Assembly: GCF_018409545.1 (NCBI RefSeq)
Contig: NZ_AP024563.1
Location: 1-64,000, forward strand
Length of the DNA: 64,000 nt
DNA from: Allochromatium tepidum
Lineage (GTDB): Bacteria > Pseudomonadota > Gammaproteobacteria > Chromatiales > Chromatiaceae
Reading direction: 5' to 3'
Made by a program: the position numbers and the translations under genes. The notes under the pieces were generated by a model, which saw only the letters and a list, made by a program, of their open reading frames with translations, searched no databases and was not told where the DNA came from. Shown piece by piece: positions 1 to 64,000 of this stretch. How positions within the stretch are numbered: position 1 is the first letter of the stretch; the number at the start of each line of letters is the position of its first letter.

Positions 1-100
1 CGGCGGCGCTGTTCGCCGGCTCCATCATCCAGTTCCAGTCCTTCGCAATCATCCGGGTGGTGCCGTCGCGCGCGCCGCCGCATCCGAACCGAGACGACGC
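1..100. other. Left edge upstream of dnaA, no gene assigned
   Basis: The first 100 bases precede dnaA. One plus-strand frame is open across them and reads on past the dnaA start before stopping near position 148, but it is too short to identify and may be the end of a gene that begins outside the window. No DnaA box, rpmH gene or clear promoter is visible, so this edge does not look like an origin. Confidence 0.3.
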
Positions 101-1462
101 ATGTCGGGAAACGCCGTGGCCCTCTGGGAGCACTGTATCAATCAATTGAAGGCCGAGCTGACGTCCGCCGAGTTCAATACCTGGATCCTGCCCCTGCAAG
201 CGCGCTTGGATGGTCCCTTGCTCAGGCTGCTGGCGCCGAACCGGTTCGTGCTCGACTGGACGCGCAAGCACTATGCCGACCGTCTGCTCGAACTCTGCGC
301 GCGCCACAGTCAGGGCGAGGTCTCGGAGATCCATTTCGAGGTCGGTGAGTTCGCGCGTGAGTCCGGGCCGGCGAAAGGGAAGGGCGCCCGTGCCGGCTCG
401 AAGGCGACCGCGATCGATTCGGATCTCGCCATGCGACGCGCGACGGCCAATCTGAATGCCGACTTCAATTTCGATACCTTCGTCGAGGGCAAGTCCAACC
501 AGCTCGCGCGCGCGGCCTCGATCCAGATCGCCCGCAACCCTGGCAGCACCTACAATCCGCTGTTCATCTATGGCGGCGTCGGACTGGGCAAGACCCATCT
601 GATGCACGCGGTCGGCAATGTCATCCTGGCTTCCAATCCGAGCGCGCGAGTCGTCTATCTGCACTCCGAGCGTTTCGTCGCCGAGATGATCAAGGCCCTG
701 CAACACAACCGCATCGAGGAGTTCAAGAAGACCTATCGCTCGGTCAACGCGCTCCTGATCGACGATGTGCAGTTCTTCGCCGGTAAGGAGCGCTCGCAGG
801 AAGAGTTCTTCCATACCTTCAACGCGCTGCTTGAATCCCGGCAGCAGATCGTGCTGTCCAGCGACCGCTTCCCCAAAGAGGTGACGGGTCTGGAGGAGCG
901 TCTGCGCTCGCGCTTCGGCTGGGGGTTGACGGTGGCCATAGATCCGCCCGATCTGGAGACCAGCGTGGCCATCCTGCACTGCAAGGCCACGCAGCTCGGC
1001 GTGGAACTGCCGGAGGACGTGGCCTTCTTCGTCGGGCGGCGTATCCGCTCCAATATTCGCGAACTCGAAGGTGCGCTCAGACGACTGGTGGCCAATGCGC
1101 ACTTCACAGGCAAGCCGATCACGCTGGAGTTCGCCAAGCAGGCGCTGCGTGATGTGCTCGTTGCGCAGGATCGACAGGTCAGTCTGGAGAACATCCAGCG
1201 CACGGTCGCCGACTACTACAAATTGCGTACATCGGATCTGCTCTCGGCCAAGCGCAGTCGCTCGCTGGCGCGCCCGCGCCAACTGGCGATGGCGCTCGCC
1301 AAGGAACTGACCAAGCACAGCCTGCCCGAGATCGGTCAGGCCTTCGGCGGACGGGACCACACCACGGTTCTGCATGCCACCCGCAAGATCAAGAGCCTGC
1401 GTGAGAGCGATGTGACGATCGAGGAAGACTACCGGAATCTACTGAGAATGCTGACGCTGTAG
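101..1462 (+). CDS. dnaA: Chromosomal replication initiator DnaA
   Basis: DnaA is the AAA+ ATPase that binds DnaA boxes, melts oriC and helps load the DnaB helicase. The 453-residue product has the full four-domain layout: an N-terminal interaction domain (residues 1-85), a variable linker (about 86-120), an AAA+ core with Walker [10 protein letters not shown] (158-166) and Walker [10 protein letters not shown], and a C-terminal helix-turn-helix with the DHTTVLHA signature. Length is normal for the family. The start is the first ATG giving the conserved [13 protein letters not shown] beginning; the ribosome binding site is weak. dnaN follows on the same strand. The 99-base gap to dnaN contains no DnaA box, so the usual dnaA-dnaN origin position appears unused here. 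Confidence 0.98.
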
Positions 1463-1561
1463 AGCGCTTCAGCCGACCAAATTCGACGCACTCTCCCTAA
1501 TATTCAATGGCTAGCCTACCAAGCTAGCGCTATCCATCTCCGCGAGATCATGGAGCCACCG

Positions 1562-2662
1562 ATGGAATTCGTTACCAACCGAGAAATCGTCCTGCCCGCG
1601 CTCAACAAGGTGGTCGGCGTCGTCGAGCGCCGTCAGACCCTGCCGATCCTGGGTAATCTGCTCGTCGTCGCCCGCGAGGGGCGCGTCACTCTCACCGGCA
1701 CCGACCTGGAGGTCGAGGTCAAGACCAGCTTCGAGGCAGAGATCCAGCAGGAGGGTGAGACCACGATCCCGGCTCGCAAGCTGGTCGACATCTGCCGCAA
1801 TCTGAGCGAGGGCGCCGAGATCCGTCTGCGCGTCAAGGACGAGCGCTGTGTCGTCACTGCGGGACGGGGACGTTTCACGCTCGGACTGCTGCCGGCGGCC
1901 GACTTTCCGACCATGGATCTGGAGGAGGGCGGTTTCGACTTCCAGATCCAGGAGAGCCGGCTCAAGCGGCTGCTCGACAAAACCGCCTTCGCCATGGCGC
2001 AACAGGACGTTCGCTACTATCTGAACGGCCTGCTGCTGGAGCTGCACGCCACCGTCCTGATCGCGGTGGCCACCGATGGACATCGGCTGGCCAAGTTCGT
2101 CACTCCGCTCGACTTGACCCTGGACACCGAGCGTCAGGTGATCGTGCCCAACAAGACGGTCATGGAACTGAAGCGTCAGTTGGGCAGCTCGGACGATCCG
2201 ATCTCGATCCGTCTGGGCGAGCGTAGTCTGCGCGTGGTGGTCGGGGCCATGACCTTGACCTCCAAGCTGGTTGATGGCCGCTATCCCGAATACGAGCGCG
2301 TGATTCCGGGCCATAGCGGGCGCACGGCCACGGTCGAGAAGGATGCGCTGAAGCGCGCGCTCTCGCGCACCTCGATCCTATCGAACGAAAAGTATCGCGG
2401 TGTGCGTCTGAGCTTCGATCCGGGCACGCTCAAGCTGCTGGCGCACAATCCCGAGCAGGAGGAGGCTGAGGAAGAGATCGAGATGGAGTATGACGGCGAG
2501 TCGATCTCCATCGGCTTCAACGTCGCCTATCTGATGGACGTGCTCGGTGTGGTCGACGAGAGCTCGGTGATCATCCATTTCCAGGATGCCAACGGCAGCT
2601 CGATCTGGCGCGGCGTGGGCAGCGAGAGCGAGACCTTCGTCGTCATGCCGATGCGACTGTGA
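1562..2662 (+). CDS. dnaN: DNA polymerase III beta sliding clamp
   Basis: DnaN forms the ring-shaped clamp that tethers DNA polymerase III and other enzymes to DNA. The 366-residue length equals that of the E. coli protein, and the sequence covers three clamp folds, ending in the typical VVMPMRL tail. An in-frame ATG lies 12 bases upstream at 1550, but the start at 1562 is preferred. It gives the family N-terminus (MEFVTNREIVLPAL), and a GGAG sits just upstream of it, inside the longer alternative. It lies between dnaA and recF, the standard order. Confidence 0.97.
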   Translation: MEFVTNREIVLPALNKVVGVVERRQTLPILGNLLVVAREGRVTLTGTDLEVEVKTSFEAEIQQEGETTIPARKLVDICRNLSEGAEIRLRVKDERCVVTAGRGRFTLGLLPAADFPTMDLEEGGFDFQIQESRLKRLLDKTAFAMAQQDVRYYLNGLLLELHATVLIAVATDGHRLAKFVTPLDLTLDTERQVIVPNKTVMELKRQLGSSDDPISIRLGERSLRVVVGAMTLTSKLVDGRYPEYERVIPGHSGRTATVEKDALKRALSRTSILSNEKYRGVRLSFDPGTLKLLAHNPEQEEAEEEIEMEYDGESISIGFNVAYLMDVLGVVDESSVIIHFQDANGSSIWRGVGSESETFVVMPMRL

Positions 2663-2714
2663 TGCGTCTTCGTGCGCCGACTCGAACGTCCCGATCCACG
2701 CGATCTATAAGGCA

Positions 2715-2730
2715 TGTTCCACGTGGAACA
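2715..2730. promoter_or_regulatory. parS site 1 (ParB binding)
   Basis: The perfect 16-base palindrome TGTTCCACGTGGAACA matches the bacterial chromosomal parS consensus, the site where ParB loads for origin segregation. It lies between dnaN and the conserved part of recF. Three identical copies follow within 1.2 kb, which makes chance occurrence very unlikely. Confidence 0.9.
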
Positions 2731-2782
2731 CTCAGACGCCGTTTCAGAGTCTCCCGGTCCGGCGTTTCACGGATCACGCTCG

Positions 2783-3883
2783 ATGTTCCACGTGGAACAT
2801 TCGGGCGTGGATCCTGAACCTGGACTGCATTCACTTCGCATCGAGTCGCTACGCAACATCCGACGGCTCGATCTCGCCCTCGATACTCGGACGCTGCTGC
2901 TGACGGGGGCCAATGGCGCCGGCAAGACCAGTGTTCTGGAAGCCATCTATCTGCTGGCGCGCGGCCGGACCTTTCGTGGAACCAAGGCCGGACCGCTCAC
3001 TACTCAGGGCGAGTCATATACCCGCATCGAGGGTGTCTATCAACCATCCAACCATGACGCGGTGCGCCTCCGCTATGTCAAGGAAGGCGCCACGGCTTCA
3101 CGTGACATCCATCCGCCGCTGTGGCCGGAGACCGGCGGCGCGGATTGGCGCTCACCCTTGCAGGTCAAGCTGGTCGGCGAGAACGCCCAAACCCTGCTCG
3201 ACGGCGAGCCGAGTCTGAGACGTCGTTTCCTGGATTGGAATGTGTTCCACGTGGAACATCGTTTCGCTCAGATCCACAAGGATTTCACGCGCGTTCTGAT
3301 GCAGCGCAATGCGGCCATTCGGTCGGGCCGCGGTCAGCATGGGCTATGGGATCGCAGTTTCATTGCACTGGCCGAATCCATGGATCGCCGGCGTGCCGCG
3401 TTCCACGCCGAATGGCGTGCGTGCTTTCTGGATCTGCGTGATGACTACCCGTTTTTGCAGGGCGTCGATCTGCGCTATCGACGCGGTTGGCCGGATGGTC
3501 GGGAGCTGGGCGAGACCCTGGCGTCACTGGCGGATCAGGAGCCGGCACGCGGCTATACCCTGGCCGGTCCGTCACGCGCCGACTTTCGTGTCGAGCCGGG
3601 GGAGGGGAGACGCGGCTTTTCGCGCGGACAGGCCAAGATCGTGGTCGCGCTGCTGCAACTGGCGGCTGAGTGCGTCCATCGTGCGCATGGGCGAGAGCCT
3701 GTGATCTGGCTGCTCGATGATCTCGAAGCCGAGCTGGATCGCACCATGGCCGAGCGGTTGTGGAACGCCTTTGGTTCCACGGGGAATCAGATCATCGCGA
3801 CGCGCGTGGCGACCGATGGCGATCCGGGGATCTTTGCCGATACGGAGTCGCTGGCGATGTTCCACGTGGAACATTCCGAGTGA
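2783..3883 (+). CDS. recF: DNA replication and repair protein RecF
   Basis: RecF is an SMC-like ATPase that helps load RecA at single-strand gaps. Walker A (LLTGANGAGKTSVLEAIY) lies near the N-terminus; the ABC signature region and the Walker B stretch WLLDDLEAELD are in the C-terminal third. The start is uncertain. ATG at 2714 gives 389 residues, ATG at 2783 gives 366, and a GTG at 2807 gives 358. Family similarity begins at LHSLRIESLRNIRRLDL, so 2783 or later fits the usual length of about 360 best. Two parS sites in the coding region each encode FHVEH (the central LDWNVFHVEHRF and the C-terminal LAMFHVEHSE), and both upstream candidate starts are themselves parS copies read as MFHVEH. No gyrB follows. 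Confidence 0.95.
   Translation: MFHVEHSGVDPEPGLHSLRIESLRNIRRLDLALDTRTLLLTGANGAGKTSVLEAIYLLARGRTFRGTKAGPLTTQGESYTRIEGVYQPSNHDAVRLRYVKEGATASRDIHPPLWPETGGADWRSPLQVKLVGENAQTLLDGEPSLRRRFLDWNVFHVEHRFAQIHKDFTRVLMQRNAAIRSGRGQHGLWDRSFIALAESMDRRRAAFHAEWRACFLDLRDDYPFLQGVDLRYRRGWPDGRELGETLASLADQEPARGYTLAGPSRADFRVEPGEGRRGFSRGQAKIVVALLQLAAECVHRAHGREPVIWLLDDLEAELDRTMAERLWNAFGSTGNQIIATRVATDGDPGIFADTESLAMFHVEHSE
2784..2799. promoter_or_regulatory. parS site 2 (ParB binding)
   Basis: Second exact copy of TGTTCCACGTGGAACA, 69 bases after the first. It overlaps the ATG at 2783 that is a candidate recF start, so ParB binding here would cover the start region of recF. Confidence 0.9.
3243..3258. promoter_or_regulatory. 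parS site 3 (ParB binding, inside recF)
   Basis: Third exact 16-base copy, inside the recF reading frame. It encodes VFHVEH in a stretch (LDW-VFHVE) conserved in many gammaproteobacterial RecF proteins, so the site and the protein motif constrain each other. Confidence 0.9.
3858..3873. promoter_or_regulatory. parS site 4 (ParB binding, recF 3' end)
   Basis: Fourth exact 16-base copy, covering the last codons of recF (MFHVEH) just before the stop at 3881-3883. Confidence 0.9.
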
Positions 3884-3902
3884 AACATCGGCTCAGGAAC
3901 GC

Positions 3903-5006
3903 TCAACCGACCTGGATGCGGTTTCCATACCCGGTCATTTCCAGATAGCCGCGTCCGATCTCGCGCTCGTCCTCGAACAGACGCATCGCACCTTCCCAAT
4001 AGATGGTTCCAGTCGAGCGACGGCTGTCGAGTTCCTGGTCGTCCATCAGCGGCTGGAGGCGGTAGCGGCGCTCACCGATACGCAGATCCCATTCGATCGG
4101 GTATTCGATCCCGGTGCGTGGCGATTGCCGGCGTCGAATCGGGAACCACTCGACCTGCTCGGGTCCGAGCGACTGGGTACGACCATCGGAGAAGCGCCGG
4201 GTGGCACTGGCCCAAAGCGCCGTACCGTCGGGACGGCGCATCCGAAAGGCCATGAGGGCGCCGCCATCGTCCAGGTTCAGGCCGACCCAATCCCAACCGT
4301 CGGCGCCTTCCGGACTGTAGGCGCTCGACCATTCGTGATCCATCCAGGCGCGCCCGCTCACCGCCTGTCGGCGACCATCGAGCGTCACCTGGCCGTCGAC
4401 CTGCAACTGCGGTCGGCTGTAATAGTAGCTGGCATGATGCGGGTCGGGCGCCTTGCGGCTGAAGCCCTGGTCGCCGTTGAGCATGGGCGGCCCGGTGAAG
4501 ACGAGTCGGAGGTCATAGGCGAAGTCCTCCGCGTTCACGCGGGTGACATAGTGGTCATCCATCTGCTCGAACGACCAGTCATCGAGCCGGACATGCGCCC
4601 GATCCGCGGCGTATCCGGCACGCTCGAAACCCGTGCGGGCAGCGCGTTGATCGTGACGCAAGCGACCCAACCGAGGGTCGGCGATGGCCGCATGGGCCAG
4701 CAGCAACTGGCGTGGAGCGAAGGCGCTCGGGTTGTCCTCGCCGATTCCGGTGCGCACGCGAAAGAAGGTGATCTGAAAGCCGAACGGATCGCCGTCAGCC
4801 CCCTTGAGCCAACCGGTCACATACCACCATTCGGTGCGGAATCCCGGGTGAGCACCCTCGTCGTCCGGGAAGCGGAGGACGCGACCGGGGAGCACGGCGT
4901 CGAAGGCGACATCCGGGCCGGCAGATCCAGCGTCCTGCGCGGTCGCCGCCAGGATTCGAGTCAGAGGCAAGCCGGCGAGCGCCAGCAGACAGGTACGTCG
5001 ATGCAT
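3903..5006 (-). CDS. AttH/CrtC-like secreted lipocalin-fold protein
   Basis: Predicted exported protein of the AttH / carotenoid-hydratase-like family. The 367-residue product starts with an Arg-containing, hydrophobic signal peptide (MHRRTCLLALAGLPLTRILA). It carries the family hallmarks FRTEWWYVTGWL near the N-terminus, AWMDHEWSS mid-protein and GYLEMTGYG at the end. The chosen ATG at 5006 overlaps the stop of the upstream permease gene (TGATG), implying translational coupling; TTG at 5012 and GTG at 5009 are alternatives. It forms a unit with the permease and ATPase on the same strand, resembling the attEFGH organisation, so it probably works with that transporter in the envelope. The substrate is unknown, and carotenoid hydratase activity should not be assumed. 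It converges on recF, 19 bases apart. Confidence 0.85.
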   Translation of the reverse strand: MHRRTCLLALAGLPLTRILAATAQDAGSAGPDVAFDAVLPGRVLRFPDDEGAHPGFRTEWWYVTGWLKGADGDPFGFQITFFRVRTGIGEDNPSAFAPRQLLLAHAAIADPRLGRLRHDQRAARTGFERAGYAADRAHVRLDDWSFEQMDDHYVTRVNAEDFAYDLRLVFTGPPMLNGDQGFSRKAPDPHHASYYYSRPQLQVDGQVTLDGRRQAVSGRAWMDHEWSSAYSPEGADGWDWVGLNLDDGGALMAFRMRRPDGTALWASATRRFSDGRTQSLGPEQVEWFPIRRRQSPRTGIEYPIEWDLRIGERRYRLQPLMDDQELDSRRSTGTIYWEGAMRLFEDEREIGRGYLEMTGYGNRIQVG

Positions 5007-7519
5007 CACCAATCCTCACGCACGGCCAGCACGGCATCCTGACGCATCGCCTGTCGACCCGCGAGCACGGCGGCCAGACTGGCCAGGCCGGCGAGCGTGC
5101 CGGCAAACACCAGGAGCGACAGCCAGGGGACGCTCAGGTCCATGCTCCAGTGAAAACTCTGACGATTCACGACCTCGATCAGAATCCAGGCGATGGCGCC
5201 GCCGACCGTCAATCCGCCGAGTATCCCGATACCGGCCGCCAGACTGCCTTCGAGGGCGAGCAGGCCGCCGATCCGGCCGCGCGTCAGTCCGAGATGGCGC
5301 AGCAGACCGAACTCCCGGCGTCGCGCGGCCGCGAGCGCGGCGAAGCTGGCCGCCACACCGGCCAAACCGATGATGACGGCCGCAGCCTCCAGCACATAGG
5401 TCACGGCGAAGGTACGGTCGAAGATCCGCAGACTGATGGCGCGAATCTCACCTGGTGCCGTGACCTCCAGTGCTCCCGAACCGCCCGTTGCCTTGAGCGC
5501 TTCGGCCACGCTGAACGCATCGGCACCCGGCACCAGCCGGATGGCGGCGTCCTGCACCGAACGATCACCGGTCAAACGCCGGTAGTCGGCGAGATCCAGC
5601 ATGAGACTGCCGGTCTGGCGTGCATAGTCGCGCCAGATCCCGGCGACCCGGACGGGCACCTCGGATCCGGCCAGCGGCAGCTGAACTCGATCACCCGGAC
5701 GCCAGCCCTGGAGGTCGTGCAGCGCCTCGGAGATCCAGATCGCCGTCTCGCCATCGGGCACCGCGTGGGCCGAGCCGACCAGCGGGAGTTCGCGTCCATC
5801 GGGCGACACTGGCCGGGCCAGCAGGGCGACCGGCGGTTGTCCGGGGACCGGTCGCAGGCTGTCATGGAGGGTGAACTCGACGCGGGCCACACCGGGCACG
5901 TCCGCGAGTCGCGCCTGTAGCGCCTCGTCCAGGACACCGCCGCTCTGAGCCCGTCCGGCGCGCAGATAGAGATCGGCCGGCAGGATCTGGCCGAGCCAGA
6001 CATCGACCGAGTCGCGCAGTGAGTTGACCATGATCGCCATGGCGACCACCAGGGCTACGCCGGCAAGGACGCCGGTGGCGGCGACCGCGCCCATCCCCGG
6101 AGCCGCGCGTAGCCGGGCGGCCGCCAGCCGTACAGGGATCGGTCCCCACAGCGGCAGGATTTGAGCGCATCCGGAGGCGAGCATGGGTAGCCACAGGATG
6201 CTTCCAGCCAGCAGGCCGAAGATGGCCAGATAGCCGCCGAGCGGTAGATCCAGGATCGGCGGCAGGGCGCAGAGCGGCAGACTCATGAGCATCAGGGCGA
6301 GTCCGAGTCTGGGGTGCCCGCGCCGCTGCGACAGGGCCGAATCGTCGCTCGCCTTGAGCGCCTGAGCCGGTGCAATGTCGGCCGCGTCGCGCGCCGGGAG
6401 CCAGGCCCCGGCCACACCGGCCCCGACACCGAGCAACACGTACAACCCACTGGCCCAGGGATCGAACCTCAGGGTCGGCGATAGTCCGGCGAAGAATCCG
6501 GCGCCCAGATCCCCACCGAGGAGTTCGAGCAGACCAAAGGCGAGACCATGCCCCAGCGCCACACCGACCAAGGCCCCCAGAAGTCCCACGAGCGCCCCTT
6601 CAGCCAGCAGCCAGACGAAGAGCTGGCGGCGAGCCAGTCCGATCGCGCGCAGGAACGCCAGCTCGGTATGCCGTCGCACGACCGACAGCGCCTGCGCCGA
6701 GAAGACCAGGAAGGCGCCGGTGATCAACGCCATGGCGGCCAGCAATGTGAGATTGACCCGGTAGGCACGCGAGAGATTCGACGCCTGACCTTCGGCCGCT
6801 TGTGGAACCTCCAGCCACACACCCGCCGGCAGTAGCGGCTCCAGCGCGGCGCGGGCCTCCGGGACGTCGAGTCCCTCGACCAACTTCAGGTCGATGCGCG
6901 TCAATCGCCCGATCCGGCCGAAATGCTTTTGAACCGCCGCGATGTCCATGACGGCGAGCCGGCGATCCTCGGCGGCCCCCGGCAGATCACCGGCCACCCG
7001 CAGCTCCAGCGGCTGAGAGCCGGCATAGACGCTCAGCCGGTCGCCGGGGCGGACAGCCAGGGCCGTCTGAGCGGCGGCACTGAGAAAGAGGCTGTCTTCG
7101 GCAAGGGCTGTGAGGCGTGATTCACGCTCGGCTCGACCCTCGATCTCCACCGGACGCGCCAGGAGCGCGGGCGTGACGGCGCCGACCGCGAACGGATCCA
7201 GACCCAGGATGTTGAGCGTATCCGTACTGCCGATGCGCTCGGTCCGGACCTCCAGCACGGGACTGGCCCGCGCGACCTCGGGGCGTGCCGCCAGTCGCCC
7301 ATAAAGCGCCTCGTCGAAGCCGGTACGAGGACCGACGACCTGGAGGTCGGCGGCGCCGGCCAGGGTGCGCAGACCGCGACCGAACTCGGCGAGTGCGGCC
7401 TGATTGACCGCCTGCACCGCCATCCCGAGCGCGACCCCCAGCACGATGGCGGCAAAGGACAGGAGTGTCGCCGCGCGACGCCGCCCCAGTGAGCCGAGAA
7501 AAACCCAAGCCAGCCTCAT
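5006..7519 (-). CDS. Fused two-module FtsX/MacB-type ABC permease
   Basis: Large inner-membrane permease of 837 residues with two FtsX-like modules in one chain. The N-terminal membrane anchor (residues about 15-40) is followed by a periplasmic domain and three membrane segments (from about 255). A second anchor near 475, a second periplasmic domain and a last three-helix bundle (about 690-830) follow. This matches LolCE/MacB-type transporters that move or release lipids, lipoproteins or peptides without a true pore. It overlaps its ATPase upstream by four bases (ATGA/TGATG) and the AttH-like gene downstream, so all three are likely one operon. In the Att systems the two permease modules can be separate genes; here they are joined. 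Cargo unknown. Confidence 0.88.
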   Translation of the reverse strand: MRLAWVFLGSLGRRRAATLLSFAAIVLGVALGMAVQAVNQAALAEFGRGLRTLAGAADLQVVGPRTGFDEALYGRLAARPEVARASPVLEVRTERIGSTDTLNILGLDPFAVGAVTPALLARPVEIEGRAERESRLTALAEDSLFLSAAAQTALAVRPGDRLSVYAGSQPLELRVAGDLPGAAEDRRLAVMDIAAVQKHFGRIGRLTRIDLKLVEGLDVPEARAALEPLLPAGVWLEVPQAAEGQASNLSRAYRVNLTLLAAMALITGAFLVFSAQALSVVRRHTELAFLRAIGLARRQLFVWLLAEGALVGLLGALVGVALGHGLAFGLLELLGGDLGAGFFAGLSPTLRFDPWASGLYVLLGVGAGVAGAWLPARDAADIAPAQALKASDDSALSQRRGHPRLGLALMLMSLPLCALPPILDLPLGGYLAIFGLLAGSILWLPMLASGCAQILPLWGPIPVRLAAARLRAAPGMGAVAATGVLAGVALVVAMAIMVNSLRDSVDVWLGQILPADLYLRAGRAQSGGVLDEALQARLADVPGVARVEFTLHDSLRPVPGQPPVALLARPVSPDGRELPLVGSAHAVPDGETAIWISEALHDLQGWRPGDRVQLPLAGSEVPVRVAGIWRDYARQTGSLMLDLADYRRLTGDRSVQDAAIRLVPGADAFSVAEALKATGGSGALEVTAPGEIRAISLRIFDRTFAVTYVLEAAAVIIGLAGVAASFAALAAARRREFGLLRHLGLTRGRIGGLLALEGSLAAGIGILGGLTVGGAIAWILIEVVNRQSFHWSMDLSVPWLSLLVFAGTLAGLASLAAVLAGRQAMRQDAVLAVREDW

Positions 7520-8169
7520 CCGTGCAGTCCCTCTGGCGTGAGCTGCAACACGCGATCGGCGCTCTTGGCCGCCTCCGGTGAGTGCGTGACCAGGATGCCC
7601 ATCGCCCCTGAGTCCCGAATACGCTCGCCCAGCAACTTCAGCACGCGGGCGGCATTGGTCGGGTCCAGGTTGCCCGTGGGTTCGTCGGCCAGGACCAGGC
7701 GCGGCTGGTGCACCAGAGCCCGGGCGATGGCGACGCGCTGCATCTCGCCCCCGGACAGCTCGCGCGGCCGGCTCTCGGCACGGTCGCCCAATCCCACGGC
7801 ATCGAGTAGATGCTCGGCCTGACGATCCGCCCGCCGGCCGCTCTGCCCCTTGAGCCAGAGCGGCAGCGCCACGTTCTGGCGCAGCGTGAGATGCGGCAGG
7901 ATATGGAACGCCTGGAAGACGAAGCCGAGCTTGTCGCGCCTCAGTCGCGTCAAGGCGTCCTCGCCGAGCGTCGCATAGTCCTCGCCGTCGAGCGCCAGAC
8001 GGCCGCGATCAGGCCGATCCAGACCGGCAATCAGATTCAGCAGCGTGGACTTGCCGACACCGGACTCGCCGGTGATGGCGACATACTCGCCGGGTTCCAG
8101 GCGCAGTGAAATGGCCTGAAGGACCGGGCGGCCATTGAACCGGCGGTAAAGGTCGGAGATTTCGAGCAT
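7516..8169 (-). CDS. ABC transporter ATPase (LolD/MacB type)
   Basis: Cytoplasmic ATPase of 217 residues that powers the adjoining FtsX-type permease. It shows Walker A (GESGVGKST), a Q-loop, the ABC signature LSGGEMQRVAIARAL, Walker B (RLVLADEPTGNLD) and the switch His (VTHS). A longer reading frame extends upstream to 8277, but that extension is not ATPase-like. The ATG at 8169 gives the family N-terminus MLEISDLYRRF. The gene overlaps the permease start, indicating coupling. Confidence 0.92.
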   Translation of the reverse strand: MLEISDLYRRFNGRPVLQAISLRLEPGEYVAITGESGVGKSTLLNLIAGLDRPDRGRLALDGEDYATLGEDALTRLRRDKLGFVFQAFHILPHLTLRQNVALPLWLKGQSGRRADRQAEHLLDAVGLGDRAESRPRELSGGEMQRVAIARALVHQPRLVLADEPTGNLDPTNAARVLKLLGERIRDSGAMGILVTHSPEAAKSADRVLQLTPEGLHG

Positions 8170-8368
8170 GGAGACTGGGAACCGAGGCGGCTGAAGGGCG
8201 TTGGGCCGGGACGTCCTATAGGGTGGTGTCACGATGGGACGACCGCAAGTGTCAGATCCCGTGTGATCATATACCAAGAAGGAGCTATCCTTTGTTCTAT
8301 GCCAGGGATGTAATCAAGCCGCTGATTGCAGAGGTCCGCCCGTCGATTGAGTCGCCCAGCACGGAATC

Positions 8369-9286
8369 TCAGGTGTCCATCGCCTCGCGGCCGAGACTGA
8401 CCGGATCCTGATGGATGAGGATGTGGGAGTCCGGATAACGCTCCCGGATCCGAGCCTCGACCGCGAGCGTGATCTGATGGGCCTGACGCAGTGGCAGCGC
8501 GTCGTCGAGTTCGAGATGCAACTGGATGATCAGCGACTGGCCGGACTGGCGCGTGCGCAGTCCATGCGCACCGCGTACCTCAGGTATGGCGCGCGCCAGC
8601 TCCAGGATCTGCCAGCGTGCTTCATCGGGCAGTTCGCGATCCATCAGCATCTCGATGGCGTCGCGTCCGATCCGCGTGGCGCTCCACAGGATATAGAGGC
8701 CGATGGCCAGCCCCAGGATCGGATCGATCCAAGACCAGCCGAGACCGGCCAGCCCGAGCGCGACCAGCGTGGCGGAGTTGGTGGCTAGGTCGGTTGCATA
8801 GTGCAGGGCATCGGCGCGAATCGCAGGCGATCCGGTGCGGCGAATGACATGGCGCTGGAGCGCGAGCAACGCCAGCGTGACCAGGATGGCGAAGGCGATC
8901 ACGCCCAGACCGATACCGATCTCGGTCAGCGGACGTGGGTTCAGGAAGCGGTCGACGGCCTGCAGGCCGAGAAACAGCGCCGAACCGGCGATGAAGGCCG
9001 ACTGCCCGAGCGCGGCCAGGGCCTGCGCCTTGCCATGCCCGAAACGATGCTCGGCATCCGGTGGCCGCAACGACCAGCGCACGGCGAGCAGCGTCAGCAG
9101 GGAGGCCATGGCATCCATCGCCGAATCCATCAAGGAGGCCAGGACCGTGATGGACCCGGTCATCCCCCAGGCAACGACCTTGACCAGGATCAGCAGGCCG
9201 GCGGTGCTCACCGAGGCCCAGGTCGCCAGCCGCAGCAGTCGGGCGGTTTCAGCCGACGTCGTCGGCGCGCGTGGTTCGATGGACAT
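8369..9286 (-). CDS. Cation diffusion facilitator (FieF-like metal exporter)
   Basis: Inner-membrane divalent metal:proton antiporter of the CDF family, 305 residues. Six membrane segments fill the first 210 residues, with the metal-site motifs GSITVLASLMDSAMDA in helix 2 and DALHYATDLATNS in helix 5. The C-terminal cytoplasmic domain (about 215-305) has the histidine-rich fold typical of FieF/YiiP. The ATG at 9286 is preferred over a TTG at 9292 because it lies two bases after the stop of the upstream cytochrome gene. Sitting behind a diheme cytochrome suggests co-transcription, but the metal cannot be told from the sequence. Confidence 0.9.
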   Translation of the reverse strand: MSIEPRAPTTSAETARLLRLATWASVSTAGLLILVKVVAWGMTGSITVLASLMDSAMDAMASLLTLLAVRWSLRPPDAEHRFGHGKAQALAALGQSAFIAGSALFLGLQAVDRFLNPRPLTEIGIGLGVIAFAILVTLALLALQRHVIRRTGSPAIRADALHYATDLATNSATLVALGLAGLGWSWIDPILGLAIGLYILWSATRIGRDAIEMLMDRELPDEARWQILELARAIPEVRGAHGLRTRQSGQSLIIQLHLELDDALPLRQAHQITLAVEARIRERYPDSHILIHQDPVSLGREAMDT

Positions 9287-9288
9287 GC

Positions 9289-9867
9289 TCAATCCTTCCA
9301 GCGCCCGAAGCCGGGGATCTCGACCTGACGCTCATCGAAGATCCCGGCATCGGCGCCGATGTGACAACGGTTGCACTGACTGAAACTGCCGACCTCCGGA
9401 TTGTCCGTAACCAGACGCGCCGGGATCCGATGATGCTTGCGGATGAAATAGGGCGTTTCGGTGATGCGCGGCAGACCGGCGTCGGAGCCGGACGCACCGG
9501 GCACGGCGAAGGCCCGTTCGCGGACGCGCGCCGATCGGTCGGCGGCGTTGGCCGTCAGATAGGTTCGCAACTCGGCGACCAGGTCATCCGGCAACGAGGC
9601 GTCATCCCCATAGTGATCGGCGAGCGACTCGGGCGCCAGGATCCGGTTCCAGGACGCCGCCGGCAGGACTCCGGGCGGATAGGCCAGATGGCAGGAACCG
9701 CACTCCTGGAGATAGGCCGGCTGAGTGGCTGGAGCGATGTTCGGAAACATCCGCAGCCAACGGCGCCAATCCCGAGTCTCGTCGCCCGTGGCCGCCAGGG
9801 CGGCGCCGGTCGCGACGAGCAACAGACCCATCAGCGCAAATCGGGCGATGGAAGGGCGTTGAAGCAT
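9289..9867 (-). CDS. Diheme cytochrome c (DHC family), copy 2
   Basis: Periplasmic electron-transfer protein of the DHC family, 192 residues. A signal peptide ends near residue 26 (GAALAATG). The two heme sites are CGSCH (56-60) and CNRCH (165-169), the second in the characteristic C-terminal block NPEVGSFSQCN. DHC proteins accept electrons from membrane b561 and pass them to the oxygen-binding SHP cytochrome. The b561 gene lies 37 bases upstream on the same strand. A paralogue sits at 11132-11728 on the other arm of this locus, sharing the C-terminal blocks LPRIT and NPEVGSFSQCN. Confidence 0.92.
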   Translation of the reverse strand: MLQRPSIARFALMGLLLVATGAALAATGDETRDWRRWLRMFPNIAPATQPAYLQECGSCHLAYPPGVLPAASWNRILAPESLADHYGDDASLPDDLVAELRTYLTANAADRSARVRERAFAVPGASGSDAGLPRITETPYFIRKHHRIPARLVTDNPEVGSFSQCNRCHIGADAGIFDERQVEIPGFGRWKD

Positions 9868-9904
9868 GGTAGCGGCTCTCCAGGTCTAATGTGTCGCGAA
9901 ACGC

Positions 9905-10528
9905 TCATTCGATCTCTTTCCGCTTGTAGCCGCTGATCATGGCGCCGATCAGGTTTTCGTGATGCAGCAGGCTGGAGACCAGCACCCCGGCCACGTGGAT
10001 CAGGATCAGACCGAGCGTGAGATTGGCGAGCACCTCATGGGTCTCTTCCAGGACATCGCCCCAGAACGCCGGCAGACCGCGCATCACATCAGCCAGCGGA
10101 CCGGCGAATTCCTCCGCGCCATAGAGCGCCAGACCGCTGATCCCGGTCGCGGCGACACTGATCAGGAGCAGCAGGATCATGGCCCCGCCCGCCGGATTGT
10201 GCCCCAGATAACGCGGTGCGCGCAGACTCACGACATCGCGCAGATAGGCCAGCACCGCGCCCGGACCGCGCACGAAGTCGCTGAAGCGCGCATAGCGCGT
10301 GCCGATCAGACCCCACACCAGACGCACGGCGACGAGGGTGAGCACCAGATAACCGGCCCAGACATGGACGCCGAGCAAATCGTCCTCGACGATGAAGGCG
10401 GTGGCGAATCCGGCCACCAGTGACCAATGGAAGACGCGCACCAGCGGATCCCAGACGCGAATGCGTTCGGATGTCTTCGGTTCGGAGTGATTGGGCGGGG
10501 TGGTGTCGGTCGGATAGGCGTTCGGCAT
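9905..10528 (-). CDS. Diheme cytochrome b561, HupC/SHP-operon type
   Basis: Inner-membrane cytochrome b of 207 residues that would take electrons from the quinone pool and deliver them to periplasmic DHC. Four membrane segments are visible, with histidines at the expected ends (VFHWSLVAG, LLGVHVWAGY, HEVLANLTLGLILIHVAG). The RVWDPLVRVFHW start is typical of this family. The start at 10528 is chosen because GGAGAA lies eight bases upstream; an ATG at 10555 has no ribosome binding site. It is transcribed divergently from the SHP gene. Confidence 0.92.
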   Translation of the reverse strand: MPNAYPTDTTPPNHSEPKTSERIRVWDPLVRVFHWSLVAGFATAFIVEDDLLGVHVWAGYLVLTLVAVRLVWGLIGTRYARFSDFVRGPGAVLAYLRDVVSLRAPRYLGHNPAGGAMILLLLISVAATGISGLALYGAEEFAGPLADVMRGLPAFWGDVLEETHEVLANLTLGLILIHVAGVLVSSLLHHENLIGAMISGYKRKEIE

Positions 10529-10636
10529 GGCTGAGTTCTCCGTACAGGATGTCATGGTCGGTTCGTCGGTTCGGGCGTGTCGAGGCCCTGGAGCGGCAGA
10601 TTAACCACGGGCACCTGACCGAAAGCCGGCAACCGC

Positions 10637-10657
10637 TGTCAGCCTTTTGTCAGGCAG
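10637..10657. promoter_or_regulatory. Direct repeat resembling an OmpR/PhoB-family operator
   Basis: Two TGTCAG half-sites start 11 bases apart (10637 and 10648) in the 218-base divergent region between the b561 and SHP genes. An 11-base repeat of CTGTCA-like half-sites is the classic architecture bound by PhoB/OmpR-family regulators. A TAAGCT that could serve as a weak -10 lies at 10665-10670. An OmpR-family regulator is encoded 2 kb away in the same locus and is the natural candidate, but a Pho-regulon site is also possible. Confidence 0.45.
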
Positions 10658-10746
10658 TCCTCCGTAAGCTGTCGGCACAGCCTGACCCAGCCGGCGGGAA
10701 CCCCGACCGGCGCCGGGCTGACCGATCACGAACGGAGAACCGACCG

Positions 10747-11115
10747 ATGAAACGACACCTCACCACTGTACTGCCCAGCATCCTGTTGGGCGCAGGCACC
10801 TTGATTCTGCCGGCCACGCTCTGGGCCGCCGATCCGGCCGCCGGAGCCGCCGGCTGGACCAAGGAATATCCGCAGGCGGACGGATCCGCACCGCGCAGTT
10901 GCGTGACCTGTCATGGTCGCGACCTGACCCGGCCCGGGCGTCAGGCCAACACCGGCAAGGTCATCGAACCCATGGCACCCTCGGTCAATCCGCAGCGCCT
11001 CACCGATCCGGCCAAGATCGAGAAATGGCTGACCCGCAACTGCCGCTGGACCCTGGGCCGCGAGTGCACCGCCGATGAAAAGGCCGATTTCATCGCCTAT
11101 ATCAAGACTCAATGA
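10747..11115 (+). CDS. SHP-type oxygen-binding cytochrome c (DUF1924)
   Basis: Small periplasmic monoheme cytochrome of 122 residues, like the Rhodobacter sphaeroides heme protein SHP, whose heme iron transiently binds oxygen. A signal peptide ends near ALWAAD (about residue 28). The single heme site is CVTCH (52-56). Asn98, followed by Cys99 with a partner at Cys107 (RNCRWTLGREC), fits the SHP pattern of an asparagine heme ligand next to a disulfide. GGAGAA precedes the ATG. A DHC gene follows after 16 bases and b561 is divergent, which is the known SHP-DHC-b561 grouping. Confidence 0.9.
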   Translation: MKRHLTTVLPSILLGAGTLILPATLWAADPAAGAAGWTKEYPQADGSAPRSCVTCHGRDLTRPGRQANTGKVIEPMAPSVNPQRLTDPAKIEKWLTRNCRWTLGRECTADEKADFIAYIKTQ

Positions 11116-11131
11116 GCCGGAGAATCGACAC

Positions 11132-11728
11132 ATGCGCCCGTTTCCATACAAATCCGTCCTGACACTCCTGCTCACCGGCACGCTGGCCATGGGCACGGTC
11201 CATCTGGCGTTCGCCGACGATGACGACGATGATGACGACGACGAGCGCGGCCGCGAAAGAAGCGGCTTGTTCGAGTCGCGTCAGACACCGGCGCCGGTCG
11301 TCAACGCCACCTACAGTCAGGAGTGCGGATCCTGCCACATGGCCTATCAGCCGGGTCTGCTCCCGCCGCAGGCCTGGGCGCAGATCATGACACCGGAGGC
11401 GCTGGCCAATCATTACGGTGACGATGCCAGTCTGTCCGAGGAACTGCGTACCGAGATCAGCACCTTCCTGGGCGCCGACGCCTCCGATGTGTCGTTGCAG
11501 ATGGTCCCGAGCGGCGCCGGCAACGCGGGCGGAGCCTCCGCTCTGCCACGCATCACCGACAGCGTCGACTTCAAGCGTGAGCACGACGAGATCCCGGCCC
11601 GTCTGGTGACGGGCAACCCCGAGGTCGGCAGTTTCAGCCAGTGCAATGCCTGTCATCGCAAGGCCGCCGAAGGCAATTACGACGAACGCTGGATCGACAT
11701 TCCGGGTCATGGCCCCTGGAAGGACTGA
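11132..11728 (+). CDS. Diheme cytochrome c (DHC family), copy 1
   Basis: Periplasmic diheme electron carrier of 198 residues, predicted partner of SHP. A signal peptide (to about residue 28) runs straight into nine consecutive aspartates (29-37), which is unusual. Heme sites are CGSCH (65-69) and CNACH (171-175), and the C-terminal NPEVGSFSQCN block matches copy 2 at 9289-9867. The ATG is preceded by CCGGAGAAT. It is probably co-transcribed with the SHP gene 16 bases upstream. Confidence 0.92.
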   Translation: MRPFPYKSVLTLLLTGTLAMGTVHLAFADDDDDDDDDERGRERSGLFESRQTPAPVVNATYSQECGSCHMAYQPGLLPPQAWAQIMTPEALANHYGDDASLSEELRTEISTFLGADASDVSLQMVPSGAGNAGGASALPRITDSVDFKREHDEIPARLVTGNPEVGSFSQCNACHRKAAEGNYDERWIDIPGHGPWKD

Positions 11729-11753
11729 GCGCTGGAGCGGTTGCCGTGTGTTC

Positions 11754-11788
11754 CGGACATCGTGCGAATCCACGCTTCCCGATGTCCG
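11754..11788. other. Inverted repeat downstream of DHC gene
   Basis: Nine-base arms CGGACATCG and CGATGTCCG are separated by 17 bases in the 218-base gap after the DHC gene. No T-run follows, so it is either a weak transcript-end hairpin or a regulator site ahead of the next gene set. Confidence 0.35.
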
Positions 11789-11946
11789 CGGACGTGCGGC
11801 AATCGCGCGCATTCCCCGAGTCGATGGGGTCTGCAACTGACGATTCGCTGACGAGATCGGCCAGGGTTCGGTCAGTGCCTGTCCGTTAAGCCGGACCCAA
11901 GTCGCCACGATACCGTGGTCGACATCACCAGCCGGAGGAAAGAACC

Positions 11947-12186
11947 ATGACGCCGACACATTCGATCCTTGACCAAGTCAAACCCCAACCGTATCCGGCC
12001 ATGTTTCGGCGCGCGGCCCGTCCGAGTGCCGCCGGACGTCGGCCATACCACGGCCTGGCGGTCCATCGATCCACGCCGACCGAACGAAGCCGCCCTGAAA
12101 TCATCGAACCCGTGCTCAGTATCGAGGAAGCGATCCGCCGCTTTACCGAAGAGCAGCCGGCGCAGCTCTATCGCGGCGGAGCCTGA
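11947..12186 (+). CDS. Small hypothetical protein in cytochrome/two-component operon
   Basis: Short reading frame of 79 codons that I do not recognise. It is supported by a very strong ribosome binding site (GGAGGAAAGAACC before ATG) and by a two-base gap to the next gene. The product is basic, with no signal peptide or membrane segment, and ends in an acidic helix-like stretch (SIEEAIRRFTEEQ). Its position as the first gene before PepSY, the response regulator and the kinase suggests a role tied to that regulatory set, but no function can be assigned. Confidence 0.55.
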   Translation: MTPTHSILDQVKPQPYPAMFRRAARPSAAGRRPYHGLAVHRSTPTERSRPEIIEPVLSIEEAIRRFTEEQPAQLYRGGA

Positions 12187-12188
12187 CG

Positions 12189-12557
12189 ATGGCATCTTCA
12201 TCGATGCGATCCGTCATCCTCATCGGCCTGCTGAGCCTTATTCCGCTTCAGGCCGGCGCCGATGATGGGGTGGACGACGGCAGGGCCGAATGGTATGAGC
12301 AGCCGCACAGGCACGATCATGAACTCGCGCGCGAGGCGCGTCTGCGCGGCGAGATCCGACCGATCGCCGGGATACTGCGTCAGGTCGGCGAGCAGGTGCC
12401 CGGCGAGGTGATCGGGATCGAACTCGAGCGCGGGAAGCGCGCCGGCCGGCCGGTCTGGATCTACGAGATCAAGATCCTGAGCCCCGACGGGCGTCGGCAG
12501 GAGGTCGAGGTCGACGCCGGTGACGGACGAATCCTGCAACTGGAGGAGGACGACTGA
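12189..12557 (+). CDS. Exported PepSY-domain protein
   Basis: Predicted periplasmic protein of 122 residues. A signal peptide (about 1-24, ending LQAGA) precedes one PepSY-type fold: the repeated pattern of a basic helix, a V-IELERGKRAGRPVWIYEIKI strand pair and a final VEVDAGDGRILQLEEDD is typical. Such proteins often sit beside two-component systems and may tune sensor or protease activity. The last base overlaps the response regulator start (TGATG), so the two are translationally coupled. Confidence 0.8.
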   Translation: MASSSMRSVILIGLLSLIPLQAGADDGVDDGRAEWYEQPHRHDHELAREARLRGEIRPIAGILRQVGEQVPGEVIGIELERGKRAGRPVWIYEIKILSPDGRRQEVEVDAGDGRILQLEEDD

Positions 12558-13234
12558 TGCGCCTGCTGTTGGTTGAAGACGACGACCGGGTCGCCGAGAC
12601 GGTGACGGCCGGTCTGACGGCCGCCGGTTTCCTGGTCGAGCGCGCCCGCGACGGGCGCGAGGCCTGGTTCATGGGCGACACCGAACCCTATGCCGCCGCC
12701 ATCCTGGATCTCGGGCTACCGGGACTCGATGGGCTGTCGGTCCTGCGCCAGTGGCGCGCCGCCGGTCAGCGGCTGCCGGTGCTGATCCTGAGCGCGCGCG
12801 GCGACTGGACCGAGCGCGTCGAGGGCATCGAGGCCGGCGCCGACGACTATCTGCCCAAGCCCTTCCGGTTCGAGGAACTGCTCGCGCGCGTGCGGGCGCT
12901 GATCCGCCGCGCCGCCGGTCAGCCGGCACCCGTCCTCGTCCACGGACCCTTCCGACTCGACACCCGACGCCGGACCCTGAGCCGCGACGGGCTACCCATC
13001 CATCTCTCGCCCCAGGAATACCGTCTGGTCAGCTATCTGATGCAGCAGGCCGGGCGCGTCGTCTCGCAACAGGAGCTGACCGAGCAGCTCTATGCCCAGG
13101 ACTTCGAGCGCGACTCCAACTCGGTCGAAGTGCTGGTCGGGCGGGTGCGGCGCAAGCTGGGGGCCGATCTGATCCGGACCCGGCGCGGATTCGGCTATCT
13201 GATCGAGGCGGACGACGCCTCGCACGCCCCATGA
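12557..13234 (+). CDS. OmpR/PhoP-family response regulator
   Basis: DNA-binding response regulator of 225 residues. The receiver domain (1-118) has the acidic pocket EDDD (7-10), the phosphoacceptor Asp51 (ILDLGLPG) and Lys in LPKPF. A winged-helix domain (about 125-220) carries the LSPQEYRLVSYLM and SNSVEVLVGRVRRKL motifs. It is paired with the histidine kinase 31 bases downstream and probably controls the adjoining cytochrome genes; the 11-base direct repeat at 10637 is a candidate target. Confidence 0.93.
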   Translation: MRLLLVEDDDRVAETVTAGLTAAGFLVERARDGREAWFMGDTEPYAAAILDLGLPGLDGLSVLRQWRAAGQRLPVLILSARGDWTERVEGIEAGADDYLPKPFRFEELLARVRALIRRAAGQPAPVLVHGPFRLDTRRRTLSRDGLPIHLSPQEYRLVSYLMQQAGRVVSQQELTEQLYAQDFERDSNSVEVLVGRVRRKLGADLIRTRRGFGYLIEADDASHAP

Positions 13235-13265
13235 TCCACGACTTCGGATTCGGAGCCGGCGCCGC

Positions 13266-14642
13266 ATGAGACGCCGATCGCTGCGGGCGCGACTCTGGCT
13301 CGGCGCCCTGATCTCGATCACGCCGGCCCTGCTGATCGCCTGGCTCGGGCTGGCGAATCTCTTCGAACGCCATGTCGAGCGTCACCTCGGCGCTGAATTG
13401 GAGGTGCGGCTCAATCAGCTCGCCGCCGCCGTCGAGATCGCCCCCGACGGCTCGATCCGTCTGACCCAGGAACCCCAGTCTCCCGCTTTCGCTCAACCCC
13501 TGAGCGGCCATTACTGGCAGATCGACCGTCCCGATCAGGCCGGTGTCCTGCGTTCGCGTTCGCTCTGGGACGAGGTGCTGATCCTGCCGGACGACGACCT
13601 CGCTCCCGGCGTGATCCATGCCCATCGTTTGCCGGGACCGGCCGGACAGTCGCTCCTGGTGCGCGAGCGGCGCATCCGGGTCGCGGCGGACCCCGAGCCG
13701 GTCGAGCTGCGGCTGATCCTGGCCCAGGATCGCGTCGAGCTGATCGCCGCGCGCGCCAATTTCGCCGCCGACATGCGCCCCTATCTGGGACTGATCGCCT
13801 TCCTGCTCACGCTCGCCACCCTGGTTCAGATCCAGACCGGACTGGCTCCCCTGGAGGCACTGCGTCGCGAGGTCGGCGCCATCCGAGCCGGTCGTGCCTC
13901 ACGGCTGGTCGCGAGCGGCGCCGATGAGGTCCGGCCGCTGGTCGCCGAACTCAACGCCCTGCTGGAGGCCCGCGAACGCTCCGTCGAGCGGGCGCGTGCC
14001 TGGACCGCCGATCTCGCCCACGGACTCAAGACCCCGCTCAGCGTGCTGGCCGCTGATGCCGAGCGTCTGCGCCGGGCCGGTCATCCGGATCTGGCCGAGG
14101 ACTTGGACCAACTGGCCCTGACCATGCGTCGGCGCGTCGAGCGCGAGCTGATCCGCGCGCGCGTGCGCTCCGGCCATCCGCCGCATGCCGCGCGCACCGA
14201 GGTCGTCGAGAATCTCGCACGCCTGCGGCGCACCCTGGAGCGCACCCCCGAAGGCGAACGGATCGACTGGCGAATCACGGCTCCCGAGCGGGTCACCGTG
14301 GCGCTGATGGCGGACGATCTGCTCGAATTGCTCGGCAATCTGCTGGAGAATGCGGCCAAGTGGGCGCGCGAACGGGTCGAGATCCGGGTGTCGACGTCAC
14401 CGGAAGTCGAGGGACAGGTCGAGATCCGGATCGCCGATGACGGCCCAGGCGTCCCGCCCGCGCACTGGCCGCGACTCGGCGAGCGTGGTCTACGGCTCGA
14501 CGAGCGTCGGGCCGGCACTGGGCTGGGACTGGCGATCGTGCGCGATGTGGTCGAAGCCTATGGCGGCACGCTCGGCTTCGGGCGCGCCGAGTTGGGTGGA
14601 CTGCTGGTATGGGTCAGGCTGCCGGGGATGGTATCCGCCTGA
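13266..14642 (+). CDS. Membrane sensor histidine kinase (PhoQ/QseC-like)
   Basis: Two-component sensor kinase of 458 residues. A first membrane helix lies at about 10-32 and a periplasmic sensor domain at about 33-170. A second helix near 178-198 is followed by a short HAMP-like linker. The dimerisation/phosphoacceptor box is DLAHGLKTPLS with His252. The ATPase domain has the N box (NLLENAAKWARE), G1 (IADDGPGVP) and G2 (GTGLGLAIV). It is the partner of the response regulator just upstream. The periplasmic part has no cysteines or heme motif, so the signal sensed is not evident. Confidence 0.93.
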   Translation: MRRRSLRARLWLGALISITPALLIAWLGLANLFERHVERHLGAELEVRLNQLAAAVEIAPDGSIRLTQEPQSPAFAQPLSGHYWQIDRPDQAGVLRSRSLWDEVLILPDDDLAPGVIHAHRLPGPAGQSLLVRERRIRVAADPEPVELRLILAQDRVELIAARANFAADMRPYLGLIAFLLTLATLVQIQTGLAPLEALRREVGAIRAGRASRLVASGADEVRPLVAELNALLEARERSVERARAWTADLAHGLKTPLSVLAADAERLRRAGHPDLAEDLDQLALTMRRRVERELIRARVRSGHPPHAARTEVVENLARLRRTLERTPEGERIDWRITAPERVTVALMADDLLELLGNLLENAAKWARERVEIRVSTSPEVEGQVEIRIADDGPGVPPAHWPRLGERGLRLDERRAGTGLGLAIVRDVVEAYGGTLGFGRAELGGLLVWVRLPGMVSA

Positions 14643-15039
14643 ACCCGGTCCGCCGCTCTCCGGTGATCGAGGTACGGGTCGGCCCGCACCCGCGTTGTGC
14701 ATTGACCGCCGATTCGACACCCGCTACCCTCAAGTCCGGCATCCTGTCTCATTTGCTGCCGGCGATCGTCGGGGCGCGGCGGTTGATGCTGCCGGTCGGC
14801 GATACCGCCACCGAGATCGGCGAGGTGGTGCAACGGGCGCTCAAAGGTCAGTTCAAGGCGCGGGTCACGCAGCGCACCACGGCGCTGCAAGTGCTCTATA
14901 TCCTGATGTTGGGCACACCCAGATGCGCCGTCGCGCACCGCGAGTCTGGCCCAGAGCGCGCATTCATCGGCAGGCGCCGGAGGAACGTGACTGAAAGGCC
15001 CATGATGGCTTCAAGCGAACTCACTCGAAGGATCCCGAC
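14643..15039 (+). other. Gap before restriction island; possible coding remnant
   Basis: This stretch of 397 bases has no convincing gene. One plus-strand frame stays open through it, with a hydrophobic, well-biased part around 14730-14910 (LPAIVGARRLMLPVGD), but it lacks a good start and does not resemble a family I know. It may be the remains of a gene cut when the type I restriction cassette was inserted. Confidence 0.3.
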
Positions 15040-16605
15040 ATGATCACCGGCCACATCAAGAGCCGGATCGACCAGATCTGGAACGCCTTCTGGTCCGGCG
15101 GCATCTCCAACCCGCTCGAGGTGATCGAGCAGATCACGTATCTGCTCTTCCTCCGCCGGCTGGACGACCTGCACACGCTGGAGGAGAACAAGTCCGCCCG
15201 GCTCGGGCGGCCGATGGAGCGCCGGGTGTTCCCCGAGGGCAACGACGGCATCGGCAAGGACGGGGGCCGCCCCTACGACGACCTGCGCTGGTCGCGCTTC
15301 AAGCACTTCGCCCCGGTCGACATGTATGCCGTGATCGGCGAGCACGTCTTCCCGTTCCTGCGCAACGAGCTGGCCCGCCAGCACGGCGGCGACGACTCCA
15401 CCTACGCGCACCACATGAAGGACGCGCGCTTCACCATCCCCACGCCGGCGCTGCTGGCGAAGGTGGTGGACCTGCTCGACGCGGTGCCGATGGAGGACCG
15501 CGACACCAAGGGCGACCTCTACGAGTACATGCTCGGCAAGATCGCCGGCGCCGGGCAGAACGGCCAGTTCCGCACCCCGCGCCACATCATCCGGCTGATG
15601 GTGGAGCTGACCGCGCCGCAGCCCACCGACGTGATCTGCGATCCGGCCTGCGGCACCGCGGGCTTCCTCGTCGCCGCCGGCGAACATCTGCGCGAGCGCC
15701 ACCCGAACCTCCTGCACGACGCGAGGCTGCGCGAGCACTTCCACCACCGCATGTTCCACGGCTTCGACTTCGACCACACCATGCTGCGCATCGGCAGCAT
15801 GAACATGCTGCTGCACGGCGTGGAGAACCCCGACATCCGCTACCGCGACTCCTTGGCGCAGGACCACGCGGGCGAGGAGGAGAAGTACACGCTGGTGCTG
15901 GCCAATCCGCCCTTCGCCGGCAGCCTGGACTACGAGAACACCGCCAAGGACCTGCTGCAGATCGTCAAGACCAAGAAGACCGAGCTGCTGTTCCTGGCGC
16001 TCTTCCTGCGCCTGCTCAAAGCCGGCGGCCGCGCCGCGGTGATCGTGCCCGACGGCGTACTGTTCGGCAGCAGCACCGCGCACAAGCAACTGCGCCGCAT
16101 GCTGGTGGAAGAGCACAAGCTCGACGCCGTGGTCAAGCTGCCCGGCGGCGTGTTCCGGCCCTACGCGGGCGTGTCCACCGCGATCCTGCTCTTCACCAAG
16201 ACGAATTCCGGCGGCACCGACCAGGTGTGGTTCTACGAGGTCGCGGCCGACGGCTGGAGCCTGGACGACAAGCGCACGCCGCTGCTGCCGGAGGACAAGC
16301 TCGGCCCGGTGCCGCGCGCACCGCTGAGCGAGGACGAACACGCTAAGAACAACCTGCCCGACCTGCTGGCGCGCTGGGCGCAGCGCTCAGGCGCCGAGCG
16401 CGAACGCCCGCGCACCGCGCAGAGCTTCTGCGTGCCCAAGGCCGACATCGCCGCGCAGGGCTACGACCTCTCGCTCAACCGCTACAAGGAGGTGGTGCAC
16501 GAGGCGGTGGAGCACCGCGCGCCGAAGGAGATCCTGGCGGAGCTGGCGAAGCTGGAGGAGGAGATCCAGCGGGGGATGAAGGAGTTGGAGGGGATGCTCA
16601 AGTGA
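15040..16605 (+). CDS. hsdM: Type I restriction-modification methyltransferase subunit HsdM
   Basis: N6-adenine methyltransferase subunit of a type I restriction-modification system, 521 residues. An N-terminal HsdM domain (1-150) precedes the methylase domain with SAM-binding motif I DPACGTAGFL (from Asp201) and catalytic motif IV NPPF (Asn289). The C-terminal helices should bind HsdS. The stop overlaps the GTG start of hsdS (GTGA), indicating coupled translation. Codon use is GAC- and CTG-rich with few of the GAT codons favoured nearby, consistent with acquisition by transfer. Confidence 0.95.
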   Translation: MITGHIKSRIDQIWNAFWSGGISNPLEVIEQITYLLFLRRLDDLHTLEENKSARLGRPMERRVFPEGNDGIGKDGGRPYDDLRWSRFKHFAPVDMYAVIGEHVFPFLRNELARQHGGDDSTYAHHMKDARFTIPTPALLAKVVDLLDAVPMEDRDTKGDLYEYMLGKIAGAGQNGQFRTPRHIIRLMVELTAPQPTDVICDPACGTAGFLVAAGEHLRERHPNLLHDARLREHFHHRMFHGFDFDHTMLRIGSMNMLLHGVENPDIRYRDSLAQDHAGEEEKYTLVLANPPFAGSLDYENTAKDLLQIVKTKKTELLFLALFLRLLKAGGRAAVIVPDGVLFGSSTAHKQLRRMLVEEHKLDAVVKLPGGVFRPYAGVSTAILLFTKTNSGGTDQVWFYEVAADGWSLDDKRTPLLPEDKLGPVPRAPLSEDEHAKNNLPDLLARWAQRSGAERERPRTAQSFCVPKADIAAQGYDLSLNRYKEVVHEAVEHRAPKEILAELAKLEEEIQRGMKELEGMLK

Positions 16606-17747
16606 TCTCCCGTAGTTCCTTGACCGACACCTACCCGAAGAAGCAGTTGGGCGATGTGGTCGAGTTCCTCGACAGCATGCGTCGCCCAGTCACCGAGTCA
16701 GACCGGCGCGCCGGAGAGTACCCGTACTACGGCGCAAATGGTCTGCAGGGGACCATCGACGACTTCATCTTTGACGAGCCGCTGTTGCTACTTGCGGAAG
16801 ATGGTGGGCACTTTGGCTCGCCTGACAGAGGCATTGCCTACCGCGTCTCTGGCAAGACGTGGGTGAATAACCATGCGCATGTGCTGCGCCCGAAGGCGTG
16901 CGTCGATTTGGGGTTTCTATGTCGTGTTCTTGAGAACTACGACGTCACGCCTTGGGTCACCGGAACAACGCGCGGGAAGCTTACTCAGGCCGGGGCCGCG
17001 CAGATCGTAGTTCCGCTCCCTCCCCTCCCCGAGCAGCGGCGGATTGCGGAGATCCTGGACAAGGCGGACGCGCTGCGGGCCAAGCGCCGCGCCGCCCTCG
17101 CCCAGCTCGACACCCTCACCCAATCCATCTTCCTCGACATGTTCGGCGACCCCGCCACGAATCCGAAGGGGTGGCCCAAGAAACCATTCGGAGAGGTGTG
17201 CGAGACCAGGCTTGGCAAGATGCTCGATCAGAAGCAGCAGACGGGCCAGAATCGCCGGCCTTATCTTCGCAATGCGAACGTGCAGTGGTTCCGGTTCGAC
17301 ATCACCAACCTTCTGGAAATGGACTTTGACGAGGACGAGCGGCGGATTCTGAGGCTGCAGCCTGGTGACTTACTGATCTGCGAAGGCGGTGAGCCAGGAC
17401 GCGCAGCTGTCTGGCAAGGCGAAATTGAAGAATGCTATTTCCAGAAAGCCCTGCATCGGGCTCGCCCTGATCGACGACTGGCAGCCCCTGACTATCTCGC
17501 ATGGCTTCTTTGGTTTCTTGTCAAGCGTGGCGGCCTAAGTGGAGTGACATCGGCGACGATCGCCCATTTGACTGGCGAGAAGCTCGCCGTTCTTCCAACG
17601 ATGCTTCCGCCTGTCGACCTTCAGCGTCTCTTTGTTTGCCGCGTCGCGGGCATCAAAACACTGGCGACAAACCAGCGTGCATCGCTGCACCAACTCGACG
17701 CCCTGTTCGCCTCCCTCCAGCACCGCGCCTTCCGGGGAGAGCTGTAG
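16602..17747 (+). CDS. hsdS: Type I restriction-modification specificity subunit HsdS
   Basis: DNA-recognition subunit of 381 residues. Two target-recognition domains (about 10-140 and 190-340) are each followed by a conserved helical spacer: PEQRRIAEILDKADALRAKR in the centre, and the C-terminal LHQLDALFASLQHRAF. The start is GTG, overlapping the hsdM stop. The target-recognition parts have lower G+C and different codon use from hsdM, as expected for rapidly exchanged specificity domains. Each domain should read one half of a bipartite target, which cannot be predicted from the sequence. Confidence 0.94.
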   Translation: MISRSSLTDTYPKKQLGDVVEFLDSMRRPVTESDRRAGEYPYYGANGLQGTIDDFIFDEPLLLLAEDGGHFGSPDRGIAYRVSGKTWVNNHAHVLRPKACVDLGFLCRVLENYDVTPWVTGTTRGKLTQAGAAQIVVPLPPLPEQRRIAEILDKADALRAKRRAALAQLDTLTQSIFLDMFGDPATNPKGWPKKPFGEVCETRLGKMLDQKQQTGQNRRPYLRNANVQWFRFDITNLLEMDFDEDERRILRLQPGDLLICEGGEPGRAAVWQGEIEECYFQKALHRARPDRRLAAPDYLAWLLWFLVKRGGLSGVTSATIAHLTGEKLAVLPTMLPPVDLQRLFVCRVAGIKTLATNQRASLHQLDALFASLQHRAFRGEL

Positions 17748-17821
17748 CCATGCGTGGCGAGTTCATCGGCGTGTACTCCAAGCCGGGTGCCGGAGCCGGT
17801 GGCAGAGGTTAGGCCAATCAA

Positions 17822-17858
17822 CCTTGCAATTGCGGAGCGCCGCTCCATAATTGCAAGG
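17822..17858. promoter_or_regulatory. 37-base palindromic promoter/operator
   Basis: Arms CCTTGCAATTGCGGAGCG (17822-17839) and CGCTCCATAATTGCAAGG (17841-17858) form an inverted repeat around one central base, with 16 of 18 positions paired. It ends immediately before the ATG at 17859. Inside it, TTGCAA (17824-17829) and CATAAT (17846-17851) are spaced 16 bases apart like -35 and -10 elements, which would place the transcript start at or next to the ATG. This suggests a self-contained, possibly autoregulated promoter for a near-leaderless mRNA. Confidence 0.65.
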
Positions 17859-19025
17859 ATGATCCCCCGCCGCCTGCTGCCGACGCTCACCGCCGCCCTG
17901 GCCGAAGCGCCAGCCGTGGCGCTGCTCGGGCCGCGCCAGGTGGGCAAGACCACGCTCGCGCTGGAAGTGGCCCGGGCCCGGCCCTCGGTCTATCTCGATC
18001 TCGAGTCCGAGGCCGACCGCGCCAGGCTCGCCGACCCCGAGGGCTATCTCGCGCAGCACGAGGACAAGCTGGTCGTCCTCGACGAGATCCAGCGCGCGCC
18101 GCAACTCTTTCAGAGCCTGCGCGGGCTCATCGACGCCGGCCGCCGCCGCGGGCGCGGCAGAGGACGCTTTCTGGTGCTGGGCTCGGCGTCGATCGACCTG
18201 CTCCGGCAGTCGGGCGAGTCGCTCGCCGGGCGCATCCGCTACCTGGAGCTGGCCCCGCTCGATGCCGGCGAAGCGGGCCGCGCGCGGCTCGACGCGCTGT
18301 GGCTGCGCGGCGGCTTTCCCGAGAGCCTGCTCGCCGGCTCCGATGCGGCCAGCCTGCGCTGGCGGGCCGACTTCATCCGCACCTACCTCGAACGCGACAT
18401 TCCCCAACTCGGGCCGCGCATCCCGGCCGAGACCTTGCGCCGGCTCTGGACCATGCTCGCGCACCAGCAGGGCGGGCTGCTCAACGCCGCCGCACTGGCG
18501 CGCTCGCTGGCGGTGGACGGCAAGACGGTGGCGGCCTATCTCGACCTGCTGGTGGACCTGCTGCTGGTGCGCCGCCTCATGCCGTGGCACGGCAAAGTGC
18601 GCAAGCGGCTGGTGAAGTCGCCCAAGGTCTATGTGCGCGACAGCGGCCTCGTGCATGCCCTGCTCGGCATCACCGACGCCGAAGCGCTGCTCGCGCACCC
18701 GGTGGCGGGCGCGAGCTGGGAGGGCCTGGCGGTCGAGTCGCTGATCGCCGCCGCGCCGCTCGGCACCGAGGCCTTCTTCTTTCGCAGCGCCGCCGGCGCC
18801 GAGATCGACCTGCTGCTCAAGCTGCCCGGCCGCCGCCAGCCCTGGGCCATCGAGATCAAGCGCGGCACGGCGCCGAAGCTCGAACGCGGCTTCCACCTCG
18901 CCTGCGCGGACGTGCAGCCCGAACAGCGCCGCGTGGTGTACGGTGGCGACGAGCGCTTCCCGATCGGCGACGGCGTCCAGGCCGTGTCGCTGCCGGACCT
19001 GTGCGAGGAGCTCGGCGCCGCATGA
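17859..19025 (+). CDS. AAA-type ATPase with DUF4143 domain
   Basis: Predicted ATPase of 388 residues embedded in the restriction operon. The N-terminal AAA_14 domain has Walker A GPRQVGKTT (24-32) and a Walker B-like KLVVLDEIQ. A helical DUF4143 part with a winged-helix look (LNAAALARSLAVDGKTVAAYLDLL) follows. The C-terminal segment carries a PD-(D/E)XK-like pattern (GAEIDLLL then WAIEIKRG). Such proteins are common in mobile and defence regions, but their role is unsettled. A longer frame starts at 17754; the ATG at 17859 is chosen because family similarity starts there, directly after the 37-base palindrome. Its stop overlaps the hsdR start (ATGA), so it is translationally tied to the restriction subunit. 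Confidence 0.88.
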   Translation: MIPRRLLPTLTAALAEAPAVALLGPRQVGKTTLALEVARARPSVYLDLESEADRARLADPEGYLAQHEDKLVVLDEIQRAPQLFQSLRGLIDAGRRRGRGRGRFLVLGSASIDLLRQSGESLAGRIRYLELAPLDAGEAGRARLDALWLRGGFPESLLAGSDAASLRWRADFIRTYLERDIPQLGPRIPAETLRRLWTMLAHQQGGLLNAAALARSLAVDGKTVAAYLDLLVDLLLVRRLMPWHGKVRKRLVKSPKVYVRDSGLVHALLGITDAEALLAHPVAGASWEGLAVESLIAAAPLGTEAFFFRSAAGAEIDLLLKLPGRRQPWAIEIKRGTAPKLERGFHLACADVQPEQRRVVYGGDERFPIGDGVQAVSLPDLCEELGAA

Positions 19026-22000
19026 GTCAGTTCACGTTCCTGCAGGCGGAGTGGGCCGCGGTGTACGAGTCCGCAGCGCGGGCCGAAGCCGCCGTGCACG
19101 CCGATCCACGCACCGCGTGCTTCTACGCGCGGCGCGCGCTCGAACTGGCGGTGAGCTGGGCCTACAAGCACGATGCTTCGCTGAAGCTGCCGTACCAGGA
19201 CAACCTGTCGGCGCTGATCCACGAGCCGAGCTTCAAGCAAGCCGCCGGCGAGGCGGTGTTCAGCAAGGCGCGGATCATCAACACGCTGGGCAACCGCGCC
19301 GTGCACGGGCATCGGGCGATTCCACCCGACGACGCGGTGGTCGCGGTGCGCGAGCTGTTCCACGTGACGTACTGGCTTGCGCGCACCTACGGCCGTGCGG
19401 CGCGCCCGGCACCGGGCCTGACCTTCGACGCGGCCGCATTGCCGAAGGCGACACCGGTGCGCGGGCCGTCGGCCGAGCAGTTGCAACGTCTTGAAGCGTC
19501 CTTACGCGAGCGCGACGAGAAGCTCGCCGCCCTGCTGGCCGACAAGACCACGCTCGACGAGGAGCTGAAGCGCCTGCGCGCCGAGGTGGCGGCGGCCAAG
19601 CAGGCGGCAGCGGCGCAGCCGGACACCCACGACTACTCCGAGGCCGAGACCCGCGACTACTTCATCGACCTGCTGCTCAAGGAAGCCGGCTGGCCGCTCG
19701 ATCAGCCGCGGGACCGCGAGTTCGAGGTCAGCGGCATGCCCAACCAGGAGGGCAAGGGCTTCGTCGATTACGTGCTCTGGGGCGACGACGGCAGGCCGCT
19801 CGGGCTGGTCGAAGCCAAGCGCACCCGGCGCGATGCGCGGGTCGGCCAGCAGCAGGCCAAGCTGTATGCGGACTGCCTCGAGCGCCGGTTCGGCCGGCGC
19901 CCGCTGATCTTCTACTCCAACGGCTACGAGCACTGGCTGTGGGACGACACGCGCTACCCGCCGCGCGCGGTGCAGGGTTTCTACAAGAAGGCGGAGCTGG
20001 AGCTCGCGATCCGGCGGCGCGGCACCCGCAAGCCGCCGGCGGCGGCCGAGATCGATTCCGCCATCGTCGAGCGCTACTACCAGACGCGCGGCATCCGGCG
20101 CATCGCCGAGGCCTTCGAGCGCGACCACGACCGCAAGGCGCTGCTGGTGATGGCCACCGGCGCCGGCAAGACGCGCACGGTCATCGCGCTCGTCGATCTG
20201 CTGATGCGCTGCAACTGGGTCAAGCGCGTGCTGTTCCTGGCAGACCGCGTGGCGCTGGTGAATCAGGCGGTCAATGCCTTCAAGCACTTTCTTCCCGATG
20301 CGTCGCCGGTGAACCTGGTCACCGAGAAGGACGCGGAGGGGCGGGTCTTCGTCTCCACCTATCCGACGATGATGGGGCTGATCGACGAGACACGCGACGG
20401 CCGGCGGCGCTTCGGGGTCGGTCACTTCGACCTGGTGGTCATCGATGAGGCGCACCGCTCGGTGTTCCAGAAGTACCGCGCGATCTTCGACTACTTCGAC
20501 GCGCTGCTGGTCGGGCTCACGGCCACGCCCAAGGACGAGGTGGACCGCAACACCTACAGCCTGTTCGACCTGGAAAACGGCGTCCCGACCGACGCCTACG
20601 GACTCGACGAGGCGGTGCGCGACGGCTTCCTCGTGCCGCCGAAGGCCGTGTCGGTGCCGCTGAAGTTCCAGCGCGAAGGGATCAGGTACGACGAGCTGTC
20701 CGAAGAGGACAAGGACCAGTGGGACGCGCTGGACTGGGACGAGGATGGCAACGTACCCGATCGCGTGGAGGCGGAGGCGGTCAACAAATGGCTGTTCAAC
20801 AAGGACACGGTGGACAAGGTCCTGGAACACGTCATGACGCGGGGCCTCAAGGTGGCCGGCGGCGACCGGCTCGGCAAGACCATCCTGTTCGCCAAGAATC
20901 AGCACCATGCCGAGTTCATCGCCGAGCGCTTCAATGCCAACTACCCGCACTACAAGGGCGAGTTCGCGCGGGTCATCACATTCAAGACCGAGTATGCGCA
21001 GAGCCTGATCGACAACTTCTCGGCCAAGGACAAGGCGCCGCACATTGCGATCTCGGTGGACATGCTCGACACCGGCATAGACATTCCCGAGGTCGTGAAC
21101 CTGGTGTTCTTCAAGCTGGTGCGCTCGAAGACCAAGTTCTGGCAGATGCTGGGGCGCGGCACACGCCTGTGTCCGGATCTGTTCGGCCCCGGCAAGCACA
21201 AGGAGTACTTCTGCGTCTTCGACTACTGCCGGAACCTGGAGTACTTCAGCCGGAACATCCCGGCCACCGAGGGGGCGCTGGGCGAATCGCTGGGCAAGCG
21301 CCTGTTCGATGCCCGGCTGGAGCTGATCGGTGAGCTGGACAAGAGGCTCGCCGACGCCGACCGCCAGACGGCACGCGAGACAGGGGCGCCGCCGCATGGG
21401 CATCCGGAATCCGACCACGAGGTGCGGGCGCAGGTCGCCGCGTTGCTGCACAGGGAAGTGGCCGCGATGAACCTCGACAACTTCGTCGTGCGGCCCAAGC
21501 GGCGCATCGTCGAGCAGTACGCCAAGCCCGAGGCCTGGGCCGTGCTGTCACCTGAAGCGCTCTCGGATCTGTCGCACCAGGTCGCGGGCCTGCCCTCGGG
21601 ACTCGACCCGGAGAACGAGGAGGCCAAGCGTTTCGACCTGCTGGTGCTGAACCTCCAGCTGGCGATGCTGCGGGCGGAGCCGGGCTTCGCTCGCCTGCGC
21701 GACCAGGTCAAGGAGCTCGCCGGCCTGCTGGAGGAGAAGTCGGCGATTCCGATGGTGCGCGAGCAGATGGCGCTGATCCGGGACGTGCAGACCGACGAAT
21801 GGTGGCAGGACGTGACCGTCCCGATGCTCGAAGGCATGCGCCGGCGCCTGCGTGATCTGATCGAGTTCATCGAGAAGCGCAAGCGCAAGCCCATTTACAC
21901 CGACTTCGAGGACGAGATGGGCGGCGAGACAGCGGTCGATCTGCCGGGTTTTGGCCACGGCACCGACTACGCGAGGTTCCGCGCCAAGGCGCAGGCCTTT

Positions 22001-22438
22001 CTCCGCTCACACCAGGACCACATGGCAATTCACAAGTTGCGGATGAACAAGGCGCTGACCGCTGCCGATCTCACCGAGCTTCAACGCATGCTTGCCGAGA
22101 GCGGCGTTGGCGGCGCGGAGGACATCCGGCGCGCCGCCGAGGAGTCCCACGGGCTCGGGCTCTTCGTGCGCTCGCTGGTCGGCCTCGATCGCCAAGCGGC
22201 GAAGGAAGCGTTGGCCGGTTTCCTCAACGGGAAGTCGTGGAGCGCCAATCAGATCGAGTTCATCAACCTGATCGTGAACCACCTCACCGAGCACGGCGTG
22301 ATGGAAGCGGCGATGCTCTATGAGTCCCCATTCACGGACTTGACGCCGCACGGCCCGGATGGACTCTTCAGTTCGAGCCAGGTGGATGAGCTGGTCGGAA
22401 TATTGAACGCCGTTCGGACCACGGCGATCGCGGCGTGA
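19022..22438 (+). CDS. hsdR: Type I restriction endonuclease subunit HsdR with HEPN-like N-terminus
   Basis: Motor and nuclease subunit of 1138 residues. Domains in order: a DUF4145/HEPN-like helical region (1-130), a coiled coil (about 155-195), and the HSDR_N nuclease (about 205-330) with Asp249 and Glu264-Ala-Lys266 as PD-ExK residues. A superfamily 2 helicase follows, with Walker A MATGAGKT (Lys383) and DEAH box (Asp475-His478), then helicase motif VI (FWQMLGRGTRL) and a C-terminal domain that binds the methylase. The ATG at 19022 overlaps the ATPase stop; a longer open frame upstream is a shadow of the ATPase gene. All catalytic residues are present, so the system looks active. Confidence 0.94.
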   Translation: MSQFTFLQAEWAAVYESAARAEAAVHADPRTACFYARRALELAVSWAYKHDASLKLPYQDNLSALIHEPSFKQAAGEAVFSKARIINTLGNRAVHGHRAIPPDDAVVAVRELFHVTYWLARTYGRAARPAPGLTFDAAALPKATPVRGPSAEQLQRLEASLRERDEKLAALLADKTTLDEELKRLRAEVAAAKQAAAAQPDTHDYSEAETRDYFIDLLLKEAGWPLDQPRDREFEVSGMPNQEGKGFVDYVLWGDDGRPLGLVEAKRTRRDARVGQQQAKLYADCLERRFGRRPLIFYSNGYEHWLWDDTRYPPRAVQGFYKKAELELAIRRRGTRKPPAAAEIDSAIVERYYQTRGIRRIAEAFERDHDRKALLVMATGAGKTRTVIALVDLLMRCNWVKRVLFLADRVALVNQAVNAFKHFLPDASPVNLVTEKDAEGRVFVSTYPTMMGLIDETRDGRRRFGVGHFDLVVIDEAHRSVFQKYRAIFDYFDALLVGLTATPKDEVDRNTYSLFDLENGVPTDAYGLDEAVRDGFLVPPKAVSVPLKFQREGIRYDELSEEDKDQWDALDWDEDGNVPDRVEAEAVNKWLFNKDTVDKVLEHVMTRGLKVAGGDRLGKTILFAKNQHHAEFIAERFNANYPHYKGEFARVITFKTEYAQSLIDNFSAKDKAPHIAISVDMLDTGIDIPEVVNLVFFKLVRSKTKFWQMLGRGTRLCPDLFGPGKHKEYFCVFDYCRNLEYFSRNIPATEGALGESLGKRLFDARLELIGELDKRLADADRQTARETGAPPHGHPESDHEVRAQVAALLHREVAAMNLDNFVVRPKRRIVEQYAKPEAWAVLSPEALSDLSHQVAGLPSGLDPENEEAKRFDLLVLNLQLAMLRAEPGFARLRDQVKELAGLLEEKSAIPMVREQMALIRDVQTDEWWQDVTVPMLEGMRRRLRDLIEFIEKRKRKPIYTDFEDEMGGETAVDLPGFGHGTDYARFRAKAQAFLRSHQDHMAIHKLRMNKALTAADLTELQRMLAESGVGGAEDIRRAAEESHGLGLFVRSLVGLDRQAAKEALAGFLNGKSWSANQIEFINLIVNHLTEHGVMEAAMLYESPFTDLTPHGPDGLFSSSQVDELVGILNAVRTTAIAA

Positions 22439-22484
22439 CACTCACATCGGAACAAGGCTTCCAGTCATCGGGTGAGCGCCATGA

Positions 22485-22775
22485 AGGGGTGCCTATGGGG
22501 AAGCGGCCATGAAGGTGGCCGAAAAGATCCGCTCAGCGGTCGAGCAGTACAAATTCCGCATCGCCGGCGGCGAGCTGGAGAAAACGATCTCAGTCGGCGT
22601 GGCGCTGTTTCCCGAGGACAGTGAAACCTTCTGGCAGACGCTCAAATATGCCGATGTGGCTCCGTATCGGGCCAAGGACGAGGGACGAAACCGCGTGTTG
22701 CGCTTCGCGCCGGAGATGCGGCGGGACGAGAACGGCGGCTACTCTAGCCGTACCCCCTTGGTACCGGCTCGATAA
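22485..22775 (+). pseudogene. GGDEF diguanylate cyclase, C-terminal fragment
   Basis: Remnant of a diguanylate cyclase domain directly after the restriction island. The readable piece has AEKIRSAVEQ, TISVGVALFPED and ADVAPYRAKDEGRNRV, which are the last third of a GGDEF domain. In place of the usual AD-ALYRAK there is a proline. The frame is closed by a stop at 22482-22484, and the GGDEF catalytic motif itself is missing. The 5' part was probably lost when the restriction cassette arrived; no matching N-terminal half is visible before hsdM. Confidence 0.75.
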
Positions 22776-22787
22776 CACGGTAGAACC

Positions 22788-24233
22788 ATGCACTGGCGCG
22801 CCATCATCCGGCTGTTCGGTCTGCTGTTGATGCTCTACAGCCTGAGCTTTCTGCCGTCGCTGGCCGTGGCGCTGCTGTATCAGGATGGGCAGTGGCCGGT
22901 GTTCCTGGAGTCACTCCTGACAACCCTGGGCGCGGGTCTGCTGCTGTGGCTGCCGAACTACCATCGTGAGAGCGAACTCTCGGTGCGCGACGGTTTTCTG
23001 ATCGTGGCCTTGTTCTGGGCGCTGCTCGGGGTATTCGGTGCACTGCCCTTCATTCTCGGACTGCATCTGAACCTGACCGATGCGGTCTTCGAGTCGATCT
23101 CGGGCTTCACCACCACGGGCGCGACCGTCATCGACGGACTCGACCGCTTACCCAAGTCGATCCTCTACCATCGTCAGCAGATCCAGTGGCTCGGCGGCAT
23201 GGGTGTGATCGTGCTGGCGGTGGCCATCCTGCCGCTGCTGGGCGTGGGCGGGATGCAGCTCTACCGGGCCGAGGCCTCGGGTGTGGCCAAGCACGAAAAA
23301 CCGACACCGCGTATCGGCGAGACGGCGCGCGTGCTCTGGTCGCTGTATTTCGGTCTGACGGCGGCCTGTGCGCTGGCGTTCTGGCTGGCCGGGATGACGC
23401 TGTTCGATGCCGTCGGCCATGCCTTCGCGACCGTGGCCACCGGCGGCTTCTCGACCCATGACGCCAGTCTGGGCTATTACGATAGCCCGCTGATCGAGGC
23501 GATCGCCATCGTCTTCATGCTGGCCGGCGCCGTGAACTTCGCCATCCATTTCGTCGCCTGGCGCGATCTGGACGTCCGGGCCTATCTGCATGATCCGGAG
23601 ACGCGCACCTTCGGGCTGATCGTCCTCGGCGGCTCGCTCTTCATCGCCGCCAGTCTGTACTGGGCGCAGGCCTATGCCGATGTCGGTTCAGCACTACGGC
23701 ATGGCGTCTTCCAGGTCGTCTCCATCATGACCAGCACCGGATTCGGCACCGCGACCTTCGGCGACTGGCCGCTGCACATTCCCCTGGTGCTGGTCATCCT
23801 GTCCTTCATCGGCGGCTGCGGCGGCTCGACGGCGGGCGGACTCAAGGTGCTGCGCGTGATGCTGCTGGTCAAGCTGGGGGTTCGTCAGTTGTTCCAGTTC
23901 GCCCATCCGCATGCGGTGCTGGAGGTCAAGATCGGCCGGCATGTCATCAAGGAGGACGTGCTGCTGTCGGTCTGGGGCTTCTATGTGCTCTATATCGCGA
24001 CCTGTATGTTGCTGACGGTGGCCATGATGGCCGCCGGGCTGGATCTGGAATCGGCGTTCGGCGCGGTCTTCACCACGGTCAATCTCTGCGGGCCGGGATT
24101 GGGCGAGGTGGCCGTCACCTTCGCCGCGGTCGATCCAGCGGTCAAGTGGCTGGGGGTCTTCGGGATGCTGGCGGGGCGGCTGGAGATCTTCACCCTGCTG
24201 ATCCTGTTCATGCCGGCCTTCTGGCGGCAGTGA
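22788..24233 (+). CDS. trkH: Trk-type potassium uptake protein TrkH
   Basis: Inner-membrane K+ translocating subunit of the Trk system, 481 residues and about ten membrane segments. The four pore-loop motifs are present in order: SISGFTTTGATVI, VATGGFSTHD, MTSTGFGTATF and TVNLCGPGLGE. Length is normal. The regulatory partner TrkA is not adjacent; a channel with TrkA_N domains at 29110 is a different type of protein. It is flanked by gene fragments on both sides but intact itself. Confidence 0.94.
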   Translation: MHWRAIIRLFGLLLMLYSLSFLPSLAVALLYQDGQWPVFLESLLTTLGAGLLLWLPNYHRESELSVRDGFLIVALFWALLGVFGALPFILGLHLNLTDAVFESISGFTTTGATVIDGLDRLPKSILYHRQQIQWLGGMGVIVLAVAILPLLGVGGMQLYRAEASGVAKHEKPTPRIGETARVLWSLYFGLTAACALAFWLAGMTLFDAVGHAFATVATGGFSTHDASLGYYDSPLIEAIAIVFMLAGAVNFAIHFVAWRDLDVRAYLHDPETRTFGLIVLGGSLFIAASLYWAQAYADVGSALRHGVFQVVSIMTSTGFGTATFGDWPLHIPLVLVILSFIGGCGGSTAGGLKVLRVMLLVKLGVRQLFQFAHPHAVLEVKIGRHVIKEDVLLSVWGFYVLYIATCMLLTVAMMAAGLDLESAFGAVFTTVNLCGPGLGEVAVTFAAVDPAVKWLGVFGMLAGRLEIFTLLILFMPAFWRQ

Positions 24234-24250
24234 GTTCAGGCTGGTAGCGG

Positions 24251-24467
24251 TCAATGCTCGCCCTTGGTGCGCAGCAGCCCCGCCAGCCGGTTGCCCTGCT
24301 TCTGCGGACCGCCGCGCGGAAACAGCCGATGCAGGCCCCGGTTACCGCCGTCCTCGGCGCCCCAGAGACGCTTGAAGTGCGCGATCATGTCGCGCACCGT
24401 CGCCTGGGCGCCGTGCCGGGCGAAGTGTTCGCGCAAAAAGCGGATCACCTCTCCCGCAATACCGTGA
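24251..24467 (-). pseudogene. DsrC/TusE-family sulfur carrier, C-terminal fragment
   Basis: The minus strand encodes GEVIRFLREHFARHGAQ and then HRLFPRGGPQKQGNRLAGL, which closely follow the DsrC/TusE pattern (WEVIRFLRE, ELFPYGPAKQACKIAGL). DsrC-type proteins carry sulfur on a C-terminal cysteine; here the sequence ends in LLRTKGEH with no cysteine. The N-terminal half, with the start codon, is missing: similarity breaks off around 24452, where the opposite-strand fragment begins. It is therefore a broken paralogue rather than a working gene. Confidence 0.7.
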
Positions 24468-24616
24468 TTATCAACTGCAGGGGGCCGTGGCCGGGATGGT
24501 GGTTCCGGATCAGGTCGGGCGTTTTGCCTACCGCAAGGGTCTGTTCGTGCTGGCCCAGTCGGGGCAAGTCGGTCGAGATTCGCAACGACGCCCAGTTTCA
24601 GCCCAAGACCTGGTGA
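24466..24616 (+). pseudogene. C-terminal remnant of a DUF3782-like protein
   Basis: The plus strand encodes GAVAGMVVPDQVGRFAYRKG and then LFVLAQSG, followed after a one-base frame change by VEIRNDAQFQPKTW and a stop. This resembles the end of DUF3782-type PD-(D/E)XK proteins common in phototrophic bacteria. No upstream part exists. It abuts the DsrC-like fragment head to head, pointing to a rearrangement joint near 24460. Confidence 0.5.
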
Positions 24617-24646
24617 CTCGCCCTTCTCAATAACGACTCCGGATCT

Positions 24647-25267
24647 ATGAACCCTATCCACCCGATCGACCAACTCATCGCCATCATGGCACGCCTGCGC
24701 GATCCCGAGGACGGCTGTCCCTGGGATCTGGAGCAGACCTTCCGCACTATTCTGCCCTATACGCTGGAGGAGGCCTACGAGGTCGCCGAGGCGATCGAGC
24801 GCGAAGACATGGCGGCCTTGCGCGATGAACTCAGCGACCTGCTGCTCCAGGTCGTCTTCCATGCGCGCATGGCCGAGGAGGGAGGTCATTTCGCCTTCGC
24901 CGACGTGGTCGCGGCGATCTGCGACAAGCTGATCCGGCGCCATCCGCATGTCTTCGGCGCGGCCGAACTGGCGGATGCGGCGGCCATCCGGGTCCGCTGG
25001 GAGCAGATCAAGGCTGCCGAGCGCGCGGGCACCGAGAGCGGGGAGTCGAACGGAATCCTGGCCGGCGTCGCGCGCGCACTGCCGGCCCTGGTGCGTGCCG
25101 AGAAGCTCCAGCGTCGTGCCGCGCGGGTCGGCTTCGACTGGGATGAGGTCTCAGCCGTCTTCGACAAGGTCGAGGAAGAGCTCGCCGAGTGTCGCGCGAC
25201 CCTGGCCGAGCACTCCGATCCGACCGAGCGCGTCCACGAGATCGGCGATCTGCTGTTCTGTTCCTAA
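24647..25267 (+). pseudogene. mazG: MazG pyrophosphohydrolase, 5' part (interrupted gene)
   Basis: N-terminal 206 residues of the nucleoside triphosphate pyrophosphohydrolase MazG, which hydrolyses non-canonical and excess NTPs. The first MazG domain is complete (LRDPEDGCPWDLEQTF, LEEAYEVAEAI, ELSDLLLQVVFHA). The second runs through FDKVEEELAE to HEIGDLLF and then stops after CS at 25265-25267. The rest of the family sequence resumes at about 25580 in a different frame, so the gene is cut by an insertion rather than naturally short. Whether the 206-residue product keeps activity is unknown. Confidence 0.9.
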
Positions 25268-25588
25268 AAACCTAAACAAAGTTGCTTATGGTGGTTTTTA
25301 AGTGATTCGCTCTCCGTTGATAGCGCCCTGGTGGGCGAGCAACTGGAGTCCGGGTTGAGCAGTCCCAACCGAATGGCCGGTCAACACCGGCAACATGGGC
25401 CGTGTCAACCGTCGAAACCCAGCTTGCGCCATAAAAATTGCCTCGGCGTTCATCCTGAACAGAGAACAACCTTGCGATTCGACGTTGACCCTGACCATGG
25501 AGCGTGAAACCTTCACGCTTGTAGATAACCTATCTACAGTGGAAAATCCTGATGAAAAATGAAGAAAAAATCAAGAACTGTTTTTTGC
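25265..25588. mobile_element. Structured insertion of about 325 bases splitting mazG
   Basis: MazG coding breaks at ...LLFCS and restarts at [14 protein letters not shown], with about 325 extra bases between. The junctions share TG(T/C)TCCT, a possible short target repeat with one mismatch. The insert is A+T-rich at its ends and contains several inverted repeats: TAAAAACC/GGTTTTTA (25265-25298), GCCGGT/ACCGGC around the middle, and two tandem hairpins near the right end. It encodes no recognisable protein. This suits a non-autonomous mobile element or a transposon end (for example an IS200/IS605-type remnant with a structured RNA), but the family is not identified. Confidence 0.6.
25502..25538. 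repeat. Two tandem hairpins with identical ACC loops
   Basis: GCGTGAA-ACC-TTCACGC (25502-25518) is followed one base later by TGTAGATA-ACC-TATCTACA (25520-25538). Both are perfect stems with the same three-base loop, near the right end of the mazG insertion. Such stems are typical of transposon subterminal recognition structures. Confidence 0.7.
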
Positions 25589-25783
25589 TCCTGTGTCAAT
25601 CTGGCCCGACACATGGGCGTGGATGCCGAACAGGCGTTGCGCGCCGCCAATCAGCGCTTCGAACATCGCTTCGCCCAGGTCGAGCGCGGCTTGCGCGAAC
25701 AGGGACTCGAACCGGGTCTGGAGACCCGCGAGGAGATGGAGCGACAATGGACACTGGCCAAGGCCACCGAGCGCCAGGGCTGA
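25580..25783 (+). pseudogene. mazG: MazG, 3' part (interrupted gene)
   Basis: The reading frame [20 protein letters not shown] through [10 protein letters not shown] to the stop at 25781 is the C-terminal end of MazG, containing the helix that completes the second MazG domain. An ATG at 25559 inside the insertion could in principle start translation in this frame, but no intact product is expected. It ends 16 bases before uvrA, so mazG and uvrA were probably co-transcribed. Confidence 0.88.
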
Positions 25784-25799
25784 ACCCAAGGCCACTTTC

Positions 25800-28625
<2,826 letters not shown>

Positions 28626-28709
28626 CCGGCGAGCGACGGCACGCCTATGACATCAGGCGAGAGTGTAAACTACCCCTACGACTCTATCGCCACACCGCAT
28701 ACATTCGCC

Positions 28710-29093
28710 ATGAACCCAGAAAAGGTCGCCTTCGGCTTCTTCATCGTGCTCGCCCTGACGCTCAACTTCGGCTTCTTCGTCGGCGAGATCGACAATCCCG
28801 ATCACCATCACGCCTGGGAGCTGTTCTTCGTGGTGGTGGTCAACATGATCGCCACCGTGCTCAAGTTCGGTGACCGCACCCAGATGGGCGCGGTGCTGCT
28901 GGCGACCAGTCTGGTGGCCATGCTGCAACTGCTGGCCGCCTCACTGGTCTGGACCATCGCCGTCCATGCCACAGAGACCGGCATGACGCCCTCGGTCATG
29001 GCCAGCATCGTCTCGCTCTCGGGCGGCGCCATGATCGCCAACGTGGTCTCGGTGGTGCTGCTGGTCATCGAGACGGTGCTGCTGCGGCGCTGA
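28710..29093 (+). CDS. DUF6394 family membrane protein
   Basis: Small membrane protein of 127 residues with four likely membrane segments (about 4-22, 38-55, 60-85, 95-125) and the conserved block GEIDNPDHHHAWELF between the first two. Its function is unknown. The ATG at 28710 gives the family start MNPEKVAFGFF; a longer frame from 28647 is disfavoured. The potassium channel gene follows after 16 bases, and the two are likely co-transcribed, so a role with the channel is possible. Confidence 0.8.
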   Translation: MNPEKVAFGFFIVLALTLNFGFFVGEIDNPDHHHAWELFFVVVVNMIATVLKFGDRTQMGAVLLATSLVAMLQLLAASLVWTIAVHATETGMTPSVMASIVSLSGGAMIANVVSVVLLVIETVLLRR

Positions 29094-29109
29094 GCAGAGC
29101 GACTGAGCC

Positions 29110-30813
29110 TTGGACACCATCTTCTTCCTCGTGCTGCGGCGTATGCGCACGCCGTTGCTGACACTGATCGTGGTCTATGCGATCGCCATGGCCGGGCTGG
29201 CGCTCATCCCGGCCCAGGACGCCGACGGACAACCGACGCGCACCAGTCTGTTCCATGCCTTCTATTTCGTCAGCTACATGTCGACGACCATCGGGTTCGG
29301 CGAGCTGCCCAACGCCTTCACCGATGCGCAGCGGATCTGGGTCTCGCTGTCGGTGTTCTTCACCGTGGCGGTGTGGATCTATGCCATCGGCAACCTGATC
29401 GCCCTCCTGCAGGACGCCACGCTCCAGCGCGCCATCGCCGAGCGACGCTTTCGCAATCAGGTGCGCCGGCTCGGCGTGCCCTTCTATCTGGTGTGCGGCT
29501 ATGGTCAGACCGGCGGCGCCCTGGTCGGTGGACTCATGGAGCGGCACATCCAGTCGGTCGTGGTCGACATCGATCCAGATCGCATCAATCTGCTCCAACT
29601 CGACAACCAGCGCGAATACGTGCCCGCGCTCTGTGCCGACGCGCGCAGTCCGCACATCCTGGAGGCCGCCGGACTCAAGCATCCGCTCTGTCGCGGCGTG
29701 GTGGCGCTCACCAACGTCAACGAGGCCAATCTCAAGATCGCCATCGCCGCCAAGCTGCTGCATCCCGAGGTCAAGGTCATCTGTCGCGCCGACTCCCACG
29801 AGATCGAGGCCAACATGGCCTCCTTCGGCACCGATCACATCTACGACCCCTTCGATGCCTTCGCGTCCTATATCGCCTTCTCCATCCAGTCGCCCTGTCA
29901 GACCCTGTTGATCGACTGGCTCTCGGGACGCGGCGGCGACGAACTCAACGAGCCGAACTACCCGCCGCGCCATGGACGCTGGGTCATCTGCGGTTACGGT
30001 CGCTTCGGTAAGGCGATGTACAAGCATCTCAAGGCCCAGGGCTTCGAGCTGTCGATCATCGAGGCCGAGCCGCACAGGACCGGCATCCCCACCGAGGGTG
30101 TGGTGCACGGACGCGGCACCGAGGCCGTCACCCTGGAACAGGCCGAGATCCGTCAGGCCGTCGGGCTGGTGGCGGGAACCGATCAGGATGCCGACAATCT
30201 ATCCATCATCATGACCGCGCTGACGCTCAACCCCGATCTGTACGTGATCGCGCGCGAGAACCACATCCAGAATCAGGAGCTCTTCGACCGGGTCGGCGCG
30301 CAGTCGATCATGAACCCGAGTACCATCATCGCGCACCGTATCCGGATGCGCCTGATCACGCCGCTGCTGTCGGAGCTGTCCCGGCTGGCGCGTCTGCGGT
30401 GCGACGAAGCCTGGGCCAGTCAGCTCATCAGCCGCATCATCGCCCTGGTCGAGGGGCGCAAGCCCTATGTCTGGGAGGTGACGATCGACGGGACTCAGGC
30501 CCCGGCGATCCGCGAGGCCGCGCGGCGGGGACGGACCATCAGGCTCGGAACGCTCCTGCGCGATCCGCTCGAACGCGAACGCACCCTGCCGGTGATTCCG
30601 CTGCTGCTGATCCAGGGGCAGGAGCACCGGCCGCTGCCCGCACTCGACATACAGATCGGTCCGGGCGACCGCTTGCTGTTCTGCGGACGTGAGGAAGCAC
30701 GCCGGCGCATGGACTGGGCGCTGTGCAACCTCCATGCGCTGCGTTATGTCACCGACGGTGAGAGTCCGCGCGAGGGGCCGGCCTGGCGCTGGTTCGCGCG
30801 TGAGCGCCGATGA
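29110..30813 (+). CDS. Potassium channel with two TrkA_N (RCK) domains
   Basis: Inner-membrane ion channel subunit of 567 residues. Two membrane helices flank a pore loop with the filter TTIGFGE (59-65), a GFG rather than the common GYG. Two cytoplasmic NAD-binding TrkA_N domains follow (VCGYGQTGGAL near 125 and ICGYGRFGKAM near 297). A C-terminal TrkA_C-like part ends near residue 535. The start is TTG at 29110, giving MDTIFFLVLRRMRTPL as in relatives; the next ATG at 29143 would remove part of the first helix. The stop overlaps an ATG at 30810 that could open the hemerythrin gene. Confidence 0.88.
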   Translation: MDTIFFLVLRRMRTPLLTLIVVYAIAMAGLALIPAQDADGQPTRTSLFHAFYFVSYMSTTIGFGELPNAFTDAQRIWVSLSVFFTVAVWIYAIGNLIALLQDATLQRAIAERRFRNQVRRLGVPFYLVCGYGQTGGALVGGLMERHIQSVVVDIDPDRINLLQLDNQREYVPALCADARSPHILEAAGLKHPLCRGVVALTNVNEANLKIAIAAKLLHPEVKVICRADSHEIEANMASFGTDHIYDPFDAFASYIAFSIQSPCQTLLIDWLSGRGGDELNEPNYPPRHGRWVICGYGRFGKAMYKHLKAQGFELSIIEAEPHRTGIPTEGVVHGRGTEAVTLEQAEIRQAVGLVAGTDQDADNLSIIMTALTLNPDLYVIARENHIQNQELFDRVGAQSIMNPSTIIAHRIRMRLITPLLSELSRLARLRCDEAWASQLISRIIALVEGRKPYVWEVTIDGTQAPAIREAARRGRTIRLGTLLRDPLERERTLPVIPLLLIQGQEHRPLPALDIQIGPGDRLLFCGREEARRRMDWALCNLHALRYVTDGESPREGPAWRWFARERR

Positions 30814-30842
30814 ACAGATCACTAAAACAAGAGGATGGAGTA

Positions 30843-31394
30843 ATGCACGCAATCATGACACGACTCGGACAGGATCACGCACGACTGCGGCGGGTGCTCG
30901 ACTTGCTCGAAGAATTGCTCGACCGTTTTCACGAGGGCGACGAGCCGGACTACGAGCTCATGGACGAGTTGCTCGAATACATGGACAGCTATGCCGACAT
31001 CGTCCATCACCCGACCGAGGATCTGATCTTCCAGCGTCTGATCGACAAGGGCGTCGAGCCGTCCGAGATCCTCAGCATTCCCATGCGCCAGCACGCGGGC
31101 CTGAGCCGGTTGACCAAGGATTTCCGCCAGTCGCTGCTGGGGATTCTGAGCGAAGAAGTGCTGCTGCGCGAGGACGTCGAGGCCGCCGGTCGCGCCCTGG
31201 TCGGCAACCAGCGCGGTCATCTGATCCAGGAGGAGCGCGAAGCCCTTCCGCTGGCGCTCGAACACCTGACCGAGGCCGACTGGGCCGAGATCGAGGCCGT
31301 CGCTCCGGCGATCGAGGATCCGGTGTTCGGGGCGCCCGATCCGCAGCGCTTCAAGGCGCTCTATCGTCAGCTCGTCGAGCAGGTCCAGCCCTGA
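30843..31394 (+). CDS. Hemerythrin HHE domain protein
   Basis: Predicted diiron, oxygen- or NO-responsive hemerythrin-like protein of 183 residues. The helical bundle carries the metal-ligand pattern QDHARL (His13), VHHPTEDLIF, MRQHAGLS and GHLIQEEREALP. The ATG at 30843 starts the family pattern MHAIMTRLGQDH, with GAGG eight bases upstream. An ATG at 30810 overlapping the channel stop is an alternative that adds 11 residues. It probably belongs to the same operon as the channel. Confidence 0.88.
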   Translation: MHAIMTRLGQDHARLRRVLDLLEELLDRFHEGDEPDYELMDELLEYMDSYADIVHHPTEDLIFQRLIDKGVEPSEILSIPMRQHAGLSRLTKDFRQSLLGILSEEVLLREDVEAAGRALVGNQRGHLIQEEREALPLALEHLTEADWAEIEAVAPAIEDPVFGAPDPQRFKALYRQLVEQVQP

Positions 31395-31398
31395 GTGC

Positions 31399-31608
31399 GT
31401 GAGCCGTGTCTTGACCCGGAGCCGTGACGACCACACGGGCCGCCGGCTGGTACACGCCTCACTGGTGCTTGGAAGCGGAGCCGTGCTCCTGGCCGGTTGG
31501 CCGTGGCTGAGTCTGCTCAGTCCCTGGGGCTATGTTCCGCCTGCGGACCGGCCGCCGATCGAGTCGGGCGTGACCTCGCAGGTGTTCGTCTACGGCACGC
31601 TGCGCTGG
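31399..31608 (+). pseudogene. Gamma-glutamylcyclotransferase-like fragment
   Basis: A GTG-initiated frame encodes a membrane segment (about residues 18-45) and then SQVFVYGTLR, the very start of a gamma-glutamylcyclotransferase (AIG2-like) domain, after which similarity stops. The catalytic glutamate and the rest of the fold are absent. The sequence joins directly to a fragment of an unrelated enzyme at about 31605, so this is a deletion joint. Confidence 0.55.
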
Positions 31609-31676
31609 AGATGGCGGTGATCCGGGCGGCGCTGACCGAGGGATTGCCGTTGCTCGGGATCTGTCGCGGGGCGCAC
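31605..31676 (+). pseudogene. Class I glutamine amidotransferase (peptidase C26) fragment
   Basis: Twenty-four codons read LEMAVIRAALTEGLPLLGIC followed by RGAH. This is the nucleophile-elbow region of gamma-glutamyl-GABA hydrolase-like enzymes (GICRGAQ), including the catalytic cysteine, with nothing before or after it. It lies in a different frame from the cyclotransferase piece it is joined to. The following 130 bases hold only a possible -10 (TATACT at 31751) for the next gene. Confidence 0.55.
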
Positions 31677-31810
31677 TCGTCGCCGGAACCTCGGCGCGCT
31701 GAAGTGACCGACGACGCCGCCGAATGGACTCGAATGGAACGATCAGCGGCTATACTACCTAATCAGGTACAGTGATCGACACACCGCATTCGCGGAGCCT
31801 GGAGGTTTTT

Positions 31811-32209
31811 ATGAACGAAATCGGTTTATCCAGCAACATGCCGTCGACGGGCGCAACCAGGGCCTATACGTCACCGCGCGTCGATTCCGGGTCCGAAGGC
31901 ACGCCGGCCACCCCCAATGTGACCACATCGACGCCGAATAGCGGCTCCAACTCCACGCCACCGACGCAAACGGTCGGTTCCTCCAGAGAAACCATCTCGA
32001 TTTCGCCGGAAGCCTTGCGTCTGCAACAAGCCGGTGCCTCCACGACCGGAACCGTCGAGTCCAGGTCGGACAGCGGCCTGGATTCCGGGCAGGCGATGGC
32101 CATGGCTCAGACGGCTCGGGAGACGATGGCGCAGAATCCCCAGCTCGCTTTTCAGGCACAGACCGGCCGGATCAGTGCGCAGCAGGTCGCTAGCGTCCTC
32201 AGAGTTTGA
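31811..32209 (+). CDS. Small Ser/Thr/Gln-rich hypothetical protein
   Basis: A protein of 132 residues I do not recognise. It is low in hydrophobic residues and rich in Ser, Thr, Pro and Gln in the first two-thirds. A more ordered Ala/Gln-rich C-terminal helix follows (AMAMAQTARETMAQNPQLAF), and the ISISPEALRLQQ segment loosely recalls flagellar secretion or motility proteins. GGAGG lies five bases before the ATG, supporting expression. A TATACT at 31751 may be its -10. Its 3' end overlaps the convergent hemH gene by 11 bases. Confidence 0.7.
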   Translation: MNEIGLSSNMPSTGATRAYTSPRVDSGSEGTPATPNVTTSTPNSGSNSTPPTQTVGSSRETISISPEALRLQQAGASTTGTVESRSDSGLDSGQAMAMAQTARETMAQNPQLAFQAQTGRISAQQVASVLRV

Positions 32210-33302
32210 TGTTCCCGCTCGACTCAAGGGATCGCGCACGCTCGACACGTTTGACCAGCTCATCGGCATCGGCGGCGGAGCGCTCGATCTCGGGCCAGCC
32301 GCTGCAATGCCGCACCACCAGATCGGCGATCAGTGCCATGTGATCGGCATTGTCGTTGAGACAGGGGATGTACTCGTAGGACTGGCCGCCCGCTTCGAGG
32401 AACAGTTCGCGATTCTCGACCGCGATCTCTTCGAGTGTCTCCAGACAGTCGGCCGAGAATCCGGGCGAGAGCACCTGGACCGATTTCACCCCGGACCGGC
32501 CCCAGTCTTCGAGCGTCGCATCCGTATAGGGCTTGAGCCATTCCTGCTTGCCCAGACGCGACTGGAACGACAGCCCCCAACGCTCGGCCGGCAGTTCCAG
32601 CGCCTCGGCGAGCAGCCGTGCGGTCTTGTGACAGTGGCAGAAATAGGGATCGCCCTGATCGAAATAGTCCTTGGGGATGCCGTGGAAGGACAGCAGTAGC
32701 CGTTCGGCCTGACCATGCTCGGCCCAGTGGGCGCGGATGCTCGCGGCCAGCGCGGCGATATAGCCCGGCTCGTCGTGATACTGGTTGACGAAACGCAGCT
32801 CGGGCAGCCAGCGCCAGCGCATCAGTTCGCGCGCCACGGCGTCGAAAACGGTGCCGACGGTGGTGGCCGAATACTGCGGATAGAGCGGCAGGATCAGCAT
32901 CCGCCGCGCATTGGCCTCTCGTAGCTCGGCCAGTCCCGAGGCGATCGACGGCCGGCCATAGCGCATCCCGAGCGCGACCTTGACCGGCCCGCCCAGGCGC
33001 GCGTCGAGCAGAGCCTGGAGCACTGTGGCCTGACGGCGCGAGATCTCCAGCAGCGGCGAGCCTTGAGGCGTCCAGATGGATTCATAGGCATGGGCCGAGC
33101 GCACCGGACGGGTGCGCAGGATGATGCCGTGCAGGAGCAGCATCCAGGGCAGACGCGCCATCTCGACCACGCGCCGGTCGGAGAGGAAATCGGCCAGATA
33201 GCGGCGCACGTCCGGTACGCTCGGGCTGTCCGGCGTGCCGAGATTGACGAGCAGTACCCCAAGCCGTTCCGGGGTGTCGTGACGATAGTCGGGCGTGTTC
33301 AT
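32199..33302 (-). CDS. hemH: Ferrochelatase
   Basis: HemH inserts ferrous iron into protoporphyrin IX in the last step of heme synthesis. The 367-residue product has LLVNLGTP near the N-terminus, the LPLYPQYSATT block, the catalytic-region SFHGIPKDYFDQGDPY and the C-terminal VLSPGFSADCLETLEEI signature. ATGs at 33302, 33311 and 33323 are all possible and none has a strong ribosome binding site; 33302 is chosen because it gives a family-like leader length. It is divergent from dapC across a 220-base region. Confidence 0.94.
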   Translation of the reverse strand: MNTPDYRHDTPERLGVLLVNLGTPDSPSVPDVRRYLADFLSDRRVVEMARLPWMLLLHGIILRTRPVRSAHAYESIWTPQGSPLLEISRRQATVLQALLDARLGGPVKVALGMRYGRPSIASGLAELREANARRMLILPLYPQYSATTVGTVFDAVARELMRWRWLPELRFVNQYHDEPGYIAALAASIRAHWAEHGQAERLLLSFHGIPKDYFDQGDPYFCHCHKTARLLAEALELPAERWGLSFQSRLGKQEWLKPYTDATLEDWGRSGVKSVQVLSPGFSADCLETLEEIAVENRELFLEAGGQSYEYIPCLNDNADHMALIADLVVRHCSGWPEIERSAADADELVKRVERARSLESSGNIKL

Positions 33303-33522
33303 GAAGGTCATCGGACGAGGCATCACTACGGGCAAGGGTGGCGGGACGCGGCGCTCGGGCCGTCGGCCGGTATGGGCGGGAATGGTACCGGAGATCCGCG
33401 ACCGATGCGCCCCCGGTCGCGCCATAGAGCCGTGGGGTGGCTTCGCCTATACTAGCGCGCTTCGTTCAGCGTTCAGGCCCGATCCAGCGGCCGGCGCCTC
33501 CACTCAGGTTTTGACGTCATCG

Positions 33523-34731
33523 ATGAACCCGGATCTCGGCCGACTCCAGTCCTATCCCTTCGAGAAGCTCGCCGTGCTCAAGCAGGGCATGGATCCGCCG
33601 CGCGAGCGCGATGCCATCGGTCTACAGATCGGCGAGCCGAAACATCCGACGCCGAGTCTGATCAGCGAGGCGCTGATCGCGCATCTGCACCGGCTGTCGG
33701 TCTATCCGACCACGCGCGGTCTGCCCGAACTGCGCGGGGCCATCGCCGACTGGCTGGGCGCGCGTTTTCGGCCCGAGGGCGGTGCGACGCTGGCCGTCGA
33801 TCCCGAGCGCCACATCCTGCCGGTCAACGGCACCCGCGAGGCGCTGTTCGCCATCGCCCAGGCGGTCGTCGATCGCACGCACCCCGCGCCTCTGGTGCTG
33901 ATGCCCAATCCCTGTTATCAAATCTACGAGGGCGCGGCGCTGCTGGCCGGCGCCGAGCCGCAGTATCTGGCCTGCCGACCCGAGAACGGCTTCATCCCGG
34001 ATTTCGATTCGGTCGATGCGGCGACCTGGGATCGCTGCCAGTTGCTCTATCTCTGCTCGCCCGGCAATCCGACCGGCGCGGTGCTCGACCGGCCGACCCT
34101 GACCCGACTGATCGAACTGGCCGAACGGCACGATTTCGTCATCGCTTCCGACGAGTGCTATGGCGACATCTATCAGGACGAGGACGCCCCGCCGCCCGGT
34201 CTGCTCCAGGCCGCCGCCGCGCTGGGCAACGACGGCTTCGAGCGCTGTCTGGTGTTCCATAGCCTGTCGAAGCGCTCCAACGCCCCCGGACTGCGCTCGG
34301 GCTTCGTCGCCGGTGACGCCCGACTCATCCGCGACTTCCTCGCCTACCGCACCTATCACGGCTGCGCCATGTCGCTGCCGACCCAGTACGCCAGCCTCGC
34401 CGCCTGGCGCGACGAGGCGCATGTCCGCGAGAATCGGCGTCTCTATCGCGAGAAGTTCGCCGCCGTGAGCGAGATCCTCGGCCCGGTGATGCCGGTCGAG
34501 ACGCCCGCCGGCGGATTCTTCCTCTGGCTGGAGACGCCGATCCCGGACACCGACTTCGCACGCGATCTCTACGCACAGGAGAACGTCACCGTGCTGCCTG
34601 GACGCTTCCTCTCGCGCGAGATCGACGGTTACGACCCAGGCGCCGGCCGGGTGCGCATCGCCCTGGTCGCGCCGCTCGACGAATGCGTCGATGCCGCCAA
34701 GCGCATCCGCGCCTTCGTCGAACGTCTCTGA
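33523..34731 (+). CDS. dapC: Succinyldiaminopimelate aminotransferase
   Basis: PLP-dependent class I/II aminotransferase of 402 residues that would convert N-succinyl-2-amino-6-ketopimelate to N-succinyl-LL-diaminopimelate in lysine and peptidoglycan synthesis. Key parts are [22 protein letters not shown] and the PLP lysine Lys250 in SLSKRSN. The dapD and dapE genes directly downstream support the DapC assignment over other aminotransferases. A TATACT at 33448-33453 may be its promoter -10. A longer upstream frame exists but overlaps the hemH start region and is not family-like. Confidence 0.92.
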
Positions 34732-34774
34732 ATTCAACCGCTTTCCAACAAGACCCAACAGGTATCAGCCCATC

Positions 34775-37057
<2,283 letters not shown>

Positions 37058-37060
37058 GGT

Positions 37061-37870
37061 TCACCCCTTGAAGATGCGGCTCAGCAGGCCTTTTTTCTCC
37101 GGATACAGGAAACGGTGCGGAACATCGTCACCCAGATAACGCGACACCATGTCGCCGTAGGCCTGACCGGCGTCGCTCTCGCGGTCGAGGATGACCGGGA
37201 TACCGGCGTTGGAGGCATTGAGCACCGCCTTGGACTCGGGCACCACGCCCAGCAGCTTGAGCGAGAGGATCTCCTGGACGTCGTCGACGCTCAGCATCTC
37301 ACCGTTGGCCACGCGCATCGGATCGTAGCGGGTCAGGAGCAGATACTCGCGGATCGGCTCCATGCTCTCCTCGGCACGCTTCGAGCGGCTGGAGAGAATG
37401 CCGAGCATCCGGTCCGAATCACGCACCGAGGAGACCTCGGGGTTGGTGACGACGATGGCGTCATCGGCGAAGTACATGGCCATGTAGGCGCCATGCTCGA
37501 TGCCGGCGGGCGAATCGCAGACGATGAAGTCGTAGTTGTCCCCCAGATCGTTCAGGACGCGCTCCACGCCGTCCTTGGTCAGTGCATCCTTGTCGCGCGT
37601 CTGCGAGGCCGGCAGCACATAGAGACTGTCGCAGCGCTTGTCGCGGATCAGGGCCTGATTGAGGTTGGCCTCGCCGTTGATGACGTTGATGAAGTCATAG
37701 ACGACACGCCGCTCGCACCCCATGATGAGATCCAGGTTGCGCAGACCGACATCGAAGTCGATGACGACGGTGCGCTTGCCGCGCTGAGCCAACCCCATGG
37801 ACAGCGCGGCGGCCGTGGTCGTCTTGCCGACCCCGCCCTTGCCCGAGGTGATCACGATGATTCTTGCCAA
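37061..37870 (-). CDS. minD: Septum site-determining ATPase MinD
   Basis: Membrane-associated ParA/MinD-type ATPase that recruits MinC and is released by MinE. It has 269 residues (E. coli 270), with the deviant Walker A KGGVGKTT (Lys11 and Lys16) and a C-terminal amphipathic membrane-targeting helix (GLLSRIFKG). The start is TTG at 37870, giving MARIIVITSGKGG, with GGAGG eight bases upstream; no ATG fits. It lies between minC and minE. Confidence 0.96.
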   Translation of the reverse strand: MARIIVITSGKGGVGKTTTAAALSMGLAQRGKRTVVIDFDVGLRNLDLIMGCERRVVYDFINVINGEANLNQALIRDKRCDSLYVLPASQTRDKDALTKDGVERVLNDLGDNYDFIVCDSPAGIEHGAYMAMYFADDAIVVTNPEVSSVRDSDRMLGILSSRSKRAEESMEPIREYLLLTRYDPMRVANGEMLSVDDVQEILSLKLLGVVPESKAVLNASNAGIPVILDRESDAGQAYGDMVSRYLGDDVPHRFLYPEKKGLLSRIFKG

Positions 37871-37921
37871 GGTCACACCCTCCTTCGGGGGTTCCGCACC
37901 GTTCCACGGCACGGCGAATGT

Positions 37922-38731
37922 TCAGAGTTTCTCGATACGCAGGATCTTCTGGTCCAGGAAGATCTGGACCGGGACACCCCGCAGTTCATTTGGAATACCT
38001 TCGCTGACACGATAGTGTCCGGCGATCGAAATCAGTTCGGCCTGGAGATCGTGGCAGAAGATGCGCGCCTCCATGTTGCCGCTCATGCCCGCGAGCGCGC
38101 GTCCGCGCAGCGGGCCATAGACGTGGATGTTGCCGTCGGCCATCAGCTCGGCACCCGAACTGACCGGGGCGATGATCGACAGATCCCCGCCGGCGGCATA
38201 GATGCGCTGGCCGGAGCGCACCGGCTTGGTGATCAGCATGAAACCGGATTGTCCCGTGGCACGCGGCTGGGCCGTCTCGGCCGACGCCTGGGGCTTGTCG
38301 GACGTCTTCGCCGGCGCGGCGGCCGGCACGAGTTCAGGCTCGGGGTCCGTCGCCAGCTCGCCCGCCGACTTGGTCCGCTTCACATAGGACTCACGTAGGA
38401 TCGCCAGTTCCAGTGCCTCGGCGGCGGCCATCTGCTCGGCATCCGCACCGCGCACGCCGAAGGGGATCATGCCGTAGCCGCGCAACAGACCGACGAGCCG
38501 GGGTAGCTCGATCGAGCCCTGGTCCCCGGCCAGATCGCTCAGGTCGATCACCACCGGGGTGTTGCGAAAGAAGTCCGGCGCCTTCTCCACCTTGGCCCCC
38601 AGCCGCGACGCCACGGTCTCGATGTCGCTGTCGAGCAGGCGGATGATGGGCAGAGTGAAGCCGGCCGCCTTGAGCTCGAAGGTGCCGGCGCCATCGGAGG
38701 CAGTCGTTGAAGAAGTCGATTTCACGGCCAT
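37922..38731 (-). CDS. minC: Septum site-determining protein MinC
   Basis: Inhibitor of FtsZ polymerisation, 269 residues. The N-terminal domain (about 15-125) is joined by an acidic, Ala/Pro-rich linker (about 135-165) to the C-terminal beta-helix that binds MinD (PVRSGQRIYAAGGDLSIIAP, GNIHVYGPLRGRALAG, RVSEG). The ATG at 38731 is chosen; a longer frame to 38833 lacks family similarity. It heads the minCDE operon. Confidence 0.95.
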   Translation of the reverse strand: MAVKSTSSTTASDGAGTFELKAAGFTLPIIRLLDSDIETVASRLGAKVEKAPDFFRNTPVVIDLSDLAGDQGSIELPRLVGLLRGYGMIPFGVRGADAEQMAAAEALELAILRESYVKRTKSAGELATDPEPELVPAAAPAKTSDKPQASAETAQPRATGQSGFMLITKPVRSGQRIYAAGGDLSIIAPVSSGAELMADGNIHVYGPLRGRALAGMSGNMEARIFCHDLQAELISIAGHYRVSEGIPNELRGVPVQIFLDQKILRIEKL

Positions 38732-38857
38732 GTCGTTGGGATCGAGCGACGAGCGCTGTGGGTCTCCGGCTGGGTTCGACACGCATCCAGTCGTCAGCGC
38801 GGGGGCTGGGCTGGAGCCACTAAGAGTAAGCAAATCGTGCCAGAAGCGAAAGACGGA

Positions 38858-39202
38858 TCAACCCGGCGGCCATTGCATCGGACGTCCGCCGAGGACGTGC
38901 AGATGCAGATGGAAGACGGTCTGTCCGGCCTCCGCGTTGCAGTTGATGACGGTGCGGTAGCCGCGCTCGGCGATGCCGGCCTCGCGCGCGACCTGGGCCG
39001 CGACCAGCAGCAGCTTGCCGAGCAATTCGGCATCCTCCGGGCCGGCGGCGTCGAGCGTCGGGATCGGCTTGCGCGGGATCACCAGCAGGTGCGTCGGCGC
39101 CTGCGGGCTGATGTCGCGGAAGGCCACGACGTCCTCGTCCTTGTAGACGAGATCGGCGGGGATCTCGCCGGAGGCGATCTTACCGAAAATGGTGTCGGAC
39201 AT
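38858..39202 (-). CDS. hinT: HIT-family nucleotide hydrolase (HinT-like)
   Basis: Purine nucleoside phosphoramidase of 114 residues. The family signature HLHLHVLGG, with the catalytic histidine triad, lies near the C-terminus, and the N-terminal IFGKIASGEIPADLVYKDED is typical. It lies 24 bases downstream of recR and may be co-transcribed with it. Confidence 0.94.
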   Translation of the reverse strand: MSDTIFGKIASGEIPADLVYKDEDVVAFRDISPQAPTHLLVIPRKPIPTLDAAGPEDAELLGKLLLVAAQVAREAGIAERGYRTVINCNAEAGQTVFHLHLHVLGGRPMQWPPG

Positions 39203-39226
39203 GGGTTTGCTCCCTCGAACAATCGA

Positions 39227-39823
39227 TCACAGCGCCCGCCGTCCGGAGAAGGCCAGCGCCAGGGTTCCGCCGTCGACGTACTCCAGCTCGCCGCCCAGTG
39301 GCACTCCATGGGCGATGCGGGTCACGCGCACGCCATGACGGGCGGCACGATCGGCGATGAAATGCGCCGTGGCTCCACCCTCGACCGTGGGACTGATGGC
39401 GAGGATGACCTCGGCGATGGACTCGTCGCGCATGCGCGCTTCGAGCACATCGAGTCCGAGTTCGTCCGGGCCGATGCCGTCGAGCGGCGAGAGCCGTCCG
39501 CCGAGCACGAAATAGCGTCCACGATAATCGGTTGCCTGCTCGATGGCCACCACTTCCGACGGCTGTTCGACGATGCACAGCAGCGAATCGTCGCGATTGG
39601 GGTTGGCGCAGAGCGCGCAGACATCGTGCTCGGTCAGGGTCCGGCAGCGCGAACAGCGCCGGATCGCGACCATGGCCTCGGCCATCACACGCGCCAGACG
39701 TGCGCCGCCCTCACGATCGCGTTCCAGCAGATGGAAGGCGATGCGCCGCGCCGACTTGGGACCGACGCCCGGCAGACAGCGCAGGGCCTCGATCAATTGG
39801 TTCAGCAGCGAACGCTCGCCCAC
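39227..39823 (-). CDS. recR: Recombination protein RecR
   Basis: RecR works with RecF/RecO to load RecA at gaps. It has 198 residues with a helix-hairpin-helix ([13 protein letters not shown]), a four-cysteine zinc finger ([16 protein letters not shown]) and a Toprim domain ([19 protein letters not shown]). The start is GTG at 39823, four bases after the ybaB stop. dnaX-ybaB-recR is a conserved order. Confidence 0.97.
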
Positions 39824-39827
39824 CCGC

Positions 39828-40151
39828 TCAGGACCAGGGCAGCTTCATGCCCGGAGGCAGCGGCATCCCGGCGGTCAGCTCGGTCATGGTCTCCTTGGCC
39901 TTTTCGGCGATGCGCTGGCTGGCGGCGTTGATGGCCGCCGTGATCAGGTCTTCCAGCATCTCCTTGTCGTCGCCCATGAGCGAGGGGTCGATCTCGACGC
40001 GCTTGGCCTGATGCTGGCCGTTCAGCGTCACCTTGACCAGACCGCCGCCGGCCTCGCCGGTGGTTTCTTCCTGCGCCAGACGCGCCTGCGCCTGCTGCAT
40101 GTCTTCCTGCATCTTCTGCGCCTGCTTGAGCAGGCCACCCAGTGCCTTCAT
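39828..40151 (-). CDS. ybaB: YbaB/EbfC nucleoid-associated protein
   Basis: Small DNA-binding protein of 107 residues, a dimer of the YbaB/EbfC fold. The N-terminal helix [20 protein letters not shown] and the central [17 protein letters not shown] are characteristic. AGGTGA lies upstream of the ATG. It lies 138 bases downstream of dnaX and next to recR. Confidence 0.96.
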
Positions 40152-40289
40152 GTGTTCACCTCGAGGGTTGTGACAGCGCGCCCGGCGGCTCCGGGCGCTC
40201 GTATTCGATCGAGCCCGTCGGGGCCAATCATGCCTGAAATGCGCATCGCGGCGATAGCTGATCGCGCTGTGATGTCCAAGCCGTCGGCC

Positions 40290-41960
40290 TCAGTCGGCCG
40301 GACGGATGCTCCCCGGCGCCCAATCCGCATCGAAGGTCTCGCGCATCGAGCGGGCGACCGGATCGGCGTGCATCTGATCGACGGCGGCCTGTCGGCGCTC
40401 TCCGGCCTCGCGCGCGCGCCGTTGTGCCAGGGTCTCCTGCTCGGGGCGCGCGACCTTGATCTCCAGCTCGACCGAACGGCCGAGCGCCTGTTCGAGCGCG
40501 CTCTTCAGACGCTCCAGTGTGCTTGGAGTCCGCAGGCCGGCGGCCGTTGGATCGAGCTGGAGACTGAGCCGCCCGTCACTGTATCCGCAAAAGGCACAGT
40601 TATGAGCGAGCTGGTTGGCGATGCCGCCGATCGACAACTGCGCGACGAGTCGCTGCCAGTCGGCGGCGTTTTCGAGTGTCTTCGTGCCGGACTGGATGGG
40701 CGTCGGCTCTGTGGCTCCAGCGCGGGAGTCGGCCCGTGGCGGCGGTGGATCGGACGACTGAAGCGGAACGGGTCGCACGCCCGGTGTCGCTGGTGCGGCC
40801 TGGACGTTCGCTGCCGGCCGAGCGGCTGGAGTTCCATCCGCGCCGAACCGGGACGTTTCGACAGACCTCGCACCTGGGACCGGGCGAAAGGCGAGCGCGC
40901 GCAGCAGTACCATCTCCAGCCCGCCGCGCGGATCGGGCGCCAGCGGCAGGTCGGTCTGGCCGGTCAGGGCGATTTGATAGAAGAGCTGCACGTCCTCGGG
41001 GGCGAGCTGTTCGGCCAACGCCAGCAGTCGGACGCGATCGGGGTCGTCCTCGGCCAGGGTCTTGGGCACCTGCCGGATCAGCGCCAGCCGGTGCAGGAGT
41101 CCGATCAGCTCGCGCAGGAGCTCGGCGAAATCGGGCGTCATGGCCGCCGCACGCTCGACGACGCCCAGCACGGCGGCACCATCGCCGGCGGCCAGGGCAT
41201 CGAGGATGTCGAGCGCCAGATCGCCGCTCACGGTGCCGAGCATGGCGCGCGTCTCGGCCTCGACGACCCGTCCGCCGCCGAAGGCGATCGCCTGATCGAG
41301 CAGACTGAGCGCGTCGCGCAGACTGCCGTCGGCGGCACGCGCGAGTAAGGGCAGGGCGGCTAACTCGAACTCCAGTCCTTCCTGTTCAAGGACATAGCGG
41401 AGCCGGTCGACGATCTCGCCCGGCAGCAACCGGCGCAGATTGAGCTGGAGACAGCGCGAGAGCACCGTGACCGGGATCTTCTGCGGATCGGTGGTCGCGA
41501 GCAGGAACTTCACATGAGGCGGCGGCTCTTCGAGCGTCTTGAGCAGCGCATTGAAACTGTGGCCCGAGAACATGTGCACCTCGTCGATGAGGTACACCTT
41601 GAAGCGCGCCCGCGCCGGGGCATAGGGGACGTTTTCGAGCAGCTCGCGGGTCTGGTCGACCTTGGTGCGCGAGGCCGCATCGACTTCGAGCAGATCGACG
41701 AAACGCCCGCTGTCGATCTCACGACAGGCCGAGCAGACCCCGCAGGGATGGGAGCTGACGCCCTGCTCGCAGTTGAGCGCCTTGGACAGGATGCGCGCGA
41801 GTGTGGTCTTACCGACGCCGCGGGTGCCGGTGAACAGATAGGCGTGATGGAGCTGATCGCGGTCGAGTGCATTGGAGAGCGCGCGCACGACATGCTGCTG
41901 CCCGACCATATCGTCGAACGACCGGGGACGCCATTTGCGGGCAAGCACTTGATAGGACAT
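40290..41960 (-). CDS. dnaX: DNA polymerase III tau/gamma subunit
   Basis: Clamp-loader AAA+ ATPase of 556 residues. Walker A is GTRGVGKTT (45-53); a zinc module is formed by Cys64, Cys73, Cys76 and Cys79. The SRC motif and helical lid follow, then a Pro/Ala-rich linker (about 385-430) and a tau-type C-terminal domain (about 430-556). The ATG at 41960 gives MSYQVLARKWRPRSF. A promoter with an extended -10 sits only six bases ahead. I saw no obvious slippery A-run in the linker, so gamma production by frameshifting is not evident. Confidence 0.96.
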   Translation of the reverse strand: MSYQVLARKWRPRSFDDMVGQQHVVRALSNALDRDQLHHAYLFTGTRGVGKTTLARILSKALNCEQGVSSHPCGVCSACREIDSGRFVDLLEVDAASRTKVDQTRELLENVPYAPARARFKVYLIDEVHMFSGHSFNALLKTLEEPPPHVKFLLATTDPQKIPVTVLSRCLQLNLRRLLPGEIVDRLRYVLEQEGLEFELAALPLLARAADGSLRDALSLLDQAIAFGGGRVVEAETRAMLGTVSGDLALDILDALAAGDGAAVLGVVERAAAMTPDFAELLRELIGLLHRLALIRQVPKTLAEDDPDRVRLLALAEQLAPEDVQLFYQIALTGQTDLPLAPDPRGGLEMVLLRALAFRPVPGARSVETSRFGADGTPAARPAANVQAAPATPGVRPVPLQSSDPPPPRADSRAGATEPTPIQSGTKTLENAADWQRLVAQLSIGGIANQLAHNCAFCGYSDGRLSLQLDPTAAGLRTPSTLERLKSALEQALGRSVELEIKVARPEQETLAQRRAREAGERRQAAVDQMHADPVARSMRETFDADWAPGSIRPAD

Positions 41961-41966
41961 GGCGCG

Positions 41967-41975
41967 ATTATATCA
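41967..41975 (-). promoter_or_regulatory. Extended -10 promoter abutting dnaX
   Basis: On the minus strand TGATATAAT is followed by CGCGCC and then the dnaX ATG. TATAAT is a perfect -10, and the TGn in front makes it an extended -10. A transcript start at the usual seven bases downstream would fall on the A of the ATG, predicting a leaderless mRNA. No good -35 is seen. Confidence 0.6.
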
Positions 41976-42035
41976 GTCCGGACCTGGACGGCGTGGGGAA
42001 TCGCGGGCAGAGGGCGAAGAACGGCGTACGGGGGC

Positions 42036-42148
42036 GGCGACCCGCGCCAGCCGCACCCCGGCACACGACTCCGCCGCTGCGGCTGCTCCCTTCCGGGCCT
42101 GACCGGGTTCACGGCTTCACGTTGCGAGGGGACCGGCGTGGGCCACCA
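42036..42148 (-). ncRNA. ffs: Signal recognition particle 4.5S RNA
   Basis: On the minus strand the sequence contains GGTCAGGCCCGGAAGGGAGC, the Ffh-binding apical loop region of bacterial SRP RNA (E. coli GGTCAGGTCCGGAAGGAAGC). It is followed by the expected GTGTGCCGGG. Flanking arms around CCACGCCGG and CTGGCGCGG pair to close one long hairpin of roughly 110 bases. The location next to dnaX is common. The exact ends are estimated. Confidence 0.92.
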
Positions 42149-42299
42149 TGACGGTCGCTCGGCGACGGGTGCCGCCGGAGCGAGCGCGGAGATTAGCAGA
42201 GACGTCCCTGGAACACAAACGATCCGGGGCAGGGTCGGCCAGCAAGCATCGAGGTTCAGGGGATCGACGCAGGTCGCCGCCGACGTGGGCGGCGACCGC

Positions 42300-43367
42300 T
42301 CAAGCCAGGACGTGCGCCAAGGCGTCGCGATCGAACTCGCTGGTGACGACGGCCTCGCCGAGCTGCCTGAGCAGCACCAGGCGTAACCGGCCGGCGAGCA
42401 CCTTCTTATCCACGGCCATGAGTTCCAGCATCCGTTCGGGGGCGAGATTCTCCGGGCGTGCGGTCGGCAGGCCGGCACCGGCGATCAGGCGGTGGGTGCG
42501 CTCGACCTCGGCCTCGGTCAGCCGGCCGAGCCGTGCCGAGAGCGCGGCGGCCAGACAGATGCCCGCGCCGACCGCCTCGCCGTGCAGCCATTCGCCATAG
42601 CCGACGCCGGTCTCGATGGCGTGACCGAAGGTGTGACCGAGATTGAGCAGGGCGCGGCTACCGGACTCGAACTCGTCCTCGGCGACGATCTGCGCCTTGA
42701 CCTCACACGAGCGCTGGATGGCGTGGGCCAGGGCGTCGGGATCGCGCGACATCAGCCCGGTCATGTGGCATTCGAGCCAGTCGAGAAATTCGGCGTCGCG
42801 AATGAAGCCGTATTTGAGCACCTCGGCCAGTCCGGCCGAGAGTTCGCGCTGGGGCAGGGTGCCGAGGGTATCGGTATCGGCGATGACGGCGCGCGGCTGA
42901 TGGAAGGCGCCGATCATGTTCTTGCCGGCGGGGTGATTGATGCCGGTCTTGCCGCCGACCGAGGAATCGACCTGGGCCAGGAGCGTGGTCGGAACCTGGA
43001 TGAAGTCGACCCCGCGCTGATAGCAGGCCGCCGCGAAGCCGGCCATGTCGCCGACCACGCCGCCGCCGAGTGCGATCAGGGTGCAGTCGCGCGCGAAACG
43101 CTCGGCGAGCAGTGCATCGAAGATCCGGTTCCAGACTTCGAGCGTTTTGTAGACCTCGCCGTCGGGCAGGATGATTTCGCGGACATGGAGTCCGTCGAAG
43201 GCTTGGCGGACAGACGCCAGGTAGAGTGGGGCGACCGTCTCGTTGGTGACGATCATGATCTGCGAGCCGCGCAGATGGGGGCGGTAGAGATCGGGATCGC
43301 TCAGCAGACCGGAACCGATGTGGATGGGGTAGCTGCGCGCCCCGAGTTCGACGGTCAGGGTTCGCAT
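42300..43367 (-). CDS. aroB: 3-dehydroquinate synthase
   Basis: AroB converts DAHP to 3-dehydroquinate in the shikimate pathway. It has 355 residues with an NAD-binding region ([17 protein letters not shown]), the active-site [20 protein letters not shown] and the zinc histidines ([24 protein letters not shown]). The ATG at 43367 gives [15 protein letters not shown]. aroK lies just upstream, two bases apart, and both follow pilQ. Confidence 0.97.
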
Positions 43368-43369
43368 GG

Positions 43370-43894
43370 TCAGACGTCCTCGGATTCGAGCCGGCGGCAG
43401 ATCTCCTTGACCACCGAGCTGGTGCCGCGTTTCTCGGTCGAGACCACGAGATCGGCGACTTGACGGTAGAGCGGTTCGCGTTCGGCCATGATCTCGCGCA
43501 GACGCTCGAGCGGGTCTTCGGTTTCGAGCAGGGGGCGGTTGCGATCGCGGGCGGTGCGGGCGTATTGCTGCTCGGGGCTGCAATGCAGGTAGATGACCAC
43601 GCCGCGCGCGGAGAGATCCTGGCGGTTCTCCGGGCTCAGCACGGCACCGCCGCCGGTGGCGAGGACGATCCGCTCCTCGGCGACCAGTTCCTCGATGACC
43701 TGACGCTCGCGGGCGCGAAAGCCGGATTCGCCTTCGAACTCGAAGATGGTGGGGATGTCGACACCCGTTCGGCGCTGGATCTCGTGGTCGCTGTCCTTGA
43801 AGGTGTAGGACAGCGCCTCGGCCAGTTGGCGTCCGACGGTACTCTTGCCGGCGCCCATCGGGCCGACGATGAAGATGTTCTGTGCACGTAACAT
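43370..43894 (-). CDS. aroK: Shikimate kinase
   Basis: AroK phosphorylates shikimate. It has 174 residues with a P-loop GPMGAGKST (11-19), substrate-site [17 protein letters not shown] and ATGGGAV, and the lid arginines in [10 protein letters not shown]. The start at 43894 fits the family ([14 protein letters not shown]); an upstream ATG at 43942 adds an unrelated leader. The pilQ-aroK-aroB order is conserved in gammaproteobacteria. Confidence 0.97.
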
Positions 43895-43972
43895 GGAGAG
43901 AGGTATGCCGGATTTTGGGCGCTTAGGCAAGGCCGGAGACAAGGGTGACTCGATTCGATGGGGACATGGATC

Positions 43973-46333
43973 TCATCGCTCGACCAAGTCGGTCTTCAGG
44001 ATCTTGGGCGTCACGAAGATCAGCAGTTCCTTATTGGAGTCCTGGCGAGCCGCTTGCTTAAATAGACGACCCAATACTGGAACATCACCGAGCCAAGGTA
44101 CCTGTTCCTTGCTAAAGGTTTTTTCACGCTCAAAAACACCTCCAAGCACAACGGTTTCGCCATTATCAACCAGTACATTTGTCTTCACTGATCGCGTATC
44201 TATTGGCGGAGTGCCCGCAACACTACGCGACCAATCCGGGTTGTCTTTATTGACTTCCAAATCCATGATGATTCGATCATCAGGCGTGATTTGAGGGGTG
44301 ACATCAAGCTGTAGAACGGCTTCCTTGAAAGCTACAGAGGTTGCGCCGCTAGATCCACCTGTCTGCTGTTGATAAGGTATTTCGGTTCCAACCTTGATCG
44401 TTGCTTTGTTTTTGTCCGATGTGATGACACGGGGGCTTGAAATGATTTCGCCGCGCCCCTCGCGCTGCATGGCGGAAAGTTCTAACTGAATCAAATACGA
44501 ACCGACTTTTCCAATCAAAAAATCGATTGATCCTGACGCCGCTTGTTGAATGGTTGTTGCTGGCAGATTTGTGATAAGCGTTGCATTTCCATCATCATCT
44601 TTTAGAGTGGAATTGTAAGATGTGCCTGTGCTCGTATTAAGGCCGAAGGGGCCGGAATCATAATCTCCGACAGCCAAAACTCCATTTTGACCACCACCGA
44701 TCAGAACTTCATTGCCACCAACGCTTCCCAGCGAACCTGAAGCCCCGAAGCGCACGCCGAGATCACGAGCAAAGCTATTGCTTGCTATGACGACACGCGA
44801 CTCGATCATGACTTGGCGCACGGCGACATCGAGCAGGTTGACGACCCGACGCACTTCTTCGAGTGCGGTCAGCGTGTCTTGCACGATCAAGGTATTGGTC
44901 CGCTCATCGAAGCTCAGGGAACCACGCGGCGACAGGATGCCACGCTCCGAAACTCCCGCCGCCGCCGCGGCCCGAGCCAGACCGGAATCCCCAACCTGAT
45001 CACGCCGCGTCGCCGAACCGGTTTGACGAGCACCCGGCGATGCCTGACCAGAGGAAGCAGCACGCCCCGCTCCGCTCAGAACAGCCGCGATGTCGGCGGC
45101 CTTGGCATAATTGACCTGGATGAACTCGGTACGCAGCGGCGCCAGTTCCTCGATCTTCTGCATCGATTCCATTTCGAGCTGCTCCTGAGCCGCAAGCTCC
45201 TGCGCCGGAGCCACCATCATGACATTGCCGTTGCGACGCATCGCCAATCCCTTGGTCTTGAGGATGATGTCGAGCGCCTGATCCCAGGGGACGTTCTTCA
45301 GGCGCAGTGTGATGTTGCCGCCGACACTGTCACTGGCCACCAGATTGAGATCGGTGAAATCGGCCAGCACCTGCAACACCGCCCGGACCTCGATGTCCTG
45401 GAAATTCAGCGAAAGACGCTCGCCATCGTAGACGACCTTCTGACGTGCGATCTCCTCTTTCTCCGCCGCCGTCAGCGCCCTGAAATCGAGCGTGAACAGC
45501 TCATCGGTCTGATAGGCCATGTAGTCGAAATCGCCCTGAGTCTGGACCTCGATCTCGACGTTGGCGCCATTCGGACGCGACTCGATCAGCGTCACGGGCG
45601 TAGCGAAGTCGACGACATCGAGCCGACGATACAGCCGCTGCGGCAGCGAGGTGTGATAGAGATCGACATAGACCCGGCTGGCCTGTTCGCGCACAGCGAC
45701 CCGAGTATCGGCGCTCGGCAGCCGAATGACGACCCGACCCTCACCGGTCGAGCCGCGCCGGAAATCGATGTCGCGCACCGCCGGTCCCGCACCGGCGGTC
45801 TGACGCGACCGGGGCGGCTGACTCCAGGCGCGTGCCTCGGCCCGCGCGGCGGTCTGCACCGCTTGCGCGGCGGCGGGAGCCGGAGCCGGCGTCGACGCGG
45901 TGCGCCCCTGAGCCGCGACCTTGATCGTGATCTGGTTGCCCGAGGTACTGACGTCATAGGGCACAGGATCGGTGAGATTCAGCACCACGCGGGTGCGTCC
46001 GCCGGCCTCGACCGCGACCAGACTATGCACGGGACCGAGTCCGATCGGAACCGACTTGCTCGCGAGTCGACTGTTCACGCCCGGCAGATCCATGGCGATG
46101 CGCGCGGGCGACTCGGTCGCAAATGTCTGGGGTTGAGCGACAGGACCATTCAGGTTCAACTGGATCTGGACCTGATTACCCGGAAGGGCCGAAAATTGCA
46201 CGTCCTGTAGATCAGCCGCCGGCGTCGGCATGGCCAGGGCCATCAGCAGCATGGATGCCATCCGGGAACGCACGCGCTCCCCCTTTGAACGATCGACTCC
46301 GACCGCACGATCTCTCTGACACGGGCTGTTCAT
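43973..46333 (-). CDS. pilQ: Type IV pilus secretin PilQ
   Basis: Outer-membrane secretin through which type IV pili exit, 786 residues. A signal peptide (about residues 20-40) precedes two AMIN domains (about 42-260), a secretin N-domain/STN (about 300-400), an N1 domain and the C-terminal secretin channel (about 520-780) with VPWLGDVPVLGRLF near the end. GGAGG precedes the ATG at 46333. The part from about 44030 to 44795 (residues about 513-767) has visibly lower G+C and different codon choice from the rest of the gene. For example, 44221-44280 has 26 G or C in 60, against 36 in 60 at 44881-44940. Confidence 0.97.
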   Translation of the reverse strand: MNSPCQRDRAVGVDRSKGERVRSRMASMLLMALAMPTPAADLQDVQFSALPGNQVQIQLNLNGPVAQPQTFATESPARIAMDLPGVNSRLASKSVPIGLGPVHSLVAVEAGGRTRVVLNLTDPVPYDVSTSGNQITIKVAAQGRTASTPAPAPAAAQAVQTAARAEARAWSQPPRSRQTAGAGPAVRDIDFRRGSTGEGRVVIRLPSADTRVAVREQASRVYVDLYHTSLPQRLYRRLDVVDFATPVTLIESRPNGANVEIEVQTQGDFDYMAYQTDELFTLDFRALTAAEKEEIARQKVVYDGERLSLNFQDIEVRAVLQVLADFTDLNLVASDSVGGNITLRLKNVPWDQALDIILKTKGLAMRRNGNVMMVAPAQELAAQEQLEMESMQKIEELAPLRTEFIQVNYAKAADIAAVLSGAGRAASSGQASPGARQTGSATRRDQVGDSGLARAAAAAGVSERGILSPRGSLSFDERTNTLIVQDTLTALEEVRRVVNLLDVAVRQVMIESRVVIASNSFARDLGVRFGASGSLGSVGGNEVLIGGGQNGVLAVGDYDSGPFGLNTSTGTSYNSTLKDDDGNATLITNLPATTIQQAASGSIDFLIGKVGSYLIQLELSAMQREGRGEIISSPRVITSDKNKATIKVGTEIPYQQQTGGSSGATSVAFKEAVLQLDVTPQITPDDRIIMDLEVNKDNPDWSRSVAGTPPIDTRSVKTNVLVDNGETVVLGGVFEREKTFSKEQVPWLGDVPVLGRLFKQAARQDSNKELLIFVTPKILKTDLVER

Positions 46334-46352
46334 GTGGTCCCCCTCCAGGATC

Positions 46353-46871
46353 TCATTTACTCAACGCCACCGAGGCCGCGCGCTCGCGCCATTTGCCGGG
46401 GGCGTCGGAGACGATTTCGTTCAATTGAATCGCGTCCAGGCCGATCGAAATGATCTGACCATGATTCTGTCCCATGTAATTGCCGACCGTAACACGATGC
46501 ACGACCCCTTCCTTGGTGCGGATCAGGCCCCAGCGCGTACCGTCCTGCTCGAGCGTACCGACCATGCGCAGCGAGTCCAGCGGATAGCTTTCGAGTTCTT
46601 CCCTGGGCCGGTTGGGATCCGGCGCCGGACCGTCATCGGTCGCCGCCATCTGCTCGGGTTCGGACTGCACATCGGAGTGGAAGGGATCGCGCCGCTCGCC
46701 CGGCTCATAGACGAAGGTCTCGGGTGGCTCGAGTACGGGCAGCGGCTCGATAGGACCGGGCGGACGCGCATTGACCTGGCGCACATAGGACTGGAGATCA
46801 CTCATGTCGTGAGAGCCGCAGCCGGCGAGCAGCAGGGCGACGGACAGCCATAGGAGTCGATGTGTGATCAT
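46353..46871 (-). CDS. pilP: Type IV pilus lipoprotein PilP
   Basis: Inner-membrane-anchored lipoprotein of 172 residues that links the PilMNO alignment complex to PilQ. A lipobox LLLAGC near residue 18 precedes a disordered Pro-rich stretch. The C-terminal beta-domain follows (SLRMVGTLEQDGTRWGLIRT, VHRVTVGNYMGQNHGQI). The ATG at 46871 overlaps the pilO stop (TGATG). Confidence 0.96.
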   Translation of the reverse strand: MITHRLLWLSVALLLAGCGSHDMSDLQSYVRQVNARPPGPIEPLPVLEPPETFVYEPGERRDPFHSDVQSEPEQMAATDDGPAPDPNRPREELESYPLDSLRMVGTLEQDGTRWGLIRTKEGVVHRVTVGNYMGQNHGQIISIGLDAIQLNEIVSDAPGKWRERAASVALSK

Positions 46872-47470
46872 CACTTCGTCTCCTCTTCCATATAGCGATA
46901 GGTCTTGACCGTGGCCTCCAGGGCAATCGGCTCACCCGCCGTGCCTTGCCCGCTCCCCCCGGAGATCTGCACGTTGTGGATGGTGACGATACGCGGCAGG
47001 GCCGCCAGCCCGCTGACGAACCGTCCGAAATCGTGATAGTTGCCGCGCACCCGGACGCGGATCGGCAGCTCGGCATAGAACTCACGCGCGATCTCGTTCT
47101 CGGGCTGGAAGAGTTCGAACTCCAGTCCATTGGCCAATCCCGTCTGCGAGACGTCGACGAGCAACGCGGCGACCTCGGTGCGATTGGGCAACTGCTTGAG
47201 CATGGCCCCGAAGGACTCCTGCATCTCGGCGAGCTGATCGCGATAGGCTTGCAGGTTCGCGGCCTTCTGCTGTTTGGTCTGTAGGCTGGTGCGCAGATCC
47301 TGTTCGGTCCTCTGCTCCTGGGCGAGCCGTTCGAGCTGACCGCTGGTGTCGTAATAGTAGGCCAGACCGCCGAGGACGACGCAGGCGATCAGGATGGCGA
47401 CCGCCTTGATCGGGGCAGGCCATTCACCGAAGCTGTTCAGATCGAGTTGGTTGAGTTCGTTGAGATCCAT
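46871..47470 (-). CDS. pilO: Type IV pilus assembly protein PilO
   Basis: Bitopic inner-membrane protein of 199 residues, partner of PilN. One membrane helix (about 22-40), a coiled coil (about 45-105) and a periplasmic ferredoxin-like domain (VRVRGNYHDFGRFVSGLAAL) are visible. It is the third gene of pilMNOPQ and overlaps pilP. Confidence 0.96.
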   Translation of the reverse strand: MDLNELNQLDLNSFGEWPAPIKAVAILIACVVLGGLAYYYDTSGQLERLAQEQRTEQDLRTSLQTKQQKAANLQAYRDQLAEMQESFGAMLKQLPNRTEVAALLVDVSQTGLANGLEFELFQPENEIAREFYAELPIRVRVRGNYHDFGRFVSGLAALPRIVTIHNVQISGGSGQGTAGEPIALEATVKTYRYMEEETK

Positions 47471-47525
47471 GACGTCGGCTCCCGCGCGGATGGCTGTTTG
47501 ACTCGCCCGGATGGAGGTTGCGGTC

Positions 47526-48098
47526 CTAACCGGCCGGCTTCGGGGCCGAAGCCTTTTTCGGTGTGACCTGACTGAACGAGAGACGGAAATGACTGAGCCC
47601 GGTCCCCGTCTTGTCCTTGTTCTCGATCAGCATGAGGCGCGGCTGACCAATGGATTGCGAACCCTCGATCCGGCGCATGAAGGCCGAGACGCGCGCATTC
47701 GATTGAGCACGCCCTTCGAGTGTGACGGTGCGTTCCGACTGTTCCAGCTTGGTCAGATAGACCCCCTCGGGCAGCGCCGTCACCAGTTCGTCGAAGAGGC
47801 GCACGATCTCAGGCCGGCTCTTCTGCAGACGCTGGATGATGTCCATGCGCGCCAGCAGGTCGGCCTTGGTCTTCTCGATCTCCGCGATCTCCTTGATCTT
47901 GCGGTCGAGCGCGGCGATCTCGGTCTTGAGATATTGATTGCGCGCCTGCTGACCGCTGATCCGGTCCTCGAAATAGAAATGCACCAGTGCGACGGCCACG
48001 GCGGTCAGACCGAGCGCGATCCCCAGGGCCGTCAGGAATTCCTGCCGGCGTTGCTGACGCGCCGCCTCGCGCCAGGGAAGCAGGTTGATGCGTGCCAT
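47526..48098 (-). CDS. pilN: Type IV pilus assembly protein PilN
   Basis: Bitopic membrane protein of 190 residues. The conserved cytoplasmic start MARINLLPWREAARQQRR binds PilM. A membrane helix (about 25-43), a coiled coil (about 50-95) and a periplasmic domain follow. The ATG overlaps the pilM stop (TGATG). Confidence 0.97.
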   Translation of the reverse strand: MARINLLPWREAARQQRRQEFLTALGIALGLTAVAVALVHFYFEDRISGQQARNQYLKTEIAALDRKIKEIAEIEKTKADLLARMDIIQRLQKSRPEIVRLFDELVTALPEGVYLTKLEQSERTVTLEGRAQSNARVSAFMRRIEGSQSIGQPRLMLIENKDKTGTGLSHFRLSFSQVTPKKASAPKPAG

Positions 48099-49159
48099 CA
48101 GTCGAACCCTCGCAAGGCCAGGCCGACGGCCACCATCATTCCCGGCGCCTCTCGCATGAGTGACTTGGAATTGACGCGAGACGCGAACGACATCTGGCTG
48201 AATGGATTGGCGACCGTGGTGGGGATCCTGAGCCGCTCCTCCACCAGGGCATCGACTCCCGGAATGCCGGCCGAGCCGCCGGCCAGGAGTATCCGGTCGA
48301 CACGGCTGAAGGTCGTCCCGGAATAGAAGAACTGGAGCGCCCGTCCGATCTGCAGGGCCAGGGCCTCCTTGAATGGGTTGAGCACATCGATCTCATAGGT
48401 GTCGGCGACATCGCCGTCGCGGATCTTCTGCGCGGACTGTTCGTCCGTGAGACCATAACGGCGCCGCACCTCTTCTCTGAGTTGCCGGCCGCCGAAATTC
48501 TGCTCGCGCGTGTACATGATCCGCCCCTCGCTGAACACGTGGAGCGTGGTGGTGGACGCCCCCACGTCCACGATGCCCAGGATGGGCGCCTCCTTGCCGT
48601 CCAGGAACATCGAACAGGCATGCTCCATGGCATAGGCCTCGACGTCGACCACCAGAGGCGTGAGTCCGGCGATCTCCAGGACACTGATGCGATCGTCGAC
48701 GTTCTCGCGCCGCGAGGCGGCCAGCAACACCTCGACGAGCGCCGGATCGCTGGGCGAGGGGCCGAGGACGCTGAAATCGAGGTTGACCTCTTCGAGCGGA
48801 TAGGGGATGTATTGGTCGGCTTCGAGCTGGATCTGGCTCTCCATCTCGGCGTCCTTGAGTGCGGCGGGCATATTGATGACCTTGGTGATGACCAAGGATC
48901 CCGCGAGGGCGACGGCTGCCCGCTTGGTCTTGGCGCCCGACCTGATCAGCGCGCGTCGGATGCCGTCGCCGACCACCTCGTGTTCGACGATCTTCTTCTC
49001 CACGATGGCCGTGCCCGGAAGCGGCTCGATCGCATAGTGCTCGACCCGAAAGCGTGGTACGGGCGTCGTGGCGGTCCGCGACAGTTCGATCAACTTGATG
49101 GCTGTCGTACCGATGTCGATCCCCAGGAGCGGACTGTTCTTGCGCGTGAGGCCAAACAT
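48098..49159 (-). CDS. pilM: Type IV pilus assembly ATPase PilM
   Basis: Actin-like cytoplasmic protein of 353 residues that binds the PilN tail. Nucleotide-binding motifs are LLGIDIGTTAIKLIEL at the N-terminus, LGIVDVGASTTTLHVF in the centre and RILLAGGSAGIPGVD. The C-terminal LALRGFD is typical. It is the first gene of the pilMNOPQ operon, with a clear promoter about 95 bases upstream. Confidence 0.97.
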   Translation of the reverse strand: MFGLTRKNSPLLGIDIGTTAIKLIELSRTATTPVPRFRVEHYAIEPLPGTAIVEKKIVEHEVVGDGIRRALIRSGAKTKRAAVALAGSLVITKVINMPAALKDAEMESQIQLEADQYIPYPLEEVNLDFSVLGPSPSDPALVEVLLAASRRENVDDRISVLEIAGLTPLVVDVEAYAMEHACSMFLDGKEAPILGIVDVGASTTTLHVFSEGRIMYTREQNFGGRQLREEVRRRYGLTDEQSAQKIRDGDVADTYEIDVLNPFKEALALQIGRALQFFYSGTTFSRVDRILLAGGSAGIPGVDALVEERLRIPTTVANPFSQMSFASRVNSKSLMREAPGMMVAVGLALRGFD

Positions 49160-49253
49160 AGTGATCTCGCTGGTCGTGTCCGTCGCGAAGTGGATGATCG
49201 TACAGACGCGTAACGGTTATGAAGATACCAAGGTTCGAGAAATACCGCGACTC

Positions 49254-49281
49254 ATTATAGACACATCCGCCCCGATGTCGA
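49254..49281 (-). promoter_or_regulatory. Sigma-70 promoter of pilMNOPQ
   Basis: Minus strand: TCGACA (49281-49276) and TATAAT (49259-49254) are separated by 16 bases. The -10 is perfect and the -35 has one mismatch to TTGACA. This predicts a leader of about 90 bases before pilM. Confidence 0.7.
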
Positions 49282-49440
49282 TTCCGTTGTCGAGGCCGTA
49301 TCCGAGTACGTTAAACTCGATCCATCAGTCAGTTAGGCGCGTATGGCCGAGGCTCCTGCAATTTTTTCGCTGCGACGCCCGCTCCCGCCTTGACAGGAAT
49401 ACCAACTGTTGCACGAAAACGACACGCTGGAGGTCGCCCG

Positions 49441-50049
49441 ATGCCCAATCCCGATCGCTCGAACAGCCGACGCGAACACCTGGCCTACGAGGCCGCGCGC
49501 ATCATGGTCGAGCAGGGGCTGACCGACTTCGAGTCGGCACGACGCAAGGCCGCCGAGCGCACGGGCATCTCGGATCGGCGTCAGTGGCCCTCGAACGAAG
49601 TGCTCAAGGAGGCGGTCCTCGCGCAACGCCGGCTGTTCCAGGGCGCGGAGCACGGTCACGAGAGCCGTCTGCTCAAACACGAGGCCGTGCAGGCGATGCG
49701 GATGCTGTCGGAGTTCGAGCCGCGCCTGATCGGCCTGGCGCTGCACGGGGTGGCGGATCGGCAGCATGGCGTGGAGCTGTTCCTGTTCGCCGACCGACCT
49801 GAGGATGTGCTCTTCAAACTCGCCGACCAGGGCATCCCCTGGCGCGAGGGCGAACGCACACTGCGCTATGCGGGCGGGCAGCGCAAGGTCCATCCCGCCT
49901 TTGGATTCCTGGCCGGCGGGATTCCGGTCGAATTGATCGTGCTGTCGCCGCGCGCCCGTCGTCAGCCGCCGCTCGATCCCGTCACGGACCGGCCCAGTCT
50001 GGGCGCGGATCTCGCGGATGTGGAGCGGATGCTGAACGAGGGGGCTTGA
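49441..50049 (+). CDS. Conserved hypothetical protein
   Basis: A soluble protein of 202 residues I do not recognise with certainty. The N-terminal third is a helical, charged region (REHLAYEAARIMVEQGLTDF, ESARRKAAERTGI) of a kind seen upstream of many gammaproteobacterial genes. The C-terminal part looks like a small alpha/beta domain (LIGLALHGVADRQHGVELFL) that might be nucleotidyltransferase-like. GGAGG lies seven bases before the ATG. It is divergent from pilM and convergent with gltA, and is the only plus-strand gene between 36.7 and 58.5 kb. Confidence 0.82.
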   Translation: MPNPDRSNSRREHLAYEAARIMVEQGLTDFESARRKAAERTGISDRRQWPSNEVLKEAVLAQRRLFQGAEHGHESRLLKHEAVQAMRMLSEFEPRLIGLALHGVADRQHGVELFLFADRPEDVLFKLADQGIPWREGERTLRYAGGQRKVHPAFGFLAGGIPVELIVLSPRARRQPPLDPVTDRPSLGADLADVERMLNEGA

Positions 50050-50061
50050 ATCGCGCCGGCG

Positions 50062-51357
50062 TCAGCGCTTGGAGATCGGCAGATAGTCGCGCTGGTTCGG
50101 CCCACGGTAGATCTGGCGCGGCCGGCCGATGCGGTTGTTGGGGTCGTCCATCATCTCCAGCCAGTGTGAGACCCAGCCGACGGTGCGCGCGACGGCAAAC
50201 ATGACGGTGAACATGTTGCGTGGGATGCCGAGCGCCTGATAGATGATGCCGGAGTAGAAGTCGACGTTCGGATAGAGCTTGCGTTCGACGAAATACTCGT
50301 CGTTGAGCGCGATCTCTTCGAGCTTCATCGCCAGCTCGAACAGCGGATTGTTGGTGTCGGCCAGCTCGTCGAGCACCTGATAGCAGACCTCGCGGATGAT
50401 CTTGGCGCGTGGGTCGTAGTTCTTGTAGACCCGATGGCCGAAGCCCATCAGCCGGAAGGGGTCGTCCTTGTCCTTGGCCTTCTCGATGTATTTCGGGACG
50501 TTCTTGACGTCGCCGATCTCCAGCAGCATGTCGAGCACGGCCTCGTTGGCCCCACCATGCGCCGGACCCCAGAGCGAGGCGATGCCGGCGGCGATGCAGG
50601 CGAAGGGATTGGCCCCCGAACTTCCGGCCAGACGCACGGTCGAGGTGCTGGCGTTCTGCTCATGATCGGCGTGGAGGATGAACAGCAGGTTCATCGCCTT
50701 CTCGGCGATCAGGGTCGGCTTGTAGTCCTCGCAGGGCGTGGCGAACATCATGCGCAGGAAGTTGGCGCAATAGCGCAGATCGTTGCGCGGATAGATGATC
50801 GGCTCGCCGACGCTGTGCTTGTAGGCTGCCGCCGCGATGGTGGGGATCTTGGCGATCAGACGATGGGCGGCGATCTCGCGATGACGCGGGTCGTTGACGC
50901 TGAGCGAGTCGTGATAGAAGGCCGAGAGCGAGCCGACGACGCCCATGAGCATGGCCATAGGATGGGCGTCGTAGTGGAACCCGTTGAGGAAGTTCTTCAG
51001 GTTCTCATTGAGCATGGTGTGACGCATGATCAACCGCTCGAAACCGACCAGTTCCTTCTCGCCCGGCAGATCGCCGTAGAGCAGCAGATAGGCGACCTCC
51101 AGGAAGCTCGCCTTGGTGGCCAGTTGCTCGATTGGATAGCCGCGATAGAGCAGGATCCCCTGTTCGCCGTCGATATAGGTGATGTGGCTGTTGCAGCTGG
51201 CCGTCGACATGAAGCCCGGATCATAGGTGAAGAATCCGGCCTCTTTGTACAGCGAGGAGATGTCGACGGCGGGCGGCCCCATCGTACCCTGTCGCAGGGG
51301 GAAGTCACGGCGCTCACCGGTGACGTTGTTGATGACGGTGATGGTTTCGTTCGTCAT
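50062..51357 (-). CDS. gltA: Citrate synthase
   Basis: Type II citrate synthase of 431 residues that condenses oxaloacetate and acetyl-CoA. Active-site regions are [46 protein letters not shown] and the C-terminal arginine region [12 protein letters not shown] lies ahead of the ATG at 51357; a further 12 codons are open upstream but unlikely to be used. The malic enzyme gene lies about 105 bases upstream on the same strand. Confidence 0.97.
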
Positions 51358-51462
51358 GGGCTCGCTCCTGGACGAGTCGTTCGACGCCGACATGCGTCGG
51401 GCGCCGAACCCTACCGGTTAGTGGTCCATAGATCCGAATCGACGCCTGCGGGCGGGTCGATT

Positions 51463-52722
51463 TCAGTGGTCGGTCGGAAGTCGGGCCACGCCGCCGTCGA
51501 TGGCCGCGCGCGCGACGGCGGCGGGCACGCGCTCGCGCAGACGCGGGTCGAACGGCTTGGGAATGATGTAGTCCGGCCCGAAGCTCAGTTCCTTCAGCCC
51601 GTAGGCTTCCAACACCTCGGCCGGGACGGGTTCGCGGGCGAGGGCGCGCAGCGCCTCGACGGCGGCGATCTGCATGGCCTCGTTGATGCGCGAGGCCCGC
51701 ACGTCGAGCGCGCCGCGGAAGATGAAGGGGAAGCCGAGCACGTTGTTGATCTGGTTCGGATAGTCCGAACGCCCGGTGGCCATCACCAGATCGTCGCGTA
51801 CCGCCAGCGCCACGGCCGGGCGGATCTCGGGCACCGGATTGGAGAGGGCGAAGACGATCGGACGCGGCGCCATGGCGGCGACCATCTCGGGCGCGACCAG
51901 ATCCGGCCCGGAGACGCCGATGAAGACGTCCGCGCCCTCCATGGCCTCGGCCAGGGTGCGTTTCTCGGTCTCGACCGCCACGCCGAACTTGTAGGGATTC
52001 AGATCCTGACGACCGAGATGGATGATGCCCTGACGGTCGACGCAGAAGATGTTGTCGCGGTGCGCACCGAGCGCCAGCAGTAGACGCACGCCGGCGATCC
52101 CGGCCGCGCCGGCGCCCAGCACCACGATGCGGGCCTCGGCGAGCGTCTTGCCTTGCAGCTCCAGGGCATTGAGCAGACCGGCGGCGATGATGATGGCGGT
52201 GCCGTGCTGATCGTCGTGGAAGACCGGGATGTCGAGCTGTTCGATGAGCGCCTGCTCGATCTCGAAGCAGTGCGGGGCGGCGATGTCTTCCAGGTTGATG
52301 CCGCCGAAGGTCGGAGCGATACGCGCCACCGTCTCGATGAAGGCCTGCGGACTCTCGGCGTCGACCTCGATGTCGAAGCAATCGATGTCGGCGAAGCGTT
52401 TGAAGAGCACCGCCTTGCCTTCCATGACGGGTTTGCCGGCCAGTCCGCCGACATTGCCCAGACCGAGCACGGCGGTGCCGTCAGTGATGACCGCGACCAG
52501 ATTGCCCTTGTTGGTATAGCTGTAGGCGAGATCCGGGTCGGCGTGGATCCGGCGCACGGGCTCGGCCACGCCCGGCGTATAAGCCAGCGAGAGATCGTGC
52601 TGGGTCACCGCCGGCTTGGTGACCTCGGTGCCGATCTTGCCCGGTCGCGGCAGGGCGTGGAAGTCGAGCGCCTGACGATTGAGGTCGGCGTCCGGATGGG
52701 CCTTGTTCTGCGAATCGGTCAC
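51463..52722 (-). CDS. Malic enzyme (malate dehydrogenase, oxaloacetate-decarboxylating)
   Basis: Single-domain malic enzyme of 419 residues that makes pyruvate, CO2 and NAD(P)H from malate. It shows [15 protein letters not shown], the metal/substrate block [14 protein letters not shown] with [10 protein letters not shown], and a Rossmann motif [13 protein letters not shown]. The C-terminal phosphotransacetylase-like domain found in E. coli MaeB is absent. The start is GTG at 52722 with GGAG six bases upstream. An upstream ATG at 52860 lacks family similarity. Confidence 0.94.
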
Positions 52723-53084
52723 GATGGTCTCCGCATGAGATGAGGAAGGCGCCCAGGGTCGACGAGCTTCCGAGTCAATGAGGCTGGGGTGACATGGCGG
52801 AACACGCGCGCGGGCGGACGAACAGGGCGCCATGATCGTCGCGCACGGGCGGCGAGTCAAATGGATGACGCCGAATCGATAGAGTGGGGCAATATCGAAT
52901 CACCCGAGAAGCGGGTGATCCCGATGATGGATGAACGCGAACGCGCGCTTCACACAGCGACTCGCGCGCAGACGAACAGACGCCGAACCAGGGGGCTGGT
53001 GCGGCGCCTATCGGCGAAGGGCGATCTCGGACTGCGCCGGACGGTCGATGCGCGGGAAGACCCTGCCGGCAGATCCCGTGGATC
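52723..53084. other. Gap between malic enzyme and rpmE
   Basis: About 360 bases with no supported gene; the short open frames have poor starts and no recognisable content. A perfect eight-base inverted repeat ATCACCCG/CGGGTGAT lies at 52899-52919, and a smaller AGATCC/GGATCT at 53071-53085 straddles the rpmE stop. Either could help end the rpmE transcript, though no T-run follows. Confidence 0.5.
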
Positions 53085-53285
53085 TCAGCGGGAATACTTG
53101 CGACGGAACTTGTCGACGCGACCGGCGGTGTCGAGCACCTTCTGCTTGCCGGTATAGAAGGGATGGCAGGCGGAGCAGACTTCCACGTGCATCTCCTTGC
53201 CCTTGGTGGAGCGCGTCGTGAATTCGTTGCCGCAGCTGCAGACCACCTTCACGTCATGGTATTCGGGGTGGATTCCTTCTTTCAT
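53085..53285 (-). CDS. rpmE: Ribosomal protein bL31 (zinc-binding form)
   Basis: Large-subunit ribosomal protein of 66 residues. The cysteine pattern CSCGNEF and CSACHPFY marks the zinc-containing type rather than the zinc-free paralogue. The ATG at 53285 starts [12 protein letters not shown]; a longer frame to 53303 is unnecessary. Confidence 0.97.
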
Positions 53286-53386
53286 GATGACCCTTTGGCC
53301 CACATGGGCGTAAAAATTCTTGTAAAACGCGGCAATTTACCAGTTCGAATCCAGGCACGCAATCACTGCAAGCGATGCGCGATCGG

Positions 53387-54571
53387 TCAGGAGACGAACC
53401 GCGCGACCAGATCGTCGAGAAAATCACGCCCGAGTGGGGTAGGGGTGAGATGATCACGGCTGAGATCGAGCAACCCATCGCGCACGGCGGCCTGTACTTC
53501 AGGCGCGATCCGTGACCAGGGCAGTCCGGTGGTCGCGGTGAAGAGCGCCGTCTCGAACCCATCGGTGAGCCGAAAGGCGTTCAGGGCGAATTCGAGCACC
53601 AGGTCCGATTCGCTCAGGAAGCGCCGCGTTCCGAGCGGTCGGCGGGGATCGGCGTCCAGATAGCGATCCGGACGGGCCGGTTTCTCGGTGCGCCGGACGC
53701 GCCAAGGCGCGGAGTCGTCTTCCGGTGTGCGGCGCTCGGTCAGCTTGCCGTGCGCTCCGGCACCGATGCCCAGATAGTCGCCGAAACGCCAGTAATTGAG
53801 ATTGTGCCGGCACCGGCGTCCGGGACGCGCATAGGCCGAGGTCTCATAGCGTCCATAACCGGCGGCCTCCAGACACTCGGCGCCCTCGACGCTCATATCG
53901 GCGACGAGATCGGCGTCCGGCAGTTCGGGCGGACAGGCGCCGAACGCGGTGCCGGGTTCGACGGTGAGCTGATAGTAGGAGACGTGCTCGGGTTCCAGCG
54001 CGATCAGTGCCTCCAGGTCTGCGCGCGCCGTCTCCAGCGTCTGACCGGGCAGACCGAACATCAGATCCAGATTGAGGTTGTCGAACCCCTGAGCGCGCGC
54101 GATGCGCACCGCTTCGCGGGCCTCGTCGGGCGTGTGGATGCGTCCGAGTCGTTCCAGATGCCCTGCCGATAGGCTCTGCACGCCGATCGAGAGCCGATCG
54201 ACACCCGCCTCGCGATAGGCGGCGAAATGCGCGGCATCGACCGTGCCCGGATTGGCCTCCAGGGTGATCTCGGCGTTGGGGATCAGTTCGACGCGCGCGC
54301 GGATGCCGTCGAGCAGACGACGGATCGCCGCGCCTGGGAACAGGCTCGGCGTGCCGCCGCCGATGAAGATCGAACCGATCGGACGACGTGCCGCCGGCTC
54401 GCGAAGCTCCAGGTCGAGATCCAGCAACAGCCGTTCGACATAGGCATCGAACGGCGGCGCCTCACGGCCGTCCGGATGCGAGTTGAAGTCGCAATAGGGA
54501 CACTTGCGCACGCACCAGGGCAGATGGACGTAGAGCGCCGGCGGTCGCTGTAAAGGCGCGAACGAATCCAC
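53387..54571 (-). CDS. hemW: Radical SAM heme chaperone HemW
   Basis: Coproporphyrinogen-III-oxidase-like radical SAM protein of 394 residues, now regarded as a heme chaperone. The iron-sulfur motif CVRKCPYC is followed by Asp-Phe-Asn as in HemW, with GGGTPSLF and SIGVQSLSAGHLERLGR further on. The start appears to be GTG at 54571. It may have an oxygen-independent heme role, but the family includes many non-oxidases. Confidence 0.93.
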   Translation of the reverse strand: MDSFAPLQRPPALYVHLPWCVRKCPYCDFNSHPDGREAPPFDAYVERLLLDLDLELREPAARRPIGSIFIGGGTPSLFPGAAIRRLLDGIRARVELIPNAEITLEANPGTVDAAHFAAYREAGVDRLSIGVQSLSAGHLERLGRIHTPDEAREAVRIARAQGFDNLNLDLMFGLPGQTLETARADLEALIALEPEHVSYYQLTVEPGTAFGACPPELPDADLVADMSVEGAECLEAAGYGRYETSAYARPGRRCRHNLNYWRFGDYLGIGAGAHGKLTERRTPEDDSAPWRVRRTEKPARPDRYLDADPRRPLGTRRFLSESDLVLEFALNAFRLTDGFETALFTATTGLPWSRIAPEVQAAVRDGLLDLSRDHLTPTPLGRDFLDDLVARFVS

Positions 54572-54596
54572 GGGCTATGGCGCTCGTCTGGTCCGC

Positions 54597-55811
54597 TCAG
54601 CGCCCCTTGTTGAGGCTTTCCTGAAGCAGGGCACCGAAGCTGCCCATGGTCTTCTCAGCCGGCTTGGCCGCCGGCGGCTTAGTGACGGCGACGACCACGG
54701 CGGCCGTTGGATCGACCTCGCGGCTCTCGTCGAGCGAGAGACTGATACGCCGCCGCTCCAGATCCACGCCAAGCACGGTCGCCGTCACCTCATCGCCTTC
54801 CTTGAGCACCTCGCTCGGATGCTGGACGCGCCGACCGGCGCCCAGTTCGCTGATATGGACCAGGCCATCGACACCGGGCGCCAGCTCGATGAAGGCGCCG
54901 AACGGCTGCAAGCGCGCGACACGGCCCTGAATGCGCGTGCCGGCCGGGAACTGCTCGATGGCGTCGAGCCAGGGATCGCGGCTCAGGGCGCGGATGGAGA
55001 GCGCGATCTTCTCGCGCTTCTTGCCGTCGGTCGCCGGCTCGATGCGCAGCACACTGACCTCGACCTGCCGGCCGGGCTGCAACACCTCCTTGGGGTGCTT
55101 GACGTGGCCGAAGGCGAGCTGGCTGATGTGGATCATGCCCTCCAGTCCGCCGAGATCGACGAAGGCGCCATAGTCCTTGAGCGAGGTCACGGTGCCGGTG
55201 AGGACCGCGCCTTCCTTGAGCTGGGCGCGCAGTTCCTCGGCCTTGATGCGCTGTTCTTCTTCCAGTAGCGCGCGGCGCGAGACCACCAGATTGGGCCGAC
55301 GTCCGCCCTCGAACTTGGTGATCCGGAAGTCGAGCTTCCGGCCGACGAATTCGGACAGATCCTCGATGAAGCGGATATCGATCTGCGAGGCCGGGCAGAA
55401 GGCACGGATACCGGCGACCCGGACCTCGCACCCGCCCTTGACCGCGCCCGTCACCTGACCCTGGACCGGCAGGCCCTGACGATAGGCGCGTTCGAGTTCG
55501 TCGAGACCATGGTATTTGTGCCCATGCTGGCTGCCGAGCAGCAGCATCCCGCTCTCTTCGTCCTTGCCGGTGACATGGGTCTCGACGGTGTCGCCGACGG
55601 CGTACTTGAGTTGGCCCTCGGCGTCGCGGATCGCGGCCAGATCGAGCCGACCCTCGGACTTGGCGCCCAGGTCGACGAAGGCGAACTCCTCGCCGATCGC
55701 GATCAGGGTGCCGCTGACCTTGTCGCCCACGGTCGGCTCACCTTTCTGGGCCTGTGGATGGGTCTGGTCGAACTCGTTGAGCAGATCTTCGAAGCTTGCG
55801 GACTCGGACAT
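54597..55811 (-). CDS. S1 RNA-binding domain protein (four S1 repeats)
   Basis: RNA-binding protein of 404 residues with four S1/OB repeats beginning near residues 28, 112, 197 and 285 (GTVTSLKDYGAFVDLGGLEG is the clearest). The C-terminal tail is Ala/Lys/Pro-rich. It is shorter than ribosomal protein S1 of E. coli (557 residues, six repeats), so it is an S1-like protein rather than RpsA itself. The adjoining gene hemW is unrelated. Confidence 0.85.
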   Translation of the reverse strand: MSESASFEDLLNEFDQTHPQAQKGEPTVGDKVSGTLIAIGEEFAFVDLGAKSEGRLDLAAIRDAEGQLKYAVGDTVETHVTGKDEESGMLLLGSQHGHKYHGLDELERAYRQGLPVQGQVTGAVKGGCEVRVAGIRAFCPASQIDIRFIEDLSEFVGRKLDFRITKFEGGRRPNLVVSRRALLEEEQRIKAEELRAQLKEGAVLTGTVTSLKDYGAFVDLGGLEGMIHISQLAFGHVKHPKEVLQPGRQVEVSVLRIEPATDGKKREKIALSIRALSRDPWLDAIEQFPAGTRIQGRVARLQPFGAFIELAPGVDGLVHISELGAGRRVQHPSEVLKEGDEVTATVLGVDLERRRISLSLDESREVDPTAAVVVAVTKPPAAKPAEKTMGSFGALLQESLNKGR

Positions 55812-55881
55812 GGTGGGACGAACGCCGTGGGATATGGATGAAACGGACTATTGTAGGGCGGATCGTGCTTGAGATCGCGGA

Positions 55882-56316
55882 TTATTCGGATGGCCAGTGC
55901 TCGTCGAGCGCCTCGGTGCTCGTCCAGGGACAATCGGATGGGAAGCGATCGAACGCAATACCGGTTTCCTTGGTCGCCAGGGTGCGCGCATCCAGCCAGG
56001 CATCGGACCACCAATCCGGATCGTCGAGACAGGATTTGAGGCTGGGCGTTTTGCGCAGACGGCGGGCTAGGGCGCGTCGCTGTTCGCGAATCGTACTTTC
56101 CCAACTCGCGCCGCGTTGCTCCGGCTGATAGCGCCACTTGAGCAAATGGCTCAGCAGTATGGCCATACGATTGGCCAACTCGCGTTGTTCGCTCTTGCCC
56201 ACGTCCTCGATCTCCTCGGCGATATGTGCGATGTCCAGCAGATCGAATCGTCCGGCGCGCAACAGTCCGGCCTGCTCGTTGGCCCAGGCAATGATGTCGG
56301 ATTCGTAGCTGTGCAT
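55882..56316 (-). CDS. DUF29 family protein
   Basis: Helical protein of 144 residues. The N-terminal pattern YESDIIAWANEQAGLLRAGR followed by DLLDIAHIAEEIEDVGKSEQRELANR is diagnostic of DUF29, a family abundant in cyanobacteria and purple bacteria with no known function. GGAG precedes the ATG at 56316. It lies between uvrD and the S1-like gene. Confidence 0.88.
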   Translation of the reverse strand: MHSYESDIIAWANEQAGLLRAGRFDLLDIAHIAEEIEDVGKSEQRELANRMAILLSHLLKWRYQPEQRGASWESTIREQRRALARRLRKTPSLKSCLDDPDWWSDAWLDARTLATKETGIAFDRFPSDCPWTSTEALDEHWPSE

Positions 56317-56356
56317 GTGGGCGATCTCCAAGGCTATCTCTGAAGCGTCCAAGCGT

Positions 56357-58540
56357 CTAAACGGCTTCCAGCCGTGCATAGGTCAGCACCAGCCATTTGG
56401 CCCCGACGCTGCCCTTGAAGTCGATCTGGATACGTGCCTGGGCGCCGCGTCCTTCGCTGTTGAGCACCACGCCCTCGCCGAACTTGGGATGACGCACGCG
56501 CTGGCCGAGCCGGTAGCCTGCGGGCGCCTGGGCGCCGGCCGAATGCTTGGCCGGACTACCGATAGCGGATTTCGGCGCAAACGCCGGCCGGGCGACACCG
56601 CCGCCGCGGACTTCCTCGATCAATTCGGGCGGGATCTCGCGCAGGAAGCGCGACGGCGCCGGATATTCCTCGCGTCCATAGAGCCGCCGACTCTCGGCCT
56701 GAGTGAGATAGAGCCGGCGCATGGCGCGCGTCATGCCGACGTAGCACAGCCGCCGCTCTTCCTCCAGCCGCGCCGGATCGTCAGCCGAGAGGCTGTGCGG
56801 AAACAGCCCTTCCTCCATTCCGGCCAGGAACACCAGCGGAAACTCCAGCCCCTTGGCGCTATGCAGCGTCATGAGCTGCACGCTGTCCTCGAACGGATCG
56901 GCTTCAGCCTCGCCGGCCTCCAGCGCGGCATGGGCCAGGAAGGCACCGAGCGGATCGCCTTCCTCGTCGGACAGATCCTGCTCGAACCGGCTGACGGTCT
57001 CGACGAGCTGCTCCAGGTTCTCGATCCGATCCTGCCCCTTGCCGTCCTTGCTGTTCTTAAAGTGCTCGATCAATCTGGTCACTTCGATCACGCGGTCAGC
57101 GATTTCGCTGAGCGCGCGACCCTCACTCGCTTCACGCTGACTATCGATCAGATCGAGAAAGCCGCGTAGCGCGTTGCTCGCGCGCGGGCTGAATGCCCCG
57201 CTCGTGCTGAGTTCGCGCGCCGCTCGCCACAACGAGACGCCGGCCGCACGTGCCTGCTCACGCACCAGATCGACCGTGCGCTCACCGATGCCGCGTGTAG
57301 GCAGGTTCACCACCCGCTCGAACGAGGCATCGTCGTCCGGATTGGCGATCAGACGCAGATAGGCGAGCGCGTCGCGGATCTCGGCACGCTCGAAGAAACG
57401 CAGCCCACCATAGACCCGATAGGGGATACCGGCCTGGATCAGCGCTTCCTCGAACAGCCGTGACTGGGCCGTGGTGCGGTAGAGGATGGCGCATTCATCG
57501 CGCCGATGCCCCTCGTCGATGAAGCGGCGAATGCGCTCGATGACGAAGCGCGCCTCGTCGACCTCGTTGAAGGCCGTATAGAGGCGGATCGGCTCACCGG
57601 CGTCGTCCTGGGTCCAGAGGTTCTTGCCCAGTCGCGTGGGGTTGTTGGCGATCAGCGCATTGGCGGCGGCCAGGATGGTGCCGGTGGAACGGTAGTTCTG
57701 TTCCAGCCGGATGGTTTGGGTCGTCGGGTAGTCCTTCTGGAACGACTGGATGTTCTCGACCTTGGCCCCGCGCCAGCCGTAGATGGACTGATCGTCGTCG
57801 CCGACGGCGAACAGATGATTGTCGCTGCCGGCGAGCAGACGCAGCCAGGCGTACTGGATGGCATTGGTGTCCTGGAACTCGTCGACCAGGATATGAGCGA
57901 AGCGTCGCTGATAATGACCGAGGATGTCCGCCCGCTCGCGCAGCAGCTCCAACGTGCACAGCAGCAGATCCGCGAAGTCGAGCGACCCACTGCGAATGCG
58001 CGCCGTTTCGTATTCGCGATAGACCGCGATCATCTTGTCCCGAACGAAGTCGCCGGTCTCGGACAGGTGATGCGGACGCAGTCCCTCGTCCTTCTGGCGA
58101 TTGATGAAGCCCTGGATCTGACGGGGCGGCCAGCGGGCCTCGTCGATCTGCATCTCCTTGAGCAGGCGCTTGATGAGCCGAAGCTGATCGTCCGAGTCGA
58201 GGATCTGGAACTGCTGGGGCAGACCCGCATCCTGCCAGTGCGCGCGCAGAAAGCGATGGGCGAGACCATGGAAGGTACCGACCCACATGCCGCCGACCGG
58301 AGTGCCGAGCATCTCGTCGAGTCGACCGCGCATCTCGCGTGCGGCCTTGTTGGTGAAGGTGACGGCCAGTATCGACCAGGGCTGGACCTGTTGGACCTGA
58401 AGCAGCCAGGCGATGCGGTGAACGAGCACGCGCGTCTTGCCCGATCCGGCACCGGCAAGGATCAGCAGATGGCCGGGATCGGCGGAAACGGCTTCGCGTT
58501 GCGCCGCGTTGAGTGAGTTGAGCAGGGGGGAAACGTCCAT
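56357..58540 (-). CDS. uvrD: DNA helicase II UvrD
   Basis: Superfamily 1 helicase of 727 residues acting in mismatch and excision repair. Motifs in order: Q-motif LNAAQREAV, Walker A LILAGAGSGKTRVL, motif II LVDEFQDTN, motif III VGDDDQSIYGWRGA, motif IV RLEQNYRS, and motif VI CYVGMTRA. The C-terminal Tudor-like end is GQRVRHPKFGEGVVLNSEG. It reads away from the AT-rich origin-like region. Confidence 0.97.
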   Translation of the reverse strand: MDVSPLLNSLNAAQREAVSADPGHLLILAGAGSGKTRVLVHRIAWLLQVQQVQPWSILAVTFTNKAAREMRGRLDEMLGTPVGGMWVGTFHGLAHRFLRAHWQDAGLPQQFQILDSDDQLRLIKRLLKEMQIDEARWPPRQIQGFINRQKDEGLRPHHLSETGDFVRDKMIAVYREYETARIRSGSLDFADLLLCTLELLRERADILGHYQRRFAHILVDEFQDTNAIQYAWLRLLAGSDNHLFAVGDDDQSIYGWRGAKVENIQSFQKDYPTTQTIRLEQNYRSTGTILAAANALIANNPTRLGKNLWTQDDAGEPIRLYTAFNEVDEARFVIERIRRFIDEGHRRDECAILYRTTAQSRLFEEALIQAGIPYRVYGGLRFFERAEIRDALAYLRLIANPDDDASFERVVNLPTRGIGERTVDLVREQARAAGVSLWRAARELSTSGAFSPRASNALRGFLDLIDSQREASEGRALSEIADRVIEVTRLIEHFKNSKDGKGQDRIENLEQLVETVSRFEQDLSDEEGDPLGAFLAHAALEAGEAEADPFEDSVQLMTLHSAKGLEFPLVFLAGMEEGLFPHSLSADDPARLEEERRLCYVGMTRAMRRLYLTQAESRRLYGREEYPAPSRFLREIPPELIEEVRGGGVARPAFAPKSAIGSPAKHSAGAQAPAGYRLGQRVRHPKFGEGVVLNSEGRGAQARIQIDFKGSVGAKWLVLTYARLEAV

Positions 58541-58554
58541 CGGGCGATTTTAAA

Positions 58555-58810
58555 CCGACGACCTCTTAATAACTATCTTATATAGATATAAAGATAGTAG
58601 TTATAAGGTCTGTGGATAAGTGGATAAGTCTGATTTTTCAATATTGATCAGTGTGTTGAGAGCAAAGACGGCTGTGGATAACCTGTGAGTGAAATGTGCA
58701 TAGAAAACACCCTGATTTTTTGCGCACACATTATCAACAAGTTATCCACAGGGTTTTCAACAGGTTATCCATTTTCAAGTCATTGATTTTCAAGATTAAA
58801 ATTTAGCCCA
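58555..58810. other. Probable chromosomal replication origin (oriC)
   Basis: An AT-rich stretch of about 250 bases in a G+C-rich genome. It contains three perfect DnaA boxes: TTATCCACA at 58742-58750 on the plus strand, and its complement TGTGGATAA at 58611-58619 and 58673-58681. Single-mismatch boxes lie at 58619-58627, 58695-58703 and 58731-58739, and a weaker one at 58765-58773. An unwinding-type element at 58565-58608 is almost pure A/T and holds an inverted repeat (ACTATCTT/AAGATAGT). TGATTTTT-like runs recur at 58631, 58713 and 58785. Gene direction changes from minus to plus across this gap. Caulobacter has its origin next to hemE, as here. Confidence 0.88.
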
Positions 58811-58922
58811 CAATCTACGCCTTCGACAGTTCTCGCGCAAGGGCGTACCCGAGAGCCCTCGCCGTAGTAGAATGCACGGCTCGACCCCTGGTTTTCACCC
58901 CATTCAAGATCGAGCCCGATTC

Positions 58923-59987
58923 ATGACCCAGCTGCAAAACGACACCTTCCTGCGCGCCCTGATGCGCGAACCCGTTGATTACACACCGGTTTGGATGATG
59001 CGCCAGGCCGGACGCTATCTGCCCGAGTACCGTGCCGCGCGCGCCAAGGCCGGCAGCTTCATGGATCTGTGCAAGAATCCGGAGCTGGCCTGCGAGGTCA
59101 CGCTCCAGCCGCTCGAGCGCTATCCGCTCGATGCCGCCATCCTGTTCTCCGACATCCTGACCGTGCCCGATGCCATGGGCCTGGGTCTGTACTTCGCCGA
59201 AGGCGAGGGTCCGAACTTCGAACGCCCGGTGCGCACAGCCGCCGACGTCGAGAAACTGCCGATCCCGGACCCGGAAGGCGAACTGAAGTACGTGATGGAC
59301 GCCGTCTCCACCATTCGCGGCGCGCTCAACGGCCGCGTGCCGCTGATCGGCTTCTCCGGCAGCCCCTGGACCCTGGCGACCTACATGGTCGAGGGCAGCG
59401 GCGGCAAGAATTTCTCCAAGATCAAGGCGATGATGTTCGACCAGCCGGCGCTGCTGCATCGCCTGCTGGAAAAGGTCGCCGACTCGGTGACCACCTACCT
59501 CAACGCCCAGGTCGCACGCGGCGCCCAGGCGACCATGATCTTCGACACCTGGGGCGGCTCGCTGGCGCCGGCCAACTATCGCGAGTTCTCGCTGGCCTAC
59601 ATGCAGCGCGTGGTCGAGGGTCTGACCCGCGAGGCCGAGGGCCGCAAGGTGCCGGTGATCCTGTTCACCAAGAACGGCGGTCAGTGGCTCGGCGACATGG
59701 CCAAGACCGGCTGTGACGCACTCGGCGTCGACTGGACCACGGATCTGGCCGATGCGCGCCGGATGGTCGAGGATCGGGTCGCGCTCCAGGGCAACATGGA
59801 CCCCTGCACCCTCTATGCCTCGCCCGAGCGCATCCGTGAAGAGGTCGCACGCGTCCTGGCCAGCTATGGTCACGGCTCGGGCCATGTCTTCAACCTGGGC
59901 CACGGCATCACCACGGACGTCGATCCCGAGCGCCCGGCGGCCATGATCGCCGCCGTGCACGAGCTCAGCCGCGCCTATCACGCCTGA
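58923..59987 (+). CDS. hemE: Uroporphyrinogen decarboxylase
   Basis: HemE converts uroporphyrinogen III to coproporphyrinogen III in heme and bacteriochlorophyll synthesis. The 354-residue product has [16 protein letters not shown], the catalytic-region [26 protein letters not shown], and [14 protein letters not shown] near the end. The ATG at 58923 gives [24 protein letters not shown] at 58868-58873 could be its -10. It lies directly beside the putative origin. Confidence 0.97.
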
Positions 59988-60016
59988 TCGCGTTCGGTTC
60001 GACCACGACAGCCCAA

Positions 60017-60116
60017 GGCCCGAGTGTCGACCGGCGGGGGGCGCCGTGAATCCGTCCCTGGAGGCTTGATGGCCGCATCCATGCGGCCAACACCCCCGCC
60101 GGTCGACACTCGGGCC
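60017..60116. repeat. Long inverted repeat with nested hairpin (REP/MITE-like)
   Basis: Perfect 24-base arms at 60017-60040 and 60093-60116 (beginning GGCCCGAGTGTCGACCGG and its complement) enclose a 52-base centre that carries a second perfect hairpin, GGCCGCAT-CC-ATGCGGCC (60071-60088). The centre (GTGAATCCGTCCCTGGAGGC) resembles intergenic palindromic repeats dispersed in other gammaproteobacterial genomes. It lies between hemE and the broken nitrilase gene. Confidence 0.75.
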
Positions 60117-60158
60117 GCCAACGCCCCGGTCAGCTCGAAAGCCCTGAAGCCCCAAAAC

Positions 60159-60640
60159 CTACCCCTTCTCGCGCCACACGGTCGTGTAGAGATCGTGCCG
60201 GCGATCCTTGAGGTTCTGCACCGTCCCGCCGTTGTGCGCCGCCCGTAGCGCCTCCAGCCGTAGATCGGCGAAGGCCACGGTCTCGACGTTGGGCGTGGTA
60301 TCGGCGGCCACACCGTCGCGGGCGAAGGGGAAGTCGCAGGGCGTCAGGATGCATCTCTGGGCGTACTGGATGTCCATGTTGTGCACGTTAGGCAGATTGC
60401 CGACGTTGCCCGACATCACGACATAGCACTGGTTCTCGACCGCGCGCGCCTGACAGCAGTAGCGCACCCGCAGATAGGACTGACGCTCGTCGGTACAGAA
60501 GGGCACGAAGACGTTGGGCATGCGCGTCGGATGCGAGCCGCCGATGATGTTGATGTTGTAGCGCACCGCCCATGTCGCGCAGGGCCTCCTTGAGCGGCGT
60601 GCCGTTTTCGGTCCTCGGTCGCCTCGTGCGCCATACTGAG
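60159..60640 (-). pseudogene. Nitrilase-family carbon-nitrogen hydrolase, deleted
   Basis: The minus strand keeps the C-terminal part of a carbon-nitrogen hydrolase (FVPFCTDERQSYLRVRYCCQ through NVGNLPNVHNMDIQYAQR to TVQNLKDRRHDLY). Just upstream is the piece YNINIIGGSHPTR fused directly to PNVFVPF. In relatives about 100 residues separate these blocks and include the catalytic Lys and Cys, so the core has been deleted; the N-terminal region is also missing or out of frame. It is not expected to be active. Confidence 0.8.
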
Positions 60641-60753
60641 TCTGTGGACTTGTCTGAACACGCGATCCACCCTACATCCAAGTCATTGATGTCTCAAGCC
60701 GCCCCGTCGTGCGCTTCGGGTAGGCGAGACCTGAAACGAGAGGATTTTTCCGG

Positions 60754-61752
60754 ATGAATGTCATCGAGATACAGGAAACCGGCGGCCCCGAGGTGTTGCG
60801 ACTGGTCGAACGTCCGCTGCCCGAACTGACCGGGCCGGACGACATTCGTGTCCGACTCTGTGCCGCCGGTGTCAATCCGATCGATACCAAGATCCGTCAA
60901 CGCGGTCCGATGCTCCCGGAGGGACTGCCCGCCGTGCTCGGCTGCGATGGGGCCGGTGTGGTCGAGGCGGTCGGTGAGGACGTGACCCGCTTCAAGCCCG
61001 GCGACGAGGTCTGGTTCTGTCACGGCGGGTTGGGCGGTGCGGCCGGCAACTATGCCGAGTATCGCGTCATCGATCAGCAGTTCGTCCAGGCCAGGCCGCG
61101 CGCCGTCGGCATGGTCGAGGCCGCCGCCGCGCCCCTGGTGCTGCTGACGGCCTGGGAGGCGCTGCACGACCGGGCGCGGCTCGCTGAGGGTCAGCGGGTG
61201 CTGATCCATGCCGGGGCCGGCGGCGTCGGCCATGTCGCCATCCAGCTCGCGCGGCTGGCCGGTGCGCGTGTCTGCACCACGGTCAGCGGTCCCGAGAAGG
61301 CCGCGCTCGCGCATGAACTCGGCGCCGAGTTCTGCATCAATTATCACGACGAGGATCTGGTCGAGGCGGTCATGGACTGGACCGAAGGGCAGGGCGTCGA
61401 CATCGCCCTGGACACGGTCGGCCCCGAGGTCTTCCGTCGCACCATCCCGGCCATGGCGCACTATGGCGATCTGGTGACGATCCTCGATCCCGGCCCCGAG
61501 CTGGATCTCAAGGAAGCCCGACTGCGCAATCTGCGTCTGAGCCTGGAGCTGATGCTGACCCCGATGCTCTACGATCTGCCGCGCGCCCGGCTGCATCAGG
61601 GCCAGATCCTGCGCCGTTGCGGCGATCTCATCGATCGCGGTGATCTGCGGGTGCATGTCTCACAGACCTTTGCGCTCGCCGAAGCCGCCGAGGCGCATCG
61701 TCTGCTCGAACAGGGCCATGTGACGGGCAAGCTGGTCTTGAATCTGGAGTGA
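60754..61752 (+). CDS. Zinc-independent quinone oxidoreductase (MDR superfamily)
   Basis: NADPH-dependent quinone/enal reductase-like protein of 332 residues. A GroES-like domain (about 1-125, AGVNPIDTKIRQR, LGCDGAGVVEAVG) precedes a Rossmann domain with HAGAGGVGHVAIQLAR (near 150). The catalytic-zinc ligands of alcohol dehydrogenases are absent. The substrate is not evident. It appears to be transcribed on its own or with the phosphoesterase 25 bases downstream. Confidence 0.9.
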   Translation: MNVIEIQETGGPEVLRLVERPLPELTGPDDIRVRLCAAGVNPIDTKIRQRGPMLPEGLPAVLGCDGAGVVEAVGEDVTRFKPGDEVWFCHGGLGGAAGNYAEYRVIDQQFVQARPRAVGMVEAAAAPLVLLTAWEALHDRARLAEGQRVLIHAGAGGVGHVAIQLARLAGARVCTTVSGPEKAALAHELGAEFCINYHDEDLVEAVMDWTEGQGVDIALDTVGPEVFRRTIPAMAHYGDLVTILDPGPELDLKEARLRNLRLSLELMLTPMLYDLPRARLHQGQILRRCGDLIDRGDLRVHVSQTFALAEAAEAHRLLEQGHVTGKLVLNLE

Positions 61753-61777
61753 GGCCGATGATCCGACCGAGGTGTGC

Positions 61778-62416
61778 TTGAACACCATTCCGAGTTTGAA
61801 GCGGGTGCGGGTGGCGCTGCTCTCCGATACCCACGGTGCGCTCGATCCGCGTGTGCGCGAGATCGTCGACGACTGCGATCTGGCGCTGCACGGCGGCGAC
61901 ATCGGTCATGCGGCGATCCTCTCCCAGCTCCAGCCGCGTCTGGGTCGGGTGCTGGCGGTCTTCGGCAACAACGACGTGGCGCGCAAGTGGCCGGAGGAAG
62001 ACCGGCGATTGCTGGTGCACCTGCCCGAGTGGCTGGAGCAGCCGTTGCCCGGCGGCTCGCTGGTGCTCATCCACGGCCATCAGATCCCGGCGCGCAACCG
62101 TCATGCCCTGTTGCGCGCGCGCTTCCCCGAGGCGCGCGCCATCGTCTATGGTCACAGCCATCGGTTGGAAACGGATCTCGACGCACGGCCCTGGGTGCTC
62201 AATCCGGGCGCGGCCGGGCGCTCGCGCACCCACGGCGGACCGTCCTGTCTGGTGCTGATCGCCGACGCCGACGAATGGCGCGTCGAGAGCTACCGCTTTC
62301 CGCTGTCGGTCCCGAGACGGGGAGTGCGCTACACTCCGCGCCATGAACACTCCAAGCACCCCATCGGTCAAACCGCCCAAGTCATTGCTGCGCCAGGTCG
62401 GGCGGGCCATCGCTGA
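61778..62416 (+). CDS. YfcE-like metallophosphoesterase
   Basis: Calcineurin-like phosphoesterase of 212 residues. Metal-site motifs in order: LLSDTHG, LHGGDIGH, VFGNNDV, IHGHQIP and VYGHSHRLE. TTG at 61778 with GAGG five bases upstream is chosen; GTG at 61772 and later GTGs are alternatives, and no ATG fits. The 3' end overlaps ttcA by 74 bases, and the last 20 or so residues do not look like the family, so the stop may once have been earlier. Confidence 0.82.
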   Translation: MNTIPSLKRVRVALLSDTHGALDPRVREIVDDCDLALHGGDIGHAAILSQLQPRLGRVLAVFGNNDVARKWPEEDRRLLVHLPEWLEQPLPGGSLVLIHGHQIPARNRHALLRARFPEARAIVYGHSHRLETDLDARPWVLNPGAAGRSRTHGGPSCLVLIADADEWRVESYRFPLSVPRRGVRYTPRHEHSKHPIGQTAQVIAAPGRAGHR

Positions 62417-63137
62417 TTTCCGCATGATCGGCGAGGGGGATCGCATCCTCCTCGGCGTCTCCGGCGGCAAGGACTCGCTCTCGCTCTTACAGATCCTGGC
62501 CCATCTGCGCACCTATGCCCCGGTCCGTTTCGAGCTGGCGGTCCTCACCGTCGATCCCGAGGTGCCGGGCTATGATCCGCAGCGACTGAAGGATTATTAC
62601 GACCGGCTCGGTCTGACCTGGCACTATGAACAGCAGCCGCTGATGGAACAGGCCAAGACGCACATGGACGGCGATTCGTTCTGTGCCTATTGCTCGCGCA
62701 TGAAGCGCGGCATCATGTACCGGCTCTGTCGCGAACATGGCTACAACGTGCTGGCGCTGGGGCAGCATCTCGACGATCTGGCCGAGAGTCTGCTGATGTC
62801 GCTGTTCCACGGCGGTCAGTTGCGCACCATGAAGGCGCACTATCGCAACCAGGACGGCGATGTGCGCATCATCCGTCCGCTGGTCTACTGCCGCGAGCGC
62901 CAGACGGCCGACTTCGCCCGTCGTGCCGGCTTGCCCGTGATCCCGGATTCCTGCCCGGCCTGCTTCACCAGGCCGACCCGACGCGAGCACATGAAAGCCT
63001 TGCTGGCGCGCGAGGAAGCCGAACACAGCACGATCTTCTCCAGTATCCTCCATGCCCTCAGGCCGATCATGGTCGAGGGCGAACTGCCTGAACCGGGCTG
63101 GACATGCCGATCCGAGCCAAGCTCGCCCTCGGACTGA
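62343..63137 (+). CDS. ttcA: tRNA 2-thiocytidine(32) synthetase TtcA
   Basis: PP-loop ATPase that thiolates C32 of certain tRNAs using an iron-sulfur cluster, 264 residues. The PP-loop is SGGKDS and the cluster cysteines are CAYC (MDGDSFCAYCSRMKRG) plus CPACFTR. The AIADFRMIGEGDR start is conserved. ATG at 62343. It overlaps the gene before (74 bases) and the kinase gene after (34 bases). Confidence 0.96.
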   Translation: MNTPSTPSVKPPKSLLRQVGRAIADFRMIGEGDRILLGVSGGKDSLSLLQILAHLRTYAPVRFELAVLTVDPEVPGYDPQRLKDYYDRLGLTWHYEQQPLMEQAKTHMDGDSFCAYCSRMKRGIMYRLCREHGYNVLALGQHLDDLAESLLMSLFHGGQLRTMKAHYRNQDGDVRIIRPLVYCRERQTADFARRAGLPVIPDSCPACFTRPTRREHMKALLAREEAEHSTIFSSILHALRPIMVEGELPEPGWTCRSEPSSPSD

Positions 63138-63505
63138 TCGCGATCCTCGCGCTCAACCTGCTCGCCAGTCTCCACGGTTTCCACCGCCTCACTCAGGCCG
63201 CGAGCCGCGAGGCCGAGATCCTGGAGACCTCGTCGGACATCCTGACGCTGGCCCTGAAGCTTGAGGTCGACCGGCAGGTACGTGGCATCGACCGCGAACC
63301 GACCGACCTGCTCGACCGGGTGGTCGAGTCGGCGCTCGCCCATCGCGAGACGACCCTGGCGCGCGTGCAGATCGCCGCCCGTCAGCATCAGCTCTGGAAC
63401 CTGATCCTCACCGGCGCCCTGATGAGCGGCGCGGCGCTGCTGCTCATGTGGTTGGTCGATCGCTCCATCGGACGCCCGATCGCCACCGCGACGGCTGTGG
63501 CGTGA
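63104..63505 (+). pseudogene. Sensor kinase N-terminal part (membrane sensor, ends at in-frame TGA)
   Basis: Encodes 133 residues: a first membrane helix (about 7-27), a short periplasmic helical stretch (about 28-100), a second helix (about 102-122) and the beginning of a HAMP-like segment (DRSIGRPIATATA). It then stops at TGA 63503-63505. The very next codons, in the same frame, continue into a kinase core. Either a nonsense mutation or deletion split one sensor kinase, or the cell makes two separate pieces. Confidence 0.6.
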
Positions 63506-63508
63506 CAG

Positions 63509-64000
63509 ATGGATCGCGCGAACGCTGAGTTGGCGCGCGCCGCCCAGGCCAAGGACGAGTTCCTCGCCGCCATGAGCCATGAATTGCGCACGCCCCTGAC
63601 CTCCATCCTGGGACTCTCCGAGACCATGGGCGATGGCCTGCTCGGTCCGCTGAGCGCCCAGCAGGAAAAGGCGGCGCGCATGATCCACGAGAACGGCACC
63701 CATCTGCTGGAACTCATCAACGACATCCTCGACATGTCGCGCGTGGCCTCGGGCCAGATGCATCTGCGCTGGGATCAGGTGCCGGTCGATCAGATCTGCG
63801 AGGCCAGTCTGCGGCTGATCGGGCCGGCGGCCAAGCGCAAGGGACTCAGGGTTTCGCTGGCGATCGATCCTCAGGCGTGGTTGGTGCGCGGCGACAGTCG
63901 GCGGCTCAAGCAGATGCTGGTCAATCTGCTGGGCAATGCGGTCAAGTTCACGCCTGAGGGCGGGGCGATCGGACTCGACGTCCAGGCCGATCCCGAGCGT
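63509..64000 (+). pseudogene. Sensor histidine kinase core, runs off the window
   Basis: Starting at ATG 63509, in the same frame as the upstream fragment, the sequence encodes a HisKA phosphoacceptor domain (FLAAMSHELRTPLTSILGLS) and the beginning of an HATPase domain with the N box NLLGNAVKFTPEG. It stays open to the end of the window. It might be a soluble kinase in its own right, but the missing HAMP linker and the in-frame TGA six bases before it point to a disrupted membrane sensor. Confidence 0.7.

Follow-up and report, generated by a model that had tools for sequence, protein, structure and literature searches.

Where does chromosome replication start in this bacterium of the Allochromatium group? 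The genome comprises 3,384,614 bases (3.38 Mb), and its chromosome contig, C1 (3,208,690 bases), begins at dnaA. A group of DnaA boxes is found far from that gene, in the gap between uvrD and hemE, and the original prediction took it for a chromosome origin on the hemE side. The window, that is, the whole stretch of DNA analysed (64,000 nt), includes both locations. The features at the uvrD-hemE gap are as follows.

56357-58540, minus strand: uvrD (DNA helicase II; NCBIfam NF008743, 1136.8 bits against a cut-off of 965), whose 5′ end bounds the putative origin
58541-58922: putative oriC, the entire uvrD-hemE intergenic region up to the probable hemE start, with the box cluster and AT-rich element kept in relatives
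58560-58610: putative duplex-unwinding element, AT-rich and forming an imperfect inverted repeat with 20-nt arms (80%)
58593-58606, minus strand: DnaA-trio-like stretch TTATAACTACTATC, separated from the tandem DnaA boxes by 4 nt (GACC)
58611-58619, minus strand: perfect DnaA box on the uvrD side, facing the unwinding element
58619-58627, minus strand: DnaA box with one mismatch, in tandem overlap with the box at 58611
58673-58681, minus strand: perfect DnaA box
58731-58739, plus strand: DnaA box with one mismatch, opening an array of 11-12 nt spacing
58742-58750, plus strand: perfect DnaA box
58754-58773, plus strand: two degenerate boxes (58754 and 58765) with two mismatches each, extending the 11-12 nt array on the hemE side
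58923-59987, plus strand: hemE (uroporphyrinogen decarboxylase; NCBIfam TIGR01464, 439 bits), in a reading frame open from 58872

The true hemE start is probably 58923, because the HemE alignment of many more distant relatives begins only at residue 14-19. On the other side of uvrD, a 404-aa protein with S1 RNA-binding repeats (54597-55811, minus strand) resembles ribosomal protein S1. It falls under the cut-offs of the ribosomal S1 models among the matches listed and is above the cut-off of the CvfD/GSP13 S1-domain model.

Boxes were scored against a strict consensus, TTATCCACA; a looser one, TTWTNCACA, was matched by eye. The three perfect boxes lie exactly at the positions first claimed for them (58611, 58673 and 58742). 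The further claim of at least three single-mismatch boxes holds under TTWTNCACA (58619, 58695, 58731 and 58754) and fails under the strict consensus, by which only 58619 and 58731 have one mismatch while 58695, 58754 and 58765 have two. The predicted AT-rich element is also present: 58541-58871 is 60% AT against 35% for the window, and the richest 50 bp, from 58564, reach 78%.

The clustering of DnaA boxes in this gap, a hallmark of oriC, exceeds chance. The window contains nine boxes with at most one mismatch, where shuffled sequences average 3.2 and none of 100 reaches nine; five of the nine are in the uvrD-hemE gap. Genome-wide there are ten perfect boxes, eight of them on the chromosome contig; three fall within 140 bp of uvrD-hemE gap sequence, and the chance of such a grouping among the eight is about 3e-7. 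Apart from the uvrD-side cluster, a scan in 300-bp windows for boxes with at most one mismatch reveals no cluster in 849 kb contiguous around dnaA. The same is true of 400 kb in each of three relatives, G001, G005 and G007. In all four regions the next best groups score 2, compared with 8-10 for the uvrD-side cluster. None of 26 stretches of the source genome, each of up to 20 kb (six inside the 849 kb), has a group scoring 3 or more; the remainder of the chromosome was scanned for perfect boxes only.

Conservation of the cluster and of the adjoining DNA

A HemE search of 55 genomes matched 51, and 30 of these 51 loci were examined. At least two boxes are grouped between uvrD and hemE in nine of the 30 loci (G000, G002, G003, G004, G005, G025, G029, G030 and G033). 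The clusters are weaker in G025 (one perfect and two one-mismatch boxes), G033 (two perfect and one one-mismatch) and G030 (two perfect). In G011, uvrD adjoins hemE, yet the gap has no boxes. In G001 and G007, hemE is elsewhere in the genome, and a triplet with the identical 62/69 spacing lies at the 5′ end of uvrD; the departure of hemE may have been a single shared event or two. One more genome, G133, was retrieved by the triplet pattern, and its cluster likewise lies between uvrD and hemE. The cluster on the 5′ side of uvrD is thus found in 12 genomes: seven of the eight in the genus, and five from other genera of the family. The eighth member of the genus, G006, has both uvrD and hemE but a perfect cluster at the 5′ end of neither, and no dnaA was found in its draft assembly. 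A lack of box conservation among close relatives, which the original prediction regarded as fatal to its reading, is therefore not what is seen.

Because the gap separates two divergent genes, its boxes might alternatively make the promoters of uvrD and hemE responsive to DnaA and play no part in an origin. We find this extremely improbable. The cluster stays in place where hemE is gone (G001 and G007), and the clade would then be left without a recognisable origin in the sampled regions. A scan of the gap for sigma-70 promoters and terminators also found none, although this is a weak test, with 0.5 of each expected by chance. There is no Rfam match at gathering score in the gap that would indicate an RNA gene.

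The DNA beside the boxes has a layout of the unwinding type. On the minus strand, at the uvrD side, the overlapping boxes TTATCCACTTATCCACA are followed by GACC, then by TTATAACTACTATC and then by the AT-rich imperfect inverted repeat. The order of box, short spacer, trio-like triplets and AT-rich DNA is kept in all 12 cluster genomes. The uvrD-side box is perfect in 11 of them and has one mismatch in G033; in six, the source genome included, it belongs to a tandem of overlapping boxes. Across the 12 genomes the spacer is short and mostly GC-rich, and the next stretch is rich in [CT]T[AT] triplets, starting about 13 nt from the box in G003 and G005. Summed over the 12 sequences, two triplet counts, 46 and 45, compare with shuffled means of 28.0 and 24.6 and are above all 2000 mononucleotide shuffles, the sequences being kin and hence not 12 independent observations. 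A TACTA-like core, picked after the alignment had been viewed, is present in all 12, compared with 3.0 on average after shuffling.

According to PMC8287927, the basal unwinding system consists of a DnaA box, a spacer of at most 16 nt and at least three consecutive trios with a conserved middle base. Judged by that description, the present site resembles an oriC of the Bacillus subtilis type in the order of box or boxes, short spacer, trio-like repeats and AT-rich DNA. It differs in that it does not lie beside dnaA and in that its trio run is imperfect: in the source genome it is interrupted beside the box, and three consecutive motifs as defined in that paper are not clearly present.

In the proposed mechanism, DnaA would occupy boxes on either side and extend from the tandem uvrD-side boxes across GACC onto the trio-like strand. 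The AT-rich inverted repeat at 58560-58610 would then be melted, and the replicative helicase would presumably load there and allow initiation.

The dnaA-dnaN gap and a putative relocation

Two features at the other end of the window are relevant to the question of whether the origin lies near dnaA.

1463-1549: dnaA-dnaN gap, the inferred ancestral origin site, short here and without boxes
2715-3873: four parS sites, TGTTCCACGTGGAACA (at 2715, 2784, 3243 and 3858), in the dnaN-recF region, the genome's only exact matches to TGTTNCACGTGNAACA

As originally claimed, neither the dnaA-dnaN gap nor the dnaN-recF gap contains a box with at most one mismatch. To place this in the family, the 260 nt past the dnaA stop were surveyed in 28 genomes. 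Such boxes are present in none of the ten uvrD-cluster genomes (G030 aside) and in 16 of the 18 others (G030 included), the two exceptions being G028 and G054. The distribution of the uvrD cluster thus mirrors that of the dnaA-dnaN boxes, G030 excepted. G010 and G013 lack any perfect box within 1 kb of uvrD. The boxes past the dnaA stop form an inverted pair in 12 of the 18 genomes, 45-46 nt start to start (36-37 nt between), and in many of them TAATAATAA-like repeats and AT-rich DNA come next. In a wider survey of 210 genomes of the family, the strict triplet was found in eight, the strict 36-37-nt pair in 52 and both in none. Chance and kinship alone could yield this lack of overlap, which is support and not proof, and the position of the pair relative to dnaA is established only for genomes among the 28.

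Given the conserved box array, the trio-like stretch with its AT-rich DNA, the lack of a rival cluster in the sampled regions and the lack of dnaA-dnaN boxes in the clade, we consider it very probable, on sequence grounds, that chromosome replication in this bacterium starts from the uvrD-hemE gap, which would be its oriC. In a search of the literature on Chromatiaceae and Allochromatium origins, no title or abstract opening among the matches listed reports a uvrD-side origin. The site may already have been predicted in DoriC.

The parS sites are about 55 kb from the putative origin, and in G001, G005 and G007 parS likewise lies within 15 kb of dnaA. Upstream of dnaA, the gap continues across the contig end to a gene identified by eye as rpmH; it contains one perfect box (C1, 3208630-3208638) and no array. 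Several relatives carry a similar lone box, which probably serves dnaA autoregulation.

These features could also indicate that the origin remains with dnaA or next to it, for instance in the upstream gap, and that the uvrD cluster is a site of DnaA titration or control, comparable to datA and DARS in E. coli. The sole parS sites and the lone upstream box would fit such an arrangement, as would KOPS polarity in G001 and G007, which turns at dnaA or within about 11 kb of it. However, the dnaA-dnaN gap is devoid of boxes in all ten cluster genomes other than G030, one upstream box does not make an array, and a titration site would presumably not need the unwinding-type layout of the uvrD cluster. 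We therefore think it unlikely that the origin has stayed with dnaA.

If the uvrD-hemE gap is the origin, the next question is how it came to be there. In a HemE+DnaA tree of 27 genomes (with G133, G006 and G026 placed by HemE alone), 11 cluster genomes, G030 and G006 form one group with 100/100 support; G009, G013, G015 and G047, all with dnaA-dnaN boxes, are absent from the tree. The clear states, uvrD cluster versus dnaA-dnaN, require one change on this tree, in a count that omits G006, G026, G028, G054 and G030 and scores G016, G018 and G022 as dnaA-dnaN type though they are without the standard pair. If G030 and G006 are counted as unlike the cluster genomes, three changes are needed for the cluster label. 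G030 itself sits at the base of the cluster group, where the branching order is unresolved. It holds boxes and trio-like DNA in both the uvrD-hemE and the dnaA-dnaN gaps, and these two gaps align in one direction, from the outer box to the AT-rich stretch, with a modest score (z 4.1). By eye, the uvrD-hemE gap of G030 (its contig C1, 2883351-2883922, L053) also has a direct repeat of the AT-rich stretch (AAATATATTAAYTCA) near the DnaA boxes.

Because the clear states are one change apart on the tree and G030 carries both, these data suggest that the origin moved once from the dnaA-dnaN gap to the uvrD side, in the ancestor of the Allochromatium clade. The uvrD-side site would, most simply, have taken over a single time from the older dnaA-dnaN origin, while dnaA and parS would have remained at the old location. 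The two kinds of site are collinear, with an outer box and then box, trio and AT-rich stretch, which suggests that the uvrD-side origin may have arisen by copying of the dnaA-dnaN one. Their local alignments, however, score only modestly, with z values from -0.2 to 14.4 against mononucleotide shuffles, values that are inflated by the shared boxes. The putative dnaA-dnaN origin of other Chromatiaceae (G010, G013, G027 and others) shares the layout of box, trio-like repeats and AT-rich DNA, but it reads towards dnaN and has the inverted pair with 36-37 nt between, often with longer TAATAATAA runs, whereas the uvrD-hemE site reads towards uvrD and has the 62/69-nt triplet. A more specific scenario, in which one jump passed through a two-origin stage and present-day genomes of the G030 kind have two chromosomal origins in use, or had them until recently, appears doubtful to us.

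Strand asymmetry around the cluster

A switch of strand asymmetry usually accompanies an oriC, though it does not define one, and would be expected at the cluster if that is the origin. GC skew and KOPS polarity, the latter assumed from E. coli to be the right signal for this group, turn at the uvrD cluster in none of the four genomes tested. In the source genome, 212 KOPS sites in 1.25 Mb of sampled sequence give the best origin fit at -85 to -100 kb; the fit is 14.8 log units worse at the cluster (+60 kb) and 10.3 worse at dnaA. Over the 849-kb region the GC minimum falls at -343 kb, so that a GC-skew minimum elsewhere, named with the original prediction as a refutation, is nominally present. 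Third-position gene skew by strand, when binned, changes sense at about -100 kb, in agreement with KOPS and not with the cluster. With dnaA at 0, G001 has its cluster at -97 kb, its GC minimum at -31 kb and its KOPS minimum between -12 and +0.5 kb. For G007, the cluster lies 157 kb and the KOPS minimum 7-11 kb upstream of dnaA, with the GC minimum 67 kb downstream. G005 has a GC minimum 17 kb from the cluster and a KOPS minimum more than 100 kb away. A search for a dif site by consensus, allowing up to three mismatches, gave no match.

Taken at face value, the KOPS likelihood maximum and the shift in third-position skew would place the origin of the source genome at another site, such as one about 85-105 kb before dnaA, which would have to use non-consensus boxes. 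Such a location is very unlikely, as no near-consensus box cluster is present from -85 to -105 kb and the turning point varies between species in a rearranged region. Synteny shows the surroundings split into many blocks between species, several of them inverted. Since the region is so heavily rearranged, we give the skew little weight and do not take it as a refutation of the uvrD-hemE origin, although it counts against that reading and is the main objection to it. Rearrangement may have left a patchwork of polarity around the origin, and another possibility is that the mismatch is a relic of the older dnaA-side origin. A single simple inversion was considered as an explanation and set aside: the synteny has many small rearrangements, from which no one event could be reconstructed.

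Comparison with other origins

The hemE neighbour recalls Caulobacter, whose origin, Cori, lies between hemE and COG1806 according to PMC1914354. Both sites adjoin hemE and have DnaA boxes and an AT-rich stretch; here, the other neighbour is uvrD, and the cluster tracks uvrD rather than hemE. No exact match to the CtrA site TTAA-N7-TTAA was found in 58401-58950. A Caulobacter-type hemE origin was accordingly rejected, and the analogy looks coincidental, because the cluster stays with uvrD where hemE has moved (G001 and G007). Of the initial claim, the location away from dnaA is supported, and the hemE-side character is not.

The oriC of E. coli lies between mnmG and mioC, tens of kilobases from dnaA. 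Both it and the present site are gammaproteobacterial and tens of kilobases from dnaA; other genes flank the site here. There is also no sign of Dam/SeqA-type control, because 58541-58922 contains only two GATC sequences (58646 and 58908).

As read here, the site is of an ordinary kind, a DnaA-type origin; what is unusual is its address, and its interest lies in a well-recorded relocation. Origins are generally thought hard to move. One family seems to hold the states before (dnaA-dnaN) and after (uvrD-hemE) such a move, together with a candidate in-between state (G030). The steps of relocation, and the separation of the origin from parS and dnaA, thereby become testable in harmless cultured phototrophs such as Allochromatium. 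For assemblies of this kind, "position 1 = dnaA" need not mark the origin, and strand skew may misplace it.

Further box arrangements occur in the family. In G054, which has no boxes past the dnaA stop, two perfect boxes lie 35 nt apart upstream of dnaA (L074, 3288-3331), perhaps a third origin address in this group. In G011, G176, G181 and G184, two copies of the inverted DnaA-box pair are present on different contigs, and the second copy could possibly be an origin-like site or belong to a secondary replicon.
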